DNA from: Hyalangium gracile
GTDB lineage: Bacteria; Myxococcota; Myxococcia; Myxococcales; Myxococcaceae
NCBI RefSeq assembly: GCF_020103725.1
Contig: NZ_JAHXBG010000001.1
Coordinates: forward strand, 682,001 to 746,000
Direction of reading: 5' to 3'
Length of the DNA: 64,000 nt
Numbering within the stretch: position 1 is the stretch's first letter; each line of letters starts with the position of its first letter. Under the pieces are notes generated by a model. It ran no database searches and was not told the origin of the DNA. It saw only the letters and a list, made by a program, of their open reading frames with translations. Of the stretch, positions 1-64,000 are shown in pieces. Both the position numbers and the translations under genes were made by a program.

Positions 1-187
1 GAGGCCGATCGAACAGCAGGGTGGTGGACAGACCCGGGCTGATGCAGACCTCGGGCGGCGACACCGCGCCCGCTCCCAGCTCGATGCGGCGGACCGTCGT
101 CTGACACGCAGCAGGCTGCGCCGACACGGCCGAGGAAGTCACCAGCACCAGCAGCGCCAGGAGGAGGGCGGGAGAACAAGGGCGCAT
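1..187 (-). CDS. DUF2381 family protein, N-terminal part
   Basis: The gene runs off the left edge and only the first 62 residues are visible. They begin with a clear signal peptide (basic start, then a run of Leu/Val/Ala ending near SAVSA) and continue into a short stretch containing CISPGLSTTLLFD. That stretch matches the opening of the myxobacterial DUF2381 paralogous family (TIGR02268), exported proteins of unknown function usually encoded beside a Ser/Thr kinase. Here the kinase gene lies directly upstream on the same strand, about 100 bases away, so the two are probably co-transcribed. The start was chosen at the ATG preceding the signal peptide. The role, probably envelope sensing with the kinase, is inferred. 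Confidence 0.75.
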   Translation of the reverse strand, partial: MRPCSPALLLALLVLVTSSAVSAQPAACQTTVRRIELGAGAVSPPEVCISPGLSTTLLFDRP

Positions 188-290
188 GCGACGGAATCTC
201 CGGGGTGGCGGGGAGGGGCGGACGTTTCGCCTCTACCATGCCTCCCAGGATATCGAGCGGCAGCGGGCTGCCACACCCCCCGGCGGGTCG

Positions 291-2306
291 TCAGTGATCG
301 TGGAACACAGCTCGTATCTTGTGGATGGCTCTGACCTTCGGCGCGCCCGGCTCCGAGCCCGGGAGGAACGGAGCCCCCAGATCATTGCCAATCAGGTCCT
401 CCAGCTGACCACAGAACGGCACGCGCTCACCATTGGGCAGCCGGGCCTCGACGAAGCGCGCATACACACGGTCCCGGATGAAGAAATCCCCGACGAGCAC
501 CAACCCCTTGGGAATCGGCTCTCGCTGGCCCACGAGGAGCGTGATTTCATGCCTCCCCTCGGGGGCGACGACGGAGTCCTCCCACTCCATGTCCTTCGTC
601 GCGCCGGGCATACGGAACTGCTCATACCAGCCACGCAGGGGGAAGCGGCCGATGTGGAACTTCTCCGCCATGGCCTCCACGGCGCCCGGTGGACACAGCT
701 GGCGGGGTGGAGGGCCTGGGCGGACCGCGGGCTCGGTTGCGGTGCAGCCTCCCACGATCGCGCAGGCCGCGGCCACCGCGAGCGGACCGGCGGTGCTGGA
801 GCCCGAGCTGCGCGGCTTCTCGGGCTCGGGCGGGACAGGGGAGGGCTTCGCGGGAGGTTTCGTCCTCATGGTTGAACCTTTCGGCTGTGTGGAAGGTGGG
901 AGCGCTTCGGCGAGCGCCGGGGACCCCGCGTCAGGAGAGAGGCTCGCGATGTCGGGAGTGCCCGCGTCGCCGCTGGAGCTCGGCGTGGGAAGAGAGGGGC
1001 TCGGCTTCTCGAGCGGCGCGGTTGCCGAGGGCTCCGACGCATCGGCGTCCGCCGGCGCCTCGGACGTGGAAGCGGAGGCACCCGAGGCGGGCGCACCCGA
1101 GGCGGGCACAGTCCGCTCCCGGCTCCCCCACAGCACCACCGCCAGCACCGCGAGCAGCACTCCGGCCGAGGCGCCCATCACCCACCGGCGGCGCCCAGGC
1201 GGCGGACTTCCCGGAGAGGCCCGCTCCGCGGGCGCCGTGGGGGCACGGTCCTCACGCTGAGCGGTGGGCTCGGGTGAAGCGTGCGCTCCCCCCCAGTCCG
1301 TCGGGCCCGAGAGGGGCCTCTCCGGGTCATCCACGCTGGACATGACGGCCGGGCCCCCCATGCCCTCTGTCGTCGCGGCGTTCGCGCCGGGCGAGAGGAC
1401 CATGTCCAAGGTGGGGGCATCGTCATGCAGCAGCGCCTGGAACTGCTCGTGCAGCGCGCGTCCGCTCGCGGGGCGCTCCTCGGGACGCTTGGCCAGCAGT
1501 CGCAGCACGAGCTGCGCCAGGGCCACGGGCACCTGCGGATTGAGCACGGCCGGCGAGGCGGGCATCTCCTTTTCGATCAGCGAGGTGAGCACCTCCCGCG
1601 GCAGGGTGGGCGGGAAGGGCGGTGCGCTGGTGAGCACCTCGTAGAGCGTGCAGCCCAGCGCATACAGGTCATCCGAGGGCTGGAACGGGTAGCGGGCATT
1701 GGGGTCCGCGTACTGCTCGCGGTGGAAGCGCACGGCCTCCGGGGTGCGCAGGTGCGGAGTGCCGGGCGGCAGCGGGCCCTCGGTGAGCGGGGCGCCCAGC
1801 GAGGTGTGCTCGGCCGCGCCGAAGTCCACCAGCACCGGCTCGCCGTCGCGCGCGCGCACCAGGATGTTGGAGCCCTTCAAGTCCCGGTGGTGGATGCCCT
1901 CGGCGTGCAGCGCATCCAGCGCGAGCGCCAGCGTGTCGAAGGCGCGGACCACCTGGCGCAGGGTGGGGCGCGCCTGCTTCACCCACTCCAGCAGGGTGGG
2001 GCCCTCCACATAGTCCATGACGACGTAGTGGTAGCCGGCGCGCGGGTCCGGCCAGCGGCCGTGCCCCCAGACGCGCACCACGTTGGGGTGGGTGATGAGC
2101 AGCAGGCAGGCCAGCTCGCGCCGGGCGCGCGCATCCGTGCGGTTGAGGTCCTCGCTGTCCGGACCGTGGACGGCGAACTTGAGGGCGAACACCTGGCCGC
2201 CGCTCTCCACGCGGAACACCGCGCCGAAGCCCCCGGCCCCCAGCCGTGCCTGGATACGGAAGGGACCCACCAGCATGTCCGGCATCAGGTGGAAGGGGTG
2301 CTGCAT
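291..2306 (-). CDS. Membrane Ser/Thr protein kinase with extracytoplasmic domain
   Basis: This is a eukaryotic-type Ser/Thr kinase of about 671 residues. The Gly-rich loop is LGAGGFGAVF near residue 20, the catalytic loop HRDLKGSN is near 140, and the DFG motif near 160. After the kinase domain comes an Ala/Pro/Ser-rich linker, a transmembrane segment at roughly 373-395, a second acidic and Pro-rich linker, a second hydrophobic stretch ending in Gly-Gly-Cys near 502-520, and a conserved C-terminal domain of about 150 residues. The start at 2306 removes an unlikely leader and places the kinase domain near the N-terminus; an in-frame start exists 26 codons upstream. Substrates are not visible. 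Pairing with the downstream DUF2381 gene suggests an envelope-sensing module. Confidence 0.88.
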   Translation of the reverse strand: MQHPFHLMPDMLVGPFRIQARLGAGGFGAVFRVESGGQVFALKFAVHGPDSEDLNRTDARARRELACLLLITHPNVVRVWGHGRWPDPRAGYHYVVMDYVEGPTLLEWVKQARPTLRQVVRAFDTLALALDALHAEGIHHRDLKGSNILVRARDGEPVLVDFGAAEHTSLGAPLTEGPLPPGTPHLRTPEAVRFHREQYADPNARYPFQPSDDLYALGCTLYEVLTSAPPFPPTLPREVLTSLIEKEMPASPAVLNPQVPVALAQLVLRLLAKRPEERPASGRALHEQFQALLHDDAPTLDMVLSPGANAATTEGMGGPAVMSSVDDPERPLSGPTDWGGAHASPEPTAQREDRAPTAPAERASPGSPPPGRRRWVMGASAGVLLAVLAVVLWGSRERTVPASGAPASGASASTSEAPADADASEPSATAPLEKPSPSLPTPSSSGDAGTPDIASLSPDAGSPALAEALPPSTQPKGSTMRTKPPAKPSPVPPEPEKPRSSGSSTAGPLAVAAACAIVGGCTATEPAVRPGPPPRQLCPPGAVEAMAEKFHIGRFPLRGWYEQFRMPGATKDMEWEDSVVAPEGRHEITLLVGQREPIPKGLVLVGDFFIRDRVYARFVEARLPNGERVPFCGQLEDLIGNDLGAPFLPGSEPGAPKVRAIHKIRAVFHDH

Positions 2307-2547
2307 CACGCGTGCTCCGAAGCGTGGAGCCGACCCGTCGCGTCTCCACGGACCCACGCCTGGGGTGTGGGCCATGTGACCCATGAGGAGGGGTTGACCC
2401 AGTATGACCTACAGAGCAGGTTGGTTCAAGCGAGAAGGACCCCATGGGTTGAGCCCTGGGGGAGGGCGCGTCGCCACGGTGTGTGCGAGGGGGGAACCCG
2501 GGCCGAAAGGGCTCGCGCCAGGGGCTGCCCGCGCTAGGGTCCACCCC

Positions 2548-3021
2548 ATGGTCGACGCGCTGGTGAAGGCCCTGGGGCTCCAGCCCCATCCCGAGGGTGG
2601 CTATTACAAGGAGACGTACCGGGCGGTGGCACGGGTGGACACGCCCCGAGGCCCGCGAGCGGCGGGCACGGCCATCTACTACCTGCTGCCGCGAGGCGAG
2701 TTCGCGGCCTGGCACCAGGTGGCCTCGGACGAGGTGTGGCACTTCTACGACGGCTCCCCGCTGGCGCTGCACCTGCTCACGGACGCGGGGCTGGAGACGG
2801 TGGTGCTCGGCCGGGACGTCACTCGCGGCGAGCGGCCCCAGGCCCTCATCCCCGCCGGAGTGCTGCAGGCGGCGGTGCCGCGCGGGGACTACACGCTGGT
2901 GGGCTGCACGGTGGCGCCCGGCTTCGACTTCGCGGACTGGGAGATGCCCTCTCGAGACGCGCTCCTGGCGCGCTACCCGGCCCACGGGGAGCTCATCCGC
3001 CAGCTCACCCGCCCTGGCTGA
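2548..3021 (+). CDS. Cupin superfamily protein (DUF985)
   Basis: This is a 157-residue protein of the cupin_5/DUF985 family. Visible signatures are HPEGGYYKETYR at 13-24, the DEVWHFYDG strand in the middle, which supplies likely metal or ligand contacts, and GCTVAPGFDF toward the end. The whole protein is one small beta-barrel and has no signal peptide. Members of this family are mostly uncharacterised; some bind sugar-like ligands. The start is the ATG just before the conserved leader, since the extra upstream codons do not look like family sequence. It is divergent from the kinase gene and followed about 120 bases later by an ATPase gene, so it appears to be a single-gene unit. Confidence 0.85.
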   Translation: MVDALVKALGLQPHPEGGYYKETYRAVARVDTPRGPRAAGTAIYYLLPRGEFAAWHQVASDEVWHFYDGSPLALHLLTDAGLETVVLGRDVTRGERPQALIPAGVLQAAVPRGDYTLVGCTVAPGFDFADWEMPSRDALLARYPAHGELIRQLTRPG

Positions 3022-3145
3022 GCCGCCGCCCGCGAGCGCCTCGCCTGGATGGATGTAGGTCAAGCAAGTGATGGCCCTGGCGGGTTCACAGTCACTGAAA
3101 TATTGAAATTATGACATGCTGCGTCCGAGTGGTATTCCAAGGCAT

Positions 3146-4009
3146 ATGATCCAGTCGGTCCGCTTCGAAAACTTCCGGTGTCTCAGGGACGTGGAGCTGT
3201 CGCTGGAGCCGTTGACGGTCCTCGTGGGGCCGCCGGCTTCGGGGAAGTCGACGCTGCTGGAAGGGTTCGACCTGCTGCTGGGCTGCGACGCATCGGACTA
3301 CTGGCGCCAGGACGAGGCGCACCCGGCGGTGGTGGAGTGGCGCTATGACAGCAACCTGAAGACGCGGGTGGAGTACCCGGTGGGCCGGCTGGACTCGACG
3401 CCGATGCTGACGCACACGGTGCAGGCGCTGGCGTTGGACCTGGTGGCGCTGCGGGAGGAGAGCACCACGGGGCGCTCGCCGGCGCTGAACCGGACGGGAG
3501 ACAACCTGGCGGGCGTGTTCGCCTCGCTGCAGACGGGACAGCGGCAGAAGGTGATCCAGGAGCTGTGCCGGCTGGTGCCCTCGCTGGGGGATGTGGCGCT
3601 GCACCAGACGGGCCTTCGGACCCAGCGGCTGAAGTTCCGGGACTGGTGGAAGACGGACCTGTGGTTCACGGCGGACCGGGTATCGGACACCGTGCTGCTG
3701 CTGCTGGCCTACCTGGTGCTGCCGTACCAGGTGCCGCCGCCGGACCTCATCACCCTGGACATGCCCGAGCGGGGAATGCCGCCGCCGCTGATGGGCGAGT
3801 TCATGAAGCTGATGCGGGACATGTCCACCGGGAGCGTGGGCGGCACGCCCATTCAGGTCCTCATCGCCACCTCCTCGGCGGGGCTGCTCAAGCACGTGGA
3901 CCCCAAGGAGATCCGCGTGCTCACGCGCTCGACGGATGATGGCGCGACGCGGGTGAGCTCGGCGCCGGAAGTGGTGGCCGACTGGCGGCAGCGGCTGGAG
4001 ATGGCCTGA
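3146..4009 (+). CDS. AAA/ABC-type ATPase-like protein with degenerate catalytic motifs
   Basis: This 287-residue protein has the fold signature of SMC/RecF-like AAA_21 ATPases. The start is MIQSVRFENFRC followed by a good Walker A loop (GPPASGKST, about 29-37). The rest of the active site is eroded. The signature motif is VSDT instead of LSDG, the Walker B region reads LITLDMPERG with Met where the catalytic Glu (DEPE or EEPE) is expected, and the switch region reads IATSSA where TTHS is usual. It may therefore bind nucleotide without hydrolysing it well. No partner nuclease lies next to it. The AT-rich stretch around 3090-3115 is the likely promoter. The start at 3146 was preferred to an upstream ATG because conserved sequence begins there. 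Confidence 0.8.
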   Translation: MIQSVRFENFRCLRDVELSLEPLTVLVGPPASGKSTLLEGFDLLLGCDASDYWRQDEAHPAVVEWRYDSNLKTRVEYPVGRLDSTPMLTHTVQALALDLVALREESTTGRSPALNRTGDNLAGVFASLQTGQRQKVIQELCRLVPSLGDVALHQTGLRTQRLKFRDWWKTDLWFTADRVSDTVLLLLAYLVLPYQVPPPDLITLDMPERGMPPPLMGEFMKLMRDMSTGSVGGTPIQVLIATSSAGLLKHVDPKEIRVLTRSTDDGATRVSSAPEVVADWRQRLEMA

Positions 4010-4017
4010 CGCTCGGG

Positions 4018-4896
4018 CTACGGGCCGCCGAGGCGCGCGTGGTGGGTGTAGACGTTGAAGCGTCCGCCGCGCACGAACGTGGCGAGCGTCACGCCTGAGC
4101 GCTCGGCGAGATCGATCGCGAGCGAGCTGGCCGCCGACACACTGGCCACCACGGGGATGCGCGCCACGGCGGCCTTCTGGACGATTTCAAAGCTCGCGCG
4201 GCCGCTGACCACGAGCAGGGCGGGTGGGCGCTCCGGGCGCGGGGCGGTGCTGCTCGGCGAGGCGCGTGTGGAGCGCACCGCGCCACCGAGGACCAGCGCG
4301 CCAATGGCCTTGTCCACGGCGTTGTGACGGCCCACGTCCTCGGCGGAGGAGAGGAGCGCACCGCTCGAGTCGAGCACCGCCGCCGCATGCACTCCGCCCG
4401 TGCGGGCGAAGTTGCGCTGCACGTCGCGCAGCCGCTCCGTGGCGCGCGCCACCACCTCCGGCGCGAGCTCCAGGCCCGGAGGCACGGGCGAGCACACCGC
4501 CATCAAGTCATCCACGCTGCGCCGGCCGCACACGCCGCAGGCGGCCGTGGTGAGCGTGCCTCGCCGGGCCGAGGCCACCCGCTCCACCTCCAGCACCAGC
4601 CCGGGAGCGGGCGTCACCTCGATGACGTTGCCCCAGCCTTCCTCTCCCGGACGGCCGCAGTACGTCACGCCGCCCAGGTCGTCCACCGAGCGGAGGATGC
4701 CCTCGGAGAACAGGAAGCCCACGGCGAGCTCGCGGTCCTGGCCCGGGGTGCGCATGGTGATGGCCACCGTGTCGCCGCTGACGCGAATCTCCAGCGGCTC
4801 CTCCACGGCGACCGAGTCCTCCGCGGACGCGCGGGTGCCGGCCTCCGAGAACCGGACCACCGGACGCTGGGTGACGCCCTTCTCCTCACGACTCAT
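4018..4896 (-). CDS. fdhD: Formate dehydrogenase accessory sulfurtransferase FdhD
   Basis: FdhD passes sulfur from IscS to the molybdenum cofactor so that formate dehydrogenase becomes active. The 292-residue product carries the family hallmarks: [10 protein letters not shown] near the N-terminus, the [13 protein letters not shown] block, and the catalytic cysteine loop ACGVCG with its two cysteines. Later come the [10 protein letters not shown] motif, typical of the nucleotide-binding part, and [13 protein letters not shown]. It is the last gene of moeA-mobB-fdhD and overlaps mobB by 11 bases, which indicates translational coupling. The start is the ATG at MSREE. Its presence implies a molybdenum-dependent formate dehydrogenase elsewhere in the genome, since none is encoded in this window. 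Confidence 0.95.
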
Positions 4897-5410
4897 GGGC
4901 CTGCTCCCGCGCCAGGCGCGTGATGAACAGCGCGAGCCCCTGCACCTCCGCCGTCCCGAACCGCTGCAGCCCTTCGGGTGCACCCTCGGGGAGCCGGGGC
5001 GCATCGCTCACCACCGCGAGCACATCCGAGCGCTGCGAGGCCAGCAGCGGTCCATGGCCCTCGCGCCAGACCTCGAGCTTGGGCAGGGGCCCGTCCTTCC
5101 AGCCTTCCACCAGGACCACATCCACCACGTCTCCAAAGCGCTCGAGCAGCGGCAGCAGCGCCTTCTCCGGCGGCTCCTGCACGGAGAGCTGCACGCCGGC
5201 CGGCGTGGCGAAGGCAACCAGGGCGGCACCGCCTCGCTCGAAGCGGGCCGTGTCGCTGCCGGAGCGGTGCAGCGGGTGTTGATCCGAGGAGTGCTTCACC
5301 ACGCCGACGCGCAGGCCTCGGGCGCGCAGCTCGGGCACGAGCCGCTCCACGAGCGTCGTCTTCCCCACGCCGGACCAGCCGATGATGCTCACGGCGGGAG
5401 GGCCCTTCAT
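4886..5410 (-). CDS. mobB: Molybdopterin-guanine dinucleotide biosynthesis protein MobB
   Basis: MobB is a small GTP-binding protein that assists MobA in attaching GMP to molybdopterin. The 174-residue sequence opens with a P-loop, IIGWSGVGKTTL, then has the KHSSDQHPLHRSGSDTARF block expected in this family and a VLVEGWKDGPLPKLEVWR stretch near the middle. The length is typical. Its ATG overlaps the moeA stop by four bases and its end overlaps fdhD, so the three genes form one tightly coupled operon. No odd features were seen. Confidence 0.94.
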   Translation of the reverse strand: MKGPPAVSIIGWSGVGKTTLVERLVPELRARGLRVGVVKHSSDQHPLHRSGSDTARFERGGAALVAFATPAGVQLSVQEPPEKALLPLLERFGDVVDVVLVEGWKDGPLPKLEVWREGHGPLLASQRSDVLAVVSDAPRLPEGAPEGLQRFGTAEVQGLALFITRLAREQAHES

Positions 5411-6651
5411 CCGCCCACCGCCACGTAGCGAGGCCGATCGAACAGCTCCACCTCCACCTCATCGCCCTCGGAGAAGTCGGCTCGGCCGGGAGGCAGGACG
5501 GCGAAGCCCTCGGAGCCCACGTTCTGGAGGATCTGCCCCGAGCCCTGGGGCCGCATCATGGCCCACGGGAGTCCTCCGCCCTCGCGGTGCTCCACGGTGG
5601 CGGTGATGAGGTAGGTGAAGCCGGCCTGCTTGTGCCGCGCCTCGGAGAGCCGAGCCCGCACGCGCCGACGCTCCTCACGAACGCCCTGGAGCTCGAGCAG
5701 CAGCGGCCGGCCGAGCTGGTCGAACGCGACGGTCGCCGCGCCCGGGTTGCCGGGGAGCACGACCATCGCCAGCGCTCCGAGCCGCGCCACCGCCACGGGC
5801 TTGCCGGGCTTGAGGGCCACGCCGTCCACGAAGAACCGGGCGCCCAGCTCGGAGAGCACGCGCTTGACGCGATCCTTGTCACCCACGGAGGCGCCCCCGG
5901 TGGTGATGAGCACATCCACCCGAGGCGCCAGCCGCGTGATGGCGGTCCGCAGCTCCGCGTCGTCATCGCGAGCGCGCTCGGTGGCCACCACCTCCGCGCC
6001 GGCCTCGCGAGCCAGGGCGGCAATGAGGATGAGGTTGCTCTCGTACACCTGGTGAGGCAGGGCGGGTGTCCCGGGAGAGATCAGCTCATCGCCCGTGGCC
6101 AGCACGGCCACGCGCGGCGAGGGGCGCACGAGCGCGGTGGCGGCCCCCATGGACGCGAGCACGCCCAGGACGTTGGCGTCCGCGCGCTGCCCGGCCGGGA
6201 AGAGCGCGGTGCCCGCCACCACCTCCTCTCCGGCGCGGCGGATGTCATGGCCTGGAGGAACGGTGATGAAGACGGACACGAGGCCGTCACCCTCGGCGCG
6301 AGCAGCCTCCTGACGGACCACGGCATCGGCACCCGGAGGAATGGGAGCGCCGGTGAAGACACGGGCCGCCTCACCAGGCTGAAGGGCACGCGAGGCCGGG
6401 GCACCGGCGTAGACGGTGTCGACGATGCGCAGGCGCGCGGGCCGATCCCGATTGGCGCCGAGCGTCTCCTCGGAGCGCACGGCCCACCCATCCATGGCGG
6501 AGTTGTCGCAGCCGGGCAGCGAGCGCGAGGCACTCACGGCCATGGCCAGGAAGCGGCCGTGGGCCTGGAGCAGGGGTACGGGCTCGGGCGGGGCCGGGGT
6601 GACGGCCTCGAGTGCGGCTTGCCGTGCGGAGGTGAGCGAAGTGAGCGACAT
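5407..6651 (-). CDS. moeA: Molybdopterin molybdotransferase MoeA
   Basis: MoeA inserts molybdenum into adenylylated molybdopterin. The 414-residue protein contains the conserved CDNSAMDGWA motif near residue 47, the GVLASMGA and TGDEL blocks, TTGGASVGDKD in the MoCF-like domain, and LKPGKPVAVA plus LPGNPGAA near the C-terminal domain. Length and order match the family. The start was placed at MSLTSL because the upstream codons run through the intergenic repeat region and do not resemble MoeA. It is the first gene of the moeA-mobB-fdhD operon and diverges from mobA across a 319-base region rich in inverted repeats, which is the probable site of control. Confidence 0.95.
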   Translation of the reverse strand: MSLTSLTSARQAALEAVTPAPPEPVPLLQAHGRFLAMAVSASRSLPGCDNSAMDGWAVRSEETLGANRDRPARLRIVDTVYAGAPASRALQPGEAARVFTGAPIPPGADAVVRQEAARAEGDGLVSVFITVPPGHDIRRAGEEVVAGTALFPAGQRADANVLGVLASMGAATALVRPSPRVAVLATGDELISPGTPALPHQVYESNLILIAALAREAGAEVVATERARDDDAELRTAITRLAPRVDVLITTGGASVGDKDRVKRVLSELGARFFVDGVALKPGKPVAVARLGALAMVVLPGNPGAATVAFDQLGRPLLLELQGVREERRRVRARLSEARHKQAGFTYLITATVEHREGGGLPWAMMRPQGSGQILQNVGSEGFAVLPPGRADFSEGDEVEVELFDRPRYVAVGG

Positions 6652-6732
6652 GGGCTTGCGCCAGGACCCCAGCCTCCAACAAAAGCCGGGGAGGGAGAAA
6701 CTACCCCGAGAGCGAGCGGCGCATGCTGGACA

Positions 6733-6767
6733 GAACACCCACCCGAGCGCCGAAGGGGTGGGTGTTC
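6733..6767. repeat. 12-bp perfect inverted repeat in moeA leader
   Basis: The arms GAACACCCACCC (6733-6744) and GGGTGGGTGTTC (6756-6767) are exactly complementary and flank 11 bases. The structure sits about 80 bases upstream of the moeA start and would form a strong hairpin in the moeA leader RNA, or it could act as a DNA operator. No run of T follows on either strand, so a simple terminator is unlikely. It is too small and different in layout to be the known Moco riboswitch. Confidence 0.7.
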
Positions 6768-6808
6768 GCTGGCGAAGGAAGCCGCGGGGGTCGGCGAGAT
6801 GCTGGGCC

Positions 6809-6833
6809 AACTGGTACTACAAGCAGACCAGTT
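6809..6833 (+). repeat. Dispersed hairpin repeat, copy 1
   Basis: Arms AACTGGT and ACCAGTT flank the 11-base loop ACTACAAGCAG. The same arm-loop-arm design recurs at 6881, 47799, 53552 and 53615. This copy lies inside a directly repeated segment shared with copy 2, 72 bases away. Confidence 0.8.
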
Positions 6834-6880
6834 CGCATTGAACCAGCCACCAGGAGGGGGTGTCGGCGAGATGCCGGACC

Positions 6881-6905
6881 AACTGGTACTACAAGCAGAC
6901 CAGTT
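6881..6905 (+). repeat. Dispersed hairpin repeat, copy 2
   Basis: The arms and loop are identical to copy 1 at 6809. The preceding bases GTCGGCGAGATG are also shared, which shows that a larger unit was duplicated in tandem. It lies about 65 bases upstream of the mobA start. Confidence 0.8.
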
Positions 6906-6970
6906 CGCCGGAATGAGCCGGCAGGGTGGGCTGGAGAGGGCTGAGCGCAGGTAGGACTCGGAGCCGACTC

Positions 6971-7570
6971 ATGGACTTCTTCGCGGATGTCACGCTGGCG
7001 GTGGTGGCCGGGGGCCAGGGCCGGCGGCTGTCCGGAGTGCCCAAGGGGCTCCTGAGGCTGGGAGAGCGCACCGTGCTGGAGGGGCTGCTCGGCCTCTCAC
7101 CCCTGTTCGCGGAGGTGCTGCTGGTGGCGAACGCCCCCGAGCCCTATGCGCGCTTCGGCCTGCGCACCGTCTCGGACGTGGTGGTGGGCAAGGGGGCTCC
7201 GGGAGGAGTGCACGCGGCGCTGGTGGGAGCCCGGACGCCGTGGGTGCTGGCGGTGGCCTGTGACATGCCTTTCGTCCTGCCGGAGGCCGTCCGCGTGCTG
7301 CTCCAGGCCCGAGCCTCCGAGGTCGACGCCGTGGCCTTCACCGTCGACGGGCGCGTGGAGCCGCTGCTGGCGGCCTACCGAGCCTCCCTCGCGGACGACT
7401 GGGGCGACGCCCTGAAGCAAGGAGACCCGTCGCTGCGCGAGCTCCTCTCGCGGTGCCGTGCGCGGCTGCTGCCGGAGGAGGCGCTCCGAGCGGTGGACGC
7501 GGAGCTGCGCTCACTGGTGAACGTGAACACGCCGGAGGACCTGCGCCGTCACGGCCTCGCGCCGCCTTGA
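6971..7570 (+). CDS. mobA: Molybdenum cofactor guanylyltransferase MobA
   Basis: MobA transfers GMP from GTP to molybdopterin to give the guanine dinucleotide cofactor used by formate dehydrogenases and related enzymes. The 199-residue protein shows the nucleotidyltransferase signature LAVVAGGQGRRLSGVPKGLL at the start, with the Gly-rich loop and the conserved Lys. A VACDMPFV block near residue 95 carries the metal-binding Asp, and VNVNTPEDL lies near the end. The start at MDFFADV was chosen because the conserved strand begins ten residues later. It diverges from the moeA operon and its last 22 bases overlap the convergent histidine kinase gene. Confidence 0.93.
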   Translation: MDFFADVTLAVVAGGQGRRLSGVPKGLLRLGERTVLEGLLGLSPLFAEVLLVANAPEPYARFGLRTVSDVVVGKGAPGGVHAALVGARTPWVLAVACDMPFVLPEAVRVLLQARASEVDAVAFTVDGRVEPLLAAYRASLADDWGDALKQGDPSLRELLSRCRARLLPEEALRAVDAELRSLVNVNTPEDLRRHGLAPP

Positions 7571-9057
7571 GGCGCGCGCGGGAGGCGCACGGTGAAGGTG
7601 GTGCCCTCCTCCCGCGTCGAGCGCACCTCCAGCATCCCTTCATGCGCCAGGGCAATCTGGTGGGCGATGAAGAGGCCCAGCCCCAGCCCGGCGCTCTGGG
7701 AGCTCTCCTCCCTGCGCATGCCCCGGCGGAACGGCTCGAAGAGCTTGGGCAGCAGGAGCGGCGAGATGGGCTCGCCCAGGTTGTGCACCTCCAGCCGGAC
7801 CCACGCGCCCTCCTCGAGCATCGCCACCGTCACGGGCATGTCCGGAGGGCTGTAGTCCAGGGCGTTCTTCACCAGGTTGCCCACCAGCTGCGCCAGCCGA
7901 TCCGCATCCCACTCGCCCAGCAGCTCGCCCTCCGCGCGCAGCCGCAGCTCGCGCTCCGGCCGGGCCACCCGCAGCTCCTCCAGCACCGGGCGACAGATGA
8001 CGCGCAGGTCCGCCGACTGGCGCGTGATGGGGATGCCTCCGCCCAGCCGGCCGCGCGTGAAGTCCAGCAGGTCGCTGATCATCCGCCCCATCCGCTCGGC
8101 GCTCTGCGAGATGCGCCCGGCCACCTTCCGCGTCCGCGGCGCCAGGTCCTCCTCGCGCAGCAGCACGCTCGCCGACAGCGCGATGGCGTTCAGCGGGTTG
8201 CGCAGATCATGACTGACGATGCCCAGGAAGCGCTCGCGGAACTCCGCCGACCGCCGCAGCTCCTCCTCGCGCTTGCGGGGCTCCGTCATGTCCGTGCTGA
8301 TGACCACCGCGCCCACGATGTGCTCACCCATGCGCACCGGCGCCGCCGCGCAGCGCGCCACCAGGGCGCGGCCCGTGCCGGCATGGCGCAGCACCATGTC
8401 GCGCGTCACCGCCTCGCCGCGAAGGGCGCGCGCGAAGGGCACCTCCTCGCTCGGGATGCGCTCGCCACTCTCCAGGTCCCGATACTGGAGCCGCTCCGCC
8501 AGCTCCACCGGAGAGGTGCGCTTGAGGTTCTCGCCCAGCAGCTCCCGCGCGGGCGCGTTGGCGTGGGTGATGGACTCGGCGTCTCCCACGTACACCGCGT
8601 CCGGGATGCTCTCGAGGATGGCCTCCAGCTGCGCCGCGTTGCGCGCCACCGTGCCCGCGGCCCGCTTGCCCTCCAGGGCCGTCGCCTCCAGGGCCTGATC
8701 CAGGAAGCGGTGGAGCACCCGCAGCTCCGAGAACTGGAGCGTGCCCCCGGACTCCTCCAGCAGCCCGAGGAGCACCTCGCGCAAGAGCCCGTGCGCGCGC
8801 AGCAGCACCATCGCGCCGAGCCCGGAGGGGGGCAGCGCGCTCGTGGGGGGCATCGCCGAGGAGGCCTCGGGCCCTCGGGACTCCGCCGAGAGCGCCTCCT
8901 GGAGCGCATCGAGCATGCCAGGCAGCGAGCCCACCAGGAGGGCTCGGGCAGGTGCTTCGACGGCGAGCCGCTCGCGGGCCTCCCGCTCGAGACGAGAGAG
9001 GATCTCCCCACGCCGGGAGGCGAGCAGCTCGCGCAGGCCGTTCATCGCCTCAGACAC
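7549..9057 (-). CDS. PAS-containing sensor histidine kinase
   Basis: This is a 502-residue cytoplasmic sensor kinase. The N-terminal 150 residues form a helical region resembling RsbRD-type N-terminal domains. A PAS domain follows (about 155-270), then HisKA with the H-box VSHDLRNPLNAI (phosphorylated His near 283), and an HATPase_c domain with the N-box NLVKNALDYS and G-boxes ending in GLGLGLFIAHQIA. There is no transmembrane segment, so the signal is probably intracellular. The likely GTG start overlaps the stop of the upstream single-domain response regulator, so the two are translationally coupled and probably partners. A second possible start, ATG, lies four codons later. Confidence 0.92.
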   Translation of the reverse strand: MSEAMNGLRELLASRRGEILSRLEREARERLAVEAPARALLVGSLPGMLDALQEALSAESRGPEASSAMPPTSALPPSGLGAMVLLRAHGLLREVLLGLLEESGGTLQFSELRVLHRFLDQALEATALEGKRAAGTVARNAAQLEAILESIPDAVYVGDAESITHANAPARELLGENLKRTSPVELAERLQYRDLESGERIPSEEVPFARALRGEAVTRDMVLRHAGTGRALVARCAAAPVRMGEHIVGAVVISTDMTEPRKREEELRRSAEFRERFLGIVSHDLRNPLNAIALSASVLLREEDLAPRTRKVAGRISQSAERMGRMISDLLDFTRGRLGGGIPITRQSADLRVICRPVLEELRVARPERELRLRAEGELLGEWDADRLAQLVGNLVKNALDYSPPDMPVTVAMLEEGAWVRLEVHNLGEPISPLLLPKLFEPFRRGMRREESSQSAGLGLGLFIAHQIALAHEGMLEVRSTREEGTTFTVRLPRAPQGGARP

Positions 9058-9415
9058 AGTGGGCCGAGACAGTAGCGAACAGATCGCTGATCTCGAACGG
9101 CTTTTTGAGGATTCCCTGCGTGCCGGGCAGGGCGGTGCGTCCGCTGGCGGTGACGATGATGACGGGAACGGGGCTCATGGCGGGGTTCTGCCGCACATGG
9201 CGCAGGAAGTCCTCCCCGCTCATCACCGGCATCATCAAATCCAACAGCACCAGACACGGCGGGCCAATCTGTCCGAGCACCTCCAGGCCCTCCTGGCCAT
9301 TGGAGGCCACGGAGACGTCGAAGCCCTCGGTCTCGAGCAGCTCGGCCATGGCCGCTCGGATGTCCTCGTCGTCCTCGACGATGAGGACAGTGCCTCGGTG
9401 CGCATGGGTGCTCAC
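9050..9415 (-). CDS. Single-domain response regulator
   Basis: This is a receiver domain of 121 residues with no output domain. The acidic pocket is VEDDED at 13-18, the phosphoacceptor is Asp59 in LVLLDLMMP, the conserved Thr lies in VIIVTAS, and the conserved Lys lies in the LKKPF motif. The GTG start just before STHAHRG gives the normal receiver length; the longer upstream frame is not receiver sequence. It is followed with overlap by the histidine kinase gene. It probably relays phosphate or acts by protein contact. The bases between 9416 and 9647 separate it from the divergent sigma-54 activator gene. Confidence 0.9.
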   Translation of the reverse strand: MSTHAHRGTVLIVEDDEDIRAAMAELLETEGFDVSVASNGQEGLEVLGQIGPPCLVLLDLMMPVMSGEDFLRHVRQNPAMSPVPVIIVTASGRTALPGTQGILKKPFEISDLFATVSAHCV

Positions 9416-9647
9416 ACTGGGATTGTAGGCAGCCTTCCAGGGATGGGGAGTGCGCTGTCGGCGACTCTGTCGGATTCCGACGCGCCCACAGCCCCCCGGG
9501 GTACCTGGCGGCATCCGGGCACGCCTGACGAGCATGGACGAGCGGACAAACACGCTGCGTGCGAGCCCACGGAAGCTGGAGCGCCCCTGGCGAACGTTCG
9601 GTACAGTGCCACACCAGGAAGTGCGTCAGCAGGAGCGGATCTCTACC

Positions 9648-11279
9648 ATGCGTGCGGGAAGCTTTGCCGACGAGTCGACGATCGGCTTGAAGAAGCGGAA
9701 CACCAGCGAGCCGGTGGCTCGCCTCGTCCCGGCGCTGACCATCGTCTCGCACCCCCTGGCCCACCGGGTGGGCGAGCGTCTGCTGCTGGACGGGGTGATG
9801 GCAGGCCGCCAGGAGGCCGTCTCCCGCAATGCCCCGGACTTCATGCGCCCGGATGCCGTGCTGGGCGCTCCCCTGGCGGACCCCTTCCTGAGCCGCAAGC
9901 CCGTGGTGTTCTCGCAGGGGGTGGCCGGCGGCGTGCGGCTGACGCCCGGCGATGGCATCAAGGTGACGCTGGCCGGCGAGGTGCTGAGGACGGAGTGGGA
10001 GTTCTCGCCCGAGGAGCTCGCGGTGGGCGTGGCGCTGGAGCTGGCCGAGCGCGTGGTGGTGCTGCTGCACTGGGCGGACCCCTCGGCCAACTCCGCCGTG
10101 GACGCGCTGGGCATGGTGGGCACCAGCGTGGGCATCCAGAACGTGCGCCACCACATCGAGCAGGTGGCGGACCTCAACGTGCCGGTGCTCGTGCGCGGAG
10201 AGACGGGCTCGGGCAAGGAGCTCATCGCCCAGGCCATCCACCGGCAGAGCGCGCGGCGCGACAAGGTCTTCATCAGCGTGAACCTGGGCGCCATCCCCAA
10301 GGAGCTGGCGGCCGCGGAGCTGTTCGGCGCCACGCGAGGCGCCTTCACCGGCGCGGTGAAGGACCGCGAGGGCTTCTTCCGCGCCGCCCACGACGGCACG
10401 CTCTTCCTCGACGAGGTGGGCGAGGCGCCGCCCGAGGTGCAGGTGATGCTGCTGCGGGTGCTGGAGACGGGGGAAATCTACCCCGTGGGCGAGCGCACCC
10501 CCGTGAAGGTGGATGTCCGGCTGATCGCCGCCACGGACGCGCAGCTCGAGCAGCAGATTCAAGAGGGCCGCTTCAAGGCGCCCCTGCTCCACCGGCTGGC
10601 GGGGTACGAGATACGCGTGCCGCCGCTGCGGGAGCGGCGCGAGGACATCGGCCTGCTGTTCCACCACTTCGCGCGCGAGGAGCTGGAGGCCATCGGCGAG
10701 GCGTGGCGGCTCAAGCCGGAGGACTCGTCCACCGAGCCGTGGCTGCCGGCGCCGCTGGCCTCGCGGCTGGTGCGCTTCGGGTGGCCGGGCAACATCCGCC
10801 AGCTGCGCAACATGACGCGCCAGCTCATCATCGGCAGCCGGGGGCACTCGCGGCTGCGCCTGGATCCCCGGCTGGAGAAGGAGCTGGAGGGCGCCATGCT
10901 GCCCCGGCCCGGCCGCTCCCTCTCCCAGCCCGCGCCCGCGGCCAGCTCCGAGCCCAAGCCTCCACACGAGCCCAAGGGGCCGCCCCGCCGCCGGGCCTCC
11001 GAGGTGTCCGAGCCGGAGCTGCTCGCGGCCCTGCGCGAGAGCGCGTGGGACTTGAAGGCCGCCGCGGACCGGCTGGGCATCCCCCGCTCCTCCATCTACG
11101 ACTTGATCGACAAGAGCCCCAACATCCGCACCGCGGGGGACCTCACCATCGAGGAAATCACCCGCTGCTTCCAGGAGTGCTCGGGAGACCTGGACGCCAT
11201 GGCGCAGCGCCTGGAGGTCTCCAAGCGGGCCCTGGGCCGCCGCATCAAGGAGCTGGGGCTGGAGTCGGGCGTGAGCTGA
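9648..11279 (+). CDS. Sigma-54-dependent activator with FHA-like sensor and two HTH motifs
   Basis: This is a 543-residue enhancer-binding protein. Residues about 44-141 look like a degenerate FHA-type beta-sandwich, a phosphothreonine sensor common in myxobacterial activators. The AAA+ domain follows, with Walker A GETGSGKE (184-191), the sigma-54 contact loop GAFTGA (231-236) and Walker B TLFLDEVGE (251-259). After a Pro/Ala-rich linker the C-terminus contains two Fis-like helix-turn-helix motifs in series (about 465-486 and 512-535), whereas one is usual. All residues needed for activation are intact. Directly downstream are three TGTCG-containing sites and a -24/-12 promoter, which suggests that it controls the next gene. 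The start at MRAGSF follows a plausible leader. Confidence 0.93.
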   Translation: MRAGSFADESTIGLKKRNTSEPVARLVPALTIVSHPLAHRVGERLLLDGVMAGRQEAVSRNAPDFMRPDAVLGAPLADPFLSRKPVVFSQGVAGGVRLTPGDGIKVTLAGEVLRTEWEFSPEELAVGVALELAERVVVLLHWADPSANSAVDALGMVGTSVGIQNVRHHIEQVADLNVPVLVRGETGSGKELIAQAIHRQSARRDKVFISVNLGAIPKELAAAELFGATRGAFTGAVKDREGFFRAAHDGTLFLDEVGEAPPEVQVMLLRVLETGEIYPVGERTPVKVDVRLIAATDAQLEQQIQEGRFKAPLLHRLAGYEIRVPPLRERREDIGLLFHHFAREELEAIGEAWRLKPEDSSTEPWLPAPLASRLVRFGWPGNIRQLRNMTRQLIIGSRGHSRLRLDPRLEKELEGAMLPRPGRSLSQPAPAASSEPKPPHEPKGPPRRRASEVSEPELLAALRESAWDLKAAADRLGIPRSSIYDLIDKSPNIRTAGDLTIEEITRCFQECSGDLDAMAQRLEVSKRALGRRIKELGLESGVS

Positions 11280-11295
11280 TCCGCCAGGCCGGCTG

Positions 11296-11347
11296 CTGTG
11301 TCGACAGCCGGCCGACGTGTCGAGTCACCCTGTCCGACGTGTCGGAA
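11296..11347 (+). promoter_or_regulatory. Candidate activator-binding sites (TGTCG array)
   Basis: Three related dyad-like sites lie between the activator gene and the -24/-12 promoter: CTGTGTCGACAG at 11296, then CCGACGTGTCGAG at 11312 and CCGACGTGTCGGA at 11334-11346. The TGTCG core repeats at 11299, 11318 and 11340, close to two helical turns apart, and the array sits about 80-130 bases upstream of the promoter, as enhancer sites for sigma-54 activators do. The binding protein is inferred to be the adjacent activator. Confidence 0.6.
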
Positions 11348-11423
11348 CCCGACGCGCCAGGTGTTGGCCACCCGATAGAGGCGACAGAGCCGGAAAAACC
11401 GCCGACTTTTCGGGCTTTTGGCG

Positions 11424-11439
11424 TGGCATCGCGCTTGCT
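11424..11439 (+). promoter_or_regulatory. Sigma-54 (-24/-12) promoter
   Basis: The sequence TGGCATCGCGCTTGCT matches the consensus TGGCAC-N5-TTGCW with the exact GG-N10-GC spacing. It lies 118 bases upstream of the small peptide gene and about 80 bases downstream of the last candidate activator site. Transcription would start near 11450. Confidence 0.8.
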
Positions 11440-11487
11440 CAAGCGTCCCGTCGTTCAGGAGGAGGGCGAGGGGGTGCAGGGGTTGGA

Positions 11488-11512
11488 AGGTTCTCACGGG
11501 GGGTGAGAACCT
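11488..11512 (+). other. Leader hairpin of the sigma-54 transcript
   Basis: A perfect 10-bp stem (AGGTTCTCAC with GTGAGAACCT) closes a five-G loop. It lies between the predicted transcription start and the peptide gene. It is followed by a pyrimidine-rich CTCCTCC, not by a T run, so it may be a leader structure or the end of a small RNA. Confidence 0.65.
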
Positions 11513-11556
11513 CCTCCACCTTACACACGCGGTTTCAGCATACAGGGGGTAGCACC

Positions 11557-11691
11557 ATGGCGACCGATAACGACACCAAGACGACCCAGACGACCGGTAG
11601 CGGCACGTCCAACACCGGCAACGACGAGGGGGCGACGGGAAGCGCCGGTGGTGGCGGTGGTACCGGCGAGGTCATCATCATCTCGGGGTAG
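11557..11691 (+). CDS. 44-residue Thr/Gly-rich peptide under sigma-54 control
   Basis: This is a small reading frame with a good ribosome site (CAGGGGGT ending 7 bases before the ATG). The product is rich in Thr, Asn, Ser and Gly in its first half, has a run of five glycines, and ends in EVIIISG. It has no cysteine, no signal peptide and no membrane segment. It sits behind a strong -24/-12 promoter next to a sigma-54 activator gene, the best evidence that the locus is expressed. Its end overlaps the convergent kinase gene by 14 bases. Function is unknown: a signalling peptide, a modified-peptide precursor, or an incidental frame on a regulatory RNA are all possible. Confidence 0.6.
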   Translation: MATDNDTKTTQTTGSGTSNTGNDEGATGSAGGGGGTGEVIIISG

Positions 11692-14600
11692 TCCACCCGG
11701 AGCTTCCCAGCCGGGCCTCGGGCGACAGCTTCCTGCTCGAGGCCAGGTGGGGGTTCCGCGACAGTGCTCGGGAGAAGTCTTCCTGAGCCCGGGCCCGCAG
11801 GGTCTGCTGCTCATCCGGGCGGTTCTCCAAGGACGCCCACAGCATGCGCAACTGAGCACGTAAAAGCAGCGCCTGCGGCCACTCGGGACACATGGAAAGG
11901 GCTTCTCCCACCAAGGCGAGGCCGCGCTCTAGCTGGGGGGCTGGGGCGCGGCCCGCATCCTTTTCCCACACCGCCCACGCATGCTGGAGCGAGCCGAAGG
12001 CCAGCCGGGCCTCGGTCGTGTCCGGGAGCAGCGTGAGGGACTGCTCGAAGTGGCGCTGCGCCTGCTGGAACTCCTCGGCGCGCCCCTGTCCCCGCTGCGC
12101 GTGCCAGCGCGCCGTGAGCCCCTGCACCTCCGCGAGCGACAGCCACGCCCGGCCATGTCTCGGGTTGAGCGCCAGGGCCTCGCGCAGCGCCTTCTCCGCG
12201 CGCTGCAGATTGGGCCGCGGATCCCTCCCCAGCTGCATGTCCGAGTCCGCCAGCAGGCGGAAGCTGGCGCCCAGGTTCACCTGAGGGTCCGCGAAGTCCT
12301 TGGCCAGGCGGCGCGCCTCCTCGAAGGAGGCCAGGGCCGAGCGCATGCTCACCTCGGGGCTCTCGGCCTGGCGCCACTGGTAGGTGGCGCGCAGCAGGTA
12401 CGCCTCGCCCAGGTTGGTGTGGCCGAACACCTGCTGCGGCGCCAGGCGGATGGCCTGCTCGAAGGAGGCCTGCGCCTGGGCGAGCACCGGGAACGGGTCT
12501 CCGCCCTGCTCCCACGTCCGCCGGGCCTGACGGAGCAGGGCGATGCCCAGGCCGTTGTGGAGCTGCGGGTTCTGGTTGATGCCCAGCCCCTTGCGGTACA
12601 GCTCGAGCGCGGTGCTCAGGTGGCGTGGAGCCTCGGGGCTGCACGGGTGCAGCGCGGCCCACTGCGCCTGGCTGAGCCCGCCGTGGAAGTAGGGCACCCA
12701 GTTGCGGGGGTTGAGCTCCATGGCCCGCTGGAGCGCGGCCCAGGCCTGCTTCAGGTCCTCCTCCTGGCGCGAGCCGGTGGCTCCGGCCGCGCGAGGGGCG
12801 GGGTGCTCGGCGCGCCGGTAGTAGGCCATGCCGAGGTTGCTCCACGCATCCGGGATGCGGGGGCTCAGCCGCGTGGCTTCCAGGAAGGACTCGATGGCCT
12901 GGCCGCGGTGCTCGTCGGAGCTGACGCCGGTGTCGTCCTCGTAGCCCGCCCAGATGGAGAACAGCCCTCCGAGCGTGTTGTGGAAGTCGTAGTCGCGCTC
13001 GCGGGGGGCGAGCTGCTGGAGGGCCTGCTCGGCCTGGCGCAGCTGCTCGCGCGGATCCTGTCCCTGGTTCAGCCGGGAGATGGCGGACTGGACGAGGATG
13101 CGGCCCAGCTCCAGGTGGACCTGCGGGCCGGTGAAGCCCTTCTCGAGCGCCCGGCGCGCGGCGGCGAGCGCCGCATCGAGCGAGGCCTTGGGGTCCTCTC
13201 CATGAGAGGTGCGGTGCTCGGCGAGCCGGCGGTGGAAGCGCGCCTCGAGCAGCAGCGACGTGGCATCCTCCGGCAGCGTCTCCAGGGCCTTGGCCACCGC
13301 CTTCCTGCCGCGGGTGAGCGGAGGCAGCACGTCTCCCTGGCCATACATCTCCATGAGGGAGGCGGTGTACTCGAGCTTGGCCAGGGCCTGGTGCACGGCG
13401 GGCACGCTCTCGCCGATGGAGGCGGCGGCGGCATAGGCGCTGCGGCCGGCCTCGAAGTCGGCGAGCGCGCCCTCGCGGTCTCCCTGGTTCCACCGCCGGG
13501 CGGCGCGGGCCTGGAGGATGTCGCCGCGCAGCAGGGGCGCCTCGTAGAACCAGGGCAGGCGGTTGCCCATGGCATCCAGCCGCGCGAGGGCCTCGTCGAG
13601 CCGGTCCTCGTAGAAGGCGATCAGCGCCGAGACGTAGTCGGCGGAAGGCACGTCCGCGCCCTTGCTCAAGAGGAGGTAGGCGAGGGCAGGCTCGCGGTAG
13701 TCCCGCTGGAGCTCCTGCTTGCGGGCCTCGCGCAGCTCGGGGCTGCGGGTGCGCTCGGCCTCCAGGAGCTGATCCTGGTACAGGTGGCCGAGCACCAGGG
13801 CGAGCGCATAGGCGACGCGGGGCTCGTGGAAGCCGCTCTTCCAGGCGAGCTCCAGGTGCTTGCGCGCCATCGCCTCGTCGCCGAGCGCCAGGTGGCCACG
13901 CGCCAGCGCGTAGTTGCCGGGGCCCACGGCCGCGTCTCCGGCCTCGCGGATCTGCGCGTCCAGCTCCGCCATGTGGTGGCGGATCTCCTGGCGATCCTCG
14001 CGGGTGTCGTGCAGGGGCGACAGGCCCGAGTAGCGGGCCAGGGCCTCGATGTGCTCCACCTTCTCGGTGAAGCGGCGGGCCAGCTCCTCGCGCCGGGTGG
14101 CCTGCGAGTGGGTGTAGATGGCCGAGCCGAGCGCGAGGGTGACGGCGAGCAGGGCCGCGGCGGCCACGCTGACGACGAGCCGGTGCTTGCGAGCCTTCTT
14201 GCGCAGCAGGTACCACAGGCCGGTGGGGCGGGCCTGGACGGGCTCGCCGGCGAGGAAGCGATCCAGGTCCTCGATGAGGGCGCGCGCCGAGTCGTAGCGG
14301 GCCGAGCGATCCTTCTCCAGACACTTGAGGACGATGGCCTCCAGGTCCGCGGGGATGTTCGGATCCAACGAGCGCGGGGGCGTGGGCTCCACGGTGGCGA
14401 TGTTGTTGAGCACCTCCAGCCCGTTGGCGCCGGGGATGGGGTGCACGCGGGTGAGCAGGAAGTAGAGGGTGGCGCCCAGGCTGTAGACGTCCGCGCGCCG
14501 ATCCAGGCTCTGCACCTCGCCCCGGGCCTGCTCCGGAGACATGTAGTGCGGGGTGCCCAGCACCGAGCCGGTGGCGGTGGCGCCCTTCTCGCTCCAGTCA

Positions 14601-15346
14601 TGAGCCAGGCCGAAGTCCATGACGTAGGGCTTGAGGCGGCCGTCCTCGGTGCGCTCCACCAGGATGTTGGAGGGCTTGAGGTCGCGGTGGATGAGGCCGG
14701 CGCGGTGGGCGGCGTGGACGCCCTCGGCGGCGTCCCGGAGCGCGAGCACCTTCTGCTCCACGGTGAGCTCTTCCGACAGCTGGCCCAGGGGCTGGCCGTC
14801 GATGAACTGCATGGCGATGTAGGGCTTGCCCTGGACTTCGCCGACCTCGTGGACCTTGCAGACGCGCTCGTGCTCGACGCGGGCCTGGGCGCGAGCCTCG
14901 GACAGCAGTCGGCGGACGAGCTCGGCGTCGTCCCCCTTCACGAACTTGAGGGCGACGTTGCGGCGCAGGCGCAAGTCATAGGCGAGGAACACCTGGCCCA
15001 TGCCGCCCTGGCCGAGGAAGCGCACGCCCGCGTACCTGTCCCAGCCGGGGACGGGGAAGGCGGGGTCGACCTTGTCGCGATCCTTGAGGGTGAGGGCGGG
15101 CCCGAGCGTGTCGGCTCCGTCCGCCCTGGCGCGCGGCACGAGCGTGGGCTCGACGTCGGCCTTGGCCAGCTCGGCGAGAGACTCGTCCGAGATGAGGCCG
15201 CGCTCCTTGAGCAGCTGCATGGGGCTGCGGCCCAGGCGGCGCGCCTCCTCGCCCAGCTGGTCGGCCTCCTCGCGCGAGATGAGGCCCTCGGCCACGGCCA
15301 TGCGCAGCTCAGCCTCGAGGTCTACATCCATCTGCGCCGGCTCCAA
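11678..15346 (-). CDS. Ser/Thr protein kinase with long TPR-like C-terminal region
   Basis: This is a 1222-residue membrane kinase. The first 95 residues are a helical leader with repeated acidic helices. The kinase domain runs about 104-365, with LGQGGMGQVF at 111-120, HRDLKPSN at 220-227, DFG at 244-246 and the GTPHYMSPEQ activation segment near 264-273. One transmembrane helix lies at about 388-411. The remaining 800 residues are alpha-helical repeats of the TPR type, placed outside the cytoplasm if the topology is simple. All catalytic motifs are intact. Such kinase-TPR proteins are common in myxobacteria and probably sense assemblies at the envelope. The alternative start at MDVDL, five codons on, is equally possible. 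The gene follows amrS on the same strand after about 117 bases. Confidence 0.93.
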   Translation of the reverse strand: MEPAQMDVDLEAELRMAVAEGLISREEADQLGEEARRLGRSPMQLLKERGLISDESLAELAKADVEPTLVPRARADGADTLGPALTLKDRDKVDPAFPVPGWDRYAGVRFLGQGGMGQVFLAYDLRLRRNVALKFVKGDDAELVRRLLSEARAQARVEHERVCKVHEVGEVQGKPYIAMQFIDGQPLGQLSEELTVEQKVLALRDAAEGVHAAHRAGLIHRDLKPSNILVERTEDGRLKPYVMDFGLAHDWSEKGATATGSVLGTPHYMSPEQARGEVQSLDRRADVYSLGATLYFLLTRVHPIPGANGLEVLNNIATVEPTPPRSLDPNIPADLEAIVLKCLEKDRSARYDSARALIEDLDRFLAGEPVQARPTGLWYLLRKKARKHRLVVSVAAAALLAVTLALGSAIYTHSQATRREELARRFTEKVEHIEALARYSGLSPLHDTREDRQEIRHHMAELDAQIREAGDAAVGPGNYALARGHLALGDEAMARKHLELAWKSGFHEPRVAYALALVLGHLYQDQLLEAERTRSPELREARKQELQRDYREPALAYLLLSKGADVPSADYVSALIAFYEDRLDEALARLDAMGNRLPWFYEAPLLRGDILQARAARRWNQGDREGALADFEAGRSAYAAAASIGESVPAVHQALAKLEYTASLMEMYGQGDVLPPLTRGRKAVAKALETLPEDATSLLLEARFHRRLAEHRTSHGEDPKASLDAALAAARRALEKGFTGPQVHLELGRILVQSAISRLNQGQDPREQLRQAEQALQQLAPRERDYDFHNTLGGLFSIWAGYEDDTGVSSDEHRGQAIESFLEATRLSPRIPDAWSNLGMAYYRRAEHPAPRAAGATGSRQEEDLKQAWAALQRAMELNPRNWVPYFHGGLSQAQWAALHPCSPEAPRHLSTALELYRKGLGINQNPQLHNGLGIALLRQARRTWEQGGDPFPVLAQAQASFEQAIRLAPQQVFGHTNLGEAYLLRATYQWRQAESPEVSMRSALASFEEARRLAKDFADPQVNLGASFRLLADSDMQLGRDPRPNLQRAEKALREALALNPRHGRAWLSLAEVQGLTARWHAQRGQGRAEEFQQAQRHFEQSLTLLPDTTEARLAFGSLQHAWAVWEKDAGRAPAPQLERGLALVGEALSMCPEWPQALLLRAQLRMLWASLENRPDEQQTLRARAQEDFSRALSRNPHLASSRKLSPEARLGSSGWTTPR

Positions 15347-15463
15347 GGGGGCTGCATCGCGGGCCCAGTCATACCCGATGCAGGGCCTTCTGAGCAGGAG
15401 GGCGGACCGGACGGGAAGCGCCAGCGGGCAGCAGAGCGCCGGCAGGCCCTCCGAGCCAGGGAG

Positions 15464-16546
15464 CTACGCGCCCGTGGCCTGGATGCGCACGGGGATGCGC
15501 CGGCGGCCGAACGTGCCGGGCGCCGCGTCGAAGCGGCCGGGCACCTGCGCGCCGCAGTCCGGGCACCGGCCCTCCGCCGTCACCCGGTAGTTCAGCAGCT
15601 GGTACCAGTCCCGCACGATGAGTGAAGCGCCGCAGTCGCCGCACAGGGTGGTGTCACCTTCGACATCGTGCACGTTGCCCGTGTACACGTGGCGCAGGCC
15701 GACGCGCCGGGCAATCTGGCGGGCCCGCCGCAGCGTCTCGGGGGGCGTGGGCGGCACGTCCTGCATCTTGAAGTCGGGGTGGAAGCCCGAGAAGTGCACC
15801 GGCACGTCCGGGCCCAGCTTCTCGTGCACCCACTCGGACAGCCGCGTCAGCTCCGCCTCCGAGTCGTTGTGCCCGGGGATGAGCAGCGTGGTGAGCTCGA
15901 ACCACACGCGTGTCTCGTGCTTCAGGTACTCCAGCGTCTCCAGCACCGACTGGAGCTTGGAGAAGGTGATGCGGTGGTAGAAGTCCTCGGTGAAGGCCTT
16001 CAGGTCCACGTTGGCCGCGTCCATCTTCGCGTAGAACTCGCGCCTGGGCTCGGCGTGCATGTACCCCGCCGTCACCGCCACCGTCTGGATGCCCCGCGCG
16101 TGGCAGGCGTCCGCCACGTCCATGGCGTACTCGGCGAAGATGACCGGATCATTGTAGGTGAACGCCACGCTCTTGCAGCCCAGCTCCTGCGCGCGCCGGG
16201 CGATGGCCTCGGGCGAGGCCTGATCCATCAGCCGGTCGAACTCGCGCGACTTGGAGATGTCCCAGTTCTGGCAGAAGCGGCAGCCCAGGTTGCACCCGGC
16301 CGTGCCGAAGGACAGCACGCTGCTGCCCGGGTAGAAGTGGTTGAGCGGCTTCTTCTCGATGGGGTCCACGCAGAAGCCCGACGAGCGCCCATACGTGGTG
16401 AGGACCATCTGATCCCCCGCCCGCTGGCGCACGAAGCAGAAGCCCCGCTGGCCCTCGCTCAGCTTGCAGTCTCTCGGGCACAGGTCGCACTGGATGCGCC
16501 CGTCCTCGAGCTTGTGCCACCATCGCCCTGGGTATTCGAGGCTCAC
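15464..16546 (-). CDS. amrS: AmmeMemoRadiSam system radical SAM enzyme
   Basis: This 360-residue radical SAM protein is of the type found with AmmeMemoRadiSam systems and often annotated as related to pyruvate-formate-lyase activating enzyme. The cluster-binding motif is CNLGCRFC (Cys85, 89 and 92). Extra cysteines occur near the N-terminus (20, 23, 27, 37) in a CDLCPRDC block, and the C-terminal region has a zinc-ribbon-like CGDCG...CPDCG pair. The SSGFCVDPIEKKPLNHFYPG block is characteristic. The usual partner proteins (AmmA/Memo) are not in this window, so the substrate cannot be deduced. Known members modify RNA or protein with unknown specificity. Confidence 0.88.
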   Translation of the reverse strand: MSLEYPGRWWHKLEDGRIQCDLCPRDCKLSEGQRGFCFVRQRAGDQMVLTTYGRSSGFCVDPIEKKPLNHFYPGSSVLSFGTAGCNLGCRFCQNWDISKSREFDRLMDQASPEAIARRAQELGCKSVAFTYNDPVIFAEYAMDVADACHARGIQTVAVTAGYMHAEPRREFYAKMDAANVDLKAFTEDFYHRITFSKLQSVLETLEYLKHETRVWFELTTLLIPGHNDSEAELTRLSEWVHEKLGPDVPVHFSGFHPDFKMQDVPPTPPETLRRARQIARRVGLRHVYTGNVHDVEGDTTLCGDCGASLIVRDWYQLLNYRVTAEGRCPDCGAQVPGRFDAAPGTFGRRRIPVRIQATGA

Positions 16547-16683
16547 GCCCGGACCTCCTCCCGTCCTTCGATGATTATCAGCCGCGCGGCGTGTGCGCCC
16601 GGTGGCGCTAAGTCACCGCCGACACCTGCCTGGTGCCTGCTCGACCCGGGGGCGGGGGGCCGGGGCCCCGTCTCGCAGGGTGT

Positions 16684-17994
16684 ATGATGTCGAACATGTC
16701 CAAGACCTCCGCTCATGCCGCTGCCGTCGCTGACGGCGGGAAGCCGCTGTCCGCTGATCAGTGCCCGTACCATGGTCGCGAGTACAACCACTTCGCGGGA
16801 CCGCACCTCGACAATCCCCGCCCGTTCTTCGAGAAGCTGCGGCAGGAGGCACCCGTCACCTTCAACCCCATGCTGGGCATGTGGCTGATCAGCCGCTACG
16901 ACGACGTCACCGCGGTGCTGAACAACCCCACCGCCTACTCCTCGGCCAGCAACGCCAGCACCTCGGTGGAGCGGCTGACGCCCGAGGCGCAGGCCATCCT
17001 GGGGCCCGGGCCCATCATCCATGACAGCCCGCTCAACATGGATCCGCCCGTCCACACGCGCATGAAGCGGCTGCTGCAGCGGGGCTTCACCCCCGCGAAG
17101 GTCGCCCGGCAGGAGGAGCGCGTCCGCGCGTTCGCCAACGCGCTCATCGACGGTTTCATCCGCGACGGCCGGGTCGACCTGGTGGAGCGCTTCGCCTATC
17201 CGCTGCCGGTGCAGGTCATCCTCGCCATGGTGGGCGTGCCGCAGGAGGACATGGAGAAGGTGCGGCGCTGGTCCGCCTCGCTCTTCGGGCTCATCTTCGC
17301 GCAGCCCCCGCCCGAGGCGCAGGCCGCGATGGCGCGCGACGTGGTGGAGTACCGCAGCTACTGCGCGCAGCTCATCGAGCAGCGCCGGCGTCAGCCCCAG
17401 GAGGACCTGACGACCGACCTGGTGCAGGCCGAGCCCGATGGCGAGGCGCTGACGATGCAGGAGCTCACCTCGCTGATCGGCGGCTCGCTGCTCGCGGCGG
17501 GACATGAGACGACCAGCTCGCAGATCGCCATGTCCGTGAAGAACCTGCTGGAGCAGCCGGAGCGCTGGCAGCGGTTGCGCGAGGACCGCACGCTCGTCCC
17601 CAAGGCCCTGGAGGAGTGCATGCGGCTGGAGGGCATCGCGCCCTGCATGCCTCGCACCGCCGTGCAGGACGTGGAGGTGGGCGGGGTGCTGCTGCCGAAG
17701 GGCTCGCGCCTGTTGCTGCTCTACGGCTCCGCCAACCACGACGCGACGCACTTCCCGGACCCGGAGCAGTTCGATCCGCACCGAGAGAACCTGCAGCACC
17801 TCAACTTCGGCCGCGGCATCCACTTCTGCCTGGGAGCCTCGCTCGCGCGGCTGGAGGTGCGCGTGGCCATCGAGCAGCTCCTGGAGCGCATCCCGGAGAT
17901 GCGCCTGGTGCCCGGTCAGGACTACGGGTACCGCCAGGAGATGCTGATCCTTCGCGCCATCCGCCACCTCCAGGTGGAGTGGCCCGTGCGCTGA
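16684..17994 (+). CDS. Cytochrome P450 (first of tandem pair)
   Basis: This is a soluble bacterial P450 of about 436 residues. The I-helix oxygen-activation motif AGHETT lies at 272-277, the K-helix ExxR is Glu311-Arg314, and the haem loop FGRGIHFCLGASLAR carries the ligand Cys382. A second in-frame ATG follows immediately after the first and could equally be used. It resembles the next gene over its whole length, including the phrases APVTFNP and MGMWLISRYDD-like blocks, so the pair arose by tandem duplication. No ferredoxin or reductase gene is adjacent, so electrons must come from elsewhere. The substrate cannot be read from the sequence. Confidence 0.95.
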   Translation: MMSNMSKTSAHAAAVADGGKPLSADQCPYHGREYNHFAGPHLDNPRPFFEKLRQEAPVTFNPMLGMWLISRYDDVTAVLNNPTAYSSASNASTSVERLTPEAQAILGPGPIIHDSPLNMDPPVHTRMKRLLQRGFTPAKVARQEERVRAFANALIDGFIRDGRVDLVERFAYPLPVQVILAMVGVPQEDMEKVRRWSASLFGLIFAQPPPEAQAAMARDVVEYRSYCAQLIEQRRRQPQEDLTTDLVQAEPDGEALTMQELTSLIGGSLLAAGHETTSSQIAMSVKNLLEQPERWQRLREDRTLVPKALEECMRLEGIAPCMPRTAVQDVEVGGVLLPKGSRLLLLYGSANHDATHFPDPEQFDPHRENLQHLNFGRGIHFCLGASLARLEVRVAIEQLLERIPEMRLVPGQDYGYRQEMLILRAIRHLQVEWPVR

Positions 17995-18034
17995 GCCGTC
18001 CCCGTTCCCCGTTCCCCGTTCCCCGAGGATCCGC

Positions 18035-19306
18035 ATGTCTTCTGGGCCCGATGCCAGGAAGCCCCTGTCCGCCGACGCGTGCCCGCACCTGGGCCGCGAG
18101 TACAACCACTTCGAGGGTCCGCACCTCCAGAACCCCTACCCGTTCTTCCAGCGGCTGAGGGAGGAGGCGCCCGTCACCTTCAACCCGACGATGGGCATGT
18201 GGCTGATCAGCCGCTACGACGACATCGTCTCGGTGCTGGAGAATCCCGCCAGCTTCTCCTCGGCCAGCTCCATCGAGCTGGGGGCGAACCTGACGGCGGA
18301 GACGCGGGAAATCCTGGGGCCAGGGCCGCTCATCCATGCCAGCCCGCTCAACACGGATCCGCCGGGCCACACCCGGCTGAGGCGCTACCTGCAGAAGGGG
18401 TTCCTGCCCGCGCGCATCGCGCTCCAGGAGCCGCGCATCCGGCACATCGCCAACACGCTCATCGACGGGTTCATCCACGAGGGAAGGGCCGATCTGGTGG
18501 AGCGGTTCGCCTTTCCCCTGCCGCTGCAGGTCATCCTCGGGCTGATGGGAGCGCCCGTGGAGGACATGGCGCGTGTGAAGCGCTGGACCGCGGACCTCTT
18601 CGGGCTCTGCTTCGCCCAGGTGCCGCCCGAGGCCCAGCCCGCCATGGCGCGCGGCGTCGTCGAGTTCCGGGCCTGGTGCTCCCGGCTCATCGAGGAGCGC
18701 AGGCAGCGTCCCCAGGAGGACGTGACGAGCGACCTGGTCCACGGCGACGAGGGCGAGGACGTGTCCACGCCAGAGCTCATCTCCTTGCTCGCGGGCTCAT
18801 TGATTGCGGCGGGCCATGAGTCCACGGCCGCGCAGCTCACCCTGGTGGTGAAGAACCTGCTGGAGCAGCCCGAGCGCTGGCAGCGGCTGCGCGAGGACCG
18901 GGCGCTCATCCCCCACGCCGTGGAGGAGTGCATGCGGCTGGAGGGCGTCGTCGGCGGGCTGGTGCGCACGGCCACGCGGGACGTGGAGGTGGGCGGGGTG
19001 CTGCTGCCGAAGGGCTCGAAGCTGCTGCTGCTCCATGGCTCCGGCAACCACGACGCGGCGCACTACCGCGAGCCCGAGTGCTTCGAGCTGAAGCGCGAGG
19101 GCCCGCAGCACCTCACCTTCAACCGCGGCATCCACTTCTGCATGGGAGCGCCGCTGGCCCGGCTGGAGCTGCGCGTGGCGCTCGAGCAGCTGCTGGAGCG
19201 CATCCCGGAGCTGCGCCTCGTTCCCGGTCAGGACTACGGCTACCACCAGGAGCTGGTGACGCTGCGCAACGTCCGCCACCTGCGGGTGGAGTGGCCCGTC
19301 CCCTGA
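18035..19306 (+). CDS. Cytochrome P450 (second of tandem pair)
   Basis: This is a 423-residue P450 closely related to the preceding gene. The I-helix reads AGHEST, with Ser instead of the first Thr of the usual ETT pair. The K-helix ExxR lies in EECMRLE, and the haem loop FNRGIHFCMGAPLAR has Cys369; the usual Gly after Phe is replaced by Asn. These differences fall in the oxygen-activation and haem regions and suggest that the copies have diverged in substrate or reaction. The 40-base gap between the genes contains three copies of CCCCGTT followed by a GAGGA ribosome site. The two genes are probably one transcript. Confidence 0.95.
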   Translation: MSSGPDARKPLSADACPHLGREYNHFEGPHLQNPYPFFQRLREEAPVTFNPTMGMWLISRYDDIVSVLENPASFSSASSIELGANLTAETREILGPGPLIHASPLNTDPPGHTRLRRYLQKGFLPARIALQEPRIRHIANTLIDGFIHEGRADLVERFAFPLPLQVILGLMGAPVEDMARVKRWTADLFGLCFAQVPPEAQPAMARGVVEFRAWCSRLIEERRQRPQEDVTSDLVHGDEGEDVSTPELISLLAGSLIAAGHESTAAQLTLVVKNLLEQPERWQRLREDRALIPHAVEECMRLEGVVGGLVRTATRDVEVGGVLLPKGSKLLLLHGSGNHDAAHYREPECFELKREGPQHLTFNRGIHFCMGAPLARLELRVALEQLLERIPELRLVPGQDYGYHQELVTLRNVRHLRVEWPVP

Positions 19307-19307
19307 G

Positions 19308-19949
19308 TCACCTCGCCGATGCGTGGCTGAGCAGCTCGCGCCGCCACTCGCCGAGCCGCTCGAACTCGTCCTCGGGCCACGTGCCCAGGTGCACCATGAC
19401 GATGCCTCCGTCGGAGGCCACCAGGCTGGCGTCCACGTGGACGCTCGGCTCCACCACGGCGTTGGGCGGATCCACGTAGCCCTCCTGGTGCTCCAGCTCG
19501 AGCGACGTGAGCCGCGCGCCGGGGAACTCCGCCAGGCAGGCCTCGAGGAACTCGTGCGGCGGGCGGTACGGCGGCGGCGAGCCGATGTGCATGCCCCATG
19601 GGTCCATCCGCCGCTTGAGCGTGGTGGTCCTCACCCACGCCAGCACCGCGCGCTCATACAGCGCGCCGACGTGGTCCACCGCCTGCGGGTGCCGCATGCC
19701 GTCCTGGCCACGCACGTGCAGCGTGTAGTGGGGGCGCTCGCCCGGCCACCACCAGCTCAGCTCGAAGCGGTCTCCCGGGCCGGACTCGTCGGAGGGAAAG
19801 AGCGCCTCCAGGTGCTGGAGGTACTGCTCCTGGCTCAGGCTCAGCCGGTGCTCACGCAGCGCGTGCCAGTCCGTGCGCGAGAAGTGGAGCACGCGCGCGC
19901 GGTACGCACGCGGATCCGTGTTCAACAGCTCGACCCATTCATCGCTCAT
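19308..19949 (-). CDS. Conserved hypothetical protein, 213 residues
   Basis: This protein is not recognised. It is soluble, acidic and rich in aromatic residues, with notable blocks ELSWWWPGERPHYTLHVRG and DPWGMHIGSPPPYRPPHEF and no signal peptide or membrane helix. Codon use and position support a real gene: it is convergent with the P450 pair, ending two bases from the P450 stop, and the upstream space is free for a promoter. The fold looks like mixed alpha/beta. Immunity-type or stress proteins of unknown role have similar size, but nothing specific supports that here. Confidence 0.65.
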   Translation of the reverse strand: MSDEWVELLNTDPRAYRARVLHFSRTDWHALREHRLSLSQEQYLQHLEALFPSDESGPGDRFELSWWWPGERPHYTLHVRGQDGMRHPQAVDHVGALYERAVLAWVRTTTLKRRMDPWGMHIGSPPPYRPPHEFLEACLAEFPGARLTSLELEHQEGYVDPPNAVVEPSVHVDASLVASDGGIVMVHLGTWPEDEFERLGEWRRELLSHASAR

Positions 19950-20166
19950 CGGAACGGCGCCAGCCTACTCCTTCGGAGGTTGGCTTGTCGTAGTTCCCGC
20001 TCGTCGAGCGCGACTTCCGCGCCCTGCTTTCCGGGTTCAACGGTGAGCGCGGAGTTTGTGAGGTGGCTCGATCAGCAGGCGGACAGCCGAGCGCACCACA
20101 TGGGGCCCTGTTCCCTGCCCGCACCCCTCCCCATCCCGGGAGGCGGACGAGCGAGTGGGGACGGGA

Positions 20167-20384
20167 ATGGCCCGAGAGAATCTTCAAGGCAAGGTGGCCC
20201 TGGTGACGGGGGCTTCTAGCGGCGTGGGCTGGCAGTGGCCCAGGGCGTGGGGCCTCGGGGGAGCGTGGCGCCCACGCCTCGCTGGAAGCGCTTCACGGCC
20301 ACCGCGGGCCTGGTGGCGCTGGCGAGCGGGGCGCTCGGTGGCGTGGCGCTGGGGGCCCGAGAGCTGGTCCGCGCCACGCGGTGA
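20167..20384 (+). pseudogene. Remnant of a short-chain dehydrogenase with membrane tail
   Basis: The frame opens with MARENLQGKVALVTGASSGVG, containing the NAD(P)-binding TGxxxGxG motif of short-chain dehydrogenases, then breaks. Restoring one missing base after 20229 continues the family sequence as LAVAQG. It then jumps straight to a C-terminal segment with a hydrophobic helix (TAGLVALASGALGGVALGA) ending at a stop at 20384. The catalytic Ser-Tyr-Lys region is absent, so the gene has lost its middle and also carries a frameshift. It is tail-to-tail with the GH15 gene. Confidence 0.7.
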
Positions 20385-20390
20385 GCGGCT

Positions 20391-22181
20391 TCACTGGCGT
20401 GGGCGCTGCTGAATGGGGCTGTCGGCGCGAGAGAGGGTCTGCGCGGTGGAGATGAGCGCCAGGTGGCTGAAGGCCTGCGGGAAGTTGCCCACCAGCCGCC
20501 GCTGCTCCACGTCGTACTCCTCCGCGAGCAGGCCCACGTCGTTGCACAGCCCGAGCAGCCGCTCGAAGAGCGCTCGCGCCTCGCCCTGACGGCCCATCAG
20601 CGCCAGGTCGTCCGCCAGCCAGAAGGAGCACGCCAGGAAGATGCCCTCTCCCGGCGGCAGCCCGTCCTCGGCGCTGCGGGTGTCATAGCGGTGCACCAAG
20701 CCGTCGTGACACAGCTCGCGCTGGATGGCCTCCACGGTGCCGCGCACGCGCGGATCCTCCGGCGGCAGGAAGCCCACCAGCGGAACCATCAGCAGGCTCG
20801 CGTCCAGCTCCCTCGAGCCGTACGCCTGCACGAAGGCGTTGCGCCGCGCATCGAAGCCCAGCTCGCACACCTCCGCGTGGATGCGCGCGCGCAGGGCCCG
20901 CCACGCGTCCAGCGGGCCCTCCAGCCCGTAGCTCTCGGCGCTCTTCACCGCCCGGTCCACCGCCACCCACGCCATGATCTTCGAGTGCGTGAAGTGCCTC
21001 CGCCCACCGCGCACCTCCCAGAGCCCCTCATCCGGCTGCTGCCAGGACCGCTCGATGTAGTGGAGCAGGTGGCGCTGCAGGTCCCAGGACTCGTCGTCCG
21101 GCGGCAGCCCGGCGCGCCTCGCCTGGTGGAGGCAGTCCATCACCTCGCCGAAGACGTCGAGCTGGACCTGGCTCACCGCCGCGTTGCCGATGCGCACCGG
21201 CCGTGAGTCCGCGTAGCCGGGCAGCCAGGGCAGCTCCAGCTCCGTGAGGCGGCGCTCGCCGGCCACGCCGTACATGATCTGCAGCTCCTCGGGCTCGCCG
21301 GCCACGGCGCGCAGCAGCCAGTCGCGCCAGGCGAGCGCCTCGTCCGTGTAGCCGGCCTGCAGCAGCGTCAGCAGCGTGAGCGTGGCGTCCCGGAGCCAGC
21401 AGTAGCGGTAGTCCCAGTTGCGCGTGCCGCCTGGCTTCTCCGGCAGCGACGTCGTCGGCGCGGCGACGATGCCGCCCGTGGGCGAGTACGTCAGCGCCTT
21501 GAGGGTGATGAGCGAGCGCAGGACGACGTCGCGCCACGGCCCCTCATAGGTGCAGCGCCCGGCCCACCGGCGCCAGAAGGCGCACGTCTCCTCCAGGGCG
21601 CAGAAGGCCTCCACGGAGCGCGGCGGGCGCTCGTGGGAGCGGAACCAGGTGAGGATGAAGGGGACCTGCTCGTGCTCGGCCACGGTGAAGTCGGAAGACA
21701 CGCTGCCGTCGGCGACGTGCATGGGCATGCGGGTGCGCAGCAGGGTGGCATCCGGCCCGGCCTTGGCGGAGACGCAGCAGAAGGTGGAGCGCAGCCACGG
21801 CGTCCGGTCGCCATAGCCGAAGCGCAGCGCGGCCTCCATGCGCATGGAGACGCGGCCGCGCAGGCCTCGGACGATGCGGACGATGTCCGGAGTTTGGCCT
21901 CGGGGAGGCATGAAGTCGGTGACGCGGACGGTGCCCTCCGCGGTCTCGAAGTCCGTCTCGAGCACGAGCGTCTCGGGCACGTAGCGGCGCCGGACGGAGC
22001 GCACGGCCACGGTGGGGGCGATGCGCCAGCGGCCATGGCGCTCATCTCCCAGCAGCGCGGCGAAGCAGGCATCCGAGTCGAAGCGGGGCCAGCAGAGCCA
22101 GTCGATGGAGCCGTCCTTCCCCACGAGGGCCGCGCTGTAGGTGTCGCCGATCAGGGCGTAGTCTTCGAGGGGCAGCGCCAT
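20391..22181 (-). CDS. Glycoside hydrolase family 15 protein
   Basis: This 596-residue protein is of the GH15 group (glucoamylase or trehalase type), alpha-glucan or trehalose hydrolases that invert configuration. The N-terminal beta domain begins with LEDYALIGDTYSAALV and GSIDWLCWPRFDS. The (alpha/alpha)6 catalytic domain has GTRNWDYRYCWLRDA, the LPWLPGYADSRPVRIGN block, and DEGLWEVRGGRRHFTHSK, which includes a likely catalytic Glu. There is no signal peptide, so it acts in the cytoplasm, perhaps on trehalose or glycogen during stress or sporulation. It is the last of three same-strand genes after the SPW and 181-residue membrane proteins, with an 8- to 9-base gap. Confidence 0.92.
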   Translation of the reverse strand: MALPLEDYALIGDTYSAALVGKDGSIDWLCWPRFDSDACFAALLGDERHGRWRIAPTVAVRSVRRRYVPETLVLETDFETAEGTVRVTDFMPPRGQTPDIVRIVRGLRGRVSMRMEAALRFGYGDRTPWLRSTFCCVSAKAGPDATLLRTRMPMHVADGSVSSDFTVAEHEQVPFILTWFRSHERPPRSVEAFCALEETCAFWRRWAGRCTYEGPWRDVVLRSLITLKALTYSPTGGIVAAPTTSLPEKPGGTRNWDYRYCWLRDATLTLLTLLQAGYTDEALAWRDWLLRAVAGEPEELQIMYGVAGERRLTELELPWLPGYADSRPVRIGNAAVSQVQLDVFGEVMDCLHQARRAGLPPDDESWDLQRHLLHYIERSWQQPDEGLWEVRGGRRHFTHSKIMAWVAVDRAVKSAESYGLEGPLDAWRALRARIHAEVCELGFDARRNAFVQAYGSRELDASLLMVPLVGFLPPEDPRVRGTVEAIQRELCHDGLVHRYDTRSAEDGLPPGEGIFLACSFWLADDLALMGRQGEARALFERLLGLCNDVGLLAEEYDVEQRRLVGNFPQAFSHLALISTAQTLSRADSPIQQRPRQ

Positions 22182-22190
22182 GCCTGAAAG

Positions 22191-22736
22191 CTAGAGCGCC
22201 TCGGCCCGAGGGGCGGGCATGGACGGGGTGTGCGCGGTGGGCGCTGCCCTCCCGGGCTCGTCAGCGGCCGGGCGGGCGGACAGGGGCGCTCGCGCCAGGG
22301 CCTGGAGGCAGCCCTCCGTGACGAGCCCGAAGAGGACGGTCTGCGCCAGGAGGAAGCCATGCTCGGCCCGGCTCCAGGTGCGGGCCAGCGGGGTGGCGTC
22401 CACGATGGGGAAGGAGGCCTGCTCGAGCCCCCAGACGCCCGCGCCCAGCAGCACGCCTCGCGCGAGGAGCGAGGGCGGCAGCACCGCGCGGAAGCGGGCC
22501 CAGGCCACCCCCAGCATCGGTCCGTAGAGCCAGCGCATGCCCAGGCTCCAGAAGAGGGCCTCGCGGGGGCTCAGGGGGCGCACCAGCAGCCGGCCCACGA
22601 GCCGGGCCGCGATGCGTCGCGCGGCATACGGAGGCGAGTGGCCGAGCACGGCGTTGCGCAGCAGCGCGAGTCCGCCGAGGGCCAGGGTGCCAGCCGCGCC
22701 CGCCGAGGCGCCTCGGGTGAAGGTCGTCGTGCTCAT
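22191..22736 (-). CDS. Predicted membrane protein, 181 residues
   Basis: The family is not recognised with confidence. The protein has about three to four hydrophobic segments, including GTLALGGLALLRNAVLG near the start and AEHGFLLAQTVLFGLVTEG later, with a disordered Pro/Ala-rich tail. The pattern is like small inner-membrane proteins of unknown function related to DUF1440/YagU-type families. Its start overlaps the stop of the SPW-repeat gene by four bases, so the two are translationally coupled, and GH15 follows. The grouping suggests an envelope or osmotic role, but this is inference. Confidence 0.65.
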   Translation of the reverse strand: MSTTTFTRGASAGAAGTLALGGLALLRNAVLGHSPPYAARRIAARLVGRLLVRPLSPREALFWSLGMRWLYGPMLGVAWARFRAVLPPSLLARGVLLGAGVWGLEQASFPIVDATPLARTWSRAEHGFLLAQTVLFGLVTEGCLQALARAPLSARPAADEPGRAAPTAHTPSMPAPRAEAL

Positions 22737-23068
22737 GTCTGGACGGGGCGCCGCGTGGAGCGGACGGCGGGGGCCTGCCCGGCCAGCACCGACGCGCAGA
22801 TGATGAGCACGCCGAGGATGATGTCATGCGCGGTGGGCAGCGTGCTGTCGCCATAGCCGAGCAGGAGCGGCGCGAGCAGGAGCCACCCACCGAGCGCGAT
22901 GTTGACGAAGCGCAGCGCGGGCCGGGACGCGGCGAGCAGGGCCACGACGGCGACGGCGAGGCCCACGAGGGACTCGTTGAGGCGCGCGGCGCGCTCGGCG
23001 TAGCCGAGGACGAGGGGAGCCACGAAGAGCCAGACACCCAGGACGAAACTCAGCCAGCGAGCCCACAT
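22733..23068 (-). CDS. SPW repeat membrane protein
   Basis: This 111-residue integral membrane protein has four hydrophobic helices arranged as two SPW-type units. Each has a GxWLxxAPLxLGY motif (GVWLFVAPLVLGY near the N-terminus and GGWLLLAPLLLGY in the middle) followed by a second helix. In this family the motif is usually SPW; here Ala replaces Ser. The function of the family is unknown. The ATG giving MWARWLSF was chosen because it starts at the first helix, and the longer frame upstream is not membrane sequence. It is the first gene of a unit with the 181-residue membrane protein and GH15. Confidence 0.82.
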   Translation of the reverse strand: MWARWLSFVLGVWLFVAPLVLGYAERAARLNESLVGLAVAVVALLAASRPALRFVNIALGGWLLLAPLLLGYGDSTLPTAHDIILGVLIICASVLAGQAPAVRSTRRPVQT

Positions 23069-23191
23069 GAGGCAGCCCTCCCCGTGAAGTGCCCGACACA
23101 AAGGTGGGCAGAGGGGCCGGGTGACTGCAAGGAGAGGAGGAGGCGGGCGAGCGCCCGGCATGCCGTCTCCCCTGCCTGGGCGGCTCGCGCT

Positions 23192-23848
23192 TCAGAAAGA
23201 GGGCAGTCCGTCCGTGCTCGAGCGGAAGCGGCCGAGGCAGCACTCGGGCAGCTCCGCGCGGATGTGCATGAGGGCGTGCCGGGCCTTCTCCATGAAGTCC
23301 TGGGTGTTGGGGATGACGAAGCGCCGGGGGTGGGCGCTCCACACCTGCTCGATGCGCGCGTCGATGGCGGCGGCCTCCTCGGGAGACTCGATGCGCAGGG
23401 GGTTGTGGTGGTTGTAGCCGGCGTCGGCCGGAGGGGTGCGCAGGTGGATGACGGCGGCGTAGCGGGCCAGCTCCTTCTCCCGGGTGGTGCCGAGCTCGGA
23501 GAAGAAGTCCTCGGCGGAGCCGGGCCAGTACGCCAGGCCGTCGAGCGTGCCGCGATCGCACAGGCCCATGGCGACGGGCTCTTCCTGGGTGACCCAGCGC
23601 TCCAGCTCCTGCTGGACGCGGACGATGGCGCGCTGGGCGGCTCGGCGGGCCGGGAGGGTGTCTCGCCGGGGGAAGCCGCCCCCGAAGATGATGCTCGCGG
23701 CCTCGGGGAGCACGGCCACGTGCTGGCAGATGGTGCGGCGCACCAGCTCCAGCACGGCCGTCTTTCCGGCGCCCGGTCCGCCCGTGAGCACCACCAGCCG
23801 CGTGCTGTGGGAGGGGCGGGTGCAGCCGCAGTCCTGGGTTCCAATCAT
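23192..23848 (-). CDS. AAA_28-type ATP-binding protein
   Basis: This is a 218-residue P-loop protein. The Walker A loop LTGGPGAGKTAVLEL lies at 21-35; a PEAASIIFGGGFPRR block and the CDRGTLDGLAYWPG motif follow. These are typical of the AAA_28 family, which resembles nucleotide kinases (thymidylate- or NadR-like). Then come a strand and loop with VIHLRTPP and the tail VIPNTQDFMEKARHAL. An N-terminal CGC pair is unusual. It starts two bases after the stop of the putative selenoprotein barrel gene, so it is the third gene of that operon. A kinase-like role acting on a small molecule is likely; the substrate is unknown. Confidence 0.82.
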   Translation of the reverse strand: MIGTQDCGCTRPSHSTRLVVLTGGPGAGKTAVLELVRRTICQHVAVLPEAASIIFGGGFPRRDTLPARRAAQRAIVRVQQELERWVTQEEPVAMGLCDRGTLDGLAYWPGSAEDFFSELGTTREKELARYAAVIHLRTPPADAGYNHHNPLRIESPEEAAAIDARIEQVWSAHPRRFVIPNTQDFMEKARHALMHIRAELPECCLGRFRSSTDGLPSF

Positions 23849-23850
23849 CT

Positions 23851-24855
23851 TCACTCTCCGAAGGTCGTGCCCACGCTGAGGTTGAGCAGCCCGGGGTACT
23901 CGAGCTGGCCGTGGTGGCCGATGATGTGACTGTAGACAGGAATGCGGAGCGTGAGCCCGAGCTGAGTGGCGCCCGTGCTCCAGTGCAGCCCGCCGCCCAC
24001 GAGCACATCCGTGCGGCCGAGGTTGCCGTCCTGCTGGACGATGCCGCCCCAGCGCTCGGGCTGCTCGTTGGCCATGTCCGCGCCGGCCGAGGCCCAGAGG
24101 GTGCCCGCCACGTTCAGGCTCCCGGAGAGCCCGAGGCTGAAGCGGTGGCCGGCACGGAAGCCGCGGGAGTTCTCCGCCACGGAGAGCCAGGCCTGTCCCC
24201 ACAGGCGCGCGCTCCAGGAGTCCCAGGCGCGCTCGGCCTCCAGGGCCAGCAGGGGCTGCACGGTGCCGGTGCCGAACTGGACGTGCTGGTGGGGCTGGCC
24301 CGCGGCGCCGAGGGCGAAGGGGTCCTCCACGGTGTTGCCCAGCGGCACGGTGAAGCCCGCGCGCGTGGTGAGCCGCACCTGTCCGAGGAGGAAGGCATGG
24401 CGCGCCTGCACCCACGGGTCGCCCAGGCCGAAGAGCGTCTCGTCGCGGTGGTGGATGTTCTCGTAGTCGAGCGTGACGGGCGTGCCATCCAGGCGCCGGA
24501 ACTGGATGGTGGTGCGGTTGAGGCGCAGCGGCACCTGGAGCTCCACGCCGAGCGCATCCGTGAAGGCGTGCTCCGCGCTGGCGCGCAGCTCTCCGATGGC
24601 GAAGCGCTGGTCATGTATCTGCGGAGGCTCGTCGCGCTCGGCGCAGATGGGGCCGATGTCCGGGCAGGCGGACTCGTGCGTGGTGCGCACGGTGGTGGTC
24701 AGCAGGGAGAGCTGGAGGAATGTCTGTCCTGACTTCAGCCTGGCGGCGGTGTTCCTCCCGACCGGGAGGTTGGGATTGCTTCAACCCGCGCAGGCGTCGG
24801 CGGAGGAGGGGAGGCCCAGCGCGAGCAGGCCGAGGGCGATGACGAGCCATCTCAT
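23851..24855 (-). CDS. Putative selenoprotein: exported outer-membrane beta-barrel with in-frame UGA (Sec25)
   Basis: The reading frame starts at an ATG overlapping the stop of the thioredoxin gene (ATGA). It encodes a signal peptide (MRWLVIALGLLALGLP) ending near SSADA, then Cys-Ala-Gly, then TGA at 24781-24783. The same frame continues without a stop for 309 codons as SNPNLPVGRN and a beta-rich, Trp/Gly-rich barrel of the MetA-like transporter type (blocks CPDIGP, HDQRF, TRAGFTVPLGNT). A C-A-G-stop layout with a hairpin 11 bases downstream suggests that UGA is read as selenocysteine in a CxxU redox motif. If it is a real stop, only a 24-residue peptide is made, and the barrel would have to start at an internal GTG (24690) without a signal peptide. 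Full length is 334 residues. Confidence 0.72.
24754..24769 (-). promoter_or_regulatory. Candidate bacterial SECIS hairpin
   Basis: On the mRNA, CCUCCC and GGGAGG pair perfectly around the tetraloop GGUC, starting exactly 11 bases after the UGA. From memory, the E. coli fdhF element also has a GGUC apical loop and an 11-base spacing. The stem here lacks the bulged U known to help SelB binding in E. coli, but SECIS elements vary between phyla. It lies inside the coding sequence, as bacterial SECIS elements must. Confidence 0.65.
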
Positions 24856-25502
24856 CGCGAGGCCCCCTCGGCGATGGCGGCGTCGAGCGCGGAGAGGTCG
24901 AATCCCGTGACGCTGCGCACGGGCTTGCCATCCCTTCCATAGACGATGAGGTAGGGGAGGTTGGGGACGCTGGCCAGGTAGCGCCTGGCGAGAGGCGTCT
25001 CCCAGGAGACGACGTTGAGCTTGCGGTAGGCGATGTCCTGGCGCTGGTTGAGCAGACCGAACATGTGGACATCCACCTTGCGGCAGGGGCCGCACCAGTC
25101 GGCGTAGAAGTCGAAGACGGTGACCTTGCCCGCGACGGCGTGGGAGGCGAGGTCCGGCACATCCTCTCCCTGGAGCGAGAGCCGCTTCAGGTCGGCGTCG
25201 GCGGAGAGGACGGGGAGCGGATCGAAGGAGAGATCCGGGTGGCACTGGAAGCACTGGGACTCGGGGACGGAGTGCTCACCGCACCAGTCCTTGGCGGCCA
25301 TGAAGCGAGGCGCCAGCTCGGGGTTGCAGCGGGTGCAGTTCTCCTGAGGGACGCGGTGCTCGCAGAAGGCGGCATCCGGGCGGGAGGCCGCGCTGAGGGA
25401 GCTGAGCTCGCCATGGGCCGGCGTGGAGGCGGGACGAGAAGAGGCACAACCGGCGGTGGCCAGCACGGCGCCACCGAGGAGCAGGGATGGGAAGAGACGC
25501 AT
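24852..25502 (-). CDS. Thioredoxin-fold lipoprotein with Cys-rich metal-binding-like repeats
   Basis: This 216-residue lipoprotein has a signal ending in AVLATAGC with the lipidated Cys19. Two short repeats of the form C-x-EH-x-VP-x4-C-x2-C-x-P follow (Cys47/56/59 and Cys74/84/87), a motif also seen at the N-terminus of some heavy-metal efflux adaptors. A thioredoxin domain then carries the active site FYADWCGPC (Cys137 and Cys140) and the cis-Pro loop VPNLPYLIVYG. It probably acts as a periplasmic thiol-disulfide protein. Its stop overlaps the start of the selenoprotein-like barrel gene, which makes the barrel its likely redox partner. The ATG was preferred to a GTG six codons upstream. Confidence 0.88.
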   Translation of the reverse strand: MRLFPSLLLGGAVLATAGCASSRPASTPAHGELSSLSAASRPDAAFCEHRVPQENCTRCNPELAPRFMAAKDWCGEHSVPESQCFQCHPDLSFDPLPVLSADADLKRLSLQGEDVPDLASHAVAGKVTVFDFYADWCGPCRKVDVHMFGLLNQRQDIAYRKLNVVSWETPLARRYLASVPNLPYLIVYGRDGKPVRSVTGFDLSALDAAIAEGASR

Positions 25503-25622
25503 GAGAAGGCGATGCTGCACGTGCGAGAGCGCGAGGGACGTTGCGGAGAAGGAGGACGAGAGCGTTACCGAACGAAGCCCAGAGTCGCAAGCAGCCGAGG
25601 GTCTTCCTCCATGGGAACTCCG

Positions 25623-26204
25623 TCACGGCCGATCCGGAGTGAAGAGCAGGTCGATCAGGCGCGCCTTCCCCAGTGCGAGATTTCCTCCCGGAGTCGTCAG
25701 ATCGGGAACAGGAGTGAAGAGCACTTCTTCAGGCAGGCGGGCGAAGTGGAAGGTGGACTCGATGAGCGAAGCGAGTCCGGCTTCTTGGGGTTGGAACTCG
25801 GGGGGCAAGGGCGGGTAGCGGGTCCATGACTCCGTCACCCGTCCGTCATCCAGGAAGTGGGACGCGTAGATGACGTACGTGGGGGCGAGCAGGCTGAGCA
25901 GGCATACGACTGCATCACGCCGATCTTCTTCACGCTCCGGTTTTGGCAGGGAAACGCGAAGGCGGTAGCACGGGTCATGGACCAGCAACGTCGTGTCCCA
26001 GAAGCGGCAGCCTGGGAATGCCTCGCGAACATGCTGGACGAAGGCGTCCCAGGCCTGAGTGTCTCTGCGCGCGGAGGCTTTCAACCGTGCGAGCCGCTGG
26101 GCCTCCTCGGAAGCATCATAGGCAGGGTCATCAGGCCAGAGACCCGAGGGGTAGAATTGATGGAGGAGCTGGCCGAGCGCGTGGGCGGATGGAGCCGGAG
26201 TCAT
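25623..26204 (-). CDS. Hypothetical protein, 193 residues
   Basis: This protein is not recognised. It is soluble and rich in charged residues and aromatics, with no signal peptide or membrane helix. Noticeable stretches are LLHQFYPSGLWPDDPAYD near the start and FWDTTLLVHDPCYRLRVSLP in the middle. The size, lone-domain look and position just downstream of a small lipoprotein gene on the same strand (38-base gap) resemble immunity-type proteins paired with a secreted partner, but no toxin motif supports this. A thioredoxin operon lies about 120 bases further on the same strand. Confidence 0.6.
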   Translation of the reverse strand: MTPAPSAHALGQLLHQFYPSGLWPDDPAYDASEEAQRLARLKASARRDTQAWDAFVQHVREAFPGCRFWDTTLLVHDPCYRLRVSLPKPEREEDRRDAVVCLLSLLAPTYVIYASHFLDDGRVTESWTRYPPLPPEFQPQEAGLASLIESTFHFARLPEEVLFTPVPDLTTPGGNLALGKARLIDLLFTPDRP

Positions 26205-26242
26205 GAGGGAGTCACCTCGAGCCTAACAAGGGGCTCGTTTCT

Positions 26243-26731
26243 TCAAGGAAACGTTGTCTGTGGGATGCCCACCTCCTTGAAGCGACTGACTCGAGTGCCC
26301 GGAACGTTGCCGCGAGTCGGATCGATCATGAAGCTCTGCATCGTCGCTCGGAATTCGTTACAGGCGACGGCGGTGGGAAGCCGCTTCTTCAGAACGTGAC
26401 GAGCTGCTTCGTCAGCCGCCTGAGCGGCGACTCGTTGCGCGCTGGTGGTGGCAATCACCCCAGCCCCTTCAGTCACCTCGGGTACACCCACCTCGATGTC
26501 GCAGACGGCTGTCTCTGGATACACGGGCGAAAGCCTGCCCAGCAGGATGACGACGTGCGAGACCTTCCACCCGCCTGGCGCTCGCCCTCGATGAGCCACG
26601 ATGGGAGTGAACTGGAAGGTGGAGGGTGGGATGCTGCCGAACACGATGGGTTCGGTGCAGGCCGTCAGCAGCAGGCCTGCCACAGCGAGGAACAGGCGAA
26701 TGACGTTGCCTCGAGGAACACGCAATGACAT
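26243..26731 (-). CDS. Small lipoprotein of unknown function
   Basis: This is a 162-residue protein with a basic N-terminus, a hydrophobic segment and a lipobox AGLLLTAC, giving lipidated Cys25. The rest is a small mixed domain with GGWKVSHVVILLGRLSP and a helix with AAQAADEAARHVL; no family is recognised. Its ATG at 26731 overlaps the ATG region of the divergent gene starting at 26725, so each promoter must lie within the other coding region unless the true start is downstream. It is followed by the 193-residue protein and probably forms an operon with it. Confidence 0.65.
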   Translation of the reverse strand: MSLRVPRGNVIRLFLAVAGLLLTACTEPIVFGSIPPSTFQFTPIVAHRGRAPGGWKVSHVVILLGRLSPVYPETAVCDIEVGVPEVTEGAGVIATTSAQRVAAQAADEAARHVLKKRLPTAVACNEFRATMQSFMIDPTRGNVPGTRVSRFKEVGIPQTTFP

Positions 26732-28077
26732 GGGGCCTCATCCTTCGTCAGGTGCTCGGCTGGACGGGACGCGTGGTGGTTGCACTGGGTGTCCTGGGAG
26801 GCGTCCTCGTCGTGGCGGCCCTCCTCTCGCCCTGGACCTGGTTGCCCGAGCCCGTGGAACCCACGGCCCCCACACCTCAACATGTGCTGCTCACCGAGGG
26901 CGCCGCGCAAGCCATTGTTGTGGGTGACCTTGCCCTGGCGCGAAAGCAGCTCGAGGTGGCGCTCGCGGAAGCTCCCAACCATTCCCCCGCGCTGCTGCTC
27001 CAGGCGTGCCTGGCCCTCGAGGCGGGAGAATTCGCGGTGGCACGGGGGACACTGGCACGACTCGAGGCGGTAGCTCCCGATCGATTGGAAGCCAGGCTGC
27101 TGGAGCGATTGCTGGTACACCGCACTCAGTCTCCCGAGATGGGCTGGAGACAGGCGTTCCTACGGGCGTGGACGGAGCTGGGTCGGCCTGGCTTTCTGGA
27201 GAGTCCGCTGCTGCTCCCGCGGGTGGAGCTCCCCGAGGTTCGGGACTACATGCCCGCGCACGTGGAGGAACGTGCCACGGCGGCTCCTGTCCGGCTGGCG
27301 CTCGTCCTCGCCCGGCCTTGGATCTCCCAGGGAAACGCGCGCTGGCTCATGGAGCACCTTCCCGCCTTGGAGGATCCTGCCCTCGTGCAGGCTGCCTCCG
27401 TGGCCCTGCTCCCAGCGGAGCTTCCACCAGGCCTTCATTCGGAGGCCAGGGCTGTCGTCCGCAAGCGCCTGAGACGGCTCGTAGAGGCTTCCCCACGCGT
27501 GATGCAGCCGCGCCTGTTGCTGCTCTGGGCCGAGGCTCCCGAGTGGATGGCCTTCAGTGAGCAGGAGCTCACGGTGCTCGAGGCCATCGCCGCGCTGTCT
27601 GATTGGAAGGACACCTCTTTCCCGCGGACCTTTCTGGAAGCGCGAGCGCGCCTGAAGGAGGCACGGATTCTCCATCCAGGCATGGGGGCCCTGGGAGTCG
27701 CAGCCTGGTCCAACACCACATGGGCGCTCCACCTGCTCTCGATGCGAGCGGAGCGCACTCGCGATCAGCTCCTCCCAGGGGCGCGGCGGCGGCTGGGCCA
27801 TATCCTCTGGGGAATCGGCTCACGGGTGAGCCAGCAGTCCACCGCCATGGAGCGCATCCTGGGCCTCCAGCTCATGGAGGCGGGGGCCATGGACAAGGAA
27901 GACGAGGCGGAGCTCGAGCGTGTGGGGCGCGCACTGGAAGAGGCCCGCGCCACCTTCAACGCCGCGGACAAGGCCGACCTCGAGCGCTGGCCCCTGCCCT
28001 CGCTCTGGGAGGAGGTGGCCGAGGCCCGTGCCCGCGACGAGTGGGCCCACCTCCGGGAGTTCGCGGGCGCTCCGTGA
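26725..28077 (+). CDS. Membrane-anchored TPR-like protein of unknown function
   Basis: This 450-residue protein has one N-terminal transmembrane helix (GRVVVALGVLGGVLVVAAL) followed by helical repeats. A TPR-like unit spans about 55-115 (LARKQLEVALAEAPNHSPALL and similar), and the remaining 330 residues are helix-rich. No enzyme motif is visible. The only good start is the ATG at 26725, which overlaps the divergent lipoprotein gene by seven bases. It is convergent with the proline dehydrogenase gene, with three bases between the stops. It resembles envelope scaffold or assembly proteins, but its role is unknown. Confidence 0.72.
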   Translation: MTWGLILRQVLGWTGRVVVALGVLGGVLVVAALLSPWTWLPEPVEPTAPTPQHVLLTEGAAQAIVVGDLALARKQLEVALAEAPNHSPALLLQACLALEAGEFAVARGTLARLEAVAPDRLEARLLERLLVHRTQSPEMGWRQAFLRAWTELGRPGFLESPLLLPRVELPEVRDYMPAHVEERATAAPVRLALVLARPWISQGNARWLMEHLPALEDPALVQAASVALLPAELPPGLHSEARAVVRKRLRRLVEASPRVMQPRLLLLWAEAPEWMAFSEQELTVLEAIAALSDWKDTSFPRTFLEARARLKEARILHPGMGALGVAAWSNTTWALHLLSMRAERTRDQLLPGARRRLGHILWGIGSRVSQQSTAMERILGLQLMEAGAMDKEDEAELERVGRALEEARATFNAADKADLERWPLPSLWEEVAEARARDEWAHLREFAGAP

Positions 28078-28080
28078 CGG

Positions 28081-29016
<936 letters not shown>

Positions 29017-29043
29017 GGTGCTCGAAGTCCTGGTGTCCGGGTT

Positions 29044-29892
29044 TCAGGTGAGGTGTTGCAACAGGAAGTCACCGACGAAGGCATTGAAGGCCTGCGCATG
29101 GCTCATGTACGGCAGGTGGCTGGCCTCGCGGAGCACCTCCAGCCGCGCTCCGGGAATGCGTCGCGCCACGTCTCGCGCGTAGCCCAGCGGCACCAGCTGG
29201 TCTCTCGCGCCGTGGATGATGAGCGTGGGCACGCGCAGCTGCTCCAGCGCTCCCAGGTAGTCCGCCTCCAGCACGTCCCTCAGCCGGCGCAGCAGCTCCA
29301 GCGGGGAGAGCCGCCGGGCCTCGCGGACGATCTCCGCGCGCCCTTCGGGTGGCAGGTTCCTGCCACCCAGCACCCGCGCCACCGTGGGCGCGAAGACATA
29401 CGCGAAGGGCTTGGGCATCCGCACCAGCGTGGACAGGCTCAGCGCCCAGCGCCGCACGCGCTGCACGCTGGCCACCGGCGACACCAGCACCAGCGCTCGC
29501 ACGCGCTCCGGGTGCGCCAGGGTGAAGGCCAGCGACACCAGGCTGCCAAAGGAGGAGCCCAGCAGCGCGAAGCGCTCGGGCAGCCTCGCGTCCGCGTGCT
29601 CCAGCGAGGCCACGTTCCACTGCAGCGGCGTGTGCGTCATCGGCGTGCGCAGCGTTGGCGTCCACAGCAGCATCCGCAGCTCGGAGGCCAGCGGCGCCAT
29701 CGGCGCGAAGGAGCGCCCCGAGGCCCCCAGCCCTGGCAGGCACACCACCGTCCGCGACACCTCCTCGCTGCCGCCCGGGAAGGTGAAGAGCCGCACCGGA
29801 GAGCCCCGCACCTGGCGCTGCTCGAGCAGCAGCTCATAGCCGGGCTGGATCTCCTCGGGCGAGGGGACGAATGGCGCGCGGGGCGTACTCAT
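29044..29892 (-). CDS. Alpha/beta hydrolase
   Basis: This is a roughly 282-residue alpha/beta-fold hydrolase. The nucleophile elbow is GSSFGS, following the strand ERFALLG; the oxyanion region is VVCLPGLGASGRSF near the start; the late Asp/His region is VPTLIIHGARDQLVPLG and REASHLPYMSHA. These give the expected Ser-Asp-His triad. There is no signal peptide. The ATG at 29892 was chosen because it follows the acyltransferase stop by a few bases; another ATG at 29904 would overlap that stop and is possible. It lies between an acyltransferase and proline dehydrogenase genes. Lipid or ester hydrolysis is plausible; the substrate is unknown. Confidence 0.87.
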   Translation of the reverse strand: MSTPRAPFVPSPEEIQPGYELLLEQRQVRGSPVRLFTFPGGSEEVSRTVVCLPGLGASGRSFAPMAPLASELRMLLWTPTLRTPMTHTPLQWNVASLEHADARLPERFALLGSSFGSLVSLAFTLAHPERVRALVLVSPVASVQRVRRWALSLSTLVRMPKPFAYVFAPTVARVLGGRNLPPEGRAEIVREARRLSPLELLRRLRDVLEADYLGALEQLRVPTLIIHGARDQLVPLGYARDVARRIPGARLEVLREASHLPYMSHAQAFNAFVGDFLLQHLT

Positions 29893-29896
29893 CGTC

Positions 29897-30619
29897 TCAA
29901 GCATGACACGCTCGCAGCAGGAGCCTCCGCACGCTGGCGGCCACCCTGTCTCGGAAGGCATGCAGCCGGGACTCGGGCGCGTTCTCCGGCGGCGGCTCGT
30001 GCGGTTCGCCGACCGCGAAGGTGATGCGCACCGGCAGTGGCAGCGGGCCCAGCCCCATCACCAGCGGCATGCGGTACTTCTCCTCCTCCGAGAGCCTCAG
30101 GCACAGCCGCTCCTCGCCCGGCGGGTAGAGGAAGGTGTCATCCACCCCGAAGCCCGCGAACGGGACGATGGGCACCCCCGCCCGCGCCGCCAGCCGCACG
30201 AAGCCCAGCGCCCGCTCCCAGCGCAGCGTGTAGCGCCCCTGCGGACGCTTGAACGTCTCTCGCGCGCCCCCGGGGTAGCACACCACCAGGTGGCCCTGGC
30301 CCAGCGCCGCCAGTGCGTTGTCCCGCGTGCCCTCCACGCCGCCCAGCCACGGCAGCACCGTGCGGATCAGCGGGATGCGGAAGAAGCCCTTCTCCGCCAG
30401 CCCCAGCGGATAGCGGCCCGTGGCCTGGTGCACCAGGTGGAAGAAGACGGGCGTCTCGTAGCCCCACACGCCGTGGTTGCCCACCAGCAGCACCGGGCCC
30501 CGGGTGGGAAGGTGCTCGGCGTCCAGCAGCCGGGCGCGGTGATACAGCGCCGACAGGGCCGCTCCCGCCTCGGCCAGACGGAATACGGCGTGGCGCGCTT
30601 TGCCGAAAAGGGTCTCCAC
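29897..30619 (-). CDS. Lysophospholipid acyltransferase family protein
   Basis: This 240-residue protein is of the PlsC-like acyltransferase family. The catalytic block appears as LLVGNHGVWGYE, a variant of the usual NHxxxxD with Glu in place of Asp. The substrate-binding block is VVCYPGGARETFK, and a PIVPFAGFGVDD strand follows. This variant pattern is common in the subgroup that acts on diacylglycerol or unusual lipids. No clear transmembrane segment was seen beyond a hydrophobic N-terminal helix. It heads an apparent operon with the alpha/beta hydrolase and proline dehydrogenase, and diverges from the hemerythrin gene across about 200 bases. Confidence 0.88.
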   Translation of the reverse strand: METLFGKARHAVFRLAEAGAALSALYHRARLLDAEHLPTRGPVLLVGNHGVWGYETPVFFHLVHQATGRYPLGLAEKGFFRIPLIRTVLPWLGGVEGTRDNALAALGQGHLVVCYPGGARETFKRPQGRYTLRWERALGFVRLAARAGVPIVPFAGFGVDDTFLYPPGEERLCLRLSEEEKYRMPLVMGLGPLPLPVRITFAVGEPHEPPPENAPESRLHAFRDRVAASVRRLLLRACHA

Positions 30620-30825
30620 GGGGGACGAAGATGGGGATGGGAATGCCTGCTGGCAGCCTGCCGCGCCCGTCCGAGCAGGCAGCCGGGCAAGCCCTCCACC
30701 TTCAGCCCGAGAGGCTCACGGGCGCCGCTGCTCGCGACGCCTCCTGCCGTCACCGTTACCCATATCGCTCGACAGCCCCGCGACCCATTGTCCCGGGGGC
30801 CCATCGTGCCGATGGTTGTGGAGCC

Positions 30826-31323
30826 ATGGGACCCTTCGACATCCTCGCGGAGCAGCACCGCAAGCTGCAGGAGCGGCTCGAGTCCTTCGAGCCCGCGGAG
30901 GGCCCCGGTGAGCCCGACACGCAGCGCGAGCGCGTCGAGGCGCTGGTGGAGCTGCTACAGCTCCATGCCTGGCTCGAGGAGCGTCACCTCCTCCCGCTGC
31001 TGGCCCGCGTGGAAGGGCGCGTCCGGGCCCGCCAGGAGGCCGAGGATCACCTCACGATGCGCGAGCTCGTCGAGGAGCTGGAGACACTCGAGCCGGAGAC
31101 GGACGAGTGGTGGGCCCGCCTCGTGGCGCTCGAGGATGTGGTCGCCGCCCACGCCCGCGAGGAGGAGACGGAGACCTTCCCGCGCCTGGCCTCCACGCTC
31201 GACACCGAGGAGCAGCAGGAGCTGAGCCAGGCCTTCCTCGGCGCGCCACAGCAACTGCGCTCGTGGGCATCCCCCCTGTCTGGTACCGAGCCTTCGCTCG
31301 CCGATTCCAGAGGGGATGCCTGA
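30826..31323 (+). CDS. Hemerythrin domain protein
   Basis: This 165-residue four-helix protein has the hemerythrin ligand pattern: His11 in ILAEQHRKL, the LQLHAWLEERHLLPLL helix with a His and Glu pair, DHLTMRELVEELE, and VVAAHAREEETETFP in the last helix. The pattern fits binding of a di-iron centre or haem-free iron used to sense or carry oxygen or nitric oxide. The start at MGPFDILA is the ATG that gives a normal family length; the frame extends upstream but that part is not hemerythrin. It diverges from the acyltransferase operon and is followed by an AT-hook protein after an AT-rich leader. Confidence 0.88.
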   Translation: MGPFDILAEQHRKLQERLESFEPAEGPGEPDTQRERVEALVELLQLHAWLEERHLLPLLARVEGRVRARQEAEDHLTMRELVEELETLEPETDEWWARLVALEDVVAAHAREEETETFPRLASTLDTEEQQELSQAFLGAPQQLRSWASPLSGTEPSLADSRGDA

Positions 31324-31346
31324 CTCGCGACACAATTCTTTTATAA

Positions 31347-31364
31347 AGAGATTCGACAATCTCT
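31347..31364. other. 7-bp perfect hairpin in the hemerythrin/AT-hook spacer
   Basis: AGAGATT and AATCTCT flank CGAC, 24 bases after the hemerythrin stop and in an AT-rich stretch that is unusual in this GC-rich genome. No T run follows on the plus strand, so it is either a weak terminator or part of the control region of the AT-hook gene at 31457. Confidence 0.5.
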
Positions 31365-31456
31365 GTCTTGAGAGCTATTGAGGCTCTGGAAGCTTTGAAG
31401 TACTTGATTCACGAGTCTCACTCACACCTCCACATACCAAGAGGGACCCCCCAACC

Positions 31457-31957
31457 ATGTCTGTCGACAAAGCTTTTCGCGAGATGATCCGCAATGAGAT
31501 CGAGGTTCAGCTCAAGCCCCTGCGCGCTGTGATTTCGCGCCTGGAGGCTGGCACCACGGACCTGGATGCGCTCAGGGATGTAGCGGAGCGTCTGGCTCCG
31601 GTGGCCGCGGCGATGGCGCCCCTGTTCGGCGCGCAGGTTTCCAAGGGCGCCAAGCGGGGCCCGGGCCGTCCGGCGAAGGCCGCCCAGCCCGTGGCCGGTG
31701 GCAAGCGCCGCGGCCGCAAGCCGGCCAACGACGGGGCGCGCGAGTGCGCCATCATCGATTGTGGCTCTCCGAGCCGGACCAAGGGCTACTGCGCCGCGCA
31801 CTACCAGAAGCTGCGCATGCTGACCAAGACGAACCGTCGCCCCGCCGCGTGGGTGGACTACGCGCCGCCCAACAGCGTGGAGGACGTGAAGCTGCCCCGC
31901 GGCCGCGCCGCCGCGAAGGCCCTGGCCCAGGCGGCTCAGGGTGGCAGCTCAACCTGA
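31457..31957 (+). CDS. AT-hook and Cys/His motif protein
   Basis: This is a 166-residue protein with a helical N-terminus (1-58), a basic linker with two AT-hook-like motifs (GPGRPAKA at 68-75 and RRGRKPAND at 84-92), and a Cys/His-rich segment with Cys97, Cys102, Cys112 and His115 that could hold one zinc ion. The tail is basic and Ala-rich. The layout is that of a nucleoid or RNA/DNA-binding protein, and the segment ARECAIIDCGSPSR resembles short zinc motifs found in myxobacterial proteins. The AT-rich leader at 31325-31456 suggests strong expression. No enzyme motif is present; binding to AT-rich DNA is inferred. Confidence 0.75.
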   Translation: MSVDKAFREMIRNEIEVQLKPLRAVISRLEAGTTDLDALRDVAERLAPVAAAMAPLFGAQVSKGAKRGPGRPAKAAQPVAGGKRRGRKPANDGARECAIIDCGSPSRTKGYCAAHYQKLRMLTKTNRRPAAWVDYAPPNSVEDVKLPRGRAAAKALAQAAQGGSST

Positions 31958-32159
31958 TACGTATGTCGTGAGACATGAAACGTCGAGACAGTGGCCTTCC
32001 GGACAATACCTCTCTGTCGTCCCATGGATGGGATGAGAGGGGGAGGGCGCCGCAAGCCTGTCTCAGCCAGGGCTCGGGCCGGGGGTGGCACGCATGCCGT
32101 GTCCTCCCGGCCTGCTTTTTCTGGCCGGCCAGCCATTGCGCCCGGTGGCTCGCGGGGGC

Positions 32160-33041
32160 ATGAATGCTCCCCTCATGAACAAGCGCGAGATGGAGCCCGG
32201 CATCCTCACGGAGCTGGCCGGCCACACGACGTATGGCGAGTACCTGCAGCTGGACCGGTTGCTGGCCACCCAGGTGCCGCGCTCGCAGCCGCCCCACCAC
32301 GACGAGATGCTGTTCATCATCCAGCATCAGACGAGCGAGCTGTGGATGAAGCTGCTCATCCACGAGCTCACCGCCTGCATCCGCTACGTGCAGTCCGACA
32401 AGCTGGAGCCCTCGTTCAAGATCTTCGCCCGCGTGGGCCACATCCAGCGCATGCTCTTCGAGCAGTGGAGCGTGCTGGAGACGCTCACCCCCAACGAGTA
32501 CCTGGAGTTCCGCGCCGCGCTGGGGCACGCCTCGGGCTTCCAGAGCTTCCAGTACCACGCGGTGGAGATGCTGCTGGGCATGAAGGACGCCAGGACGCTG
32601 GGGCCCTTCAAGCACGTGCCGGCGCAGTACGCGGAGCTGGAGCGGCTGCTCGAGTCTCCCGGCCTGTATGACGAGTTCCTGCGGCACCTGTCTCGGATGG
32701 GGCACCCCATCCCCGCGGACCGGGCCCAGCGCGACTGGAGCCAGCCCTACGAGCGCAGCGAGCAGGTGACGGAGGTGTTCCGCCGCATCTACGAGAACAC
32801 CGAGAAGCACTGGGATGCCTATGAGATGTGCGAGAAGCTGGTGGACACTGAGGAGCGCTTTCAGCTCTGGCGTTACCGTCACATGATGACGGTGATGCGC
32901 ATCATCGGCTTCAAGCAGGGCACTGGGGGCTCCTCGGGGGTGACGTTCCTGCGCCGGGCGCTCGACACGCGCTTCTTCCCCGAGCTGTGGGATGTGCGCA
33001 CCGAGCTGTCTCCCCCGCAGAGCCGGCGCCCCGCGTCATAG
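32160..33041 (+). CDS. kynA: Tryptophan 2,3-dioxygenase
   Basis: This 293-residue haem enzyme opens the indole ring of tryptophan to give N-formylkynurenine, the first step of tryptophan breakdown. The N-terminal block TYGEYLQLDRLLATQVPR is followed by PHHDEMLFIIQHQTSELW, which holds the substrate-contacting His. The ASGFQSFQYHAVEMLLG block and the proximal haem ligand His241 in WRYRHMM precede the GSSGVTFL loop. Length and all key residues match the bacterial enzyme. The start at MNAPLMNK was chosen because upstream codons are not family sequence. It is a single-gene unit; no kynurenine formamidase or kynureninase gene is adjacent. Confidence 0.95.
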   Translation: MNAPLMNKREMEPGILTELAGHTTYGEYLQLDRLLATQVPRSQPPHHDEMLFIIQHQTSELWMKLLIHELTACIRYVQSDKLEPSFKIFARVGHIQRMLFEQWSVLETLTPNEYLEFRAALGHASGFQSFQYHAVEMLLGMKDARTLGPFKHVPAQYAELERLLESPGLYDEFLRHLSRMGHPIPADRAQRDWSQPYERSEQVTEVFRRIYENTEKHWDAYEMCEKLVDTEERFQLWRYRHMMTVMRIIGFKQGTGGSSGVTFLRRALDTRFFPELWDVRTELSPPQSRRPAS

Positions 33042-33144
33042 ACAGACGGGAACCTCATTCCCCGCCGCGAGAGGGTTTGGGGCGTTTTGCCCCGGCCGCT
33101 CGGTGGGGGGCCATGGGCTCGGGCCGGCTGTCGCGCCATGCCTA

Positions 33145-33172
33145 CCTTGAGGGATTGAAAACCCTTTCAAGG
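33145..33172 (+). promoter_or_regulatory. Hairpin overlapping the ribosome site of the 57-residue protein
   Basis: CCTTGAGGG (33145-33153) can pair with CCC...TCAAGG (33162-33172), which covers the first bases of the AAGGAGG ribosome site for the gene at 33184. A competing smaller stem, TTGAAA with TTTCAA, is possible in the same place. Such pairing could slow translation until opened; heat or protein control is speculative. Confidence 0.5.
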
Positions 33173-33183
33173 AGGAGCGCCCC

Positions 33184-33357
33184 ATGGCCGAGCATGACAA
33201 TCCCAACCCTCAGCCACGGCTGCCGGAGGATGAGGACCGTTTGAAGCGCCAGGCCGGAGACAGGCCCATGCCCACGCCGGGGCACATTGGCAATCTGCCG
33301 GATGATGCGCCGGGGCCGGGCAAGCCTGTCGTCTTCCCGCCGCGCGAGCCGCGTTGA
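33184..33357 (+). CDS. Small Pro-rich protein, 57 residues
   Basis: This is a short reading frame preceded by an excellent ribosome site (AAGGAGG 7 bases before the ATG). The product is hydrophilic and rich in Pro, Asp and Arg (PQPRLPEDEDRLKRQAGDRP and GNLPDDAPGPGKPVVFPPRE) with no signal peptide, cysteine or helix-forming stretch, so it is probably disordered. The gene lies alone between tryptophan dioxygenase and a secreted protein. Codon use and the ribosome site support it. Function is unknown. Confidence 0.65.
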   Translation: MAEHDNPNPQPRLPEDEDRLKRQAGDRPMPTPGHIGNLPDDAPGPGKPVVFPPREPR

Positions 33358-33420
33358 GCGGCGGGCACGGGGGCTCGGGAGGGTTGCCTTCCCGCGCCCC
33401 ACCCCTGCTAAACCGCGCGC

Positions 33421-34164
33421 ATGCTCTCGTTCACGCTCGCCCTGGTGCTGACCGCCGCGAACCCTCCGCCCGTGGAGGCCTGGGCCCACAAGGCCTGTCC
33501 GCTCCCGAGGAAGGAGCCGGACTCCAACATCGAGTACAAGGCGCAATTGGGCGCGCGCGCCGACTGTCTCAAGAAGGCGATGAACAAGGCCATCGACAAG
33601 GTCATCGTCCCGCTCAAGAAGAAGGAGCCCGCCGCCTTCAAGGCGTGGATGGGGCTTCAGGCCGACTACAACCGGTGGATGGCGGAGGCGTGCGCCGCCG
33701 TCGAGGAGGCCAACTGGGTGGATGTCTCCACGGGGATGCGCACCATGGGTACAGGCTATGGCGGCACCGAGCAGGAGTGTCTCCAGCGGCAGTACGCCTG
33801 GCGCGGCTTCTACGCGGACGCGTGGGCGCGCGGTGACTGGAAGGCCGTCTCCACCGCGCTGGAGGCGTACGCGAAGACTTCTCCCAAGCTCCAGGAGAAG
33901 CTCCGCCAGTACCAGCAGCAGACGCAGGCGGCCGCGGCGAAGGCTCCGGCCCAGGCGCCCGAGTCGGAGAGCGTCGAGCGCATGCTCTCGAAGGAGGACT
34001 GGAAGGCCTACAACGAGCGGCTCGAGCGCGCCGCCACCGGGCCGAAGGCGCTCGCCGAGCGCCAGTGTGCCCTGGTGCCCAAGGCGGAGCCCACCTGCTC
34101 CGAGGCCTTCCGCGCCAGCCTCCTCTCACAGGTGGACCTGGGCGATGCGCTCGGGGTGCCGTAG
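33421..34164 (+). CDS. Secreted protein with LprI-like Cys pattern
   Basis: This 247-residue protein has a signal peptide (MLSFTLALVLTAANP, cleaved near VEA). Two similar helical units each carry a cysteine pair (CLKKAMNKAIDKV near 45, AYAWRGFYADAW near 120). The C-terminal unit has CALVPKAEPTCSEAF. A Gln/Ala-rich linker joins the two. The helical Cys pattern recalls DUF1311/LprI-type lysozyme inhibitors, but the match is weak. It lies between the 57-residue gene and the RMD1 gene on the same strand. The likely location is the periplasm; no catalytic residues are visible. Confidence 0.65.
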   Translation: MLSFTLALVLTAANPPPVEAWAHKACPLPRKEPDSNIEYKAQLGARADCLKKAMNKAIDKVIVPLKKKEPAAFKAWMGLQADYNRWMAEACAAVEEANWVDVSTGMRTMGTGYGGTEQECLQRQYAWRGFYADAWARGDWKAVSTALEAYAKTSPKLQEKLRQYQQQTQAAAAKAPAQAPESESVERMLSKEDWKAYNERLERAATGPKALAERQCALVPKAEPTCSEAFRASLLSQVDLGDALGVP

Positions 34165-34271
34165 GCGAGGCTGCCTACGGAGGATGCCTCCGTTCGTGCC
34201 GAACCTTTTGACGCGCTCGAGCTATCCCTTCGCGTGCCGTGGGAGGAGTGAGGGTAGACTGCTCGGCCCCT

Positions 34272-35390
34272 ATGTCCGCAGAGCCCCTCATCCTCGAGAA
34301 GGCGTACGCCCTCTGCTATCGCATCTATGACGTCGCAGATGAGATAGACCTGGAGAAGGCTCGCCGTGCGTTCTCCCAGGACGCTCGCCGCCTGAAGCTC
34401 TCGCGCGAGAACAGCCAGTACATCCAGCTGCCCAACCCGCCTGTCGCCTACGAGCTGGGCCGCCGCGTGCTCGCCCTCCGGGGCGGCCCCGTCACCGTGG
34501 ATGCCACCGCGCGCCTGTTCGACCATGGCGCCGCCTCCATCATCCTCGCCGTCCCCATCCCGGATGGCACCTCGTTCGAGCAGCTCGCCGGGCTGGCCGA
34601 CGAGCTCTATGACAGCCAGGCCCTGGAGGCGCTCACCGGCGAGCTGATCGAGGGGGTGCGTAAGACCATCGCCCCCGCCGTCCACGAGCGCCGCACCTGG
34701 GAGCAGAACGAGAGCTATACCGTCCTCTTCGTCGAGCGCATCCGCGGCAACCCCTCCGCCGAGGACATCCTCGCCCGCGGGGACCTGGCCCGCCTGCTGC
34801 TGGGCGAGGTGGACTCGCGGCCCCTGTCCCGCGGCGAGAGCGAGGCCGTCATCCAGAACCGCTTCAGCTACTCGGTGGATGACCTGGTCGTCGTCGACTG
34901 GAACAGCGCCTTCGTCTACGAGCCCTCCGGCTCGCGCGACATTCCGGACCTGCTGGAGATTGCCAACGCCCAGCTGCTGGAGTTCCGCTTCTATGACGAG
35001 GTGCTGGACGGCCACATCGCCCGCATCCATGACCAGGTGCAGGCCCGGCGCCAGGGGATGATGACCCTGTTCCGCAGCCCCTACCGGGACCTGGTGCGCG
35101 AGACGCTCTCCACCCTGGTGGACCTCAACGAGTTCATCGAGCGGGTGGAGAACAGCCTGAAGATCATTGGCGATTTCTACCTGGCCAAGGTGTACGAGGC
35201 GGCGGTGCGCAGGCTGCGCATCCCCGCCTGGCAGGCCTCCGTCACGCGCAAGCACCAGCTCTTGGCGCAGACGTACGGGCTGCTCAAGGGCGAGGTGGAC
35301 ACCGCGCGCTCGCTCACGCTCGAGGCCACCATCGTCGCGCTGATCGTCCTGGAGATTGTCATGGCCCTGCTGCCCGCCTTCGGGCACTGA
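34272..35390 (+). CDS. RMD1 family protein (DUF155)
   Basis: This is a 372-residue member of the RMD1/DUF155 family, named after yeast proteins needed for sporulation and found in many bacteria. The N-terminal half is alpha/beta with IYDVADEIDLEKARRAF and HGAASIILAVPIP. The conserved family region includes FSYSVDDLVVVDWNSAF, then LLEFRFYDEVLDG and the helix following MTLFRSPYRDLV. The C-terminus has one transmembrane helix (TIVALIVLEIVMALLPAF), typical of the family. The start is the ATG at MSAEPL. The biochemical function is unknown; the family has roles in mitochondrial translation in yeast, and no equivalent role is known here. Confidence 0.85.
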   Translation: MSAEPLILEKAYALCYRIYDVADEIDLEKARRAFSQDARRLKLSRENSQYIQLPNPPVAYELGRRVLALRGGPVTVDATARLFDHGAASIILAVPIPDGTSFEQLAGLADELYDSQALEALTGELIEGVRKTIAPAVHERRTWEQNESYTVLFVERIRGNPSAEDILARGDLARLLLGEVDSRPLSRGESEAVIQNRFSYSVDDLVVVDWNSAFVYEPSGSRDIPDLLEIANAQLLEFRFYDEVLDGHIARIHDQVQARRQGMMTLFRSPYRDLVRETLSTLVDLNEFIERVENSLKIIGDFYLAKVYEAAVRRLRIPAWQASVTRKHQLLAQTYGLLKGEVDTARSLTLEATIVALIVLEIVMALLPAFGH

Positions 35391-35513
35391 AGTCCGACGT
35401 TTCCATCCACCAGCGGACGCTGCCGGAGAGGGGCTCGGCAACAGGGGGGCGCTCGTGGGAGACTCCCTGGTGCGTAGGGTTGCTGCGAGCTCCACGCGTG
35501 GGGGGAAGTTCGA

Positions 35514-38420
35514 ATGGCCGTGCCCGAGAGCAACCTCGTGGCTGCCGTGGAGCGTATGTCTCGAGCGCTCGAGCAGCTCGCCGCGGCGCCCTCCGTGCGC
35601 GCGGTGTTGGATGAGGTGGTGCGCTCTGCCGTGGGGACGCTGCGAGCCTGGCACGGCTCGGTGAGCTGGTGGGACGAGGAGGGCACCCTGCGCACCGTCG
35701 TCACCCCCGGGCTGCCCGAGGACGTGGCGGCCGCCACGGCGGCGCTGCTGATGCGCCAGCCGCTGGGGACGGCCGAGGCGCCGCGCGTGTACTCGGCCAC
35801 CGGGCTCGGGCTGCACACGCTGCTCGAGGGCGAGCCCTCGCTGCGCGAGCGGGTGGCGCCGAGCGCCCTGATGGCCTACCCCGTGTTTCTCGCCGAGGGG
35901 GCCCGGGTGGGCGTGCTGGTGGGGTGGTTCCGCGAGCCCCCTCTGCCCGGCGAGGAGGTGGTGCGCCGCTTCGGGCTCTACGCCCAGCTGGCCGGCATCG
36001 CCCTGGCGAAGGACCGGATGGTGGAGGACTTCCGGCGCATGGCGGCTCGGGCCCGCGCCGAGGCCGAGCACGCCGAGGTGCTCAGGCTCAGCCGCTTCCA
36101 GGAGGTGACGGAGGCGTTCAGCCGCGCCCTCACCCGCACCGAGGTGGCTCGGGCGGTGCTGGCGCTGGGCCTGCCCGCGGTGGGCGCACAGGCCGGCACG
36201 GTGCACCTGGTGGTGCCAGAGGGGCAGCACGTGGAGCTCACCGCGTCCGTGGGGCTGGCCCCGGAGGTGGAGGCGGAGTTGCGGCGGATGCCGCGCGAGG
36301 GGGCGATGCCCGGCCATGAGGTGGCCCGCACCCGGGAGCCGGTATGGCTGGAGTCCTCCGAGGAACTGCACGCCCGCTACCCGGAGCTGGCCGCGCGCCC
36401 CGGCATGGGCGCCTGGCCCGCCTTCGCCTTCCTGCCGCTGCTGGCCGAGGGCCGGGTGATGGGCGTCATCGGCTTCGGCTTCGGCGAGCCTCGGCGCTTC
36501 AGCGGACCGGAGCGCTCCTCCATGCTGGGGCTGGCGCGCCAGTGCGGCCTGGCGATGGAGCGCGCCCTGCTCTACGAGCGTGAGCACGCGGCCCGGCTCC
36601 AGGCGGAGGCGGCCGGCCAGCGCCTGCGCCTGCTCGCGGATGCCAGCGCCCTGCTGGCCCACTCGCTGGAGTGGGAGGAGACGGTGGAGGGCGTGGCGCG
36701 GCTGGCCGTGGGCGCCTTCGCGGACCTGTGCATCGTGGACGCGCTCGAGGAGAGGCAGGTGCGCCGGCTGGCCGTGCTGCACGTGGACCCCGGCTGCGAG
36801 GAGGTGGCCCGGCGGCTCAAGGCCTTCGCGCCGGACCCGGAGCGCTCCTCCATCGTCGCGGCCATGCGCCAGGGCCGGCCCCTCCTCGAGCCGCGGATGA
36901 CGCCCGAGCGCGCCGCCGAGCGGATGGGCAACCCGGACGTGGCCAGGCTCGTCCAGGAGCTGGGCGTCCACTCCTTCATCACCGCCCCCCTCATCGCCCG
37001 CCAGCGCACCCTGGGCGCGCTCTCCTTCGTCCGCGTGGGGGAGGCGCGTCCTTATATGGAGGAGGACGTGGCGCTCGCCGAGGAGCTGGCCCGCCGCGCC
37101 GCGCTCGCCATGGACAACGCGCGGCTGTTTCGCGCCACGCGCGCCGCGGAGGAGGAGAGCCGCCGGAGCGCCGCGCGCCTGCACCTGCTGGTGCGCGTCA
37201 GCCAGCTCGTCGCCGAGGCCGGGCTGAACCTGGGCCAGGTGCTCGAGGTGCTCGTCCACGAGGTGGCCGAGGCCATTGGCGACGGGTGCATCCTCCAGCT
37301 CGTCTCCGAGGACGGGCAGTTCCTGGAGCCCGCCGCCGTGCACCACCCGGAGCCCGCCGCGCGCCGGCTGCTGGAGCAGGCCGTCATCGTCCGCAGGCTG
37401 CGCGTGGGCGAGGGGCTGCAGGGAGCGGCCACCTCCATGGGGCAGACCATCCTCCTGGGCGCCCTGGAGCCCCAGACGCTGGATGGGACGGGGCCCGAGG
37501 CGGCGCTGCGGCCCTACCTCGAGCGCCACGGGCCCCAGTCCGCCATGGTGGTGCCGCTGGTGGCGCACGGCCGCGCCCGAGGCAGCCTCCTGGTGCTGCG
37601 CGAGGCCAGGGGCCGCCCCTACGGGAAGGATGATCAGCTGCTCTTGGAGAGCATCGCCAGCCGGGCGGCGCTGGCCATCGAGGACGCGCGGCTGTACGCG
37701 GCGGCGCTCCAGGCGCTGCGCCAGCGCGACGACTTCCTCTCCGTGGCCGGCCACGAGCTGAAGAACCCGCTCAACGCGCTGCAGCTCCAGCTGCGCGTGC
37801 TGGCGCGCAAGGTGCGCGAGGACAACCTCTCCGACAGCCTGGCCGAGCGCGCGGACCGGGTGGCCCGCACCGGCGAGCGCCTGGGGCTGCTCATCGAGGA
37901 TCTGCTGGACGTCTCGCGCATCAACGCCGGCCAGCTCCGGCTCCAGCTGGGCGAGGTGGACCTGTGCTCGGTGGCGCGCGACGCCGTCTCGCGCATGGCC
38001 GAGGAGCTGTCGCGGGCCGGCTGCGAGGTGCGGGTGGAGGCGCCGGCGCCCGTGGTGGGCCTGTGGGACAGGCTCCGGCTGGAGCAGGTGGTGCTCAACC
38101 TGCTGTCCAACGCGGCCAAGTACGGCCAGGGCCGGCCGGTGCTCGTGCGCGTGGAGGCGGCGCCGGGGCAGGCGCGGCTGTCCGTGCGGGACGAGGGCTA
38201 CGGCATCGCCCCCGAGGAGCACGAGCGCATCTTCCAGCGCTTCCAGCGCGCCGAGGCCACGCGCCACATCCAGGGCCTGGGCCTGGGGCTGTGGATCTGC
38301 CGGCAGATCGCCGAGTCCCACGGAGGCTCGCTGCGAGTGAAGAGCCAGCCCGGGCAGGGCTCCACCTTCATGCTGGAGCTGCCCAGGCCGGAATCCGGGA
38401 CGAAGCCCCCCCCCGCCTAG
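35514..38420 (+). CDS. Four-GAF sensor histidine kinase
   Basis: This is a 968-residue cytoplasmic kinase without a membrane segment. Four GAF-like sensory domains lie in series (about 30-185, 215-355, 375-535, 560-735), joined by short coiled linkers. They are followed by a HisKA domain with the H-box SVAGHELKNPLNAL (phosphorylated His747), then HATPase_c with the N-box LNLLSNAAKYG, the G1 box VRDEGYGIAPEE, and GLGLGLWICRQIAESHGGSL. The stacked GAF domains point to sensing of small cytoplasmic ligands or of partner proteins. No response regulator gene is adjacent, so it may be an orphan kinase. It stands about 120 bases after the RMD1 gene and about 195 before the first OmpA gene. Confidence 0.93.
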   Translation: MAVPESNLVAAVERMSRALEQLAAAPSVRAVLDEVVRSAVGTLRAWHGSVSWWDEEGTLRTVVTPGLPEDVAAATAALLMRQPLGTAEAPRVYSATGLGLHTLLEGEPSLRERVAPSALMAYPVFLAEGARVGVLVGWFREPPLPGEEVVRRFGLYAQLAGIALAKDRMVEDFRRMAARARAEAEHAEVLRLSRFQEVTEAFSRALTRTEVARAVLALGLPAVGAQAGTVHLVVPEGQHVELTASVGLAPEVEAELRRMPREGAMPGHEVARTREPVWLESSEELHARYPELAARPGMGAWPAFAFLPLLAEGRVMGVIGFGFGEPRRFSGPERSSMLGLARQCGLAMERALLYEREHAARLQAEAAGQRLRLLADASALLAHSLEWEETVEGVARLAVGAFADLCIVDALEERQVRRLAVLHVDPGCEEVARRLKAFAPDPERSSIVAAMRQGRPLLEPRMTPERAAERMGNPDVARLVQELGVHSFITAPLIARQRTLGALSFVRVGEARPYMEEDVALAEELARRAALAMDNARLFRATRAAEEESRRSAARLHLLVRVSQLVAEAGLNLGQVLEVLVHEVAEAIGDGCILQLVSEDGQFLEPAAVHHPEPAARRLLEQAVIVRRLRVGEGLQGAATSMGQTILLGALEPQTLDGTGPEAALRPYLERHGPQSAMVVPLVAHGRARGSLLVLREARGRPYGKDDQLLLESIASRAALAIEDARLYAAALQALRQRDDFLSVAGHELKNPLNALQLQLRVLARKVREDNLSDSLAERADRVARTGERLGLLIEDLLDVSRINAGQLRLQLGEVDLCSVARDAVSRMAEELSRAGCEVRVEAPAPVVGLWDRLRLEQVVLNLLSNAAKYGQGRPVLVRVEAAPGQARLSVRDEGYGIAPEEHERIFQRFQRAEATRHIQGLGLGLWICRQIAESHGGSLRVKSQPGQGSTFMLELPRPESGTKPPPA

Positions 38421-38616
38421 GCTTTCGGCTCTCGTGGGTGGGTGGGGCCGGGGACTCAACCCGTTGGGGTGGTGGGGTAGAGCCGTACCCGGGGGGCAAC
38501 AAACACGGTTTTTCTCTGGACGTTTGACGAATCCTCGACTTGTGTGCGCGCCCTGGTATGGACCGGGAGCAGCCCTCGGTCCGTAAAGCCACCCCAACGC
38601 CATCGTCGCTGCCCAG

Positions 38617-40524
38617 ATGGATGACCGCATGAACCGACCCACCTCTCCCTCTACGCGAACGGGCACCTGTGCGGCCCGCATGAGCCTCCTCGCCGCGCTG
38701 GTGCTGAGCACCAGCTCCGTGGCACAGCCCGCGGGCCTGCCCGAGTTCGAAGTCGAGCGCCTGGAGTTCAACCCCAGCGGCGCCGGCTCGCTGCTGATCA
38801 ACTCCGGCCAGCTGTTGCCCGGGGGCCGCATGCGCGTGGCCCTCATCGGCCACTACGAGAACCGGCCGCTCACTCCGGAGCTGGTGGATCCGAGCGCGGA
38901 GGGCGGGTTCCGTGAGGTGACGGTGGTGGCTCACCGCACCACCGGCCACCTGGTGGCCGCCTACGGCATGGGCGACGCGCTCGAGGTGGGCCTGCAGGTG
39001 CCGCTCATCATCAGCCAGGAGCAGGGTCGCGTCACCGACTCGCCCTTCGGCGCGCCCGAGGGTGGCTTCAAGCTGGGCACGCCCATCGCCAGCTTCAACA
39101 TCGGCGTGCTCAACCAGTCCGAGGCCATCCCGGTGGACCTGGCGGCTGGCGTGAGCGTGGGCTTCCCCATCGGCAGCCCGGACTCGCTGGGCCGTGAGAA
39201 CTCGCTGCGCGCCATTCCCCGCATCATGGTTGGCCGCGAGACGGAGGGCCTGCGCGCCGGCTTCGAGCTGGGCGCCGACCTGCGTCCGCGCGTGTCCATC
39301 GGCGAGGGTGACAACAACGAGGCCTACAACCGGCTGCGCCTGGGCGCCGCCGTGTCCTCCGTGGGCGAGGGCCTGCGCTACGAGGCGAACATCCTCATGT
39401 GGATTCCGTTCGGCCGTGAGTTCCTCACCGCCGAGACGCTGGTGGGCGTGCGTGGCCCCCTCTCCGACGACGTCGAGGTGTTCGCCATGGGCGGCGCCGG
39501 CTTCGGCGACACGCTGGGCAGCCCCAACTTCCGCGTCCTCATGGGCGCCGCCTTCGGTGGCATGCCGCCGCGCTGCGTGGCTGGCAGCAAGCACAACCCC
39601 GCCCAGTGCCCGGACCTGGACCTGGACGGCGACAACGTGAAGAACCGCGACGACGCCTGCCCCACCGACGGTGGCAAGGTGGACGCCAAGGGCTGCCCCA
39701 TCAAGGATCAGGACCAGGACGGCGTGGCGGACGAGGCCGACAAGTGCCCCACGACGGCGGGCGCGGCCACCGCGGCGGGCTGCCCGGACCAGGACGGCGA
39801 CAGCATCCAGGACTCCGAGGACAAGTGCCCCGCCCTGAAGGGCCCGGCCGACCGCGCTGGCTGCCCCGACACGGACGGCGACGGCCTGGATGACTCGGCC
39901 GACAAGTGCCCGAACGAGTCCGGCCCGGTGGACCGTCAGGGCTGCCCGGCGAAGGACTCGGACAATGACACCGTGCTGGATGAGCTGGACGGCTGCCCGA
40001 ACGAGGCGGGCCTGCCCGAGCTGAAGGGCTGCCCGGCCAAGGACGCGGACAGCGACACGGTGGCCGACCACCTGGACAACTGCCCCGAGCAGGCCGGCCC
40101 CGCCGCCAACCAGGGCTGCCCCGCGGCGCAGAAGCAGCTGATCGCCATCAAGCAGGACCGCATCGACATCAAGGAGCAGGTGTTCTTCGACTCCAACGCG
40201 GCCACCATCCAGGCGCGCTCCAACACGCTGCTGGACCAGCTGGCCAACGTGCTCAACACCCACCCGGAGATCGTCAAGGTCGTCATCGAGGGCCACACCG
40301 ATGACCGCGGCGCCGCGGACTTCAACCGCACCCTGTCCCAGCAGCGCGCGGAGGCGGTGCGTGACTACCTGGTGAAGAAGGGCGTGGCCACCGAGCGCCT
40401 GGAGCCCAAGGGCTTCGGTCCGGACCGCCCGGTGCAGCCGAACACCACCAGCGCGGGCCGCGCCGCCAACCGCCGCGTGGACTTCATCACCCGCTACGCG
40501 GACGACGCCGCGACGCAGCAGTAG
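38617..40524 (+). CDS. OmpA family protein with thrombospondin type 3 repeats (first paralogue)
   Basis: This 635-residue outer-membrane protein has a signal peptide ending near VAQP, an N-terminal domain of about 280 residues likely to be a beta-barrel, and a Cys/Asp-rich region (about 325-505) with several calcium-binding thrombospondin type 3 repeats (DQDGDSIQDSEDKCP and similar). The C-terminal OmpA domain (from about 524) carries the peptidoglycan-binding block VVIEGHTDDRGAADFNRTLS and NRRVDF. The start could be 38617, 38629 or 38680, all giving a signal peptide. It is closely related to the gene at 41155. A strong terminator follows, so it is probably transcribed alone. It ties the outer membrane to the cell wall. 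Confidence 0.92.
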   Translation: MDDRMNRPTSPSTRTGTCAARMSLLAALVLSTSSVAQPAGLPEFEVERLEFNPSGAGSLLINSGQLLPGGRMRVALIGHYENRPLTPELVDPSAEGGFREVTVVAHRTTGHLVAAYGMGDALEVGLQVPLIISQEQGRVTDSPFGAPEGGFKLGTPIASFNIGVLNQSEAIPVDLAAGVSVGFPIGSPDSLGRENSLRAIPRIMVGRETEGLRAGFELGADLRPRVSIGEGDNNEAYNRLRLGAAVSSVGEGLRYEANILMWIPFGREFLTAETLVGVRGPLSDDVEVFAMGGAGFGDTLGSPNFRVLMGAAFGGMPPRCVAGSKHNPAQCPDLDLDGDNVKNRDDACPTDGGKVDAKGCPIKDQDQDGVADEADKCPTTAGAATAAGCPDQDGDSIQDSEDKCPALKGPADRAGCPDTDGDGLDDSADKCPNESGPVDRQGCPAKDSDNDTVLDELDGCPNEAGLPELKGCPAKDADSDTVADHLDNCPEQAGPAANQGCPAAQKQLIAIKQDRIDIKEQVFFDSNAATIQARSNTLLDQLANVLNTHPEIVKVVIEGHTDDRGAADFNRTLSQQRAEAVRDYLVKKGVATERLEPKGFGPDRPVQPNTTSAGRAANRRVDFITRYADDAATQQ

Positions 40525-40572
40525 TCCCGGGCGTGCCGCTCGGCGTATGAGCCGGGCACACGCGCGGTGAAG

Positions 40573-40624
40573 GGCCGAGGCACCGTGCCAGAGGGCATGG
40601 AGCCTCGGCCTTTTCATTTCGCAG
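40573..40624 (+). terminator. Rho-independent terminator after first OmpA gene
   Basis: GGCCGAGGC pairs exactly with GCCTCGGCC across a 30-base loop that itself can fold, and TTTTCATTT follows. It lies 49 bases after the stop codon. Confidence 0.8.
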
Positions 40625-40639
40625 GCAGCCTCCTCGAAG

Positions 40640-40696
40640 TGACATGTCAGCTTCCGCGCTGACACGTCCGCGCTCTGTCAGCGGTGCGCGCTGACA
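40640..40696. promoter_or_regulatory. TGACA/TGTCA box array
   Basis: The pentamer TGACA or its complement TGTCA occurs at 40640, 40645, 40660, 40676 and 40692. The first two form the palindrome TGACATGTCA and the rest follow at about 16-base steps. The array is about 255-310 bases upstream of the sigma-54 promoter at 40950, where activator sites would be expected. It starts only after the terminator of the preceding gene. The cognate protein is not identified. Confidence 0.5.
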
Positions 40697-40949
40697 TGCG
40701 GAGGCGGAGGGGCCCCTGGAGCCTGCTCGATGGCCCCCCGGACGAGGGGTGTGGCGCGTACCGGGCGTGGGTTGTGGCGAAACGCGGCACCGGCTTCAAT
40801 GCGCCCGTCAAGTGTCCGGGAGCACTCATCATTTCGGCAAGCGGGGCAGGTGTTGCAGAACGCCTCGGCGCGGAATCACGCCACGCGCGCAGTGGCCATA
40901 CCTCCGGGGTGGACGGGATGGCCCAAAGGGTAGGTACTAGCGTGGGCCA

Positions 40950-40965
40950 TGGCATCCGAGTTGCT
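40950..40965 (+). promoter_or_regulatory. Sigma-54 (-24/-12) promoter
   Basis: TGGCATCCGAGTTGCT matches the -24/-12 consensus with GG-N10-GC spacing and resembles the promoter at 11424 (TGGCAT and TTGCT in both). It points toward the second OmpA gene and the Ig-repeat gene, giving a start near 40976. Confidence 0.75.
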
Positions 40966-41154
40966 AGCTGTCTCTTCGCGGATCCGACGATCCACCGTGG
41001 CCGAGAAATGGAAAGTAGTTTCCAGCCCGACTAACACAACGGTGCTGGCCTGAAGCCACTGGGGGTGGAGCGTCGGGGCCTCTCCGGACGCGCCGCCTCC
41101 ATCGCTCCTGCCTCTCCTCGCCCTTCACTGGCTCTTCGTAGGAAAGACGACGAC

Positions 41155-43065
41155 ATGACTGAAGCCACAACGCTCGCCCGTTGGCGGGCCCGAGCCCCCC
41201 GACGCGCGCACGCGCCCCGTTCCCTGCGGCCGCTGGCGCGTCTGCTGACGCTCGCCACCGCGCTGACGGGTGCCACCGCGCTCGCGCAGCCCGCGGGGCT
41301 GCCGGAGGTCGAGCTGGAGCGCCTGATCCTCAACCCGAGCGGGCAGGGTTCGCTGCTGCTGGGCACCGGCGAGCTGCTGCCTGGTGGCAGCTACCGCTTC
41401 TCGCTGCTCGGCCACTACGAGAACAACCCGCTGGTCATCTATCAGGGGGACGAGAAGCTGGGCTCGGTGGTGAAGCACCGGCTCACGGGCCACCTGGCGG
41501 CGGCGTACGGCCTGTCGGAGCGGCTCGAGGTGGCCATGCAGGTGCCCGTGCTGCTGATGCAGAGCGGGGATGACCTGAGCCGCCTGGGCCTGGGCGAGCC
41601 CCGCAAGGGCGTGGCGCTCGGTACGCCGTACCTCTCGCTGCGGCTGGGCGTGCTGTCCGAGCGCGCCGAGGATGCGGTGGACCTCTCGGTGGGCGTGCAC
41701 GCGGGCCTTCCGCTGGGCAGCTCCACGGCGCTGGCGCGGGAGAGCTCCCTGCGCGCCTTCCCCAGTGTGATGGTGGGCAAGCGGTTCGGCTTCCTGCGCG
41801 CCGCGCTGGACGCGGGCATCTCGCTGCGCCCGAGCGCCGACTTCGACGGCGACACGGATGAGGGCGATGCGCTGGGCAACGAGGTGCGCCTGGGCGGCGT
41901 GCTGGCCACCACGGGCGAGGGGCTGCGCGGTGAGCTGAACCTCATCGGCAACATCCCCCTCCAGGAGGGCATCACCACCCTGGAGGCGCTGGCGGGCGCG
42001 CGGATGCCGCTGAGCGAGACGCTGGAGGGCTTCGCGATGGTGGGTGTGGGCCTGGGCCGCTCGCCCGGCACGCCCACCTTCCGAGGGTTGCTCGGCGTGG
42101 CCTACGGGAACGTGCCGCCCAAGTGCGTCGCGGGCGGCCAGCACAAGCCGGAGCAGTGCCCGGACCTGGATGACGACAACGACGGGGTGAAGAACCGCGC
42201 GGACAGCTGCCCCACGCAGGGCGGCCGGGTGGATGCGCAGGGCTGCCCGCTGAAGGACTCGGACGGGGACACGGTGCTGGACGCGGACGACCGGTGCCCG
42301 ACGGTGGCCGGAGAGGTTGCCATCCAGGGCTGCCCGGACGCGGACAAGGACGGCATCGAGGACGCGGCGGACCAGTGCCCGCAGGCGGCCGGCGTGGCGC
42401 AGTTCCAGGGCTGCGCGGACACGGACAAGGACGGGGTGCAGGACTCGGCCGACAAGTGCCCGAGCGAGGCCGGCCCGCAGGAGCGTCAGGGCTGCCCGCC
42501 GAAGGACGCGGACAAGGACGGCTTCCTGGATGAGCAGGACAGCTGCCCGAACGAGGCGGGTATCCGCGAGCTGAAGGGCTGCCCGGCCAAGGACACGGAC
42601 GCGGACACGGTGTCCGACCACCTGGACAACTGCCCGAGCGAGGCGGGCCCCGCCGACAACCAGGGCTGCCCGGCCAGGCAGAAGCAGCAGGTGGCCATCC
42701 AGACGGGCCGCCTCGACACAAGGCCGGTCTACTTCGACACCGGTAAGGCGACCATTCAGAAGCGCAGCTATCCGCTGCTGGACCAGTTGGCGAAGATCCT
42801 CGTGGAGCACCCGGAAATGGAGAGGATCCGCATCGAGGGCCACACGGACAACGCTGGCAAGCCGGCCGCCAACCTCACGCTGTCCCAGCGGCGCGCCGAG
42901 GCCGTGCGCGACTACCTCATCAAGAAGGGCGTGGCGCCGGAGCGCCTCGAGGCCAGGGGCTTTGGGCAGGAGCGGCCGATTGCTCCGAACACCACCTCCA
43001 AGGGCCGGGCGACCAACCGCCGGGTCGATTTCATCATCCAGCAGAACGAGGGCACCCAGCAGTAA
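41155..43065 (+). CDS. OmpA family protein with thrombospondin type 3 repeats (second paralogue)
   Basis: This 636-residue paralogue of the gene at 38617 has the same plan. The signal peptide ends near ALAQP, and a likely beta-barrel follows (AQPAGLPEVELERLILNPSG onward). Several TSP3 repeats with DKDGIEDAADQCP-like units come next, then a C-terminal OmpA domain from about 524 with IRIEGHTDNAGKPAANLTLS. The start at MTEATT gives a long basic leader before the signal helix; a shorter start is possible. A sigma-54 promoter lies upstream, and the Ig-repeat gene follows after 18 bases, so the two form an operon. It is likely to be the outer-membrane anchor or export partner for the surface protein. 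Confidence 0.92.
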   Translation: MTEATTLARWRARAPRRAHAPRSLRPLARLLTLATALTGATALAQPAGLPEVELERLILNPSGQGSLLLGTGELLPGGSYRFSLLGHYENNPLVIYQGDEKLGSVVKHRLTGHLAAAYGLSERLEVAMQVPVLLMQSGDDLSRLGLGEPRKGVALGTPYLSLRLGVLSERAEDAVDLSVGVHAGLPLGSSTALARESSLRAFPSVMVGKRFGFLRAALDAGISLRPSADFDGDTDEGDALGNEVRLGGVLATTGEGLRGELNLIGNIPLQEGITTLEALAGARMPLSETLEGFAMVGVGLGRSPGTPTFRGLLGVAYGNVPPKCVAGGQHKPEQCPDLDDDNDGVKNRADSCPTQGGRVDAQGCPLKDSDGDTVLDADDRCPTVAGEVAIQGCPDADKDGIEDAADQCPQAAGVAQFQGCADTDKDGVQDSADKCPSEAGPQERQGCPPKDADKDGFLDEQDSCPNEAGIRELKGCPAKDTDADTVSDHLDNCPSEAGPADNQGCPARQKQQVAIQTGRLDTRPVYFDTGKATIQKRSYPLLDQLAKILVEHPEMERIRIEGHTDNAGKPAANLTLSQRRAEAVRDYLIKKGVAPERLEARGFGQERPIAPNTTSKGRATNRRVDFIIQQNEGTQQ

Positions 43066-43083
43066 CCGGGGGACCAGACACAC

Positions 43084-46000
43084 ATGAATCGAATCCAGAA
43101 AACACTCCTCCAGGCCACGCTGTTGGCGGTCACTGTGTGCGCGCTGCCCGCGCTGGCCGGTCCGGATACCTACGGGCTGGGCATGGGCACCACGCCGCTC
43201 ACCGTCAACACGCCGGGCACCGTCATCAACAGCTACGCCCAGGTGACGGCGCCCGCGGCTCCGGGCGACACCGCCCTCGTCGTCCCCAGCACCGCGGGCT
43301 TCTTCGTCGGCGATCTGGTGATGGTGATGCAGATGACGGGCATCGTGCCCGAGCCGCCCTCGGGTGGCCCCAGCCCGGTGGACATCTCCAATGACGCGGT
43401 GGGGCGCTGGGAGCTGGCCCGCATCACGTCGGTGGCGGGCACGACGATGAACCTGGATGGGCCGCTGGTGTACTCGTACGCGGCCAACGTCACCCAGGTC
43501 ATCCGGGTGCGCGAGTACACAAACGTGACCATCACCCCCCCGGGTACCCTCACCGCGTCCCCGTGGAACGGGAGCACCGGTGGCGTGCTGGCCTTCCTGG
43601 CCAGCGGGACGGTGACGAACAACAACCCGGGTGGCATCAACGTCTCGGGCCGTGGCTTCCGGGGCGGCGCGGCGGTGGATGACACCTCCGGAGCGACGGG
43701 CTGCACGGGCCTGGACGAGGCGGCCCAGCAGGGCGCCCAGAAGGGCGAGGGCATCGCGTTCACGCGCTTCGGGCCGACGCAGACGGGCCGCGGCCGGGTC
43801 GCCAACGGTGGCGCCGGCGGTGTCTGCCTGTTGTCGGGCGGCGGCGGCGGTGGCAATGGCGGTACGGGTGGCCAGGGCGGTAACTCGGACCTGGACACGG
43901 ACAGCAACCGCGCGGTCGGCGGTCAGGGCGGTGCGGCGCTGAACTACTTGCTGCTCAACCGCCTGGTGATGGGCGGTGGCGGCGGCGCGGGCCATGTCAT
44001 CGGCAGCACCGGCTCGTCGGGTGGCGCGGGCGGCGGCATCCTCTTCATCCGCGGCAACGCGCTCTCCAGTCCTTCGAGCATCGTGGCCAACGGCGCCACG
44101 GGCGGCAGCACCAGCGCTCAGGACGGAGCCAGCGGCGGTGGCGGCGGTGGCACCATCTACCTGCGCTTCGCCGGCACGGCCACCTGCGGGCTGATCCAGG
44201 CGATTGGCGGCACCGGTGGTAACGCGAATGGCGGCACCGGCGTGGGGCCTGGCGGTGGTGGCGGTGGTGGTCGGGTCCTGCTGCAGCGAGGCAGCGGTAC
44301 CTGCACCCCGACGACGGCCTCCGTCAACGGCTCGAGCGCGGGTGTTCAGCAGGATGCCTCGGCTCCGGGCGGCTCCCAATATGGCGCCCAGCCGGGCACC
44401 GCGGGCAGCTCCTCGGTCCTGACGACGGGCTTCCCCGCCACCATGCCCGTGCCGGTGGTCACCACCCCGGCCAACGGCTCGGTGACGAATGACACCACGC
44501 CGACCTACTCCGGCACGCTCGCCACCACGGCTCCGGCCGGCACCGAGGTCATCATCTACGTGGATGGCACCGAGGTCGCGCGCGTCGTCGCCAATGGCGC
44601 GGGCAACTGGACGTTCACGCCCACGGCCCCGCTGGCCGAGGGCAGCCACACCGTCTCCGCCGTGGCCATCAACACCGCGCAGGCCGTGCAGAGCTTGCGC
44701 AGCAACACCAACACCTTCACGGTGGACATCACTCCGCCCCCGGCCCCGGTGGTCAGCACCCCGGCCAACGGCTCCACCACCAACGACAACACGCCGACCT
44801 ATACGGGCACGGCGGAGCCTGGCAGCACCGTCACGGTGTACGTGGACGGCAACCCGGTGGGCACCGCCGTCGCGAACGGCAGCGGCAGCTGGACGTTCAC
44901 GCCGACCACGCCGCTGGCGGACGGCTCGCACACGGTGTACGCCACGGCCACGGACGTCACGGGCAACACCAGCGTCAACTCCAACACCAACACCTTCAAC
45001 GTGGATGCCACGGCTCCGGCCGCGCCGGTGGTCAGCACCCCCGTGGACGGGGCTCGGACCAACGACACCACGCCGACCTACACGGGCACGGCCGAGGCCA
45101 ACAGCACCGTCACGGTGTACGTGGACGGCAACCTGGTGGGCACCACCGTCGCGGACGCCAGCGGCAACTGGACCTTCACCCAGCCCACCGCCCTGCCGGA
45201 GGGCTCGCACGCGGTGTACGTCACGGCCACGGACGCCGCGGGCAACATCAGCCCGGACTCCAACACCAACACCTTCCTGGTGGACACCACGCCGCCGCCC
45301 ACGCCGGTGGTCTTCACGCCGGCGGATGGCTCGGTCATCACCGACAACACGCCGACCTACACGGGCTCCGCCTCGGGGGCCACCATCGTCCGCATCTTCG
45401 TGGACGGCATCGAGATCGCCTTCACCACGGTGACGGGCGGCTCGTGGAGCTACACCCAGCCCACGCCGCTGCCGGATGGCCAGCACACGATCATGGTGAT
45501 CGCCGTGGATGGCGCGGGCAACACCAGCCCGAACTCCAACACCAACACCTTCATCGTGGACACCATGCCGCCCCCGGCGCCGGTGGTGCTCACCCCGGCC
45601 AACGGCTCCACGAGCAACGACAACACGCCGACCTACACGGGCACGGCGGAGGCCAACAGCACCGTCACGGTGTACGTGGACGGCAACCCGGTGGGCACCA
45701 CCACCGCGGACGCTAGCGGCAACTGGACGTTCACGCCGACCACGCCGCTGGCCGATGGCCAGCACGCGGTGTACGCCACGGCCACGGACGTGGTGGGCAA
45801 CGTCAGCCCCAACTCCAACACCAACACCTTCACGGTGGACACCGTGGCCCCGGCCGCTCCGGTGGTGGTGACGCCGGCCAACGGCTCCACGACCAGCGAC
45901 AACACGCCGACCTACACGGGCACGGCGGAGCCGAACAGCACCGTCACGGTGTACGTGGATGGCAACCTGGTGGGCACCACCACCGCGAACGCCAGCGGCG

Positions 46001-47625
46001 ACTGGAGCTTCACGCCCACCACGGCGCTGCCGGATGGCCAGCACACGGTGTACGCCACGGCCACGGACGCCGCGAACAACGTCAGCCCCAACTCCAACAC
46101 CAACACCTTCATCGTGGACACCACGCCGCCCGCGGCGCCGGTGGTGCTCTCCCCGGCCAACGGCTCGACCATCAGTGACAGCACGCCGACCTACACGGGC
46201 ACGGCGGAGCCGGGCAGCACCGTCACGGTGTACGTGGATGGCAACCCGGTGGGTACCACCACCGCGGATGCCAGCGGCAACTGGACGTTCACGCAGGCCA
46301 CGGCGCTGCCGGACGGCTCGCACACGGTGTCTGCCACGGCCACGGACGCCACGGGCAACACCAGCGGCAGCTCCAACACCAACACCTTCACGGTGGACAC
46401 CACGGCTCCGGCCGCTCCGGTGGTGGTGACGCCGGCCAACGGCTCCACGACCAACGACAGCACGCCCACCTATACGGGCACGGCGGAGCCGGGCAGCACC
46501 GTCACCGTCATCGTGGACGGCAACCCGGTGGGCACCACCACCGCGAACGCCAGCGGCGACTGGAGCTTCACGCCCACCACCGCGCTGACCGAGGGCCAGC
46601 ACACGGTGAGCGCCACGGCCACGGACGCCGCGGGCAACACCAGCCCGCAGTCCAACACCAACACCTTCACGGTGGACCTCACCGCTCCGACCGCCCCGGT
46701 GGTGACCACTCCGGCCGACGGCGCCGTCCTCGGCGACAACACGCCGACCTACACGGGCACGGCGGAGCCGGGCAGCACCGTCACGGTGTACGTGGACGGC
46801 AACCCGGTGGGCACCACCACCGCGGATGCCAGCGGCAACTGGACGCTCACGCCCACCACGGGCCTGTCCAACGGCCAGCACACGGTGAACGCCACGGCCA
46901 CGGACGCCGCGGGCAACGTCAGCCCGCAGTCCAACACCAACACCTTCACCGTGAACGCCACCATCCCCGCCGCCCCGGTGGTGACCGGCCCCGCCGACAA
47001 CACGGTGACCAACGACAACACGCCCACCTTCACGGGCACCGCCGAGCCGGGCAGCGTCATCACCGTCATCCTCAACGGCACGCCGGCGGGCACCACCACC
47101 GCGGACGCGAGCGGCAACTGGACGTTCACGCCGACCACGCCGCTGGCCGATGGCCCGTACGTGCTCACCGTCACCGCCACGAACAACGCGGGCAACGTCA
47201 GCCCCGAGTCCAACGCCGTCGACTTCGTCGTCGACACGGCGCTGCCCGAGACGGAGATCGTCTCCGGGCCCTCGGGTGACACCGACAACCCGGACGCCAC
47301 GTTCGACTTCAACTCGAACGAGGCGGGCGTGACGTACGAGTGCAGCCTCGACGGTGGCGCCTACGCGCCGTGCTCGGACCCGGACACCTTCGAGGGCCTC
47401 GCCGTGGGCGGGCACACCCTCAGCGTGCGCGCGAAGGATGCGGCGGGCAACGTGGACCCGACGCCGGCCACCGCCACCTGGAACGTCCAGGAGGACTCCC
47501 AGGAGCCCCCCAACCTCAACTTCCGTGGCGGGGGCTGCGCCTCCACGAGCGGTGGGCCGTCGGCGCTGGGGCTGATGGGGCTGGCGGTGCTGGCCGCGCT
47601 GCTGGCGCGCAAGCGCCGCGTGTAG
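43084..47625 (+). CDS. AgmC-like Ig-repeat surface protein with MYXO-CTERM
   Basis: This 1513-residue exported protein has a signal peptide ending near LAGPD and a Gly/Thr-rich region (about 30-455) with many GGGGGGG-type turns that resembles a beta-helix. Ten Ig-like repeats of about 93 residues follow (from about 461 to 1385), each beginning near TPANGSTTND and containing TPTYTGTAEPGSTVTVYVDG. Then come one more domain (PETEIVSGPSG onward) and a MYXO-CTERM sorting signal (Cys-Ala-Ser, a hydrophobic stretch, then RKRRV). It is similar to AgmC of Myxococcus xanthus, annotated there with adventurous gliding motility. It is probably displayed at the cell surface after sorting. It is co-transcribed with the second OmpA paralogue. 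Confidence 0.9.
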   Translation: MNRIQKTLLQATLLAVTVCALPALAGPDTYGLGMGTTPLTVNTPGTVINSYAQVTAPAAPGDTALVVPSTAGFFVGDLVMVMQMTGIVPEPPSGGPSPVDISNDAVGRWELARITSVAGTTMNLDGPLVYSYAANVTQVIRVREYTNVTITPPGTLTASPWNGSTGGVLAFLASGTVTNNNPGGINVSGRGFRGGAAVDDTSGATGCTGLDEAAQQGAQKGEGIAFTRFGPTQTGRGRVANGGAGGVCLLSGGGGGGNGGTGGQGGNSDLDTDSNRAVGGQGGAALNYLLLNRLVMGGGGGAGHVIGSTGSSGGAGGGILFIRGNALSSPSSIVANGATGGSTSAQDGASGGGGGGTIYLRFAGTATCGLIQAIGGTGGNANGGTGVGPGGGGGGGRVLLQRGSGTCTPTTASVNGSSAGVQQDASAPGGSQYGAQPGTAGSSSVLTTGFPATMPVPVVTTPANGSVTNDTTPTYSGTLATTAPAGTEVIIYVDGTEVARVVANGAGNWTFTPTAPLAEGSHTVSAVAINTAQAVQSLRSNTNTFTVDITPPPAPVVSTPANGSTTNDNTPTYTGTAEPGSTVTVYVDGNPVGTAVANGSGSWTFTPTTPLADGSHTVYATATDVTGNTSVNSNTNTFNVDATAPAAPVVSTPVDGARTNDTTPTYTGTAEANSTVTVYVDGNLVGTTVADASGNWTFTQPTALPEGSHAVYVTATDAAGNISPDSNTNTFLVDTTPPPTPVVFTPADGSVITDNTPTYTGSASGATIVRIFVDGIEIAFTTVTGGSWSYTQPTPLPDGQHTIMVIAVDGAGNTSPNSNTNTFIVDTMPPPAPVVLTPANGSTSNDNTPTYTGTAEANSTVTVYVDGNPVGTTTADASGNWTFTPTTPLADGQHAVYATATDVVGNVSPNSNTNTFTVDTVAPAAPVVVTPANGSTTSDNTPTYTGTAEPNSTVTVYVDGNLVGTTTANASGDWSFTPTTALPDGQHTVYATATDAANNVSPNSNTNTFIVDTTPPAAPVVLSPANGSTISDSTPTYTGTAEPGSTVTVYVDGNPVGTTTADASGNWTFTQATALPDGSHTVSATATDATGNTSGSSNTNTFTVDTTAPAAPVVVTPANGSTTNDSTPTYTGTAEPGSTVTVIVDGNPVGTTTANASGDWSFTPTTALTEGQHTVSATATDAAGNTSPQSNTNTFTVDLTAPTAPVVTTPADGAVLGDNTPTYTGTAEPGSTVTVYVDGNPVGTTTADASGNWTLTPTTGLSNGQHTVNATATDAAGNVSPQSNTNTFTVNATIPAAPVVTGPADNTVTNDNTPTFTGTAEPGSVITVILNGTPAGTTTADASGNWTFTPTTPLADGPYVLTVTATNNAGNVSPESNAVDFVVDTALPETEIVSGPSGDTDNPDATFDFNSNEAGVTYECSLDGGAYAPCSDPDTFEGLAVGGHTLSVRAKDAAGNVDPTPATATWNVQEDSQEPPNLNFRGGGCASTSGGPSALGLMGLAVLAALLARKRRV
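44464..47240 (+). repeat. Ten tandem 279-bp repeats within the Ig-repeat gene
   Basis: Repeats begin near 44464, 44758, 45037, 45316, 45595, 45874, 46153, 46432, 46714 and 46990, at 279- to 294-base steps, and encode Ig-like domains. Neighbouring units share long nearly identical nucleotide stretches, so recombination could change the number. Confidence 0.85.
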
Positions 47626-47633
47626 TGCCTCGC

Positions 47634-47664
47634 GGCCTGCCCTCTCCTCTCGAGGGGGCAGGCC
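47634..47664 (+). terminator. Probable terminator hairpin after the Ig-repeat gene
   Basis: GGCCTGCCC and GGGCAGGCC form a 9-bp stem with a 13-base loop, 8 bases after the stop. A T run is missing, so it may need Rho. Confidence 0.55.
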
Positions 47665-47798
47665 TCACGGCCCGGAGCCTGGCGGTCCGAAGAAGTCTCT
47701 TCACGACGCGCGTGAGAGGCTGCGCCACCTGAACCGGGCAGAGAACCCGAGCCCGCACCCGCGCCGGGTGTGCCCTCCTGCCGGGCGGACCTTGTCCG

Positions 47799-47823
47799 AA
47801 CTGGTCTACTTGTCATACCAGTT
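47799..47823 (-). repeat. Dispersed hairpin repeat, inverted copy
   Basis: AACTGGT and ACCAGTT flank CTACTTGTCAT; read on the minus strand the loop is ATGACAAGTAG, one base from the loops at 53628 and 53558. Confidence 0.8.
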
Positions 47824-48372
47824 GGGAACCGGTCCGCGCACAGGGCGCCTCCCTGGCCAGGCGGTTGTGTGGGCACAGCCCTCGGCGGGACTGGAGCACC
47901 CCGCGAAGAGCCTGGGGAAGGGGTGGGTTCTCACCACCTCGCGGATGGCGCCGCCGCGGCGATCGCGGCCCCATAGCGGGGACGACCGGCTGGACGGAGC
48001 GCTCGTCCTGCCCGGACGCCGGCCCTCTCACCTGGCCCTTCCTCCAGCAGCGCTGGCTCGTCACAGCAAGGCCGTTTGTCGTTTGATGTGGGATGGCCCC
48101 TACTCAGTGGGGCCTGCCTCCGCCGGCACGGTTGTGGCCCCTGCGAGCCGCCGGTGTCGGAGGGGCCACGAGCGCGGCGGCGACCCCTGGGGTCAGCCAA
48201 AGCCCAGAGCCCTCCGAGGGCCCGGCTGGTGGCTGAGGGAACAGATGAGGGTCCCCGGAGACCTCGGGCTTGTTTTGATCGCTCCCTGTGTGGGACCCGG
48301 TGGGGTAGTCTCGGAGCGTTCGGAAAGGAATGCCCCGTGGCCCGCCCTCGGGCGGCCGAGACCCCGTCTCTG

Positions 48373-49833
48373 ATGAGTGCCTCCAGTCCCCTCTTTGGTG
48401 ACCTCCTACTCAAGCTGGGCATCGTCACGCCCAGCCAGGTACAGGAAGCGCTCGCGCTGCAATCCCTCACCGGACAGCGCGTGGGCGAGGCCCTCATCTC
48501 CCTGGGCTACGTCACCCGCGAGCAGATCCAGGACGCGCTCGGCGAGGCGCTGGGGCTCAACAGCGAGCGCAGCGCCGCGCACCCGCCGCTGGGCGAGCTG
48601 CTGGTGGGGATGAAGTACATCTCCCTGGGGCAGCTCGAGGAGGCGCTCGCCTTCCAGCGCAAGGATGGGCGCAAGCTCGGTGAAATCCTCGTCGAGATGG
48701 GCCACTGCACCTACAAGCAGATATACGAGGCGCTCAGCCTGCAGGGCCGCATCTCCGGGCGCCAGGAGCCGCCGCGGCCGGCCACCGAGGGCAAGCACCG
48801 GGTGATGGTGGTGGATGACAGCCCGCTGGCGTGCGCCTTCGTGCAGGAGGGCCTCGAGGCGCTGGGCTACGAGGTGCTCTGCTTCGACGACCCGTACAAG
48901 GCGCTGGAGCAGGTGAGCAAGGTGCAGCCGGCCATCGTCCTGACGGACCTGGACATGCCGGGGCTGGACGGGGTGGAGCTGTGCCGGCGGCTGAAGGACG
49001 GGCCGGCGCGGCAGGTGCCCGTCATCATCCTCACCGCCAACGACGGCGAGACGGAGCGCGTGCAGGGCCTGCGCGCCGGCGCGGACGACTACGTCAACAA
49101 GTCCGCCTCCATGGACGAGCTGTCCGCGCGGATCGAAAGCGTCATGCGCCGCACGGGCGAGACGGAGCGCATGCGCAAGCTGTTCGCGCGCTACACCTCC
49201 GACGCGGTGGTGGACGAGATTCTCAAGAGCCCGGACACGGTGGTGCTCACCGGCGAGAAGCGCGAGGTGACGGTGCTCTTCGCGGACATCCGCAACTTCA
49301 CCGGGCTGGCGGAGAGCCTGCCTCCCGAGCAGGTGGTGGGTGTGCTCAACCAGGTGCTCGGGCGGCTGTCGGACGCGGTGCTGACGGCGGGCGGCACGCT
49401 GGACAAGTTCCTCGGGGACGGGCTGATGGCGGTGTGGGGCGCGCCGGTGCACCGCTCGGACGATGCGCTGCGCGCGCTGCAGGCCTCGAAGATGATGATG
49501 ACGGCCATGGAGGAGCTGCGCACGCAGGCGGAGGTGGAGTGGGCGGCCAGCAGGAGCGACGGCCGGCCGCTGGTGCTGGAGCTGGGCATCGGCATCAACT
49601 CGGGCGTGGTGGTGGCCGGCAACATCGGCGGCGCCATGCGCACCGAGTACACCTGCATCGGCGACGCGGTGAACGTGGCCGCGCGCCTGTGCGCCCTGGC
49701 CGGCCCGGGAGAGATTCTGGTGGGCGAGCGCACCCGCGAGCTCGTCCAGGGCCGCGAGATGGCGTTCGAGGATCTGCCGCCGGTGCGGCTCAAGGGCAAG
49801 CAGCAGCCCGTGCCCCTCTACCGCGCGCTGTGA
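48373..49833 (+). CDS. Receiver-linked adenylate/guanylate cyclase with MshEN-like N-terminus
   Basis: This is a 486-residue protein. Residues about 5-110 resemble the MshEN/GspE N-terminal domain ([19 protein letters not shown] and the second unit [19 protein letters not shown]), a module that in MshE binds cyclic-di-GMP. A receiver domain follows (about 135-255), with phosphoacceptor Asp192 in VLTDLDMPG. Then a class III cyclase domain (about 290-470) has metal Asp in [10 protein letters not shown] and [11 protein letters not shown], and the transition-state Asn/Arg in [10 protein letters not shown]. It would make cAMP or cGMP under phosphorelay and perhaps c-di-GMP control. The start at MSASSPLF precedes the first domain. 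The GspG-like gene follows after four bases. Confidence 0.92.
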
Positions 49834-49837
49834 GGCC

Positions 49838-50233
49838 ATGAGCGAGCAACCCCCTGTCCAGAAGCGTCCCTCGCCGCTGCGGCTCTTCCTGGGCATCGCG
49901 GTGGTGGTGTGCGTGGCGGTGACCACCGCGACGCTCGCCTTCCGTCGCCCGGAGGATCCCTCCTGGCCGCGCGTCCACGCGGACCTGACGGCGCTCAACG
50001 AGGCGCTCCAGAAGTACCACGCGAAGCACGGCCGCTACCCCGACGAGCACGGCACGCTGCAGGTGCTCGTGCCCGAGTTCCTGCCCGCGGTGCCGGTGGA
50101 CCCGTGGGGGCGGCCGTACGTGTACGAGAACAACGGCAGGAAGCCGCTGCTCATCACCTTCGGCCAGGACGGCGAGCGCGGAGGGATGGGCGTCGAGCAG
50201 GACCACAACCAGGACGACGGCCACGTGCGCTGA
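49838..50233 (+). CDS. GspG-like membrane-anchored protein
   Basis: This is a 131-residue protein with a transmembrane helix at about 17-36 and a C-terminal domain like that of the type II secretion major pseudopilin. It shows YHAKHGRYPDE, VPVDPWGRPYVYE and a Gly/Asp-rich FGQDGERGGMG loop that binds calcium in GspG. The usual prepilin cleavage and methylation motif (Gly-Phe-Thr-Leu-Ile-Glu) is absent, so it is not a processed pseudopilin, although its domain is. It starts four bases after the cyclase stop and is probably translated with it. No secretion genes are near. Its role is unknown. Confidence 0.8.
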   Translation: MSEQPPVQKRPSPLRLFLGIAVVVCVAVTTATLAFRRPEDPSWPRVHADLTALNEALQKYHAKHGRYPDEHGTLQVLVPEFLPAVPVDPWGRPYVYENNGRKPLLITFGQDGERGGMGVEQDHNQDDGHVR

Positions 50234-50419
50234 GCAGCCGAGGGAGCCGGGGCTCCCCGTGTCGGCTCCGCGCCGGCCATGCGAGGCGTGCGGGCGTGGG
50301 CGCGCGCTCGCCTGTCTCTCCCGGTGATGAGCACCGTGAGGCTGTCTCGTGGCGCTGAGGGAGGCAGCGGCTTCGCGTGTTCTCTCCTTGGAGCCTCGAG
50401 CGCTCGCAGGAGGTCCGCC

Positions 50420-51796
50420 ATGCCTGTCGTCTGCGTCACGAACCTGTCCCCGCACTCGATGAGAGCAGGCACCGCCGCCGCGGCCGTGGCCATCCGACTC
50501 CAGGAACCCCTGGCGCTGTATGGCGTGGCGGACCAGGAGGCAGCGGCCGCCGAGGGCACGCAGCCCCTGCGCGAGCGGCTCGAGCTGGAGGCCTCTCGGC
50601 TGCGCGCGCTGGGCGCGCGGGTGCACTCGGTGAGGCTCTCCCGGCTCGAGGAGCTGGTCAGCGACGAGGAGTGCCGGCAGGCCCGGTGGCTGGTGGTGGC
50701 CTCGGACGGCTGGCACACCTCGGCCCTGCGCCGCGCCCTGCCCCCCGAGAAGCTGGTGCGCCGCGCCTGCGCCCCGGTGCTGGTGGTGCGCAACGACGGG
50801 GCGCTGGTGGACTGGGCGCGCGGCCGGCGGCGCCTGCTGGTGCTGGCGGGCGTGGATGCCCAGGACGCTTCGGACGGCTCGGCGGCCTTCCTGCACGCGC
50901 TGCGCGAGGTGGGGCCGTGTGACGTGATTGCCGCGTACGTCTGCTCGCCGCCGGAGCAGCGCGAGCGGCTGGGCATCCACACCCCGGTGCGCGTGGAGCT
51001 GCTGGACCCCGTGGTGCGCGGGATTCAGGCGTTGGATCCGATGGTGGAGCAGGTGCTGCGCCGCGAGCTGAAGGAGCGCGTGGGAGAGCTGCCGGGAGAG
51101 GGCCGGCTGGAGCTGCACCTGGAGCCCGGCTACGGCCGGCGCGCGGACCACCTGCTGCACGTGGCGCGCGAGCGCGGAGCGGACCTGGTGGTGGTGGGCA
51201 CGCACCAGCGCGCGGGCCTGCAGCGGTGGTGGCACGGCTCGGTGTCCGAGGGCGTGCTGCGGCACGCCGAGCAGTCCGTGGTGTGCGTGCCTCCCCAGCA
51301 GGGAGCATCCCGGCAGCCCTCGCCGCCGCGCACGCTGCTGGTGCCGGTGGACTTCAGCGAGGCGAGCCTGCGGGCCATCGCCCAGGCGCGCCTGATGGTG
51401 GGCGAGGGCGGGCGCATCCACCTGCTGCACGTGCACCACAAGCGGCTGGGAGACCCGGACTGGACGGACCACTACGGCGTGCTGCCCGAGCCCCCCGCCG
51501 AGCGCCAGGAGGTGCTGCGCCGGCTGGAGGCGCTGGTGCCCCAGGGCGAGCAGGGCGTGCGCTGGAGCGTGGAGGGCGTGAGCGCCGCGGACATCCCGGT
51601 GGCCATCTGCCAGGCCGCCGAGCGCGAGGGGGTGGACCTGGTCTGCGTGGGGGCCACGGAGACGCGGCTGGGCCGCATCGGCGGCCTTGCCCGGGAGCTG
51701 ATGGCGCGCTGCCACCGCCCTGTCCTGGTGGTGCCACCCACGGCGGCGGCCGGAGAACCCCGGGGGTGGGCCCCCGAGGGCATCCACCAGCAGTGA
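50420..51796 (+). CDS. Triple universal stress protein
   Basis: This 458-residue protein is made of three UspA-like domains in series (about 1-125, 130-295 and 305-450). The second and third are clearer: GADLVVVGTHQRAGLQRWWHGSVSE near the end of domain two, and VDFSEASLRAIAQARLM with GVDLVCVGATETRLGRIG in domain three. In each, Gly-rich loops typical of ATP-binding Usp proteins are present but varied. The start at MPVVCVTN follows a weak GGAGG ribosome site. Bacterial Usp proteins help survival in stress and starvation. Triple domains are less usual than single or double. Confidence 0.85.
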   Translation: MPVVCVTNLSPHSMRAGTAAAAVAIRLQEPLALYGVADQEAAAAEGTQPLRERLELEASRLRALGARVHSVRLSRLEELVSDEECRQARWLVVASDGWHTSALRRALPPEKLVRRACAPVLVVRNDGALVDWARGRRRLLVLAGVDAQDASDGSAAFLHALREVGPCDVIAAYVCSPPEQRERLGIHTPVRVELLDPVVRGIQALDPMVEQVLRRELKERVGELPGEGRLELHLEPGYGRRADHLLHVARERGADLVVVGTHQRAGLQRWWHGSVSEGVLRHAEQSVVCVPPQQGASRQPSPPRTLLVPVDFSEASLRAIAQARLMVGEGGRIHLLHVHHKRLGDPDWTDHYGVLPEPPAERQEVLRRLEALVPQGEQGVRWSVEGVSAADIPVAICQAAEREGVDLVCVGATETRLGRIGGLARELMARCHRPVLVVPPTAAAGEPRGWAPEGIHQQ

Positions 51797-51922
51797 AAAT
51801 CCGCCCTGCCTGGATTCTCGAGGCCCAAAAATCGGCCTGATACGGGCCTGAGGCATTCGACGGCCAACCCGCTGGGGCGTTAGACTGCGCCAAACCTCTT
51901 TTTCGGGGAAGGAAGGTTTGAC

Positions 51923-52513
51923 GTGTTGATACCGCGCGGCTATCGCGAAGAGGAGCTCGTCTCGAACCGCGCCTCGTTGTTGCTCTATGGGGGGACGGAG
52001 GAGGAGCGGCGTGCGTGGGCGCAGGAGGCGGCACATCACTTCGAGCAGGAGGGCGCGCTCATCGAGGTGCGCCAGGCGTCGGAGCTCGCCGAGGCGCTGA
52101 GGCGCCCCAAGGGCGTGGTGCTCATCGCGGACGTGTCGAAGCTGGGGCTGGAGGCGCAGGGCACCATCCTGCGCTGCCTGCAGACGCAGGAGGAGCGGCC
52201 CAAGCTGGTGCTGGGGATGACGGGCTCGGCGGAGTCGGCGCTGGAGCGCGGCGCGCTGCGAGAAGACTTGCACTACCGGCTGCACCAGGCGCAGGTGGAC
52301 CTGAGCGCGCCGGGGCTGCGCGAGCAGCTGAAGAAGCGCTGGGCGGTGCTGGCGGAGCAGCGCGCGGCGAAGGAGGCGGCCGAGCGCGAGCAGGCCGAGC
52401 GCGAGCGTCAGGAGGCCCTGGTGCGCAAGCCGGGCACGGTGACGCGGCTGACGCCGCAGCAGCGCAAGGTGCCGCAGGCGAAGGCGGCCCCGCGCAAGGC
52501 CAGCCGAAGGTAG
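51923..52513 (+). CDS. Degenerate AAA+ (sigma-54 activator-like) protein
   Basis: This 196-residue protein starts at GTG after a GGAAGG ribosome site. The central part mirrors an NtrC-type AAA+ domain: the stretch VVLIADVSKLGLEAQGTILRCL matches the region after Walker B, and EDLHYRLHQAQVDLSAPGLRE matches the EDLYYRL...LPPLRER sensor segment. The Walker A loop, the GAFTGA loop and the DNA-binding domain are all absent. The last 60 residues are a charged coiled region (AAKEAAEREQAERERQ) with a basic tail. It cannot activate sigma-54 itself but might bind or titrate an activator. No partner activator is adjacent. Confidence 0.7.
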   Translation: MLIPRGYREEELVSNRASLLLYGGTEEERRAWAQEAAHHFEQEGALIEVRQASELAEALRRPKGVVLIADVSKLGLEAQGTILRCLQTQEERPKLVLGMTGSAESALERGALREDLHYRLHQAQVDLSAPGLREQLKKRWAVLAEQRAAKEAAEREQAERERQEALVRKPGTVTRLTPQQRKVPQAKAAPRKASRR

Positions 52514-52544
52514 CGCGTGCCGCCCCACGCGGTGGGGTGGGGCG

Positions 52545-52946
52545 TCAGGGCAGCTTGTCGAGCTGGAGGGCGATGAGGTGGAAGCCTCCGCCCATGTAGT
52601 CCCAGCCGAGCCGCTGGGCGCGCTTCACCACGGCCTCGAGCTGGGTGGAGCCCAGCACCGTCTTGAAGCCGAGCTTCCTGGCATCCCGGCACAGGGCGAC
52701 GACGATGGCGTCGAGCGCCCGGTCGCGCACGTCCTTGGGAGCTTCCTTGAAGGCGATGAGGCTCTCGACCCAGGCGACGGAGCTGTCGGTGCGGTAGAGG
52801 AAGCCGGCGGCGATGCCCGGGACGATGTAGCCCGTCTGGGGCAGGGCCTCGGGGACCATCGTCTCATTGAAGAGCTCGAACCAGCGAGCGACTTCCGTGA
52901 AGTGCTGCTCCGGGACGTACGGGATGGGCGTCAGCTCTCCGGACAT
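52545..52946 (-). CDS. GNAT-like acetyltransferase
   Basis: This is a 133-residue protein resembling small GNAT-fold N-acetyltransferases of the type also found in phages. Visible blocks are YIVPGIAAGFLYRTDSSVAWVE, LDAIVVALCRDARKLGFKTVLG and RLGWDYMGGGFHLIALQL, which fit the central strands and acetyl-CoA-side helices; the usual Q/RxxGxG/A loop is not obvious. There is no signal peptide. It is convergent with the AAA+ relic and divergent from the NTF2-like gene. The start is the ATG at MSGEL. The substrate is unknown. Confidence 0.65.
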   Translation of the reverse strand: MSGELTPIPYVPEQHFTEVARWFELFNETMVPEALPQTGYIVPGIAAGFLYRTDSSVAWVESLIAFKEAPKDVRDRALDAIVVALCRDARKLGFKTVLGSTQLEAVVKRAQRLGWDYMGGGFHLIALQLDKLP

Positions 52947-53117
52947 GGGTGCTCTCCAGGGCTCGGGCCTCGGCGGGGCGGAGGGCCGCGGCCGGGCGGA
53001 GCCAGGGGCCATTGCTAGCCCAGGAACCCCGGAACGCAAAGAGCGTGCTCGGAGCCGGGGTGTCCAGGGATGATGGACGTGGGGGGCCGTGTGGAACCCG
53101 GAACGAGGAGCACGAGG

Positions 53118-53513
53118 ATGGATGACAAGAGCGTGGCGCAGCGGGCCGCGGAGGTGGTGGAGCGCTCGCAGCGGGCGCTGGCGCGCAAGGAGCTGGAGGA
53201 GTACCTGGCGTGCTTCGCGGAGGACGCGGAGCTGTTCGACCCGATGGCGCCGCCCATGAAGGGGCACGCGCAGATGCGCCAGGGGCTGCAGGGGCTGATG
53301 CAGCTGATGGCGCGGGTGGAGCTGCTGGAGCTGAAGCTGTTCCCGGTGAAGCGCTCGGTGGGCTTCAAGGTGACGATCCGCTTCGTGACCCACACGGGCC
53401 GCGAGGCCGTCATGGAGTCGGTGGAAGTCTTCGAGGTGAACGAGGACTTCAAGATCAGCAAGGCGACGAGCTACTGGGACCCCGAGCCGCTGATGAAGCT
53501 GCTCGCGCCGTAG
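53118..53513 (+). CDS. NTF2/SnoaL-like protein
   Basis: This is a 131-residue cone-fold protein of the NTF2/SnoaL superfamily. An N-terminal helix with AQRAAEVVERSQRALARKEL is followed by EYLACFAEDAELFDPMAPPMKG, typical of this fold, and strands SVGFKVTIRFVTHTG and AVMESVEVFEVNEDFKISKA. The start at MDDKSV follows a GAGGAG ribosome site. Members act as small-molecule binders, isomerases or non-enzymatic partners. No neighbour helps, so the function is unknown. Confidence 0.82.
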   Translation: MDDKSVAQRAAEVVERSQRALARKELEEYLACFAEDAELFDPMAPPMKGHAQMRQGLQGLMQLMARVELLELKLFPVKRSVGFKVTIRFVTHTGREAVMESVEVFEVNEDFKISKATSYWDPEPLMKLLAP

Positions 53514-53551
53514 GAGCTGGCGGGCCTCCCTGTCGGCGGCGCGCCGGACCC

Positions 53552-53574
53552 ACCTGTATGACGAGCAGACAGGT
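53552..53574 (+). repeat. Dispersed hairpin repeat, copy with altered arms
   Basis: ACCTGT and ACAGGT flank the loop ATGACGAGCAG. The arms differ from the other copies but remain complementary to each other, while the loop is almost the same. Confidence 0.78.
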
Positions 53575-53614
53575 TCGCCGCGAGCGCGCGCCGAGGGGGC
53601 CTGGGCTCAGACTG

Positions 53615-53651
53615 GTTCCGAACTGGTATGACAAGCAGACCAGTTCGGAAC
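53615..53651 (+). repeat. Dispersed hairpin repeat, longest copy
   Basis: Thirteen-base arms (GTTCCGAACTGGT with ACCAGTTCGGAAC) flank ATGACAAGCAG. It lies just downstream of the H1-like gene stop and 41 bases after the preceding copy. Confidence 0.82.
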
Positions 53652-53665
53652 TTCTTCGGACCGAC

Positions 53666-54238
53666 TCAGCGGCCGGTGTGGCGGTGCTTCTGGCCGCGCT
53701 TCACCTTGAAGCCCGGCTTCTGGGCGGGCGCCTTCGCGCGCTTCGGAGCGGTGCCCGGCATCGTCTTGCGGCCCGCCTCACGCAGCACCACGGGCTGGGC
53801 CTCGGTCTCGGTGGTGGTGCCGCGGGACTTCGTCGTCATGCGGTCCGTGCTCTTCGCCGTGGGCGTCTTCTTCGGAGCGACGTCCTTCACGGTGTCCTGC
53901 CGGGCCACGCGGTCGGTGGTGCCCGAGGCCTTCGTGGAGGCACGGCCCGTGGTGCCCGCCGCCTTCGTGGAGGCCTTCGGCGTGGCCGTCTCGGAGGCCA
54001 CCTTGGAGGCATTGTCCGTCACGTCCGCCACGCGCTCCTTGGCGGAGCGGCCCTTGGTGGAGCGCCGGCCCAGCTTCTCCTGGAGCTTGTCCACCGTCTT
54101 CACCGCGGCCACGGTGGTCTCCACCAGGGCCCGGGCGCCGCGGGTGCCCGCCTTGGTCGCCACCTCGACGCCTCGCGTGCTCACCTTCGCCGCCGCCTTC
54201 TTCACCTTGTCTACCAGTCCACGCCTGAGAGTCGCCAT
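53666..54238 (-). CDS. Lys/Thr/Ala-rich histone H1-like protein
   Basis: This 190-residue protein is strongly basic and of low complexity. After a helical start (MATLRRGLVDKVKKAAAKV, then TRGARALVETTVAAVKTVDKL) it becomes a disordered tail of Ala, Thr, Ser, Lys and Arg, with repeats such as KASTKAAGTTGRAS and a final PKRAKAPAQKPGFKVKRGQK. The composition is like H1-type or KdpE-like basic nucleoid proteins. The start at MATLRR gives a full helical leader. A copy of the dispersed hairpin lies 14 bases after its stop. It probably condenses DNA; the region bound is unknown. Confidence 0.75.
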   Translation of the reverse strand: MATLRRGLVDKVKKAAAKVSTRGVEVATKAGTRGARALVETTVAAVKTVDKLQEKLGRRSTKGRSAKERVADVTDNASKVASETATPKASTKAAGTTGRASTKASGTTDRVARQDTVKDVAPKKTPTAKSTDRMTTKSRGTTTETEAQPVVLREAGRKTMPGTAPKRAKAPAQKPGFKVKRGQKHRHTGR

Positions 54239-54383
54239 GTCATCCTCTGGATATGGGAAGCCTCTTCGCTTCGGCGAAAGGTAGTCACGCGTCGGCCAGC
54301 GGGAAGCGGGGGGACAGCCCGCCTGGCCGCTGTCAGACTCGAGGGAGGCGCACTGTCCGGCGGGCGCCTCGGGAGGTGAAGTC

Positions 54384-54926
54384 ATGAGCGACTCACGACT
54401 GGAGCTGTTCCAGGGCGACATCACGAAGGTGACGGCCGATGCCATCGTCAACGCGGCCAACTCCTCCCTGCTGGGGGGCGGGGGCGTGGATGGGGCCATC
54501 CATCGGGCCGCCGGCAAGGAGCTGCTGGAGGAGTGCCGCACGCTCAACGGCTGCCCCACCGGTGAGGCGCGCATCACCCGGGGCTACAAGCTCCCCGCCC
54601 GCCACGTCATCCACACCGTCGGCCCCCGCTGGCAGGGAGGAGGACGGGGCGAGGCCGGCCAGCTCGCGCGCTGCTACCAGAGCGTCTTCGCGCTGGTGGA
54701 GAAGCACGGCCTGCGCTCGGTGGCCTTCCCCTCCATCTCCACGGGTGTGTACGGCTACCCCATCGAGAAGGCCTCGCGCATCGCGCTGAGGGAAGTCCAG
54801 GCGGCGCTGCAGCGGCTGCCCCAGGTGGAGAAGGTGACGGTGGTCCTCTTCACCCCGTGGGATCTCCAGGTGTACCAGCGGGCGCTGGCCGGCGAGCCCG
54901 AGCCGGAGGGTGGGCTCGGACGATGA
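54384..54926 (+). CDS. Macro domain protein (O-acetyl-ADP-ribose deacetylase type)
   Basis: This 180-residue macro domain protein resembles YmdB, which hydrolyses O-acetyl-ADP-ribose and removes mono-ADP-ribose. The ligand-binding blocks are [20 protein letters not shown] and [14 protein letters not shown] near the start, [22 protein letters not shown] in the middle, and the [14 protein letters not shown] loop; all are intact. It overlaps the following methyltransferase gene by four bases (ATGA), so the pair is co-translated. ADP-ribose signalling or stress roles are possible. Confidence 0.92.
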
Positions 54927-55753
54927 CGCCCCCGGAGCGCCGCACGCGGGGACGCACCTCGCGCTCCCGGCTCCGCGCGCTCGACGCGTACCTGTGCCGG
55001 TGCGAGCGAGCGCTGCTGGAGCGCCAGGAGGGAGCCTGGCGCGAGGCCGCCTTCCTGGACGTGGGGTTTGGCGAGCACCCGTGGACGACACTGGAGAGCG
55101 CCGAGGCCTTTCGCGAGCTGAACCCCTCGCTGCCCGTCATCGGCGTGGAGGCCGATGAGGGCCGGGCCGCCGCCGCCGCGAGCCACGAGGATGCGCTCAC
55201 CCGGTTCCGCCACGGAGGCTTCGACTGGGCCGGCTCGGCGGGCCAGCCCGTCCGGCTGGTGCGGGCGATGAACATCCTGCGCCAGTACCGCCCCGAGGAC
55301 GTGGAGCAGGCGCACGCGGAGCTGGGCCGAGCCCTCTTGCCGGGCGGCCTGGTGGTGGAGGGCAGCACGGACGTCCGAGGCGGCATCACCGTGGCCTACC
55401 TGCTGCGGCGCACCCCCGAGGGCCTCACGCGCGAGGCCCTGCTCTTCCACACGGACTTCCACCAGGGCTTCGCCCCGCTCCTCTTCCGCGACTGGCTCCC
55501 CCGGGACCTCCGCCGCCGGGTGCAGCCGGACGAGCCCATCCACGCCTTCTTCGCCGCATGGACGGAGGCCTGGACCCAGGCGCGCCAGCACGGCGCCTGG
55601 GAGCCCAAGAGCGCCTTCCGCGACAGCGCCCTGCGGCTGGCCGAGTCCACCGGCGCCGTCAGCGCCGAGCCCTGGCTGCTGGAGCACGGCTATCTGCGCT
55701 GGCAGCCCCCGGGTGGAGTGCCCCGGCCCACCACCCTGTCACCCCCGATATAA
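54923..55753 (+). CDS. Class I-type methyltransferase-like protein
   Basis: This is a 276-residue protein with an AdoMet-type core: the glycine-rich motif [11 protein letters not shown] after a strand, an acidic [12 protein letters not shown] that resembles the ribose-binding Glu/Asp, and [17 protein letters not shown] followed by [17 protein letters not shown], the usual post-motif strand. The second half is mixed and includes [20 protein letters not shown]. It overlaps the macro domain gene (ATGA). A small-molecule or protein substrate is possible. Its last 15 bases overlap the convergent membrane protein gene. Confidence 0.78.
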
Positions 55754-56275
55754 GGAGGCGCGAGCCTCCCGCGAGGGCCACAGCTCGGGCGGAGCCACCG
55801 GCTCGGGCTCCGGCTCGCGGGCGCCAATGCGCACCCGGCGCACGAAGGCCCCCAGCGGCTCGTAGAGCCAGCCACACATCCACCAGAAGGGCGCGTAGTC
55901 CAGGCGGATCAGCCCGTGCACGCTCCACGGCGAGCCCGAGTAGTCCCACGGGCAGCGGCCAATGAGCGCCACCAGCAGCGCACCCGTCACGTACTCCACA
56001 GTGAAGCACAGGGCCATGCCCACCAGGGCGCGCGTGGCCCGGCTCACCCCGAGGCGCTGCAGCATCAACGAGAGCTGCTCGCCCAGCAGCAGCCCCGCGC
56101 CCCAGATGGGGTGCATCCACAGGTACGAGTACCCCTTGAGCCGCAAGTCGCCCGCGCCCGTGGCGAGGTCCATCACCGCGGTGAACAGGCACTCGATGCA
56201 CCAACCCAACAGGCCGTAGACGGCGAACCGACCCAGCAGTCCCAGTGACTGCTCACCCGGCCCTACCTGAGACAT
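55739..56275 (-). CDS. Membrane protein of the CmpB-type (PF06541) family
   Basis: This is a 178-residue membrane protein. The first block, YGLLGWCIECLFTAVMDLA, followed by GYSYLWMHPIWGAGLLLGEQL is the signature of PF06541, a family of putative type IV transporter membrane subunits. About five helices are seen, with LVGMALCFTVEYVTGALLV and the C-terminal WMCGWLYEPLGAFV. No ATP-binding partner is adjacent. The start at MSQVGP follows a weak ribosome site; an ATG seven codons upstream is an alternative. Confidence 0.75.
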   Translation of the reverse strand: MSQVGPGEQSLGLLGRFAVYGLLGWCIECLFTAVMDLATGAGDLRLKGYSYLWMHPIWGAGLLLGEQLSLMLQRLGVSRATRALVGMALCFTVEYVTGALLVALIGRCPWDYSGSPWSVHGLIRLDYAPFWWMCGWLYEPLGAFVRRVRIGAREPEPEPVAPPELWPSREARASLYRG

Positions 56276-56453
56276 CCCGCCCCGGCTGTCGCCCATCCCC
56301 GCCTCCCACGCCAACGCCGGCGTAAAGGACAATGGGTTTCCCCCCCCGCGAGCCGCAAGGCACACACGGGCGTGTTACTTGCGCAAATTCGGAATTCCCG
56401 GGCAGACTGTTCACCCTCTGTAATTCCATCCACCCCACCCCTGGAGTCCCCAC

Positions 56454-56873
56454 ATGTCTCAGGACACCCCTCGCCCCAAGCGCGGTCTCAAGCGTCCCAT
56501 CGAAGTGGTCCGCGCCGAGCTGCTCAAGGACGCCGACACCAAGCGCATCGCCAAGGCGGTGGGCATGGAGCTCGAGGCCTACGTGGAGCTGGTGCTCCAG
56601 TACGCCCAGGACAAGGACAAGGAGCCGGTGCTCGAGGTGGTGGAGGACGAGGAGCTGCGCGCCAACGGCTTCAACCCTCCGTCCGCCGAGGACGTCGCCA
56701 AGTTCATCATCCAGGGCGCCAAGGGTGAGCTGGGCGTCAACCAGGAGTTCGAGAAGTCCGAGTTCGAGACCAGCAAGGGCCCCAAGGGCCCCGCCCTCAC
56801 CGCCACCCCGACTGGGGAGATCCCCAAGGTGGACCCGTCCCTGGCGGATCAGGTGAAGAAGGGACGTAACTAG
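56454..56873 (+). CDS. Conserved hypothetical protein, 139 residues
   Basis: This is a soluble, acidic protein not recognised by family. Its first half has two helices (RGLKRPIEVVRAELLKDADT and KAVGMELEAYVELVLQYA), then a hinge and a disordered, charged tail (KGPKGPALTATPTG). There is no signal peptide or membrane segment. A reasonable promoter region precedes it and the ATG has a normal context. It may be paired with the next gene, 123 bases later, which is also a small protein. Confidence 0.68.
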   Translation: MSQDTPRPKRGLKRPIEVVRAELLKDADTKRIAKAVGMELEAYVELVLQYAQDKDKEPVLEVVEDEELRANGFNPPSAEDVAKFIIQGAKGELGVNQEFEKSEFETSKGPKGPALTATPTGEIPKVDPSLADQVKKGRN

Positions 56874-56996
56874 TCGGACGCGGCCGGAGGGCTCGGGGGC
56901 CGGAAAATGATCGGGAAAATGAACTCGCAGGAAACCTTTTCCCAGACCCCCCGATAACCTCTTTGTACCCTCACTCTTCGAAAGCGAGTCACTGTC

Positions 56997-57413
56997 ATGG
57001 GCAAGGTCCTCAAGGGAATTGGCAAGGTTGCTTCCACCGTCGGCAAGATCGCGGGCAAGGTCGCCAACATCGGCGGCAAGGTGCTCAACATCATCAACAA
57101 GCCGATGGAGGCCCTCACCTCCCCCATCAAGAAGCTGGCCGGTGGCGTCCTGGACAAGCTCCCGTTCGGCCTGGGCAAGATGATCAAGCCCTTCGCTGAC
57201 AAGTTCATCGACGGCGCGGCTTCCTTCCTGTCCGGCAACGTCCTGGGCGGCCTGGGCGTGCTCGGCAAGGCGGCCAAGACGGTGGGCGACGTCGTCAACA
57301 TCGCCGAGAAGGTCAAGGGCGTGGCCGACAAGGTGGGCGCGTTCTCCAACGACGCCGCCACCGGCAACTGGCAGAACATCATCGCCCGCACCCAGGCTCA
57401 GTTCGTGGAGTGA
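56997..57413 (+). CDS. Lys/Gly-rich amphipathic protein, 138 residues
   Basis: This unusual protein has no recognised family. Its first 60 residues are a repetitive Lys/Gly/Ile/Val amphipathic sequence (KGIGKVASTVGKIAGKVANI). It continues as a longer amphipathic stretch (KLAGGVLDKLPFGLGKMIKP) and a hydrophobic patch with FLSGNVLGGLGVLG. There is no signal peptide, cysteine or strong membrane helix. Such sequences resemble membrane-binding or bacteriocin-like proteins and some virion or compartment proteins, but nothing decides. A strong terminator follows, indicating a defined transcript. Function is unknown. Confidence 0.72.
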   Translation: MGKVLKGIGKVASTVGKIAGKVANIGGKVLNIINKPMEALTSPIKKLAGGVLDKLPFGLGKMIKPFADKFIDGAASFLSGNVLGGLGVLGKAAKTVGDVVNIAEKVKGVADKVGAFSNDAATGNWQNIIARTQAQFVE

Positions 57414-57443
57414 TGTTCCACGCCTGAAGCTGGCGTACTGACC

Positions 57444-57484
57444 GAGGGCCGGTCCCCGATGAGGGGGCTGGCCCTTCGTCTTTT
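57444..57484 (+). terminator. Rho-independent terminator after the amphipathic protein
   Basis: GAGGGCCGGTCCCC pairs with GGGGGCTGGCCCTTC across a short loop, and TTTT follows at 57481. It lies 31 bases after the stop. Confidence 0.78.
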
Positions 57485-57552
57485 CCAGCGGTTGCGCTCA
57501 CCCTCGAGGGGTTGGAGTCACTGTAGGGAAAAGGAGCAGCAGGAGGCGCGGC

Positions 57553-58206
57553 TCAGCGCTGCTCGCGGGCGAGGCGATCGGCGTCGCGCAGCAGGCGGCC
57601 GAAGGCCTCGTCATCGGCGCTCTCGTAGTAGCCGCGAATCTCGCCCTGGGCGTCCACGAGGACGAAGTGGTTGCCGTGGAAGATGCCCATCACGTCCGCC
57701 TCGTCCATGGACTCGCGGCCCATGGCGATCTTGAAGCTGTTGACGACGGTGTCCTTGAGGCGGGCGTAGTCGCCGGTGAGGAAGCTCCAGCGGGCGGCGT
57801 TGGCGCCGTGCTTCTGGGCGTACTCGGAGAGGCGCGCCGGCGTGTCGTAGGTGGGGTCCACCGAGAAGGAGACGAGCTGGAGCCCGGGCCCGAACGCCTC
57901 TGTCTCCTTCTGCACCCGCGCCATCTTCCGGGTGAAGGCCGGGCAGACGGTGGGGCAGCGGGTGAAGATGAAGTTGGCCACATAGGGGTGGCCGCGCAGC
58001 TGCGCCGAGCCGAACGCGGCTCCGTCCTGGCGGGTGAAGCTGTAGTCCGGCAGGGCGCCGAGCCTGGGCAAAGGCTCGGAGCGCCCGCGCATCAGGCCGA
58101 TCGACAGCGCGAGCAGGCCGACGGCCAGGGTGGCGACTCCCACCCAGAGCGCGGGGTGGCGGAGGAGGGAGGGCTGGGGAGGGGCGGCGGCGGTGTCTGC
58201 GGACAT
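57553..58206 (-). CDS. sco: SCO1/SenC family copper chaperone
   Basis: This 217-residue membrane-anchored thioredoxin-like protein delivers copper to the CuA site of cytochrome oxidase. A transmembrane helix lies at about 20-38. The copper-binding cysteines are Cys84 and Cys88 in FIFTRCPTVCPAF, and the third ligand His lies in VMGIFHGNHFVLVD. The start at MSADTAAA was chosen because the long upstream frame is not family sequence. It is divergent from the oxidase operon, which it serves, across a spacer of about 308 bases. Confidence 0.93.
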   Translation of the reverse strand: MSADTAAAPPQPSLLRHPALWVGVATLAVGLLALSIGLMRGRSEPLPRLGALPDYSFTRQDGAAFGSAQLRGHPYVANFIFTRCPTVCPAFTRKMARVQKETEAFGPGLQLVSFSVDPTYDTPARLSEYAQKHGANAARWSFLTGDYARLKDTVVNSFKIAMGRESMDEADVMGIFHGNHFVLVDAQGEIRGYYESADDEAFGRLLRDADRLAREQR

Positions 58207-58514
58207 AAGGAGCACCGGACAGCTAACGGATGTGCCCCGGGAGCACAAGGGACGGTTTGACGCGGCGCGGTGGCTGGAGGGCCGGGGAGCGCCCGGAGCC
58301 TGGTGGCCAGCGGGCGGCCGGGCACGCACGGGGTGAAGGGGCCTTGTCCCGGCGGCGCTTGAGGGGCGAGAGGGGGCATGGTAGCCGGTGAGGCTTGCCG
58401 ATGCCCTGTGTCCGTCCTGATCGCGGTGTCACCGCGGCCCCCTCCTCGGAGCGGGCTGGAGCGAGGGAGCCGCGCGCCGTGGCGGGTGGGCGACGCGAAT
58501 GGGAGCGGTGGGCG
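58207..58514. other. Spacer between sco and the oxidase operon
   Basis: This is about 308 bases without a credible gene and probably contains divergent promoters for the two units. No clear -35/-10 or -24/-12 pair was found. The frame upstream of 58515 continues in-frame to a TTG at 58395 and an ATG at 58401, but that part lacks family sequence, so it was not included in the small membrane protein gene. Confidence 0.5.
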
Positions 58515-58724
58515 GTGAGGCTGGCGCCAGTGCTGGGGCTGGGGCTGTGCCTGCTGCCGGCCTGGGTGCTGGCGTGCCCCACGTGCGTGGAGCGGGCGCC
58601 GGAGTCGTCGATGCGCTCGGCGCTGCTGGTGGGCGCCATGCTGCTGTTGCCGTTCCTGTTGGTGGCGCTGGGAGTGTGGGCGGCGATCCGGGCGGCGAGA
58701 GGTGACGCGAAGAGGAGCTCGTGA
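58515..58724 (+). CDS. Small CxxC membrane protein of the oxidase operon
   Basis: This is a 69-residue protein starting at GTG after a GGGAG ribosome site. A signal-like helix (VLGLGLCLLPAWVLA) is followed directly by CPTCVERAPES, then a second membrane helix (SALLVGAMLLLPFLLVALGVW). The short CPTC motif facing the periplasm suggests redox or metal handling linked to oxidase assembly. Its stop overlaps the ATG of the subunit II gene, so it is co-translated. An upstream start would give a longer protein but no family support. Confidence 0.7.
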   Translation: MRLAPVLGLGLCLLPAWVLACPTCVERAPESSMRSALLVGAMLLLPFLLVALGVWAAIRAARGDAKRSS

Positions 58725-59515
58725 TGGATGCAGCGCCCCCGCCTCCCGGAGCCGAGCCCCGCCGCCCCGTGAGCACGGTGGCGCTGCCCGAGGACGCGAG
58801 CACCCACGGCCACCGCATCGACTCGCTGCTGGCGCTCAGCCACCGCTTCGACCTCATCCTCACGGGGGTGATGGTGGGCTGGCTGCTGCTGACGCTGGTG
58901 CGCTTCCGGGGGGCTCGGAAGGTGCCCGCGGATGGCGGGACGCGGCGCAGCCGGATGCTGGTGATGGTGGCGGCGCTGACGATTTTCGGGGTGGTGGACG
59001 GCTCGCTCTTCGCGCGCTCGCTGGGCTACCTGGATGACGTGCTGTGGAACTTCGACGTGCCGGCCGGCAACCCGGACACGGTGCGCCTGGAGGTGAACGC
59101 TCGGCAGTGGGCGTGGGAGGCGCGGTACGCGGGGCAGGACGGGCGCTTCAACACGGCGGATGACGTGGTGACGTGGAGCGACCTTCGGGTGCCGGTGGGC
59201 GTGCCGGTGTGGGTGCAATTGGCGTCCACGGATGTGGTGCACGGCTTCTCGCTGCCGAACTTCCGGGTGAAGCTGGATGCGATTCCGGGCCGGGTGAACC
59301 AGACGTGGTTCCAGGCGGCGAAGCTGGGGACGTGGGAGGTGGCCTGCTACCAGCACTGCGGCACCAGCCACTACAAGATGCGAGGCACGCTGACGGTGAT
59401 GACGCCCGAGGACTACGCGGCGTGGCTGCGCGAGCAGAGCCGGCAGGCGGCGCGCCTGTATGACGCTCAGGACACGGCGGCGCACTGGGGCTGGGAGTGG
59501 AGGCCGAAGCCATGA
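58724..59515 (+). CDS. coxB: Cytochrome c oxidase subunit II
   Basis: This is a 263-residue subunit II. Two transmembrane helices (about 42-62 and 78-98) precede the periplasmic CuA domain. The copper site shows STDVVHGFSLPNF with the first His ligand, and VACYQHCGTSHYKMRG with the Cys-x3-Cys pair, His and Met. The aromatic block ARQWAWEARY, which receives electrons from cytochrome c, is present. The domain ends without a fused cytochrome c. It overlaps the preceding small protein and the following subunit I gene. Confidence 0.95.
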   Translation: MDAAPPPPGAEPRRPVSTVALPEDASTHGHRIDSLLALSHRFDLILTGVMVGWLLLTLVRFRGARKVPADGGTRRSRMLVMVAALTIFGVVDGSLFARSLGYLDDVLWNFDVPAGNPDTVRLEVNARQWAWEARYAGQDGRFNTADDVVTWSDLRVPVGVPVWVQLASTDVVHGFSLPNFRVKLDAIPGRVNQTWFQAAKLGTWEVACYQHCGTSHYKMRGTLTVMTPEDYAAWLREQSRQAARLYDAQDTAAHWGWEWRPKP

Positions 59516-61263
59516 GGCTGTTCTCCACGGACCATAAGGTGGTGGCGCGGCAGTTCCTCTGGGCTGGGTTTGGCTTCCTGCTGCTGGGCGGGCTGCTGGC
59601 GATGCTCATCCGCTGGCAGTGGGCGTACCCGGGGCGGCCGGTGCCGGGGCTCGGGGCGGTGCTGCCGAGCGCGGACGGATCGATTACCCCGCCGGCGTAC
59701 ATGGGGCTGTTCACCATGCACGGGCTGGTGATGGTGTTCTTCGCCATCGCCCCGCTGCTCATCGGCGCGCTGGGCAACTTCGTGGTGCCGCTGGCGGTGG
59801 GGGCGCGCGGCATGGCGTTCCCGAAGCTGTCGGCGCTGAGCTTCTGGGTGTTCGCGGTGGGCGGAGCGCTGGTGCTGGCCTCGTTCGGGGTGCGGCTGGG
59901 GACGGCGAGCGCGGCGTGGACGTCCTATCCGCCGCTGTCCACGCACGTGTTCACCCCGGGGGCGGGACAGACGCTGGTGATGATGGGCGTGCTGTGCGCG
60001 GCGGTGTCGTCCTTCCTCAGCGCGGTGAACTACGTGGTGACGGTGGTGCGAGCGCGGGCGCCGGGGATGACGTGGGGGCGGCTGCCGCTGACGGTGTGGG
60101 GGCTGTTCCTCACCTCGGTGCTGAACCTGCTGTTCATCCCGGTGGTGGCGGCGGCCACGGGGCTGCTGCTGCTGGACAGGCTCACGGGCACGCGCTTCTT
60201 CCTCGAGGGCGCGGCGGTGGCGGGCCGCGGCGGCGACCCGATGCTGTACCAGCACCTGTTCTGGATGTTCGGGCACCCCGAGGTCTACATCCTCATCCTC
60301 CCGGGCTGGGGAATGATTGGCGACATGGTGTCCTACTTCAGCCGGCGGCCGGCGCACGGGTACCGGGGCACGGTGCTGGCGATGAGCACGGTGTCCGCGC
60401 TGTCCGGGCTGGTGTACGCGCACCACCTCTTCACCAGCGGACTGTCGCCGATGCTGGGGCGGGCCTTCAGCACGCTGACGCTGATCATCTCGCTGCCGTC
60501 GACGGTGATGTTCCTCAACTGGCTGGTGACGATGTGGCGCGGGAGCGTGCGGCTGACGGCGCCGCTCCTGGCGGCGGTGGGGGCGATGGTGGTGTTCGGG
60601 CTGGGAGGCATTACGGGCCTGGCGCTGGGAGCGGTGGCCACGGACATCCCGCTGCACGGGACGATGTGGGTGGTGGGGCACTTCCACCTGACGATGGGCG
60701 CGGCCAGCTTCCTGGCGGTGTTCGCGGGGCTCTACTTCTGGTTCCCGAAGATGTTCGGGCGGACGCTGCACGCGGGGCTGTCGAAGACGCACGTGGTGCT
60801 GACGGCGGTGCTGTTCCTCGCGGTGTTCGGCGGCCAGCTGCTGACGGGGTACGCGGGCCAGCTGCGCCGGCTGTATGACCCGTACCAGTACGAGTACCTG
60901 CGGCACCTGCTCACGCTGAACAAGGGCACGAGCCACGCGGCGTTCACGCTGGGCCTGGTGCAGCTGCTGTTCGTGGTGAACCTGGTGTGGTCGCTGCGCA
61001 AGGGGCCTGCGGCGGACGCGAACCCGTGGCAGGTGGGCACGCTGGAGTGGACGTGCGCGCCGAGCCCGCCGCCGGTGGACAACTACGCGCAGGTGCCGGT
61101 GGTGGTGCGCGGGCCGTATGCGCTCTCGCAGCCGGAGGGGCTGGAGCAGCTGGGGCGTGACTGGATCGGCCAGGCGGAGGTGCTGCCGGACGAGGCGCGC
61201 CGAGCGCCGGAGGCCCCGGCGGAAGCGGCTCCGGTGGTGCCGAGCGCGGGAGGTGTGGGGTGA
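59512..61263 (+). CDS. coxA: Cytochrome c oxidase subunit I
   Basis: This is a 583-residue haem-copper oxidase subunit I with 12 or more membrane helices. The haem ligand His lies in FTMHGLVMVFF near the start. The HPEVYILILPG motif holds the CuB ligand and the His-Tyr pair, and the GLVYAHHLFTSGL block supplies further CuB ligands. The later VVGHFHLTMGAA motif carries the second haem ligand. The start at MRLFSTDHK overlaps the subunit II stop by four bases. It is the catalytic core that reduces oxygen and pumps protons. Confidence 0.96.
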   Translation: MRLFSTDHKVVARQFLWAGFGFLLLGGLLAMLIRWQWAYPGRPVPGLGAVLPSADGSITPPAYMGLFTMHGLVMVFFAIAPLLIGALGNFVVPLAVGARGMAFPKLSALSFWVFAVGGALVLASFGVRLGTASAAWTSYPPLSTHVFTPGAGQTLVMMGVLCAAVSSFLSAVNYVVTVVRARAPGMTWGRLPLTVWGLFLTSVLNLLFIPVVAAATGLLLLDRLTGTRFFLEGAAVAGRGGDPMLYQHLFWMFGHPEVYILILPGWGMIGDMVSYFSRRPAHGYRGTVLAMSTVSALSGLVYAHHLFTSGLSPMLGRAFSTLTLIISLPSTVMFLNWLVTMWRGSVRLTAPLLAAVGAMVVFGLGGITGLALGAVATDIPLHGTMWVVGHFHLTMGAASFLAVFAGLYFWFPKMFGRTLHAGLSKTHVVLTAVLFLAVFGGQLLTGYAGQLRRLYDPYQYEYLRHLLTLNKGTSHAAFTLGLVQLLFVVNLVWSLRKGPAADANPWQVGTLEWTCAPSPPPVDNYAQVPVVVRGPYALSQPEGLEQLGRDWIGQAEVLPDEARRAPEAPAEAAPVVPSAGGVG

Positions 61264-61820
61264 CGCCCGTGGACACTTCGGCTCCCGCCGCGCGCGAGGA
61301 CGAGGGGACGGCCTGGTTCGGCCTGGTGGTGGGGCTGAGCGCGTGGGCGATGTTCTTCGCGGCGCTGGCCTTCTCGGTGGGCTACCTGCGGATGCGCGAG
61401 CCGTGGCCGCTCGGAGGGATGCCGGCACTGCCGAGGATTCTTCCGGCGGTGGCGGTGCTGCTGCTCGGAGCCTCCGCGGTGCTGCTGCACCTGGGCGGAC
61501 GCGCGGCGCGGGCGACGCTCCCGACGGTGGGCGCGCTGGTGGCGCTGGTGGGCTCGCTGGCGGTGCAGGGTTTTGTCATGAGCGCGCTGTGGAGCGCGGG
61601 GCTGAAGCTGCCCGAGGGTGGCGCATATGCCTCGGCGGTGTACGGGCTGGGCGGGGTGCACGGCGCGCACGTGGTGGCGGGGGTGCTGGGGCTGGTGCGC
61701 GAGCTGGTGCGCGGCGCGCGAGGCACGGACGTGCGCGGGGCCGTGCGACTGTGGACGCTGTATGCCGTGTTCCTGGCGGTGACGGGCCTCATCCTCTTCG
61801 CGGCGGTGTACCTGCCATGA
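61260..61820 (+). CDS. coxC: Cytochrome c oxidase subunit III
   Basis: This is a 186-residue subunit III with five membrane helices, a short form without the extra N-terminal pair. The GTG start overlaps the subunit I stop. Typical features are the HGAHVVAGVLGLVRE block, with the conserved His pair and Glu-like position, and the C-terminal VFLAVTGLILFAAVYLP. It stabilises the complex and is usual next to subunits I and II. It overlaps the following cytochrome gene by four bases. Confidence 0.9.
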   Translation: MTPVDTSAPAAREDEGTAWFGLVVGLSAWAMFFAALAFSVGYLRMREPWPLGGMPALPRILPAVAVLLLGASAVLLHLGGRAARATLPTVGALVALVGSLAVQGFVMSALWSAGLKLPEGGAYASAVYGLGGVHGAHVVAGVLGLVRELVRGARGTDVRGAVRLWTLYAVFLAVTGLILFAAVYLP

Positions 61821-62797
61821 ACGCGAGACGCGCGCTGCTGACGGTGTTCTCGGTGCTCGCGGCGGCCGGAGCGGGCTGCACGCAGGCGCCGAAGCTCGAG
61901 CCGCTGAAGCTGGCCGACGGGCGGACGATTCCGGCGGAGACGCTGGAGCGCGGGCGGGACGTGTACACGTACTACTGCGTGTCCTGCCACGGCGAGCGCG
62001 GGGACGGACAGGGCCCGTCGGCGGTGGGGATGCGGCCTCCGCCGCGCAGCTTCCGGCAGGGGCTGTACAAGTTTGGCGGAGTGGCTGCGGGCGAGCTGCC
62101 CACGGACGAGGCGCTGAAGCGCACGGTGCGCCGAGGACTGCACGGCACGCCGATGCAGCCGTGGGGCGTGCCGGAGCCCGACCTCGAGGCGGTGGTGCAG
62201 TACCTGAAGACGTTCAGCCCGCGCTGGCAGCAGGAGGCGCCGGGCCAGCCGCTGGAGGTGTCGGCGGACCCATGGAAGGGCCGAGAGGCGGAGGCGGTGG
62301 CGCGGGGCAAGGCGGTGTACCACGTGGCGGGCAAGGGGCACGCGGGGTGCTCGGGGTGCCACATCTCCTATGTGTCGCGCTCGGAGCTGGAGGCGCTCAC
62401 GGAGCAGGTGACGGGCCGCAAGGTGGACCTGAGCAAGGCGGATCCGTACACGCAGCTGGCGAGGGACTCGGACTACGCGGTGGCGGTGGACGCCAAGGGC
62501 GAGGTGGCGCAGACGGCGAAGGTGCTGCCGCCGGACTTCCTCATCCACCGGCCGCGCACGGTGTGGCCGCTGGGTACGAAAGTCGACGGCGCGGAGTATA
62601 CGCCGGAGCGGCAGCGGGAGGACTTGTACCGCGTCATCGCCGGAGGCGTGGGCGGAGCGGCGATGCCGACGTGGAAGGGCGCCATCCCCGAGGAGAACCT
62701 GTGGGCGCTCGTGCACTACGTGCAGACGCTGGTGGCACAGCGCGACACGCCCGAGGGCCGCGCGTTGAAGGAGCTGCTGCTCCGTCCGGCGAAGTGA
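61817..62797 (+). CDS. Dihaem c-type cytochrome lipoprotein
   Basis: This is a 326-residue lipoprotein with the signal ending AAAGAGC (Cys21). Two haem c attachment sites are visible: CVSCH at 54-58 and CSGCH at 178-182. Each is followed by a cytochrome c fold, with candidate Met ligands in GMRPPPRSF and in PMQPWGVPE or AAMPTWKGA. It is the last gene of the oxidase cluster and overlaps subunit III. It is well placed to donate electrons to the CuA site, so the oxidase is probably fed by this dihaem cytochrome rather than by a fused domain. Confidence 0.93.
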   Translation: MNARRALLTVFSVLAAAGAGCTQAPKLEPLKLADGRTIPAETLERGRDVYTYYCVSCHGERGDGQGPSAVGMRPPPRSFRQGLYKFGGVAAGELPTDEALKRTVRRGLHGTPMQPWGVPEPDLEAVVQYLKTFSPRWQQEAPGQPLEVSADPWKGREAEAVARGKAVYHVAGKGHAGCSGCHISYVSRSELEALTEQVTGRKVDLSKADPYTQLARDSDYAVAVDAKGEVAQTAKVLPPDFLIHRPRTVWPLGTKVDGAEYTPERQREDLYRVIAGGVGGAAMPTWKGAIPEENLWALVHYVQTLVAQRDTPEGRALKELLLRPAK

Positions 62798-62830
62798 CAC
62801 ACGCAGGCGCGGCTGCTGTAGGGTGGGGCG

Positions 62831-64000
62831 ATGCTGCGCTCGATCGATCTGACCAACTTCAAGAGCTTCGAATTCCTTGTGCGGGTCGAGTTCTCGCCAT
62901 TGACGGTGCTCGTGGGAGCGAACGCATCGGGCAAGAGCAACCTGCTCGATGCCATCCGGCTGGTGCAGGGGCTGGGCCTGGGCTTCTCCCTGACGGATAC
63001 CCTCCAGGGTCGCGTTGAGGCGGGACGCGAAATATGGAGGGGAATTCGCGGCGGAATCTCGGAGGTCATCCGGCGCGGCCAGGACAGAGCCGAGATCGAT
63101 ACGGATTGGTACCTTCAAGGACAGGTGGTGAGTCACTCCTTGGGATTTACGGTGAAGCCTGAGCCCCGGATAGACGGCGAAGCCTTCACTCATCTCATTG
63201 GCGCCGCGGATTCCGGGCAATGGAAGCAGGCACGAAGCTTTGGGTTCGACGAGGAGCAGGCGATGGGGCGTGGGAGCAACCAAAGCCTCTTCTCCGATTT
63301 GGAGAAGCTCCTCAAGCAACGACCTGAGTTTGAAGGAGCGCGCATGGCACTTGCGCTCAGGCAGGCACTCCAGCGGCTGGTCGTGCTCGAACTGAAGCCA
63401 GATCGCATGCGGGACTACTCGCCCAGACATGCTCGGGAGATGGGAGCGGAGGGTGAACACTTGTCCTCGGCGATCTGGGTGCGCAGCAGAACCGAGGATG
63501 AGCGCTTGGAGTGGGTGGACTGGCTCTCCGAACTCTGTGCTCCAGAAATCACGGATATCGACTTCATCGAGACCGAGCTCGGCGATGTGATGCTCGTTCT
63601 CGTGGAGAAGGACGGCACACGTACCTCCGTGCGCGCTCTCTCGGATGGAACGCTGCGCTTTCTAGGGACGCTGACCGCGCTGAAGACGGCCCCGCCTGGA
63701 AGCATCTTTCTCATCGAGGAGCTCGAGCAGGGACTGCACCCTCAGCGCATCCACCTGCTCATCGAGTTCCTGGAGATGGTGACCAAGGAGCGCGGCATCC
63801 AGGTGATTGCCACGACCCATTCCCCCCAGGTCCTTCAGGCCCTTTCGTCCGAAGGTCTGAACCACGCCGTGCTGTGCGCTCGTTCTCGGGAGGACGGTGG
63901 CACCGTGCTGCGACGCTTCCAGGACATCCCTCACTTCAAGGAGGTCATCGCGAAGTCGGGCATCGACCACCTGTTCACCACCGGCTGGCTGGAGCGCGCG
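62831..64000 (+). CDS. AAA_21-type ATPase, truncated by window end
   Basis: The first 390 residues of an SMC/RecF-like ATPase are visible; the gene continues beyond the window. It starts MLRSIDLTNFKSFEF, followed by Walker A VGANASGKSN, a long variable region, the signature ALSDGTLRFLGTL, Walker B IFLIEELEQGLHP with the catalytic Glu, and the switch IATTHSPQVL. All active residues are present. Such ATPases often precede a nuclease or other effector gene in defence or DNA-repair modules; the gene downstream is not visible here. It is separated from the cytochrome gene by 33 bases. Confidence 0.87.
   Translation, partial: MLRSIDLTNFKSFEFLVRVEFSPLTVLVGANASGKSNLLDAIRLVQGLGLGFSLTDTLQGRVEAGREIWRGIRGGISEVIRRGQDRAEIDTDWYLQGQVVSHSLGFTVKPEPRIDGEAFTHLIGAADSGQWKQARSFGFDEEQAMGRGSNQSLFSDLEKLLKQRPEFEGARMALALRQALQRLVVLELKPDRMRDYSPRHAREMGAEGEHLSSAIWVRSRTEDERLEWVDWLSELCAPEITDIDFIETELGDVMLVLVEKDGTRTSVRALSDGTLRFLGTLTALKTAPPGSIFLIEELEQGLHPQRIHLLIEFLEMVTKERGIQVIATTHSPQVLQALSSEGLNHAVLCARSREDGGTVLRRFQDIPHFKEVIAKSGIDHLFTTGWLERA

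Follow-up and report, generated by a model that had tools for sequence, protein, structure and literature searches.

Selenoproteins known to date are, going by the table of a 2026 review of such families (PMC13188914), mostly thioredoxin-fold proteins or cofactor enzymes. Table 1 of the same review, which covers 119 families, also contains two outer-membrane barrel selenoproteins, one of the GSU2204 MtrB/PioB-type and one TonB-dependent of the FCYXU-type, so that the remark, made in the original prediction for the present locus, that a selenoprotein of this kind was not known to be described does not stand. As regards barrels of the fold discussed below, the N-terminal 14 residues of the solved COG4313 channel are described, in PMC4493636, as folding into the lumen and occluding it.

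The window, i.e. the whole stretch of 64,000 nucleotides that was analysed, contains a barrel gene with an in-frame UGA which, as judged from comparative genomics, is very probably read as selenocysteine (Sec). Outer-membrane barrel selenoproteins are, as a kind, already known, and we read the gene as a member of a new, unnamed family of selenoproteins. No entry of the 119-family table in PMC13188914 was recognised as this family by name or motif, the hypothetical-protein entries of the table being compared solely by NCBIfam and motif, and searches of the open-access PMC literature brought up nothing describing this barrel selenoprotein family. A scan of 27 members against NCBIfam 20.0 (E <= 0.1) gave no match to any selenoprotein model, the single family match being NF041723 (RiPP) for one member with an E value of 9.1e-4; NF041027 and NF049945 were also unmatched, which holds if the release includes both models. 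The gene would add a myxobacterial family to the selenoproteins, one whose members standard gene prediction would truncate at this codon.

Gene layout

The features of the locus are collected in Table 1. The original prediction had described an ATG overlapping the thioredoxin stop, a Cys-Ala-Gly-UGA stretch and 309 further codons in the same frame, and this description is accurate: the ATG of the barrel gene (24855-24853) overlaps the stop of the thioredoxin gene as ATGA, 309 sense codons follow the UGA, and the terminal stop (23853-23851) is also a TGA. The in-frame UGA and its SECIS-like hairpin were confirmed on the minus strand, the spacing of 11 bases, the 6-bp stem and the GGUC loop being found exactly as claimed. 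A molybdenum cofactor gene had also been announced for the window, and moeA is indeed present (MoeA, 5407-6810); elsewhere the window encodes an SCO1/SenC protein (57553-58329) and cytochrome oxidase subunits II and I (58721-61263).

Table 1. Features of the barrel locus, in positions of the window.
Feature	Position	Strand	Remark
Candidate selenoprotein gene: signal peptide, N-terminal CAGU, predicted 12-stranded barrel	23851..24855	-	334 residues, Sec included, and a stop
Signal-peptide codons 1-21, ending Ala-Asp-Ala ahead of Cys22	24793..24855	-	Cleavage after AxA read by eye
CAGU redox-type motif, codons 22-25 (TGC GCG GGT TGA)	24781..24792	-	UxxU, CxxU or CxxC in most relatives
In-frame UGA, taken as selenocysteine codon	24781..24783	-	Aligns with Sec or Cys in the family
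Predicted SECIS, 6-bp stem and GGUC loop (CCTCCC-GGTC-GGGAGG)	24754..24769	-	Exactly 11 nt 3' of the UGA
Thioredoxin-domain gene (PF00085, WCGPC), upstream of the barrel gene	24852..25520	-	Likely ATG at 25502 (by reading)
His-Gln-His, residues 189-191, invariant	24283..24291	-	Loop placed outside the cell by strand counting
His-His-Arg, residues 135-137, conserved	24445..24453	-	Loop placed outside the cell by strand counting

Homologues and the Sec/Cys pattern

A scan of named-species genomes yielded 28 loci, mostly from Myxococcota, with the non-myxococcal ones coming from an Acidobacteria bin (1), Poribacteria bins (3), a bin labelled Proteobacteria and a truncated Planctomycetota contig (1); further loci came from searches of 195 genomes belonging to the window's phylum and 396 belonging to the phylum of the Acidobacteria bin. 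Within the bacterial family to which the window belongs, 19 of 96 genomes have a match, corresponding to 18 full-length copies (16 with TGA and 2 with Cys) and one C-terminal remnant. The distribution is patchy, one of the seven genomes of the window's genus carrying the gene. Barrel matches confined to the C-terminal part (L089-L093 and L099-L105) were excluded from the family counts; they are probably ordinary paralogous channels, and a script search found the motif to be absent from L099, L100 and L105.

After removal of identical sites, 46 distinct motif sites were obtained, in which the last motif codon is TGA in 37 (33 plus four added from genomes in the phylum of the Acidobacteria bin) and Cys in 9. 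Concerning the question raised with the original prediction, whether homologues carry Cys at the UGA position, the alignment places Sec or Cys at exactly that codon. The Sec sites are UxxU in 27 cases, CxxU in 10 and UxxC in none of the 37, and one-Sec forms always have Sec at the second motif position. In 27 aligned proteins this second position is invariant (Cys or Sec) and the first nearly so; the first Cys is lost in two of the nine Cys forms (L057 and L062). In a 42-protein tree, two-Sec forms occur throughout, and the one-Sec and Cys forms require two and four label changes, respectively. From this unrooted tree Sec appears to be old in the family and Cys mostly derived. When the window gene is compared with seven relatives, dN/dS 3' of the TGA is about 0.32-0.41, i.e. 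purifying selection.

The same comparison bears on the idea that the UGA closes a short leader and the barrel restarts downstream, or that it is a regulated stop yielding a truncated secreted peptide. A GTG-started frame does exist 3' of the UGA (23851-24690), but its GTG lies some 30 codons past the UGA, so that the signal peptide and a conserved SNPNLPVG block would both be lost, and the Cys forms continue straight through the same region. A restart 3' of the UGA was rejected on these grounds, and we regard this whole class of readings as very improbable. Genome-wide reassignment of TGA was also rejected, since the gene and many of its relatives terminate in TGA as well.

The hairpin downstream of the UGA

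The hairpin of the window gene is the minimum-energy structure given by ViennaRNA (-11.4 kcal/mol) and is not unusual by folding energy alone, with a z of -1.1 and 29 of 200 shuffles folding as well; the weight of the SECIS evidence lies in conservation and covariation and not in folding energy. Concerning chance occurrence, a 6-bp hairpin with a 4-nt loop at +11 follows 5 of the 1276 TGA trinucleotides of the window (both strands), and the candidate's is the one with a GGTC loop. Sampling codons at their local frequencies under a fixed peptide produces the full stem with GGTC in 0.7% of cases. A scan of the window with Rfam gave no match, a result whose reach depends on which SECIS families Rfam includes.

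A stem of 6 bp capped by a GGUC loop starts at +11 nt in 29 of the 37 Sec sites. These 29 sites, 28 of them distinct, form a gap-free alignment which was used for covariation, and the stem cells have standard pairs in 168 of 168 cases, compared with 46-64% in slid-register controls. The two covarying pairs, 15-30 (CG, UA, GC) and 18-27 (CG, GC, UA, GU), both link third codon positions, where 22 double compensations were counted, and on the tree, with 27 GGUC rows in it, they changed at least four and at least five separate times, respectively. The covariation score was reached by none of 500 shuffles. Two of the five covariation measures fall within the shuffles (pairs with double change, 421/500 as high; pair types, 259/500 as high), because just two pairs are free to vary on both sides. 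The eight Cys forms compared, a set that retains L054, L056, L057 and L062, lack the stem, with 24 of 48 cells paired, inside the 31-58% of their slid controls. On this silent-site covariation and on the lack of a stem in the Cys forms, the predicted hairpin is under selection as RNA.

The remaining 8 of the 37 Sec sites, from Poribacteria and from deep or Acidobacterial branches, have no GGUC hairpin; a differently shaped one is seen there by eye. Two of them, L065 and L085, were folded, and the minimum-energy fold of L085 differs from the hairpin drawn by eye. Sec sites with other loops (L065-L067, L085, L086, L088, L097 and L098) and the Cys site L084 stand outside the covariation counts.

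In the UxxU loci (L028, L032, L058, L065 and others) two UGAs are separated by two codons (6 nt) and followed by one conserved hairpin; in the GGUC class the stem starts 11 nt past the second UGA and 20 nt past the first. Whether a single bacterial SECIS is able to act on two codons is a question for which these two-UGA members form a natural test case.

Selenocysteine machinery

The search for selA, selB, selC and selD that had been proposed for the window's genome found all of them, with selA at 577 bits, selB at 285 bits (over the cut-off), selD at 377 bits and a tRNA-Sec with anticodon TCA. Across genomes, selB exceeds its curated cut-off in 30 of 33 Sec-form genomes as against 4 of 9 Cys-form genomes (Fisher p = 0.006), these machinery counts covering the Sec genomes other than the four added from the Acidobacteria bin's phylum and including many bins that are possibly incomplete. 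Each of the three Sec genomes below the selB cut-off has tRNA-Sec, and two of them have hits in long frames that narrowly miss the threshold. The tRNA-Sec itself is over its cut-off in 32 of the 33 Sec genomes, the exception (G195) having selB at 344 bits, and in 4 of the 9 Cys genomes, where one of the four scores is marginal at 50.5 bits. Within the window's bacterial family all 16 Sec genomes have selB, which is a weak test at this level because 85 of the 96 genomes have it anyway. It should be noted that the selD of the window's genome, listed under locus L038, has one in-frame TGA, likewise in a CAGU context, and that SelD is, from this codon, probably a selenoprotein here as well.

These data also settle how much credit can be given to the view that the TGA is an ordinary stop, reflecting decay of the gene or, as the original prediction had allowed for, a nonsense mutation or an error in the sequence. 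In its favour, the gene's own terminal codon is also TGA, and one relative, G068, truly is a decayed remnant, its copy (L035) consisting of thioredoxin fragments and the last ~79 barrel codons with an in-frame TAG. Against it, the TGA persists at 37 of the 46 sites across several phyla, the sequence downstream is under purifying selection, the hairpin covaries and the Sec machinery is present. The conserved TGA, the downstream selection and the covariation contradict this view, and its remaining probability is, in our estimate, negligible. For insertion of Sec at the predicted site, the support comes close to the most that comparative genomics can give.

Predicted barrel and thioredoxin partner

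An AlphaFold2 model of the protein is a barrel, predicted with good confidence (mean pLDDT 87.2, pTM 0.82) and with 12 strands by reading of the DSSP line. Over its first 40 residues the pLDDT is low to moderate, with block means of 38-67. The best PDB match is 4rl8, with a Foldseek E value of 1.3e-10 and a VIA Z of 23.4 (245 residues, 2.7 A), the alignment beginning at model residue 32; FapF is the second-ranked solved match. No Pfam profile matches the window protein, PF13557 (Phenol_MetA_deg) included; for that profile, 4 of 27 relatives give weak matches with E values of 0.1 or less, the best being 2.3e-4. The proposal of a candidate selenoprotein with an outer-membrane barrel is supported, and none of the three outcomes named against it, i.e. 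missing machinery, homologues with neither Cys nor Sec at the site, and a TGA arising by error or mutation, occurred.

Of 42 distinct loci, 27 have a thioredoxin-domain gene directly upstream of the barrel gene, one being cut by a contig end. In six more (L032, L033, L034, L057, L062 and L082) the thioredoxin is fused to the barrel C-terminus, making these natural barrel-thioredoxin proteins, and in the other nine, all three Poribacteria among them, it was not found. These 42 are the loci other than the four sites from the Acidobacteria bin's phylum. The window thioredoxin is likely lipoprotein-like, its start reading MRLF...LATAGC, and has two CxEHxVPxxxCxxCxP-like repeats (25209-25388) ahead of the WCGPC domain. 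In a comparison of 29 loci, any neighbour other than the thioredoxin and shadow frames of the two genes recurs in four at the most. The other neighbour clusters comprise 3 or 4 loci each and most are confined to one clade; an Lhr-type helicase upstream spans two clades (L046, L047, L049 and L059).

The main rival to a redox function accepts the selenoprotein and takes the Sec/Cys pair to be a ligand for soft metals (e.g. copper, mercury or a metalloid) on a channel that handles metals, with the thioredoxin merely keeping the pair reduced. It draws on the conserved HHR and HQH residues, both in loops that strand counting places outside the cell, and on the repeats of the thioredoxin, a stretch that resembles an annotated RND efflux adaptor of plasmid NZ_CP011274 (46.9% identity over query residues 8-54, E 3e-4), the sole other record matched being a hypothetical protein. 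Moreover, the families treated in PMC13188914 include several transporter and metal-linked selenoproteins. However, the scarcity of shared neighbours other than the thioredoxin speaks against it, none of the 20 neighbour frames run against Pfam is a metal-resistance gene, and a thioredoxin acting as reductant fits the redox reading equally well. On balance we consider the metal-ligand role unlikely.

Proposed function

We favour the redox reading, in which the family is probably a plug recharged by thioredoxin. On the comparative evidence, SelB and tRNA-Sec would insert Sec at the UGA under the direction of the hairpin 11 nt downstream. The protein would then be exported and its signal peptide removed, giving a predicted 12-stranded outer-membrane barrel of the COG4313 fold. 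CAGU or UAGU would fall within the first few mature residues, ahead of a segment that, from the similarity of fold, may plug the lumen, and by analogy with the COG4313 channel the N-terminal Cys/Sec residues may themselves plug it. The neighbouring or fused thioredoxin would keep or recharge the Cys/Sec pair; in the fused forms it is attached to the barrel C-terminus, which should end on the periplasmic side. The most likely use of such a redox-active plug would be that the pair reduces, captures or is gated by whatever enters the channel. The second position would be the reactive residue and the first its resolving partner, which fits the one-Sec forms having Sec always at the invariant second position.

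Taken as a whole, i.e. a new Sec family, SECIS-directed insertion, a barrel of the COG4313 fold and a redox-active plug serviced by thioredoxin, we consider this explanation the best and hold it with good confidence. A bolder version would be a family of selenium-plugged channels in which, in most members, two Sec at the extreme N-terminus of the mature barrel form a diselenide/selenol switch in the lumen, with a dedicated periplasmic thioredoxin and both UGAs under one SECIS; this we put forward tentatively, as a conjecture that more probably fails than holds. That an outer-membrane channel begins with a conserved Cys/Sec pair, and mostly has a dedicated thioredoxin as neighbour, suggests redox chemistry at the outer membrane, a site where reductant should be in short supply.

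Comparison with known systems

The original prediction had likened the loop and spacing of the hairpin to those of the E. coli fdhF SECIS, and both indeed have GGUC in the apical loop, starting 18 nt past the UGA in fdhF and 17 nt past it here. The fdhF fold is more interrupted, whereas the window hairpin is a plain 6-bp stem on a GGUC tetraloop.

TonB receptors are 22-stranded, whereas the protein described here has 334 residues and a 12-stranded barrel model, and no profile match connects it with the TonB-dependent receptors of the FCYXU type (NF049945). The two have in common that they are outer-membrane proteins with a CxxU-type motif, according to the entry in PMC13188914 and to the deep-Sep paper. 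The GSU2204-type MtrB/PioB proteins (NF041027) are likewise outer-membrane barrels predicted to contain Sec (PMC13188914); their entry in the review gives no motif, and the 27 members of the present family have no match to an NCBIfam selenoprotein model. The Sec thiol oxidoreductases with UxxC or UxxU, as listed in PMC13188914, share the four-residue Cys/Sec pair. In the present family, however, Sec would sit at the N-terminus of a barrel and not on a thioredoxin fold, the WCxxC thioredoxin being a separate or fused partner. Concerning the fold itself, the closest systems are the COG4313 / Phenol_MetA_deg channels (4rl8, Pput2725), which have the 12-stranded barrel in common with the model of the window protein. 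With respect to 4rl8 the sequence identity is about 15-16%, and the present family differs by its CxxU/UxxU motif and its usual thioredoxin partner.
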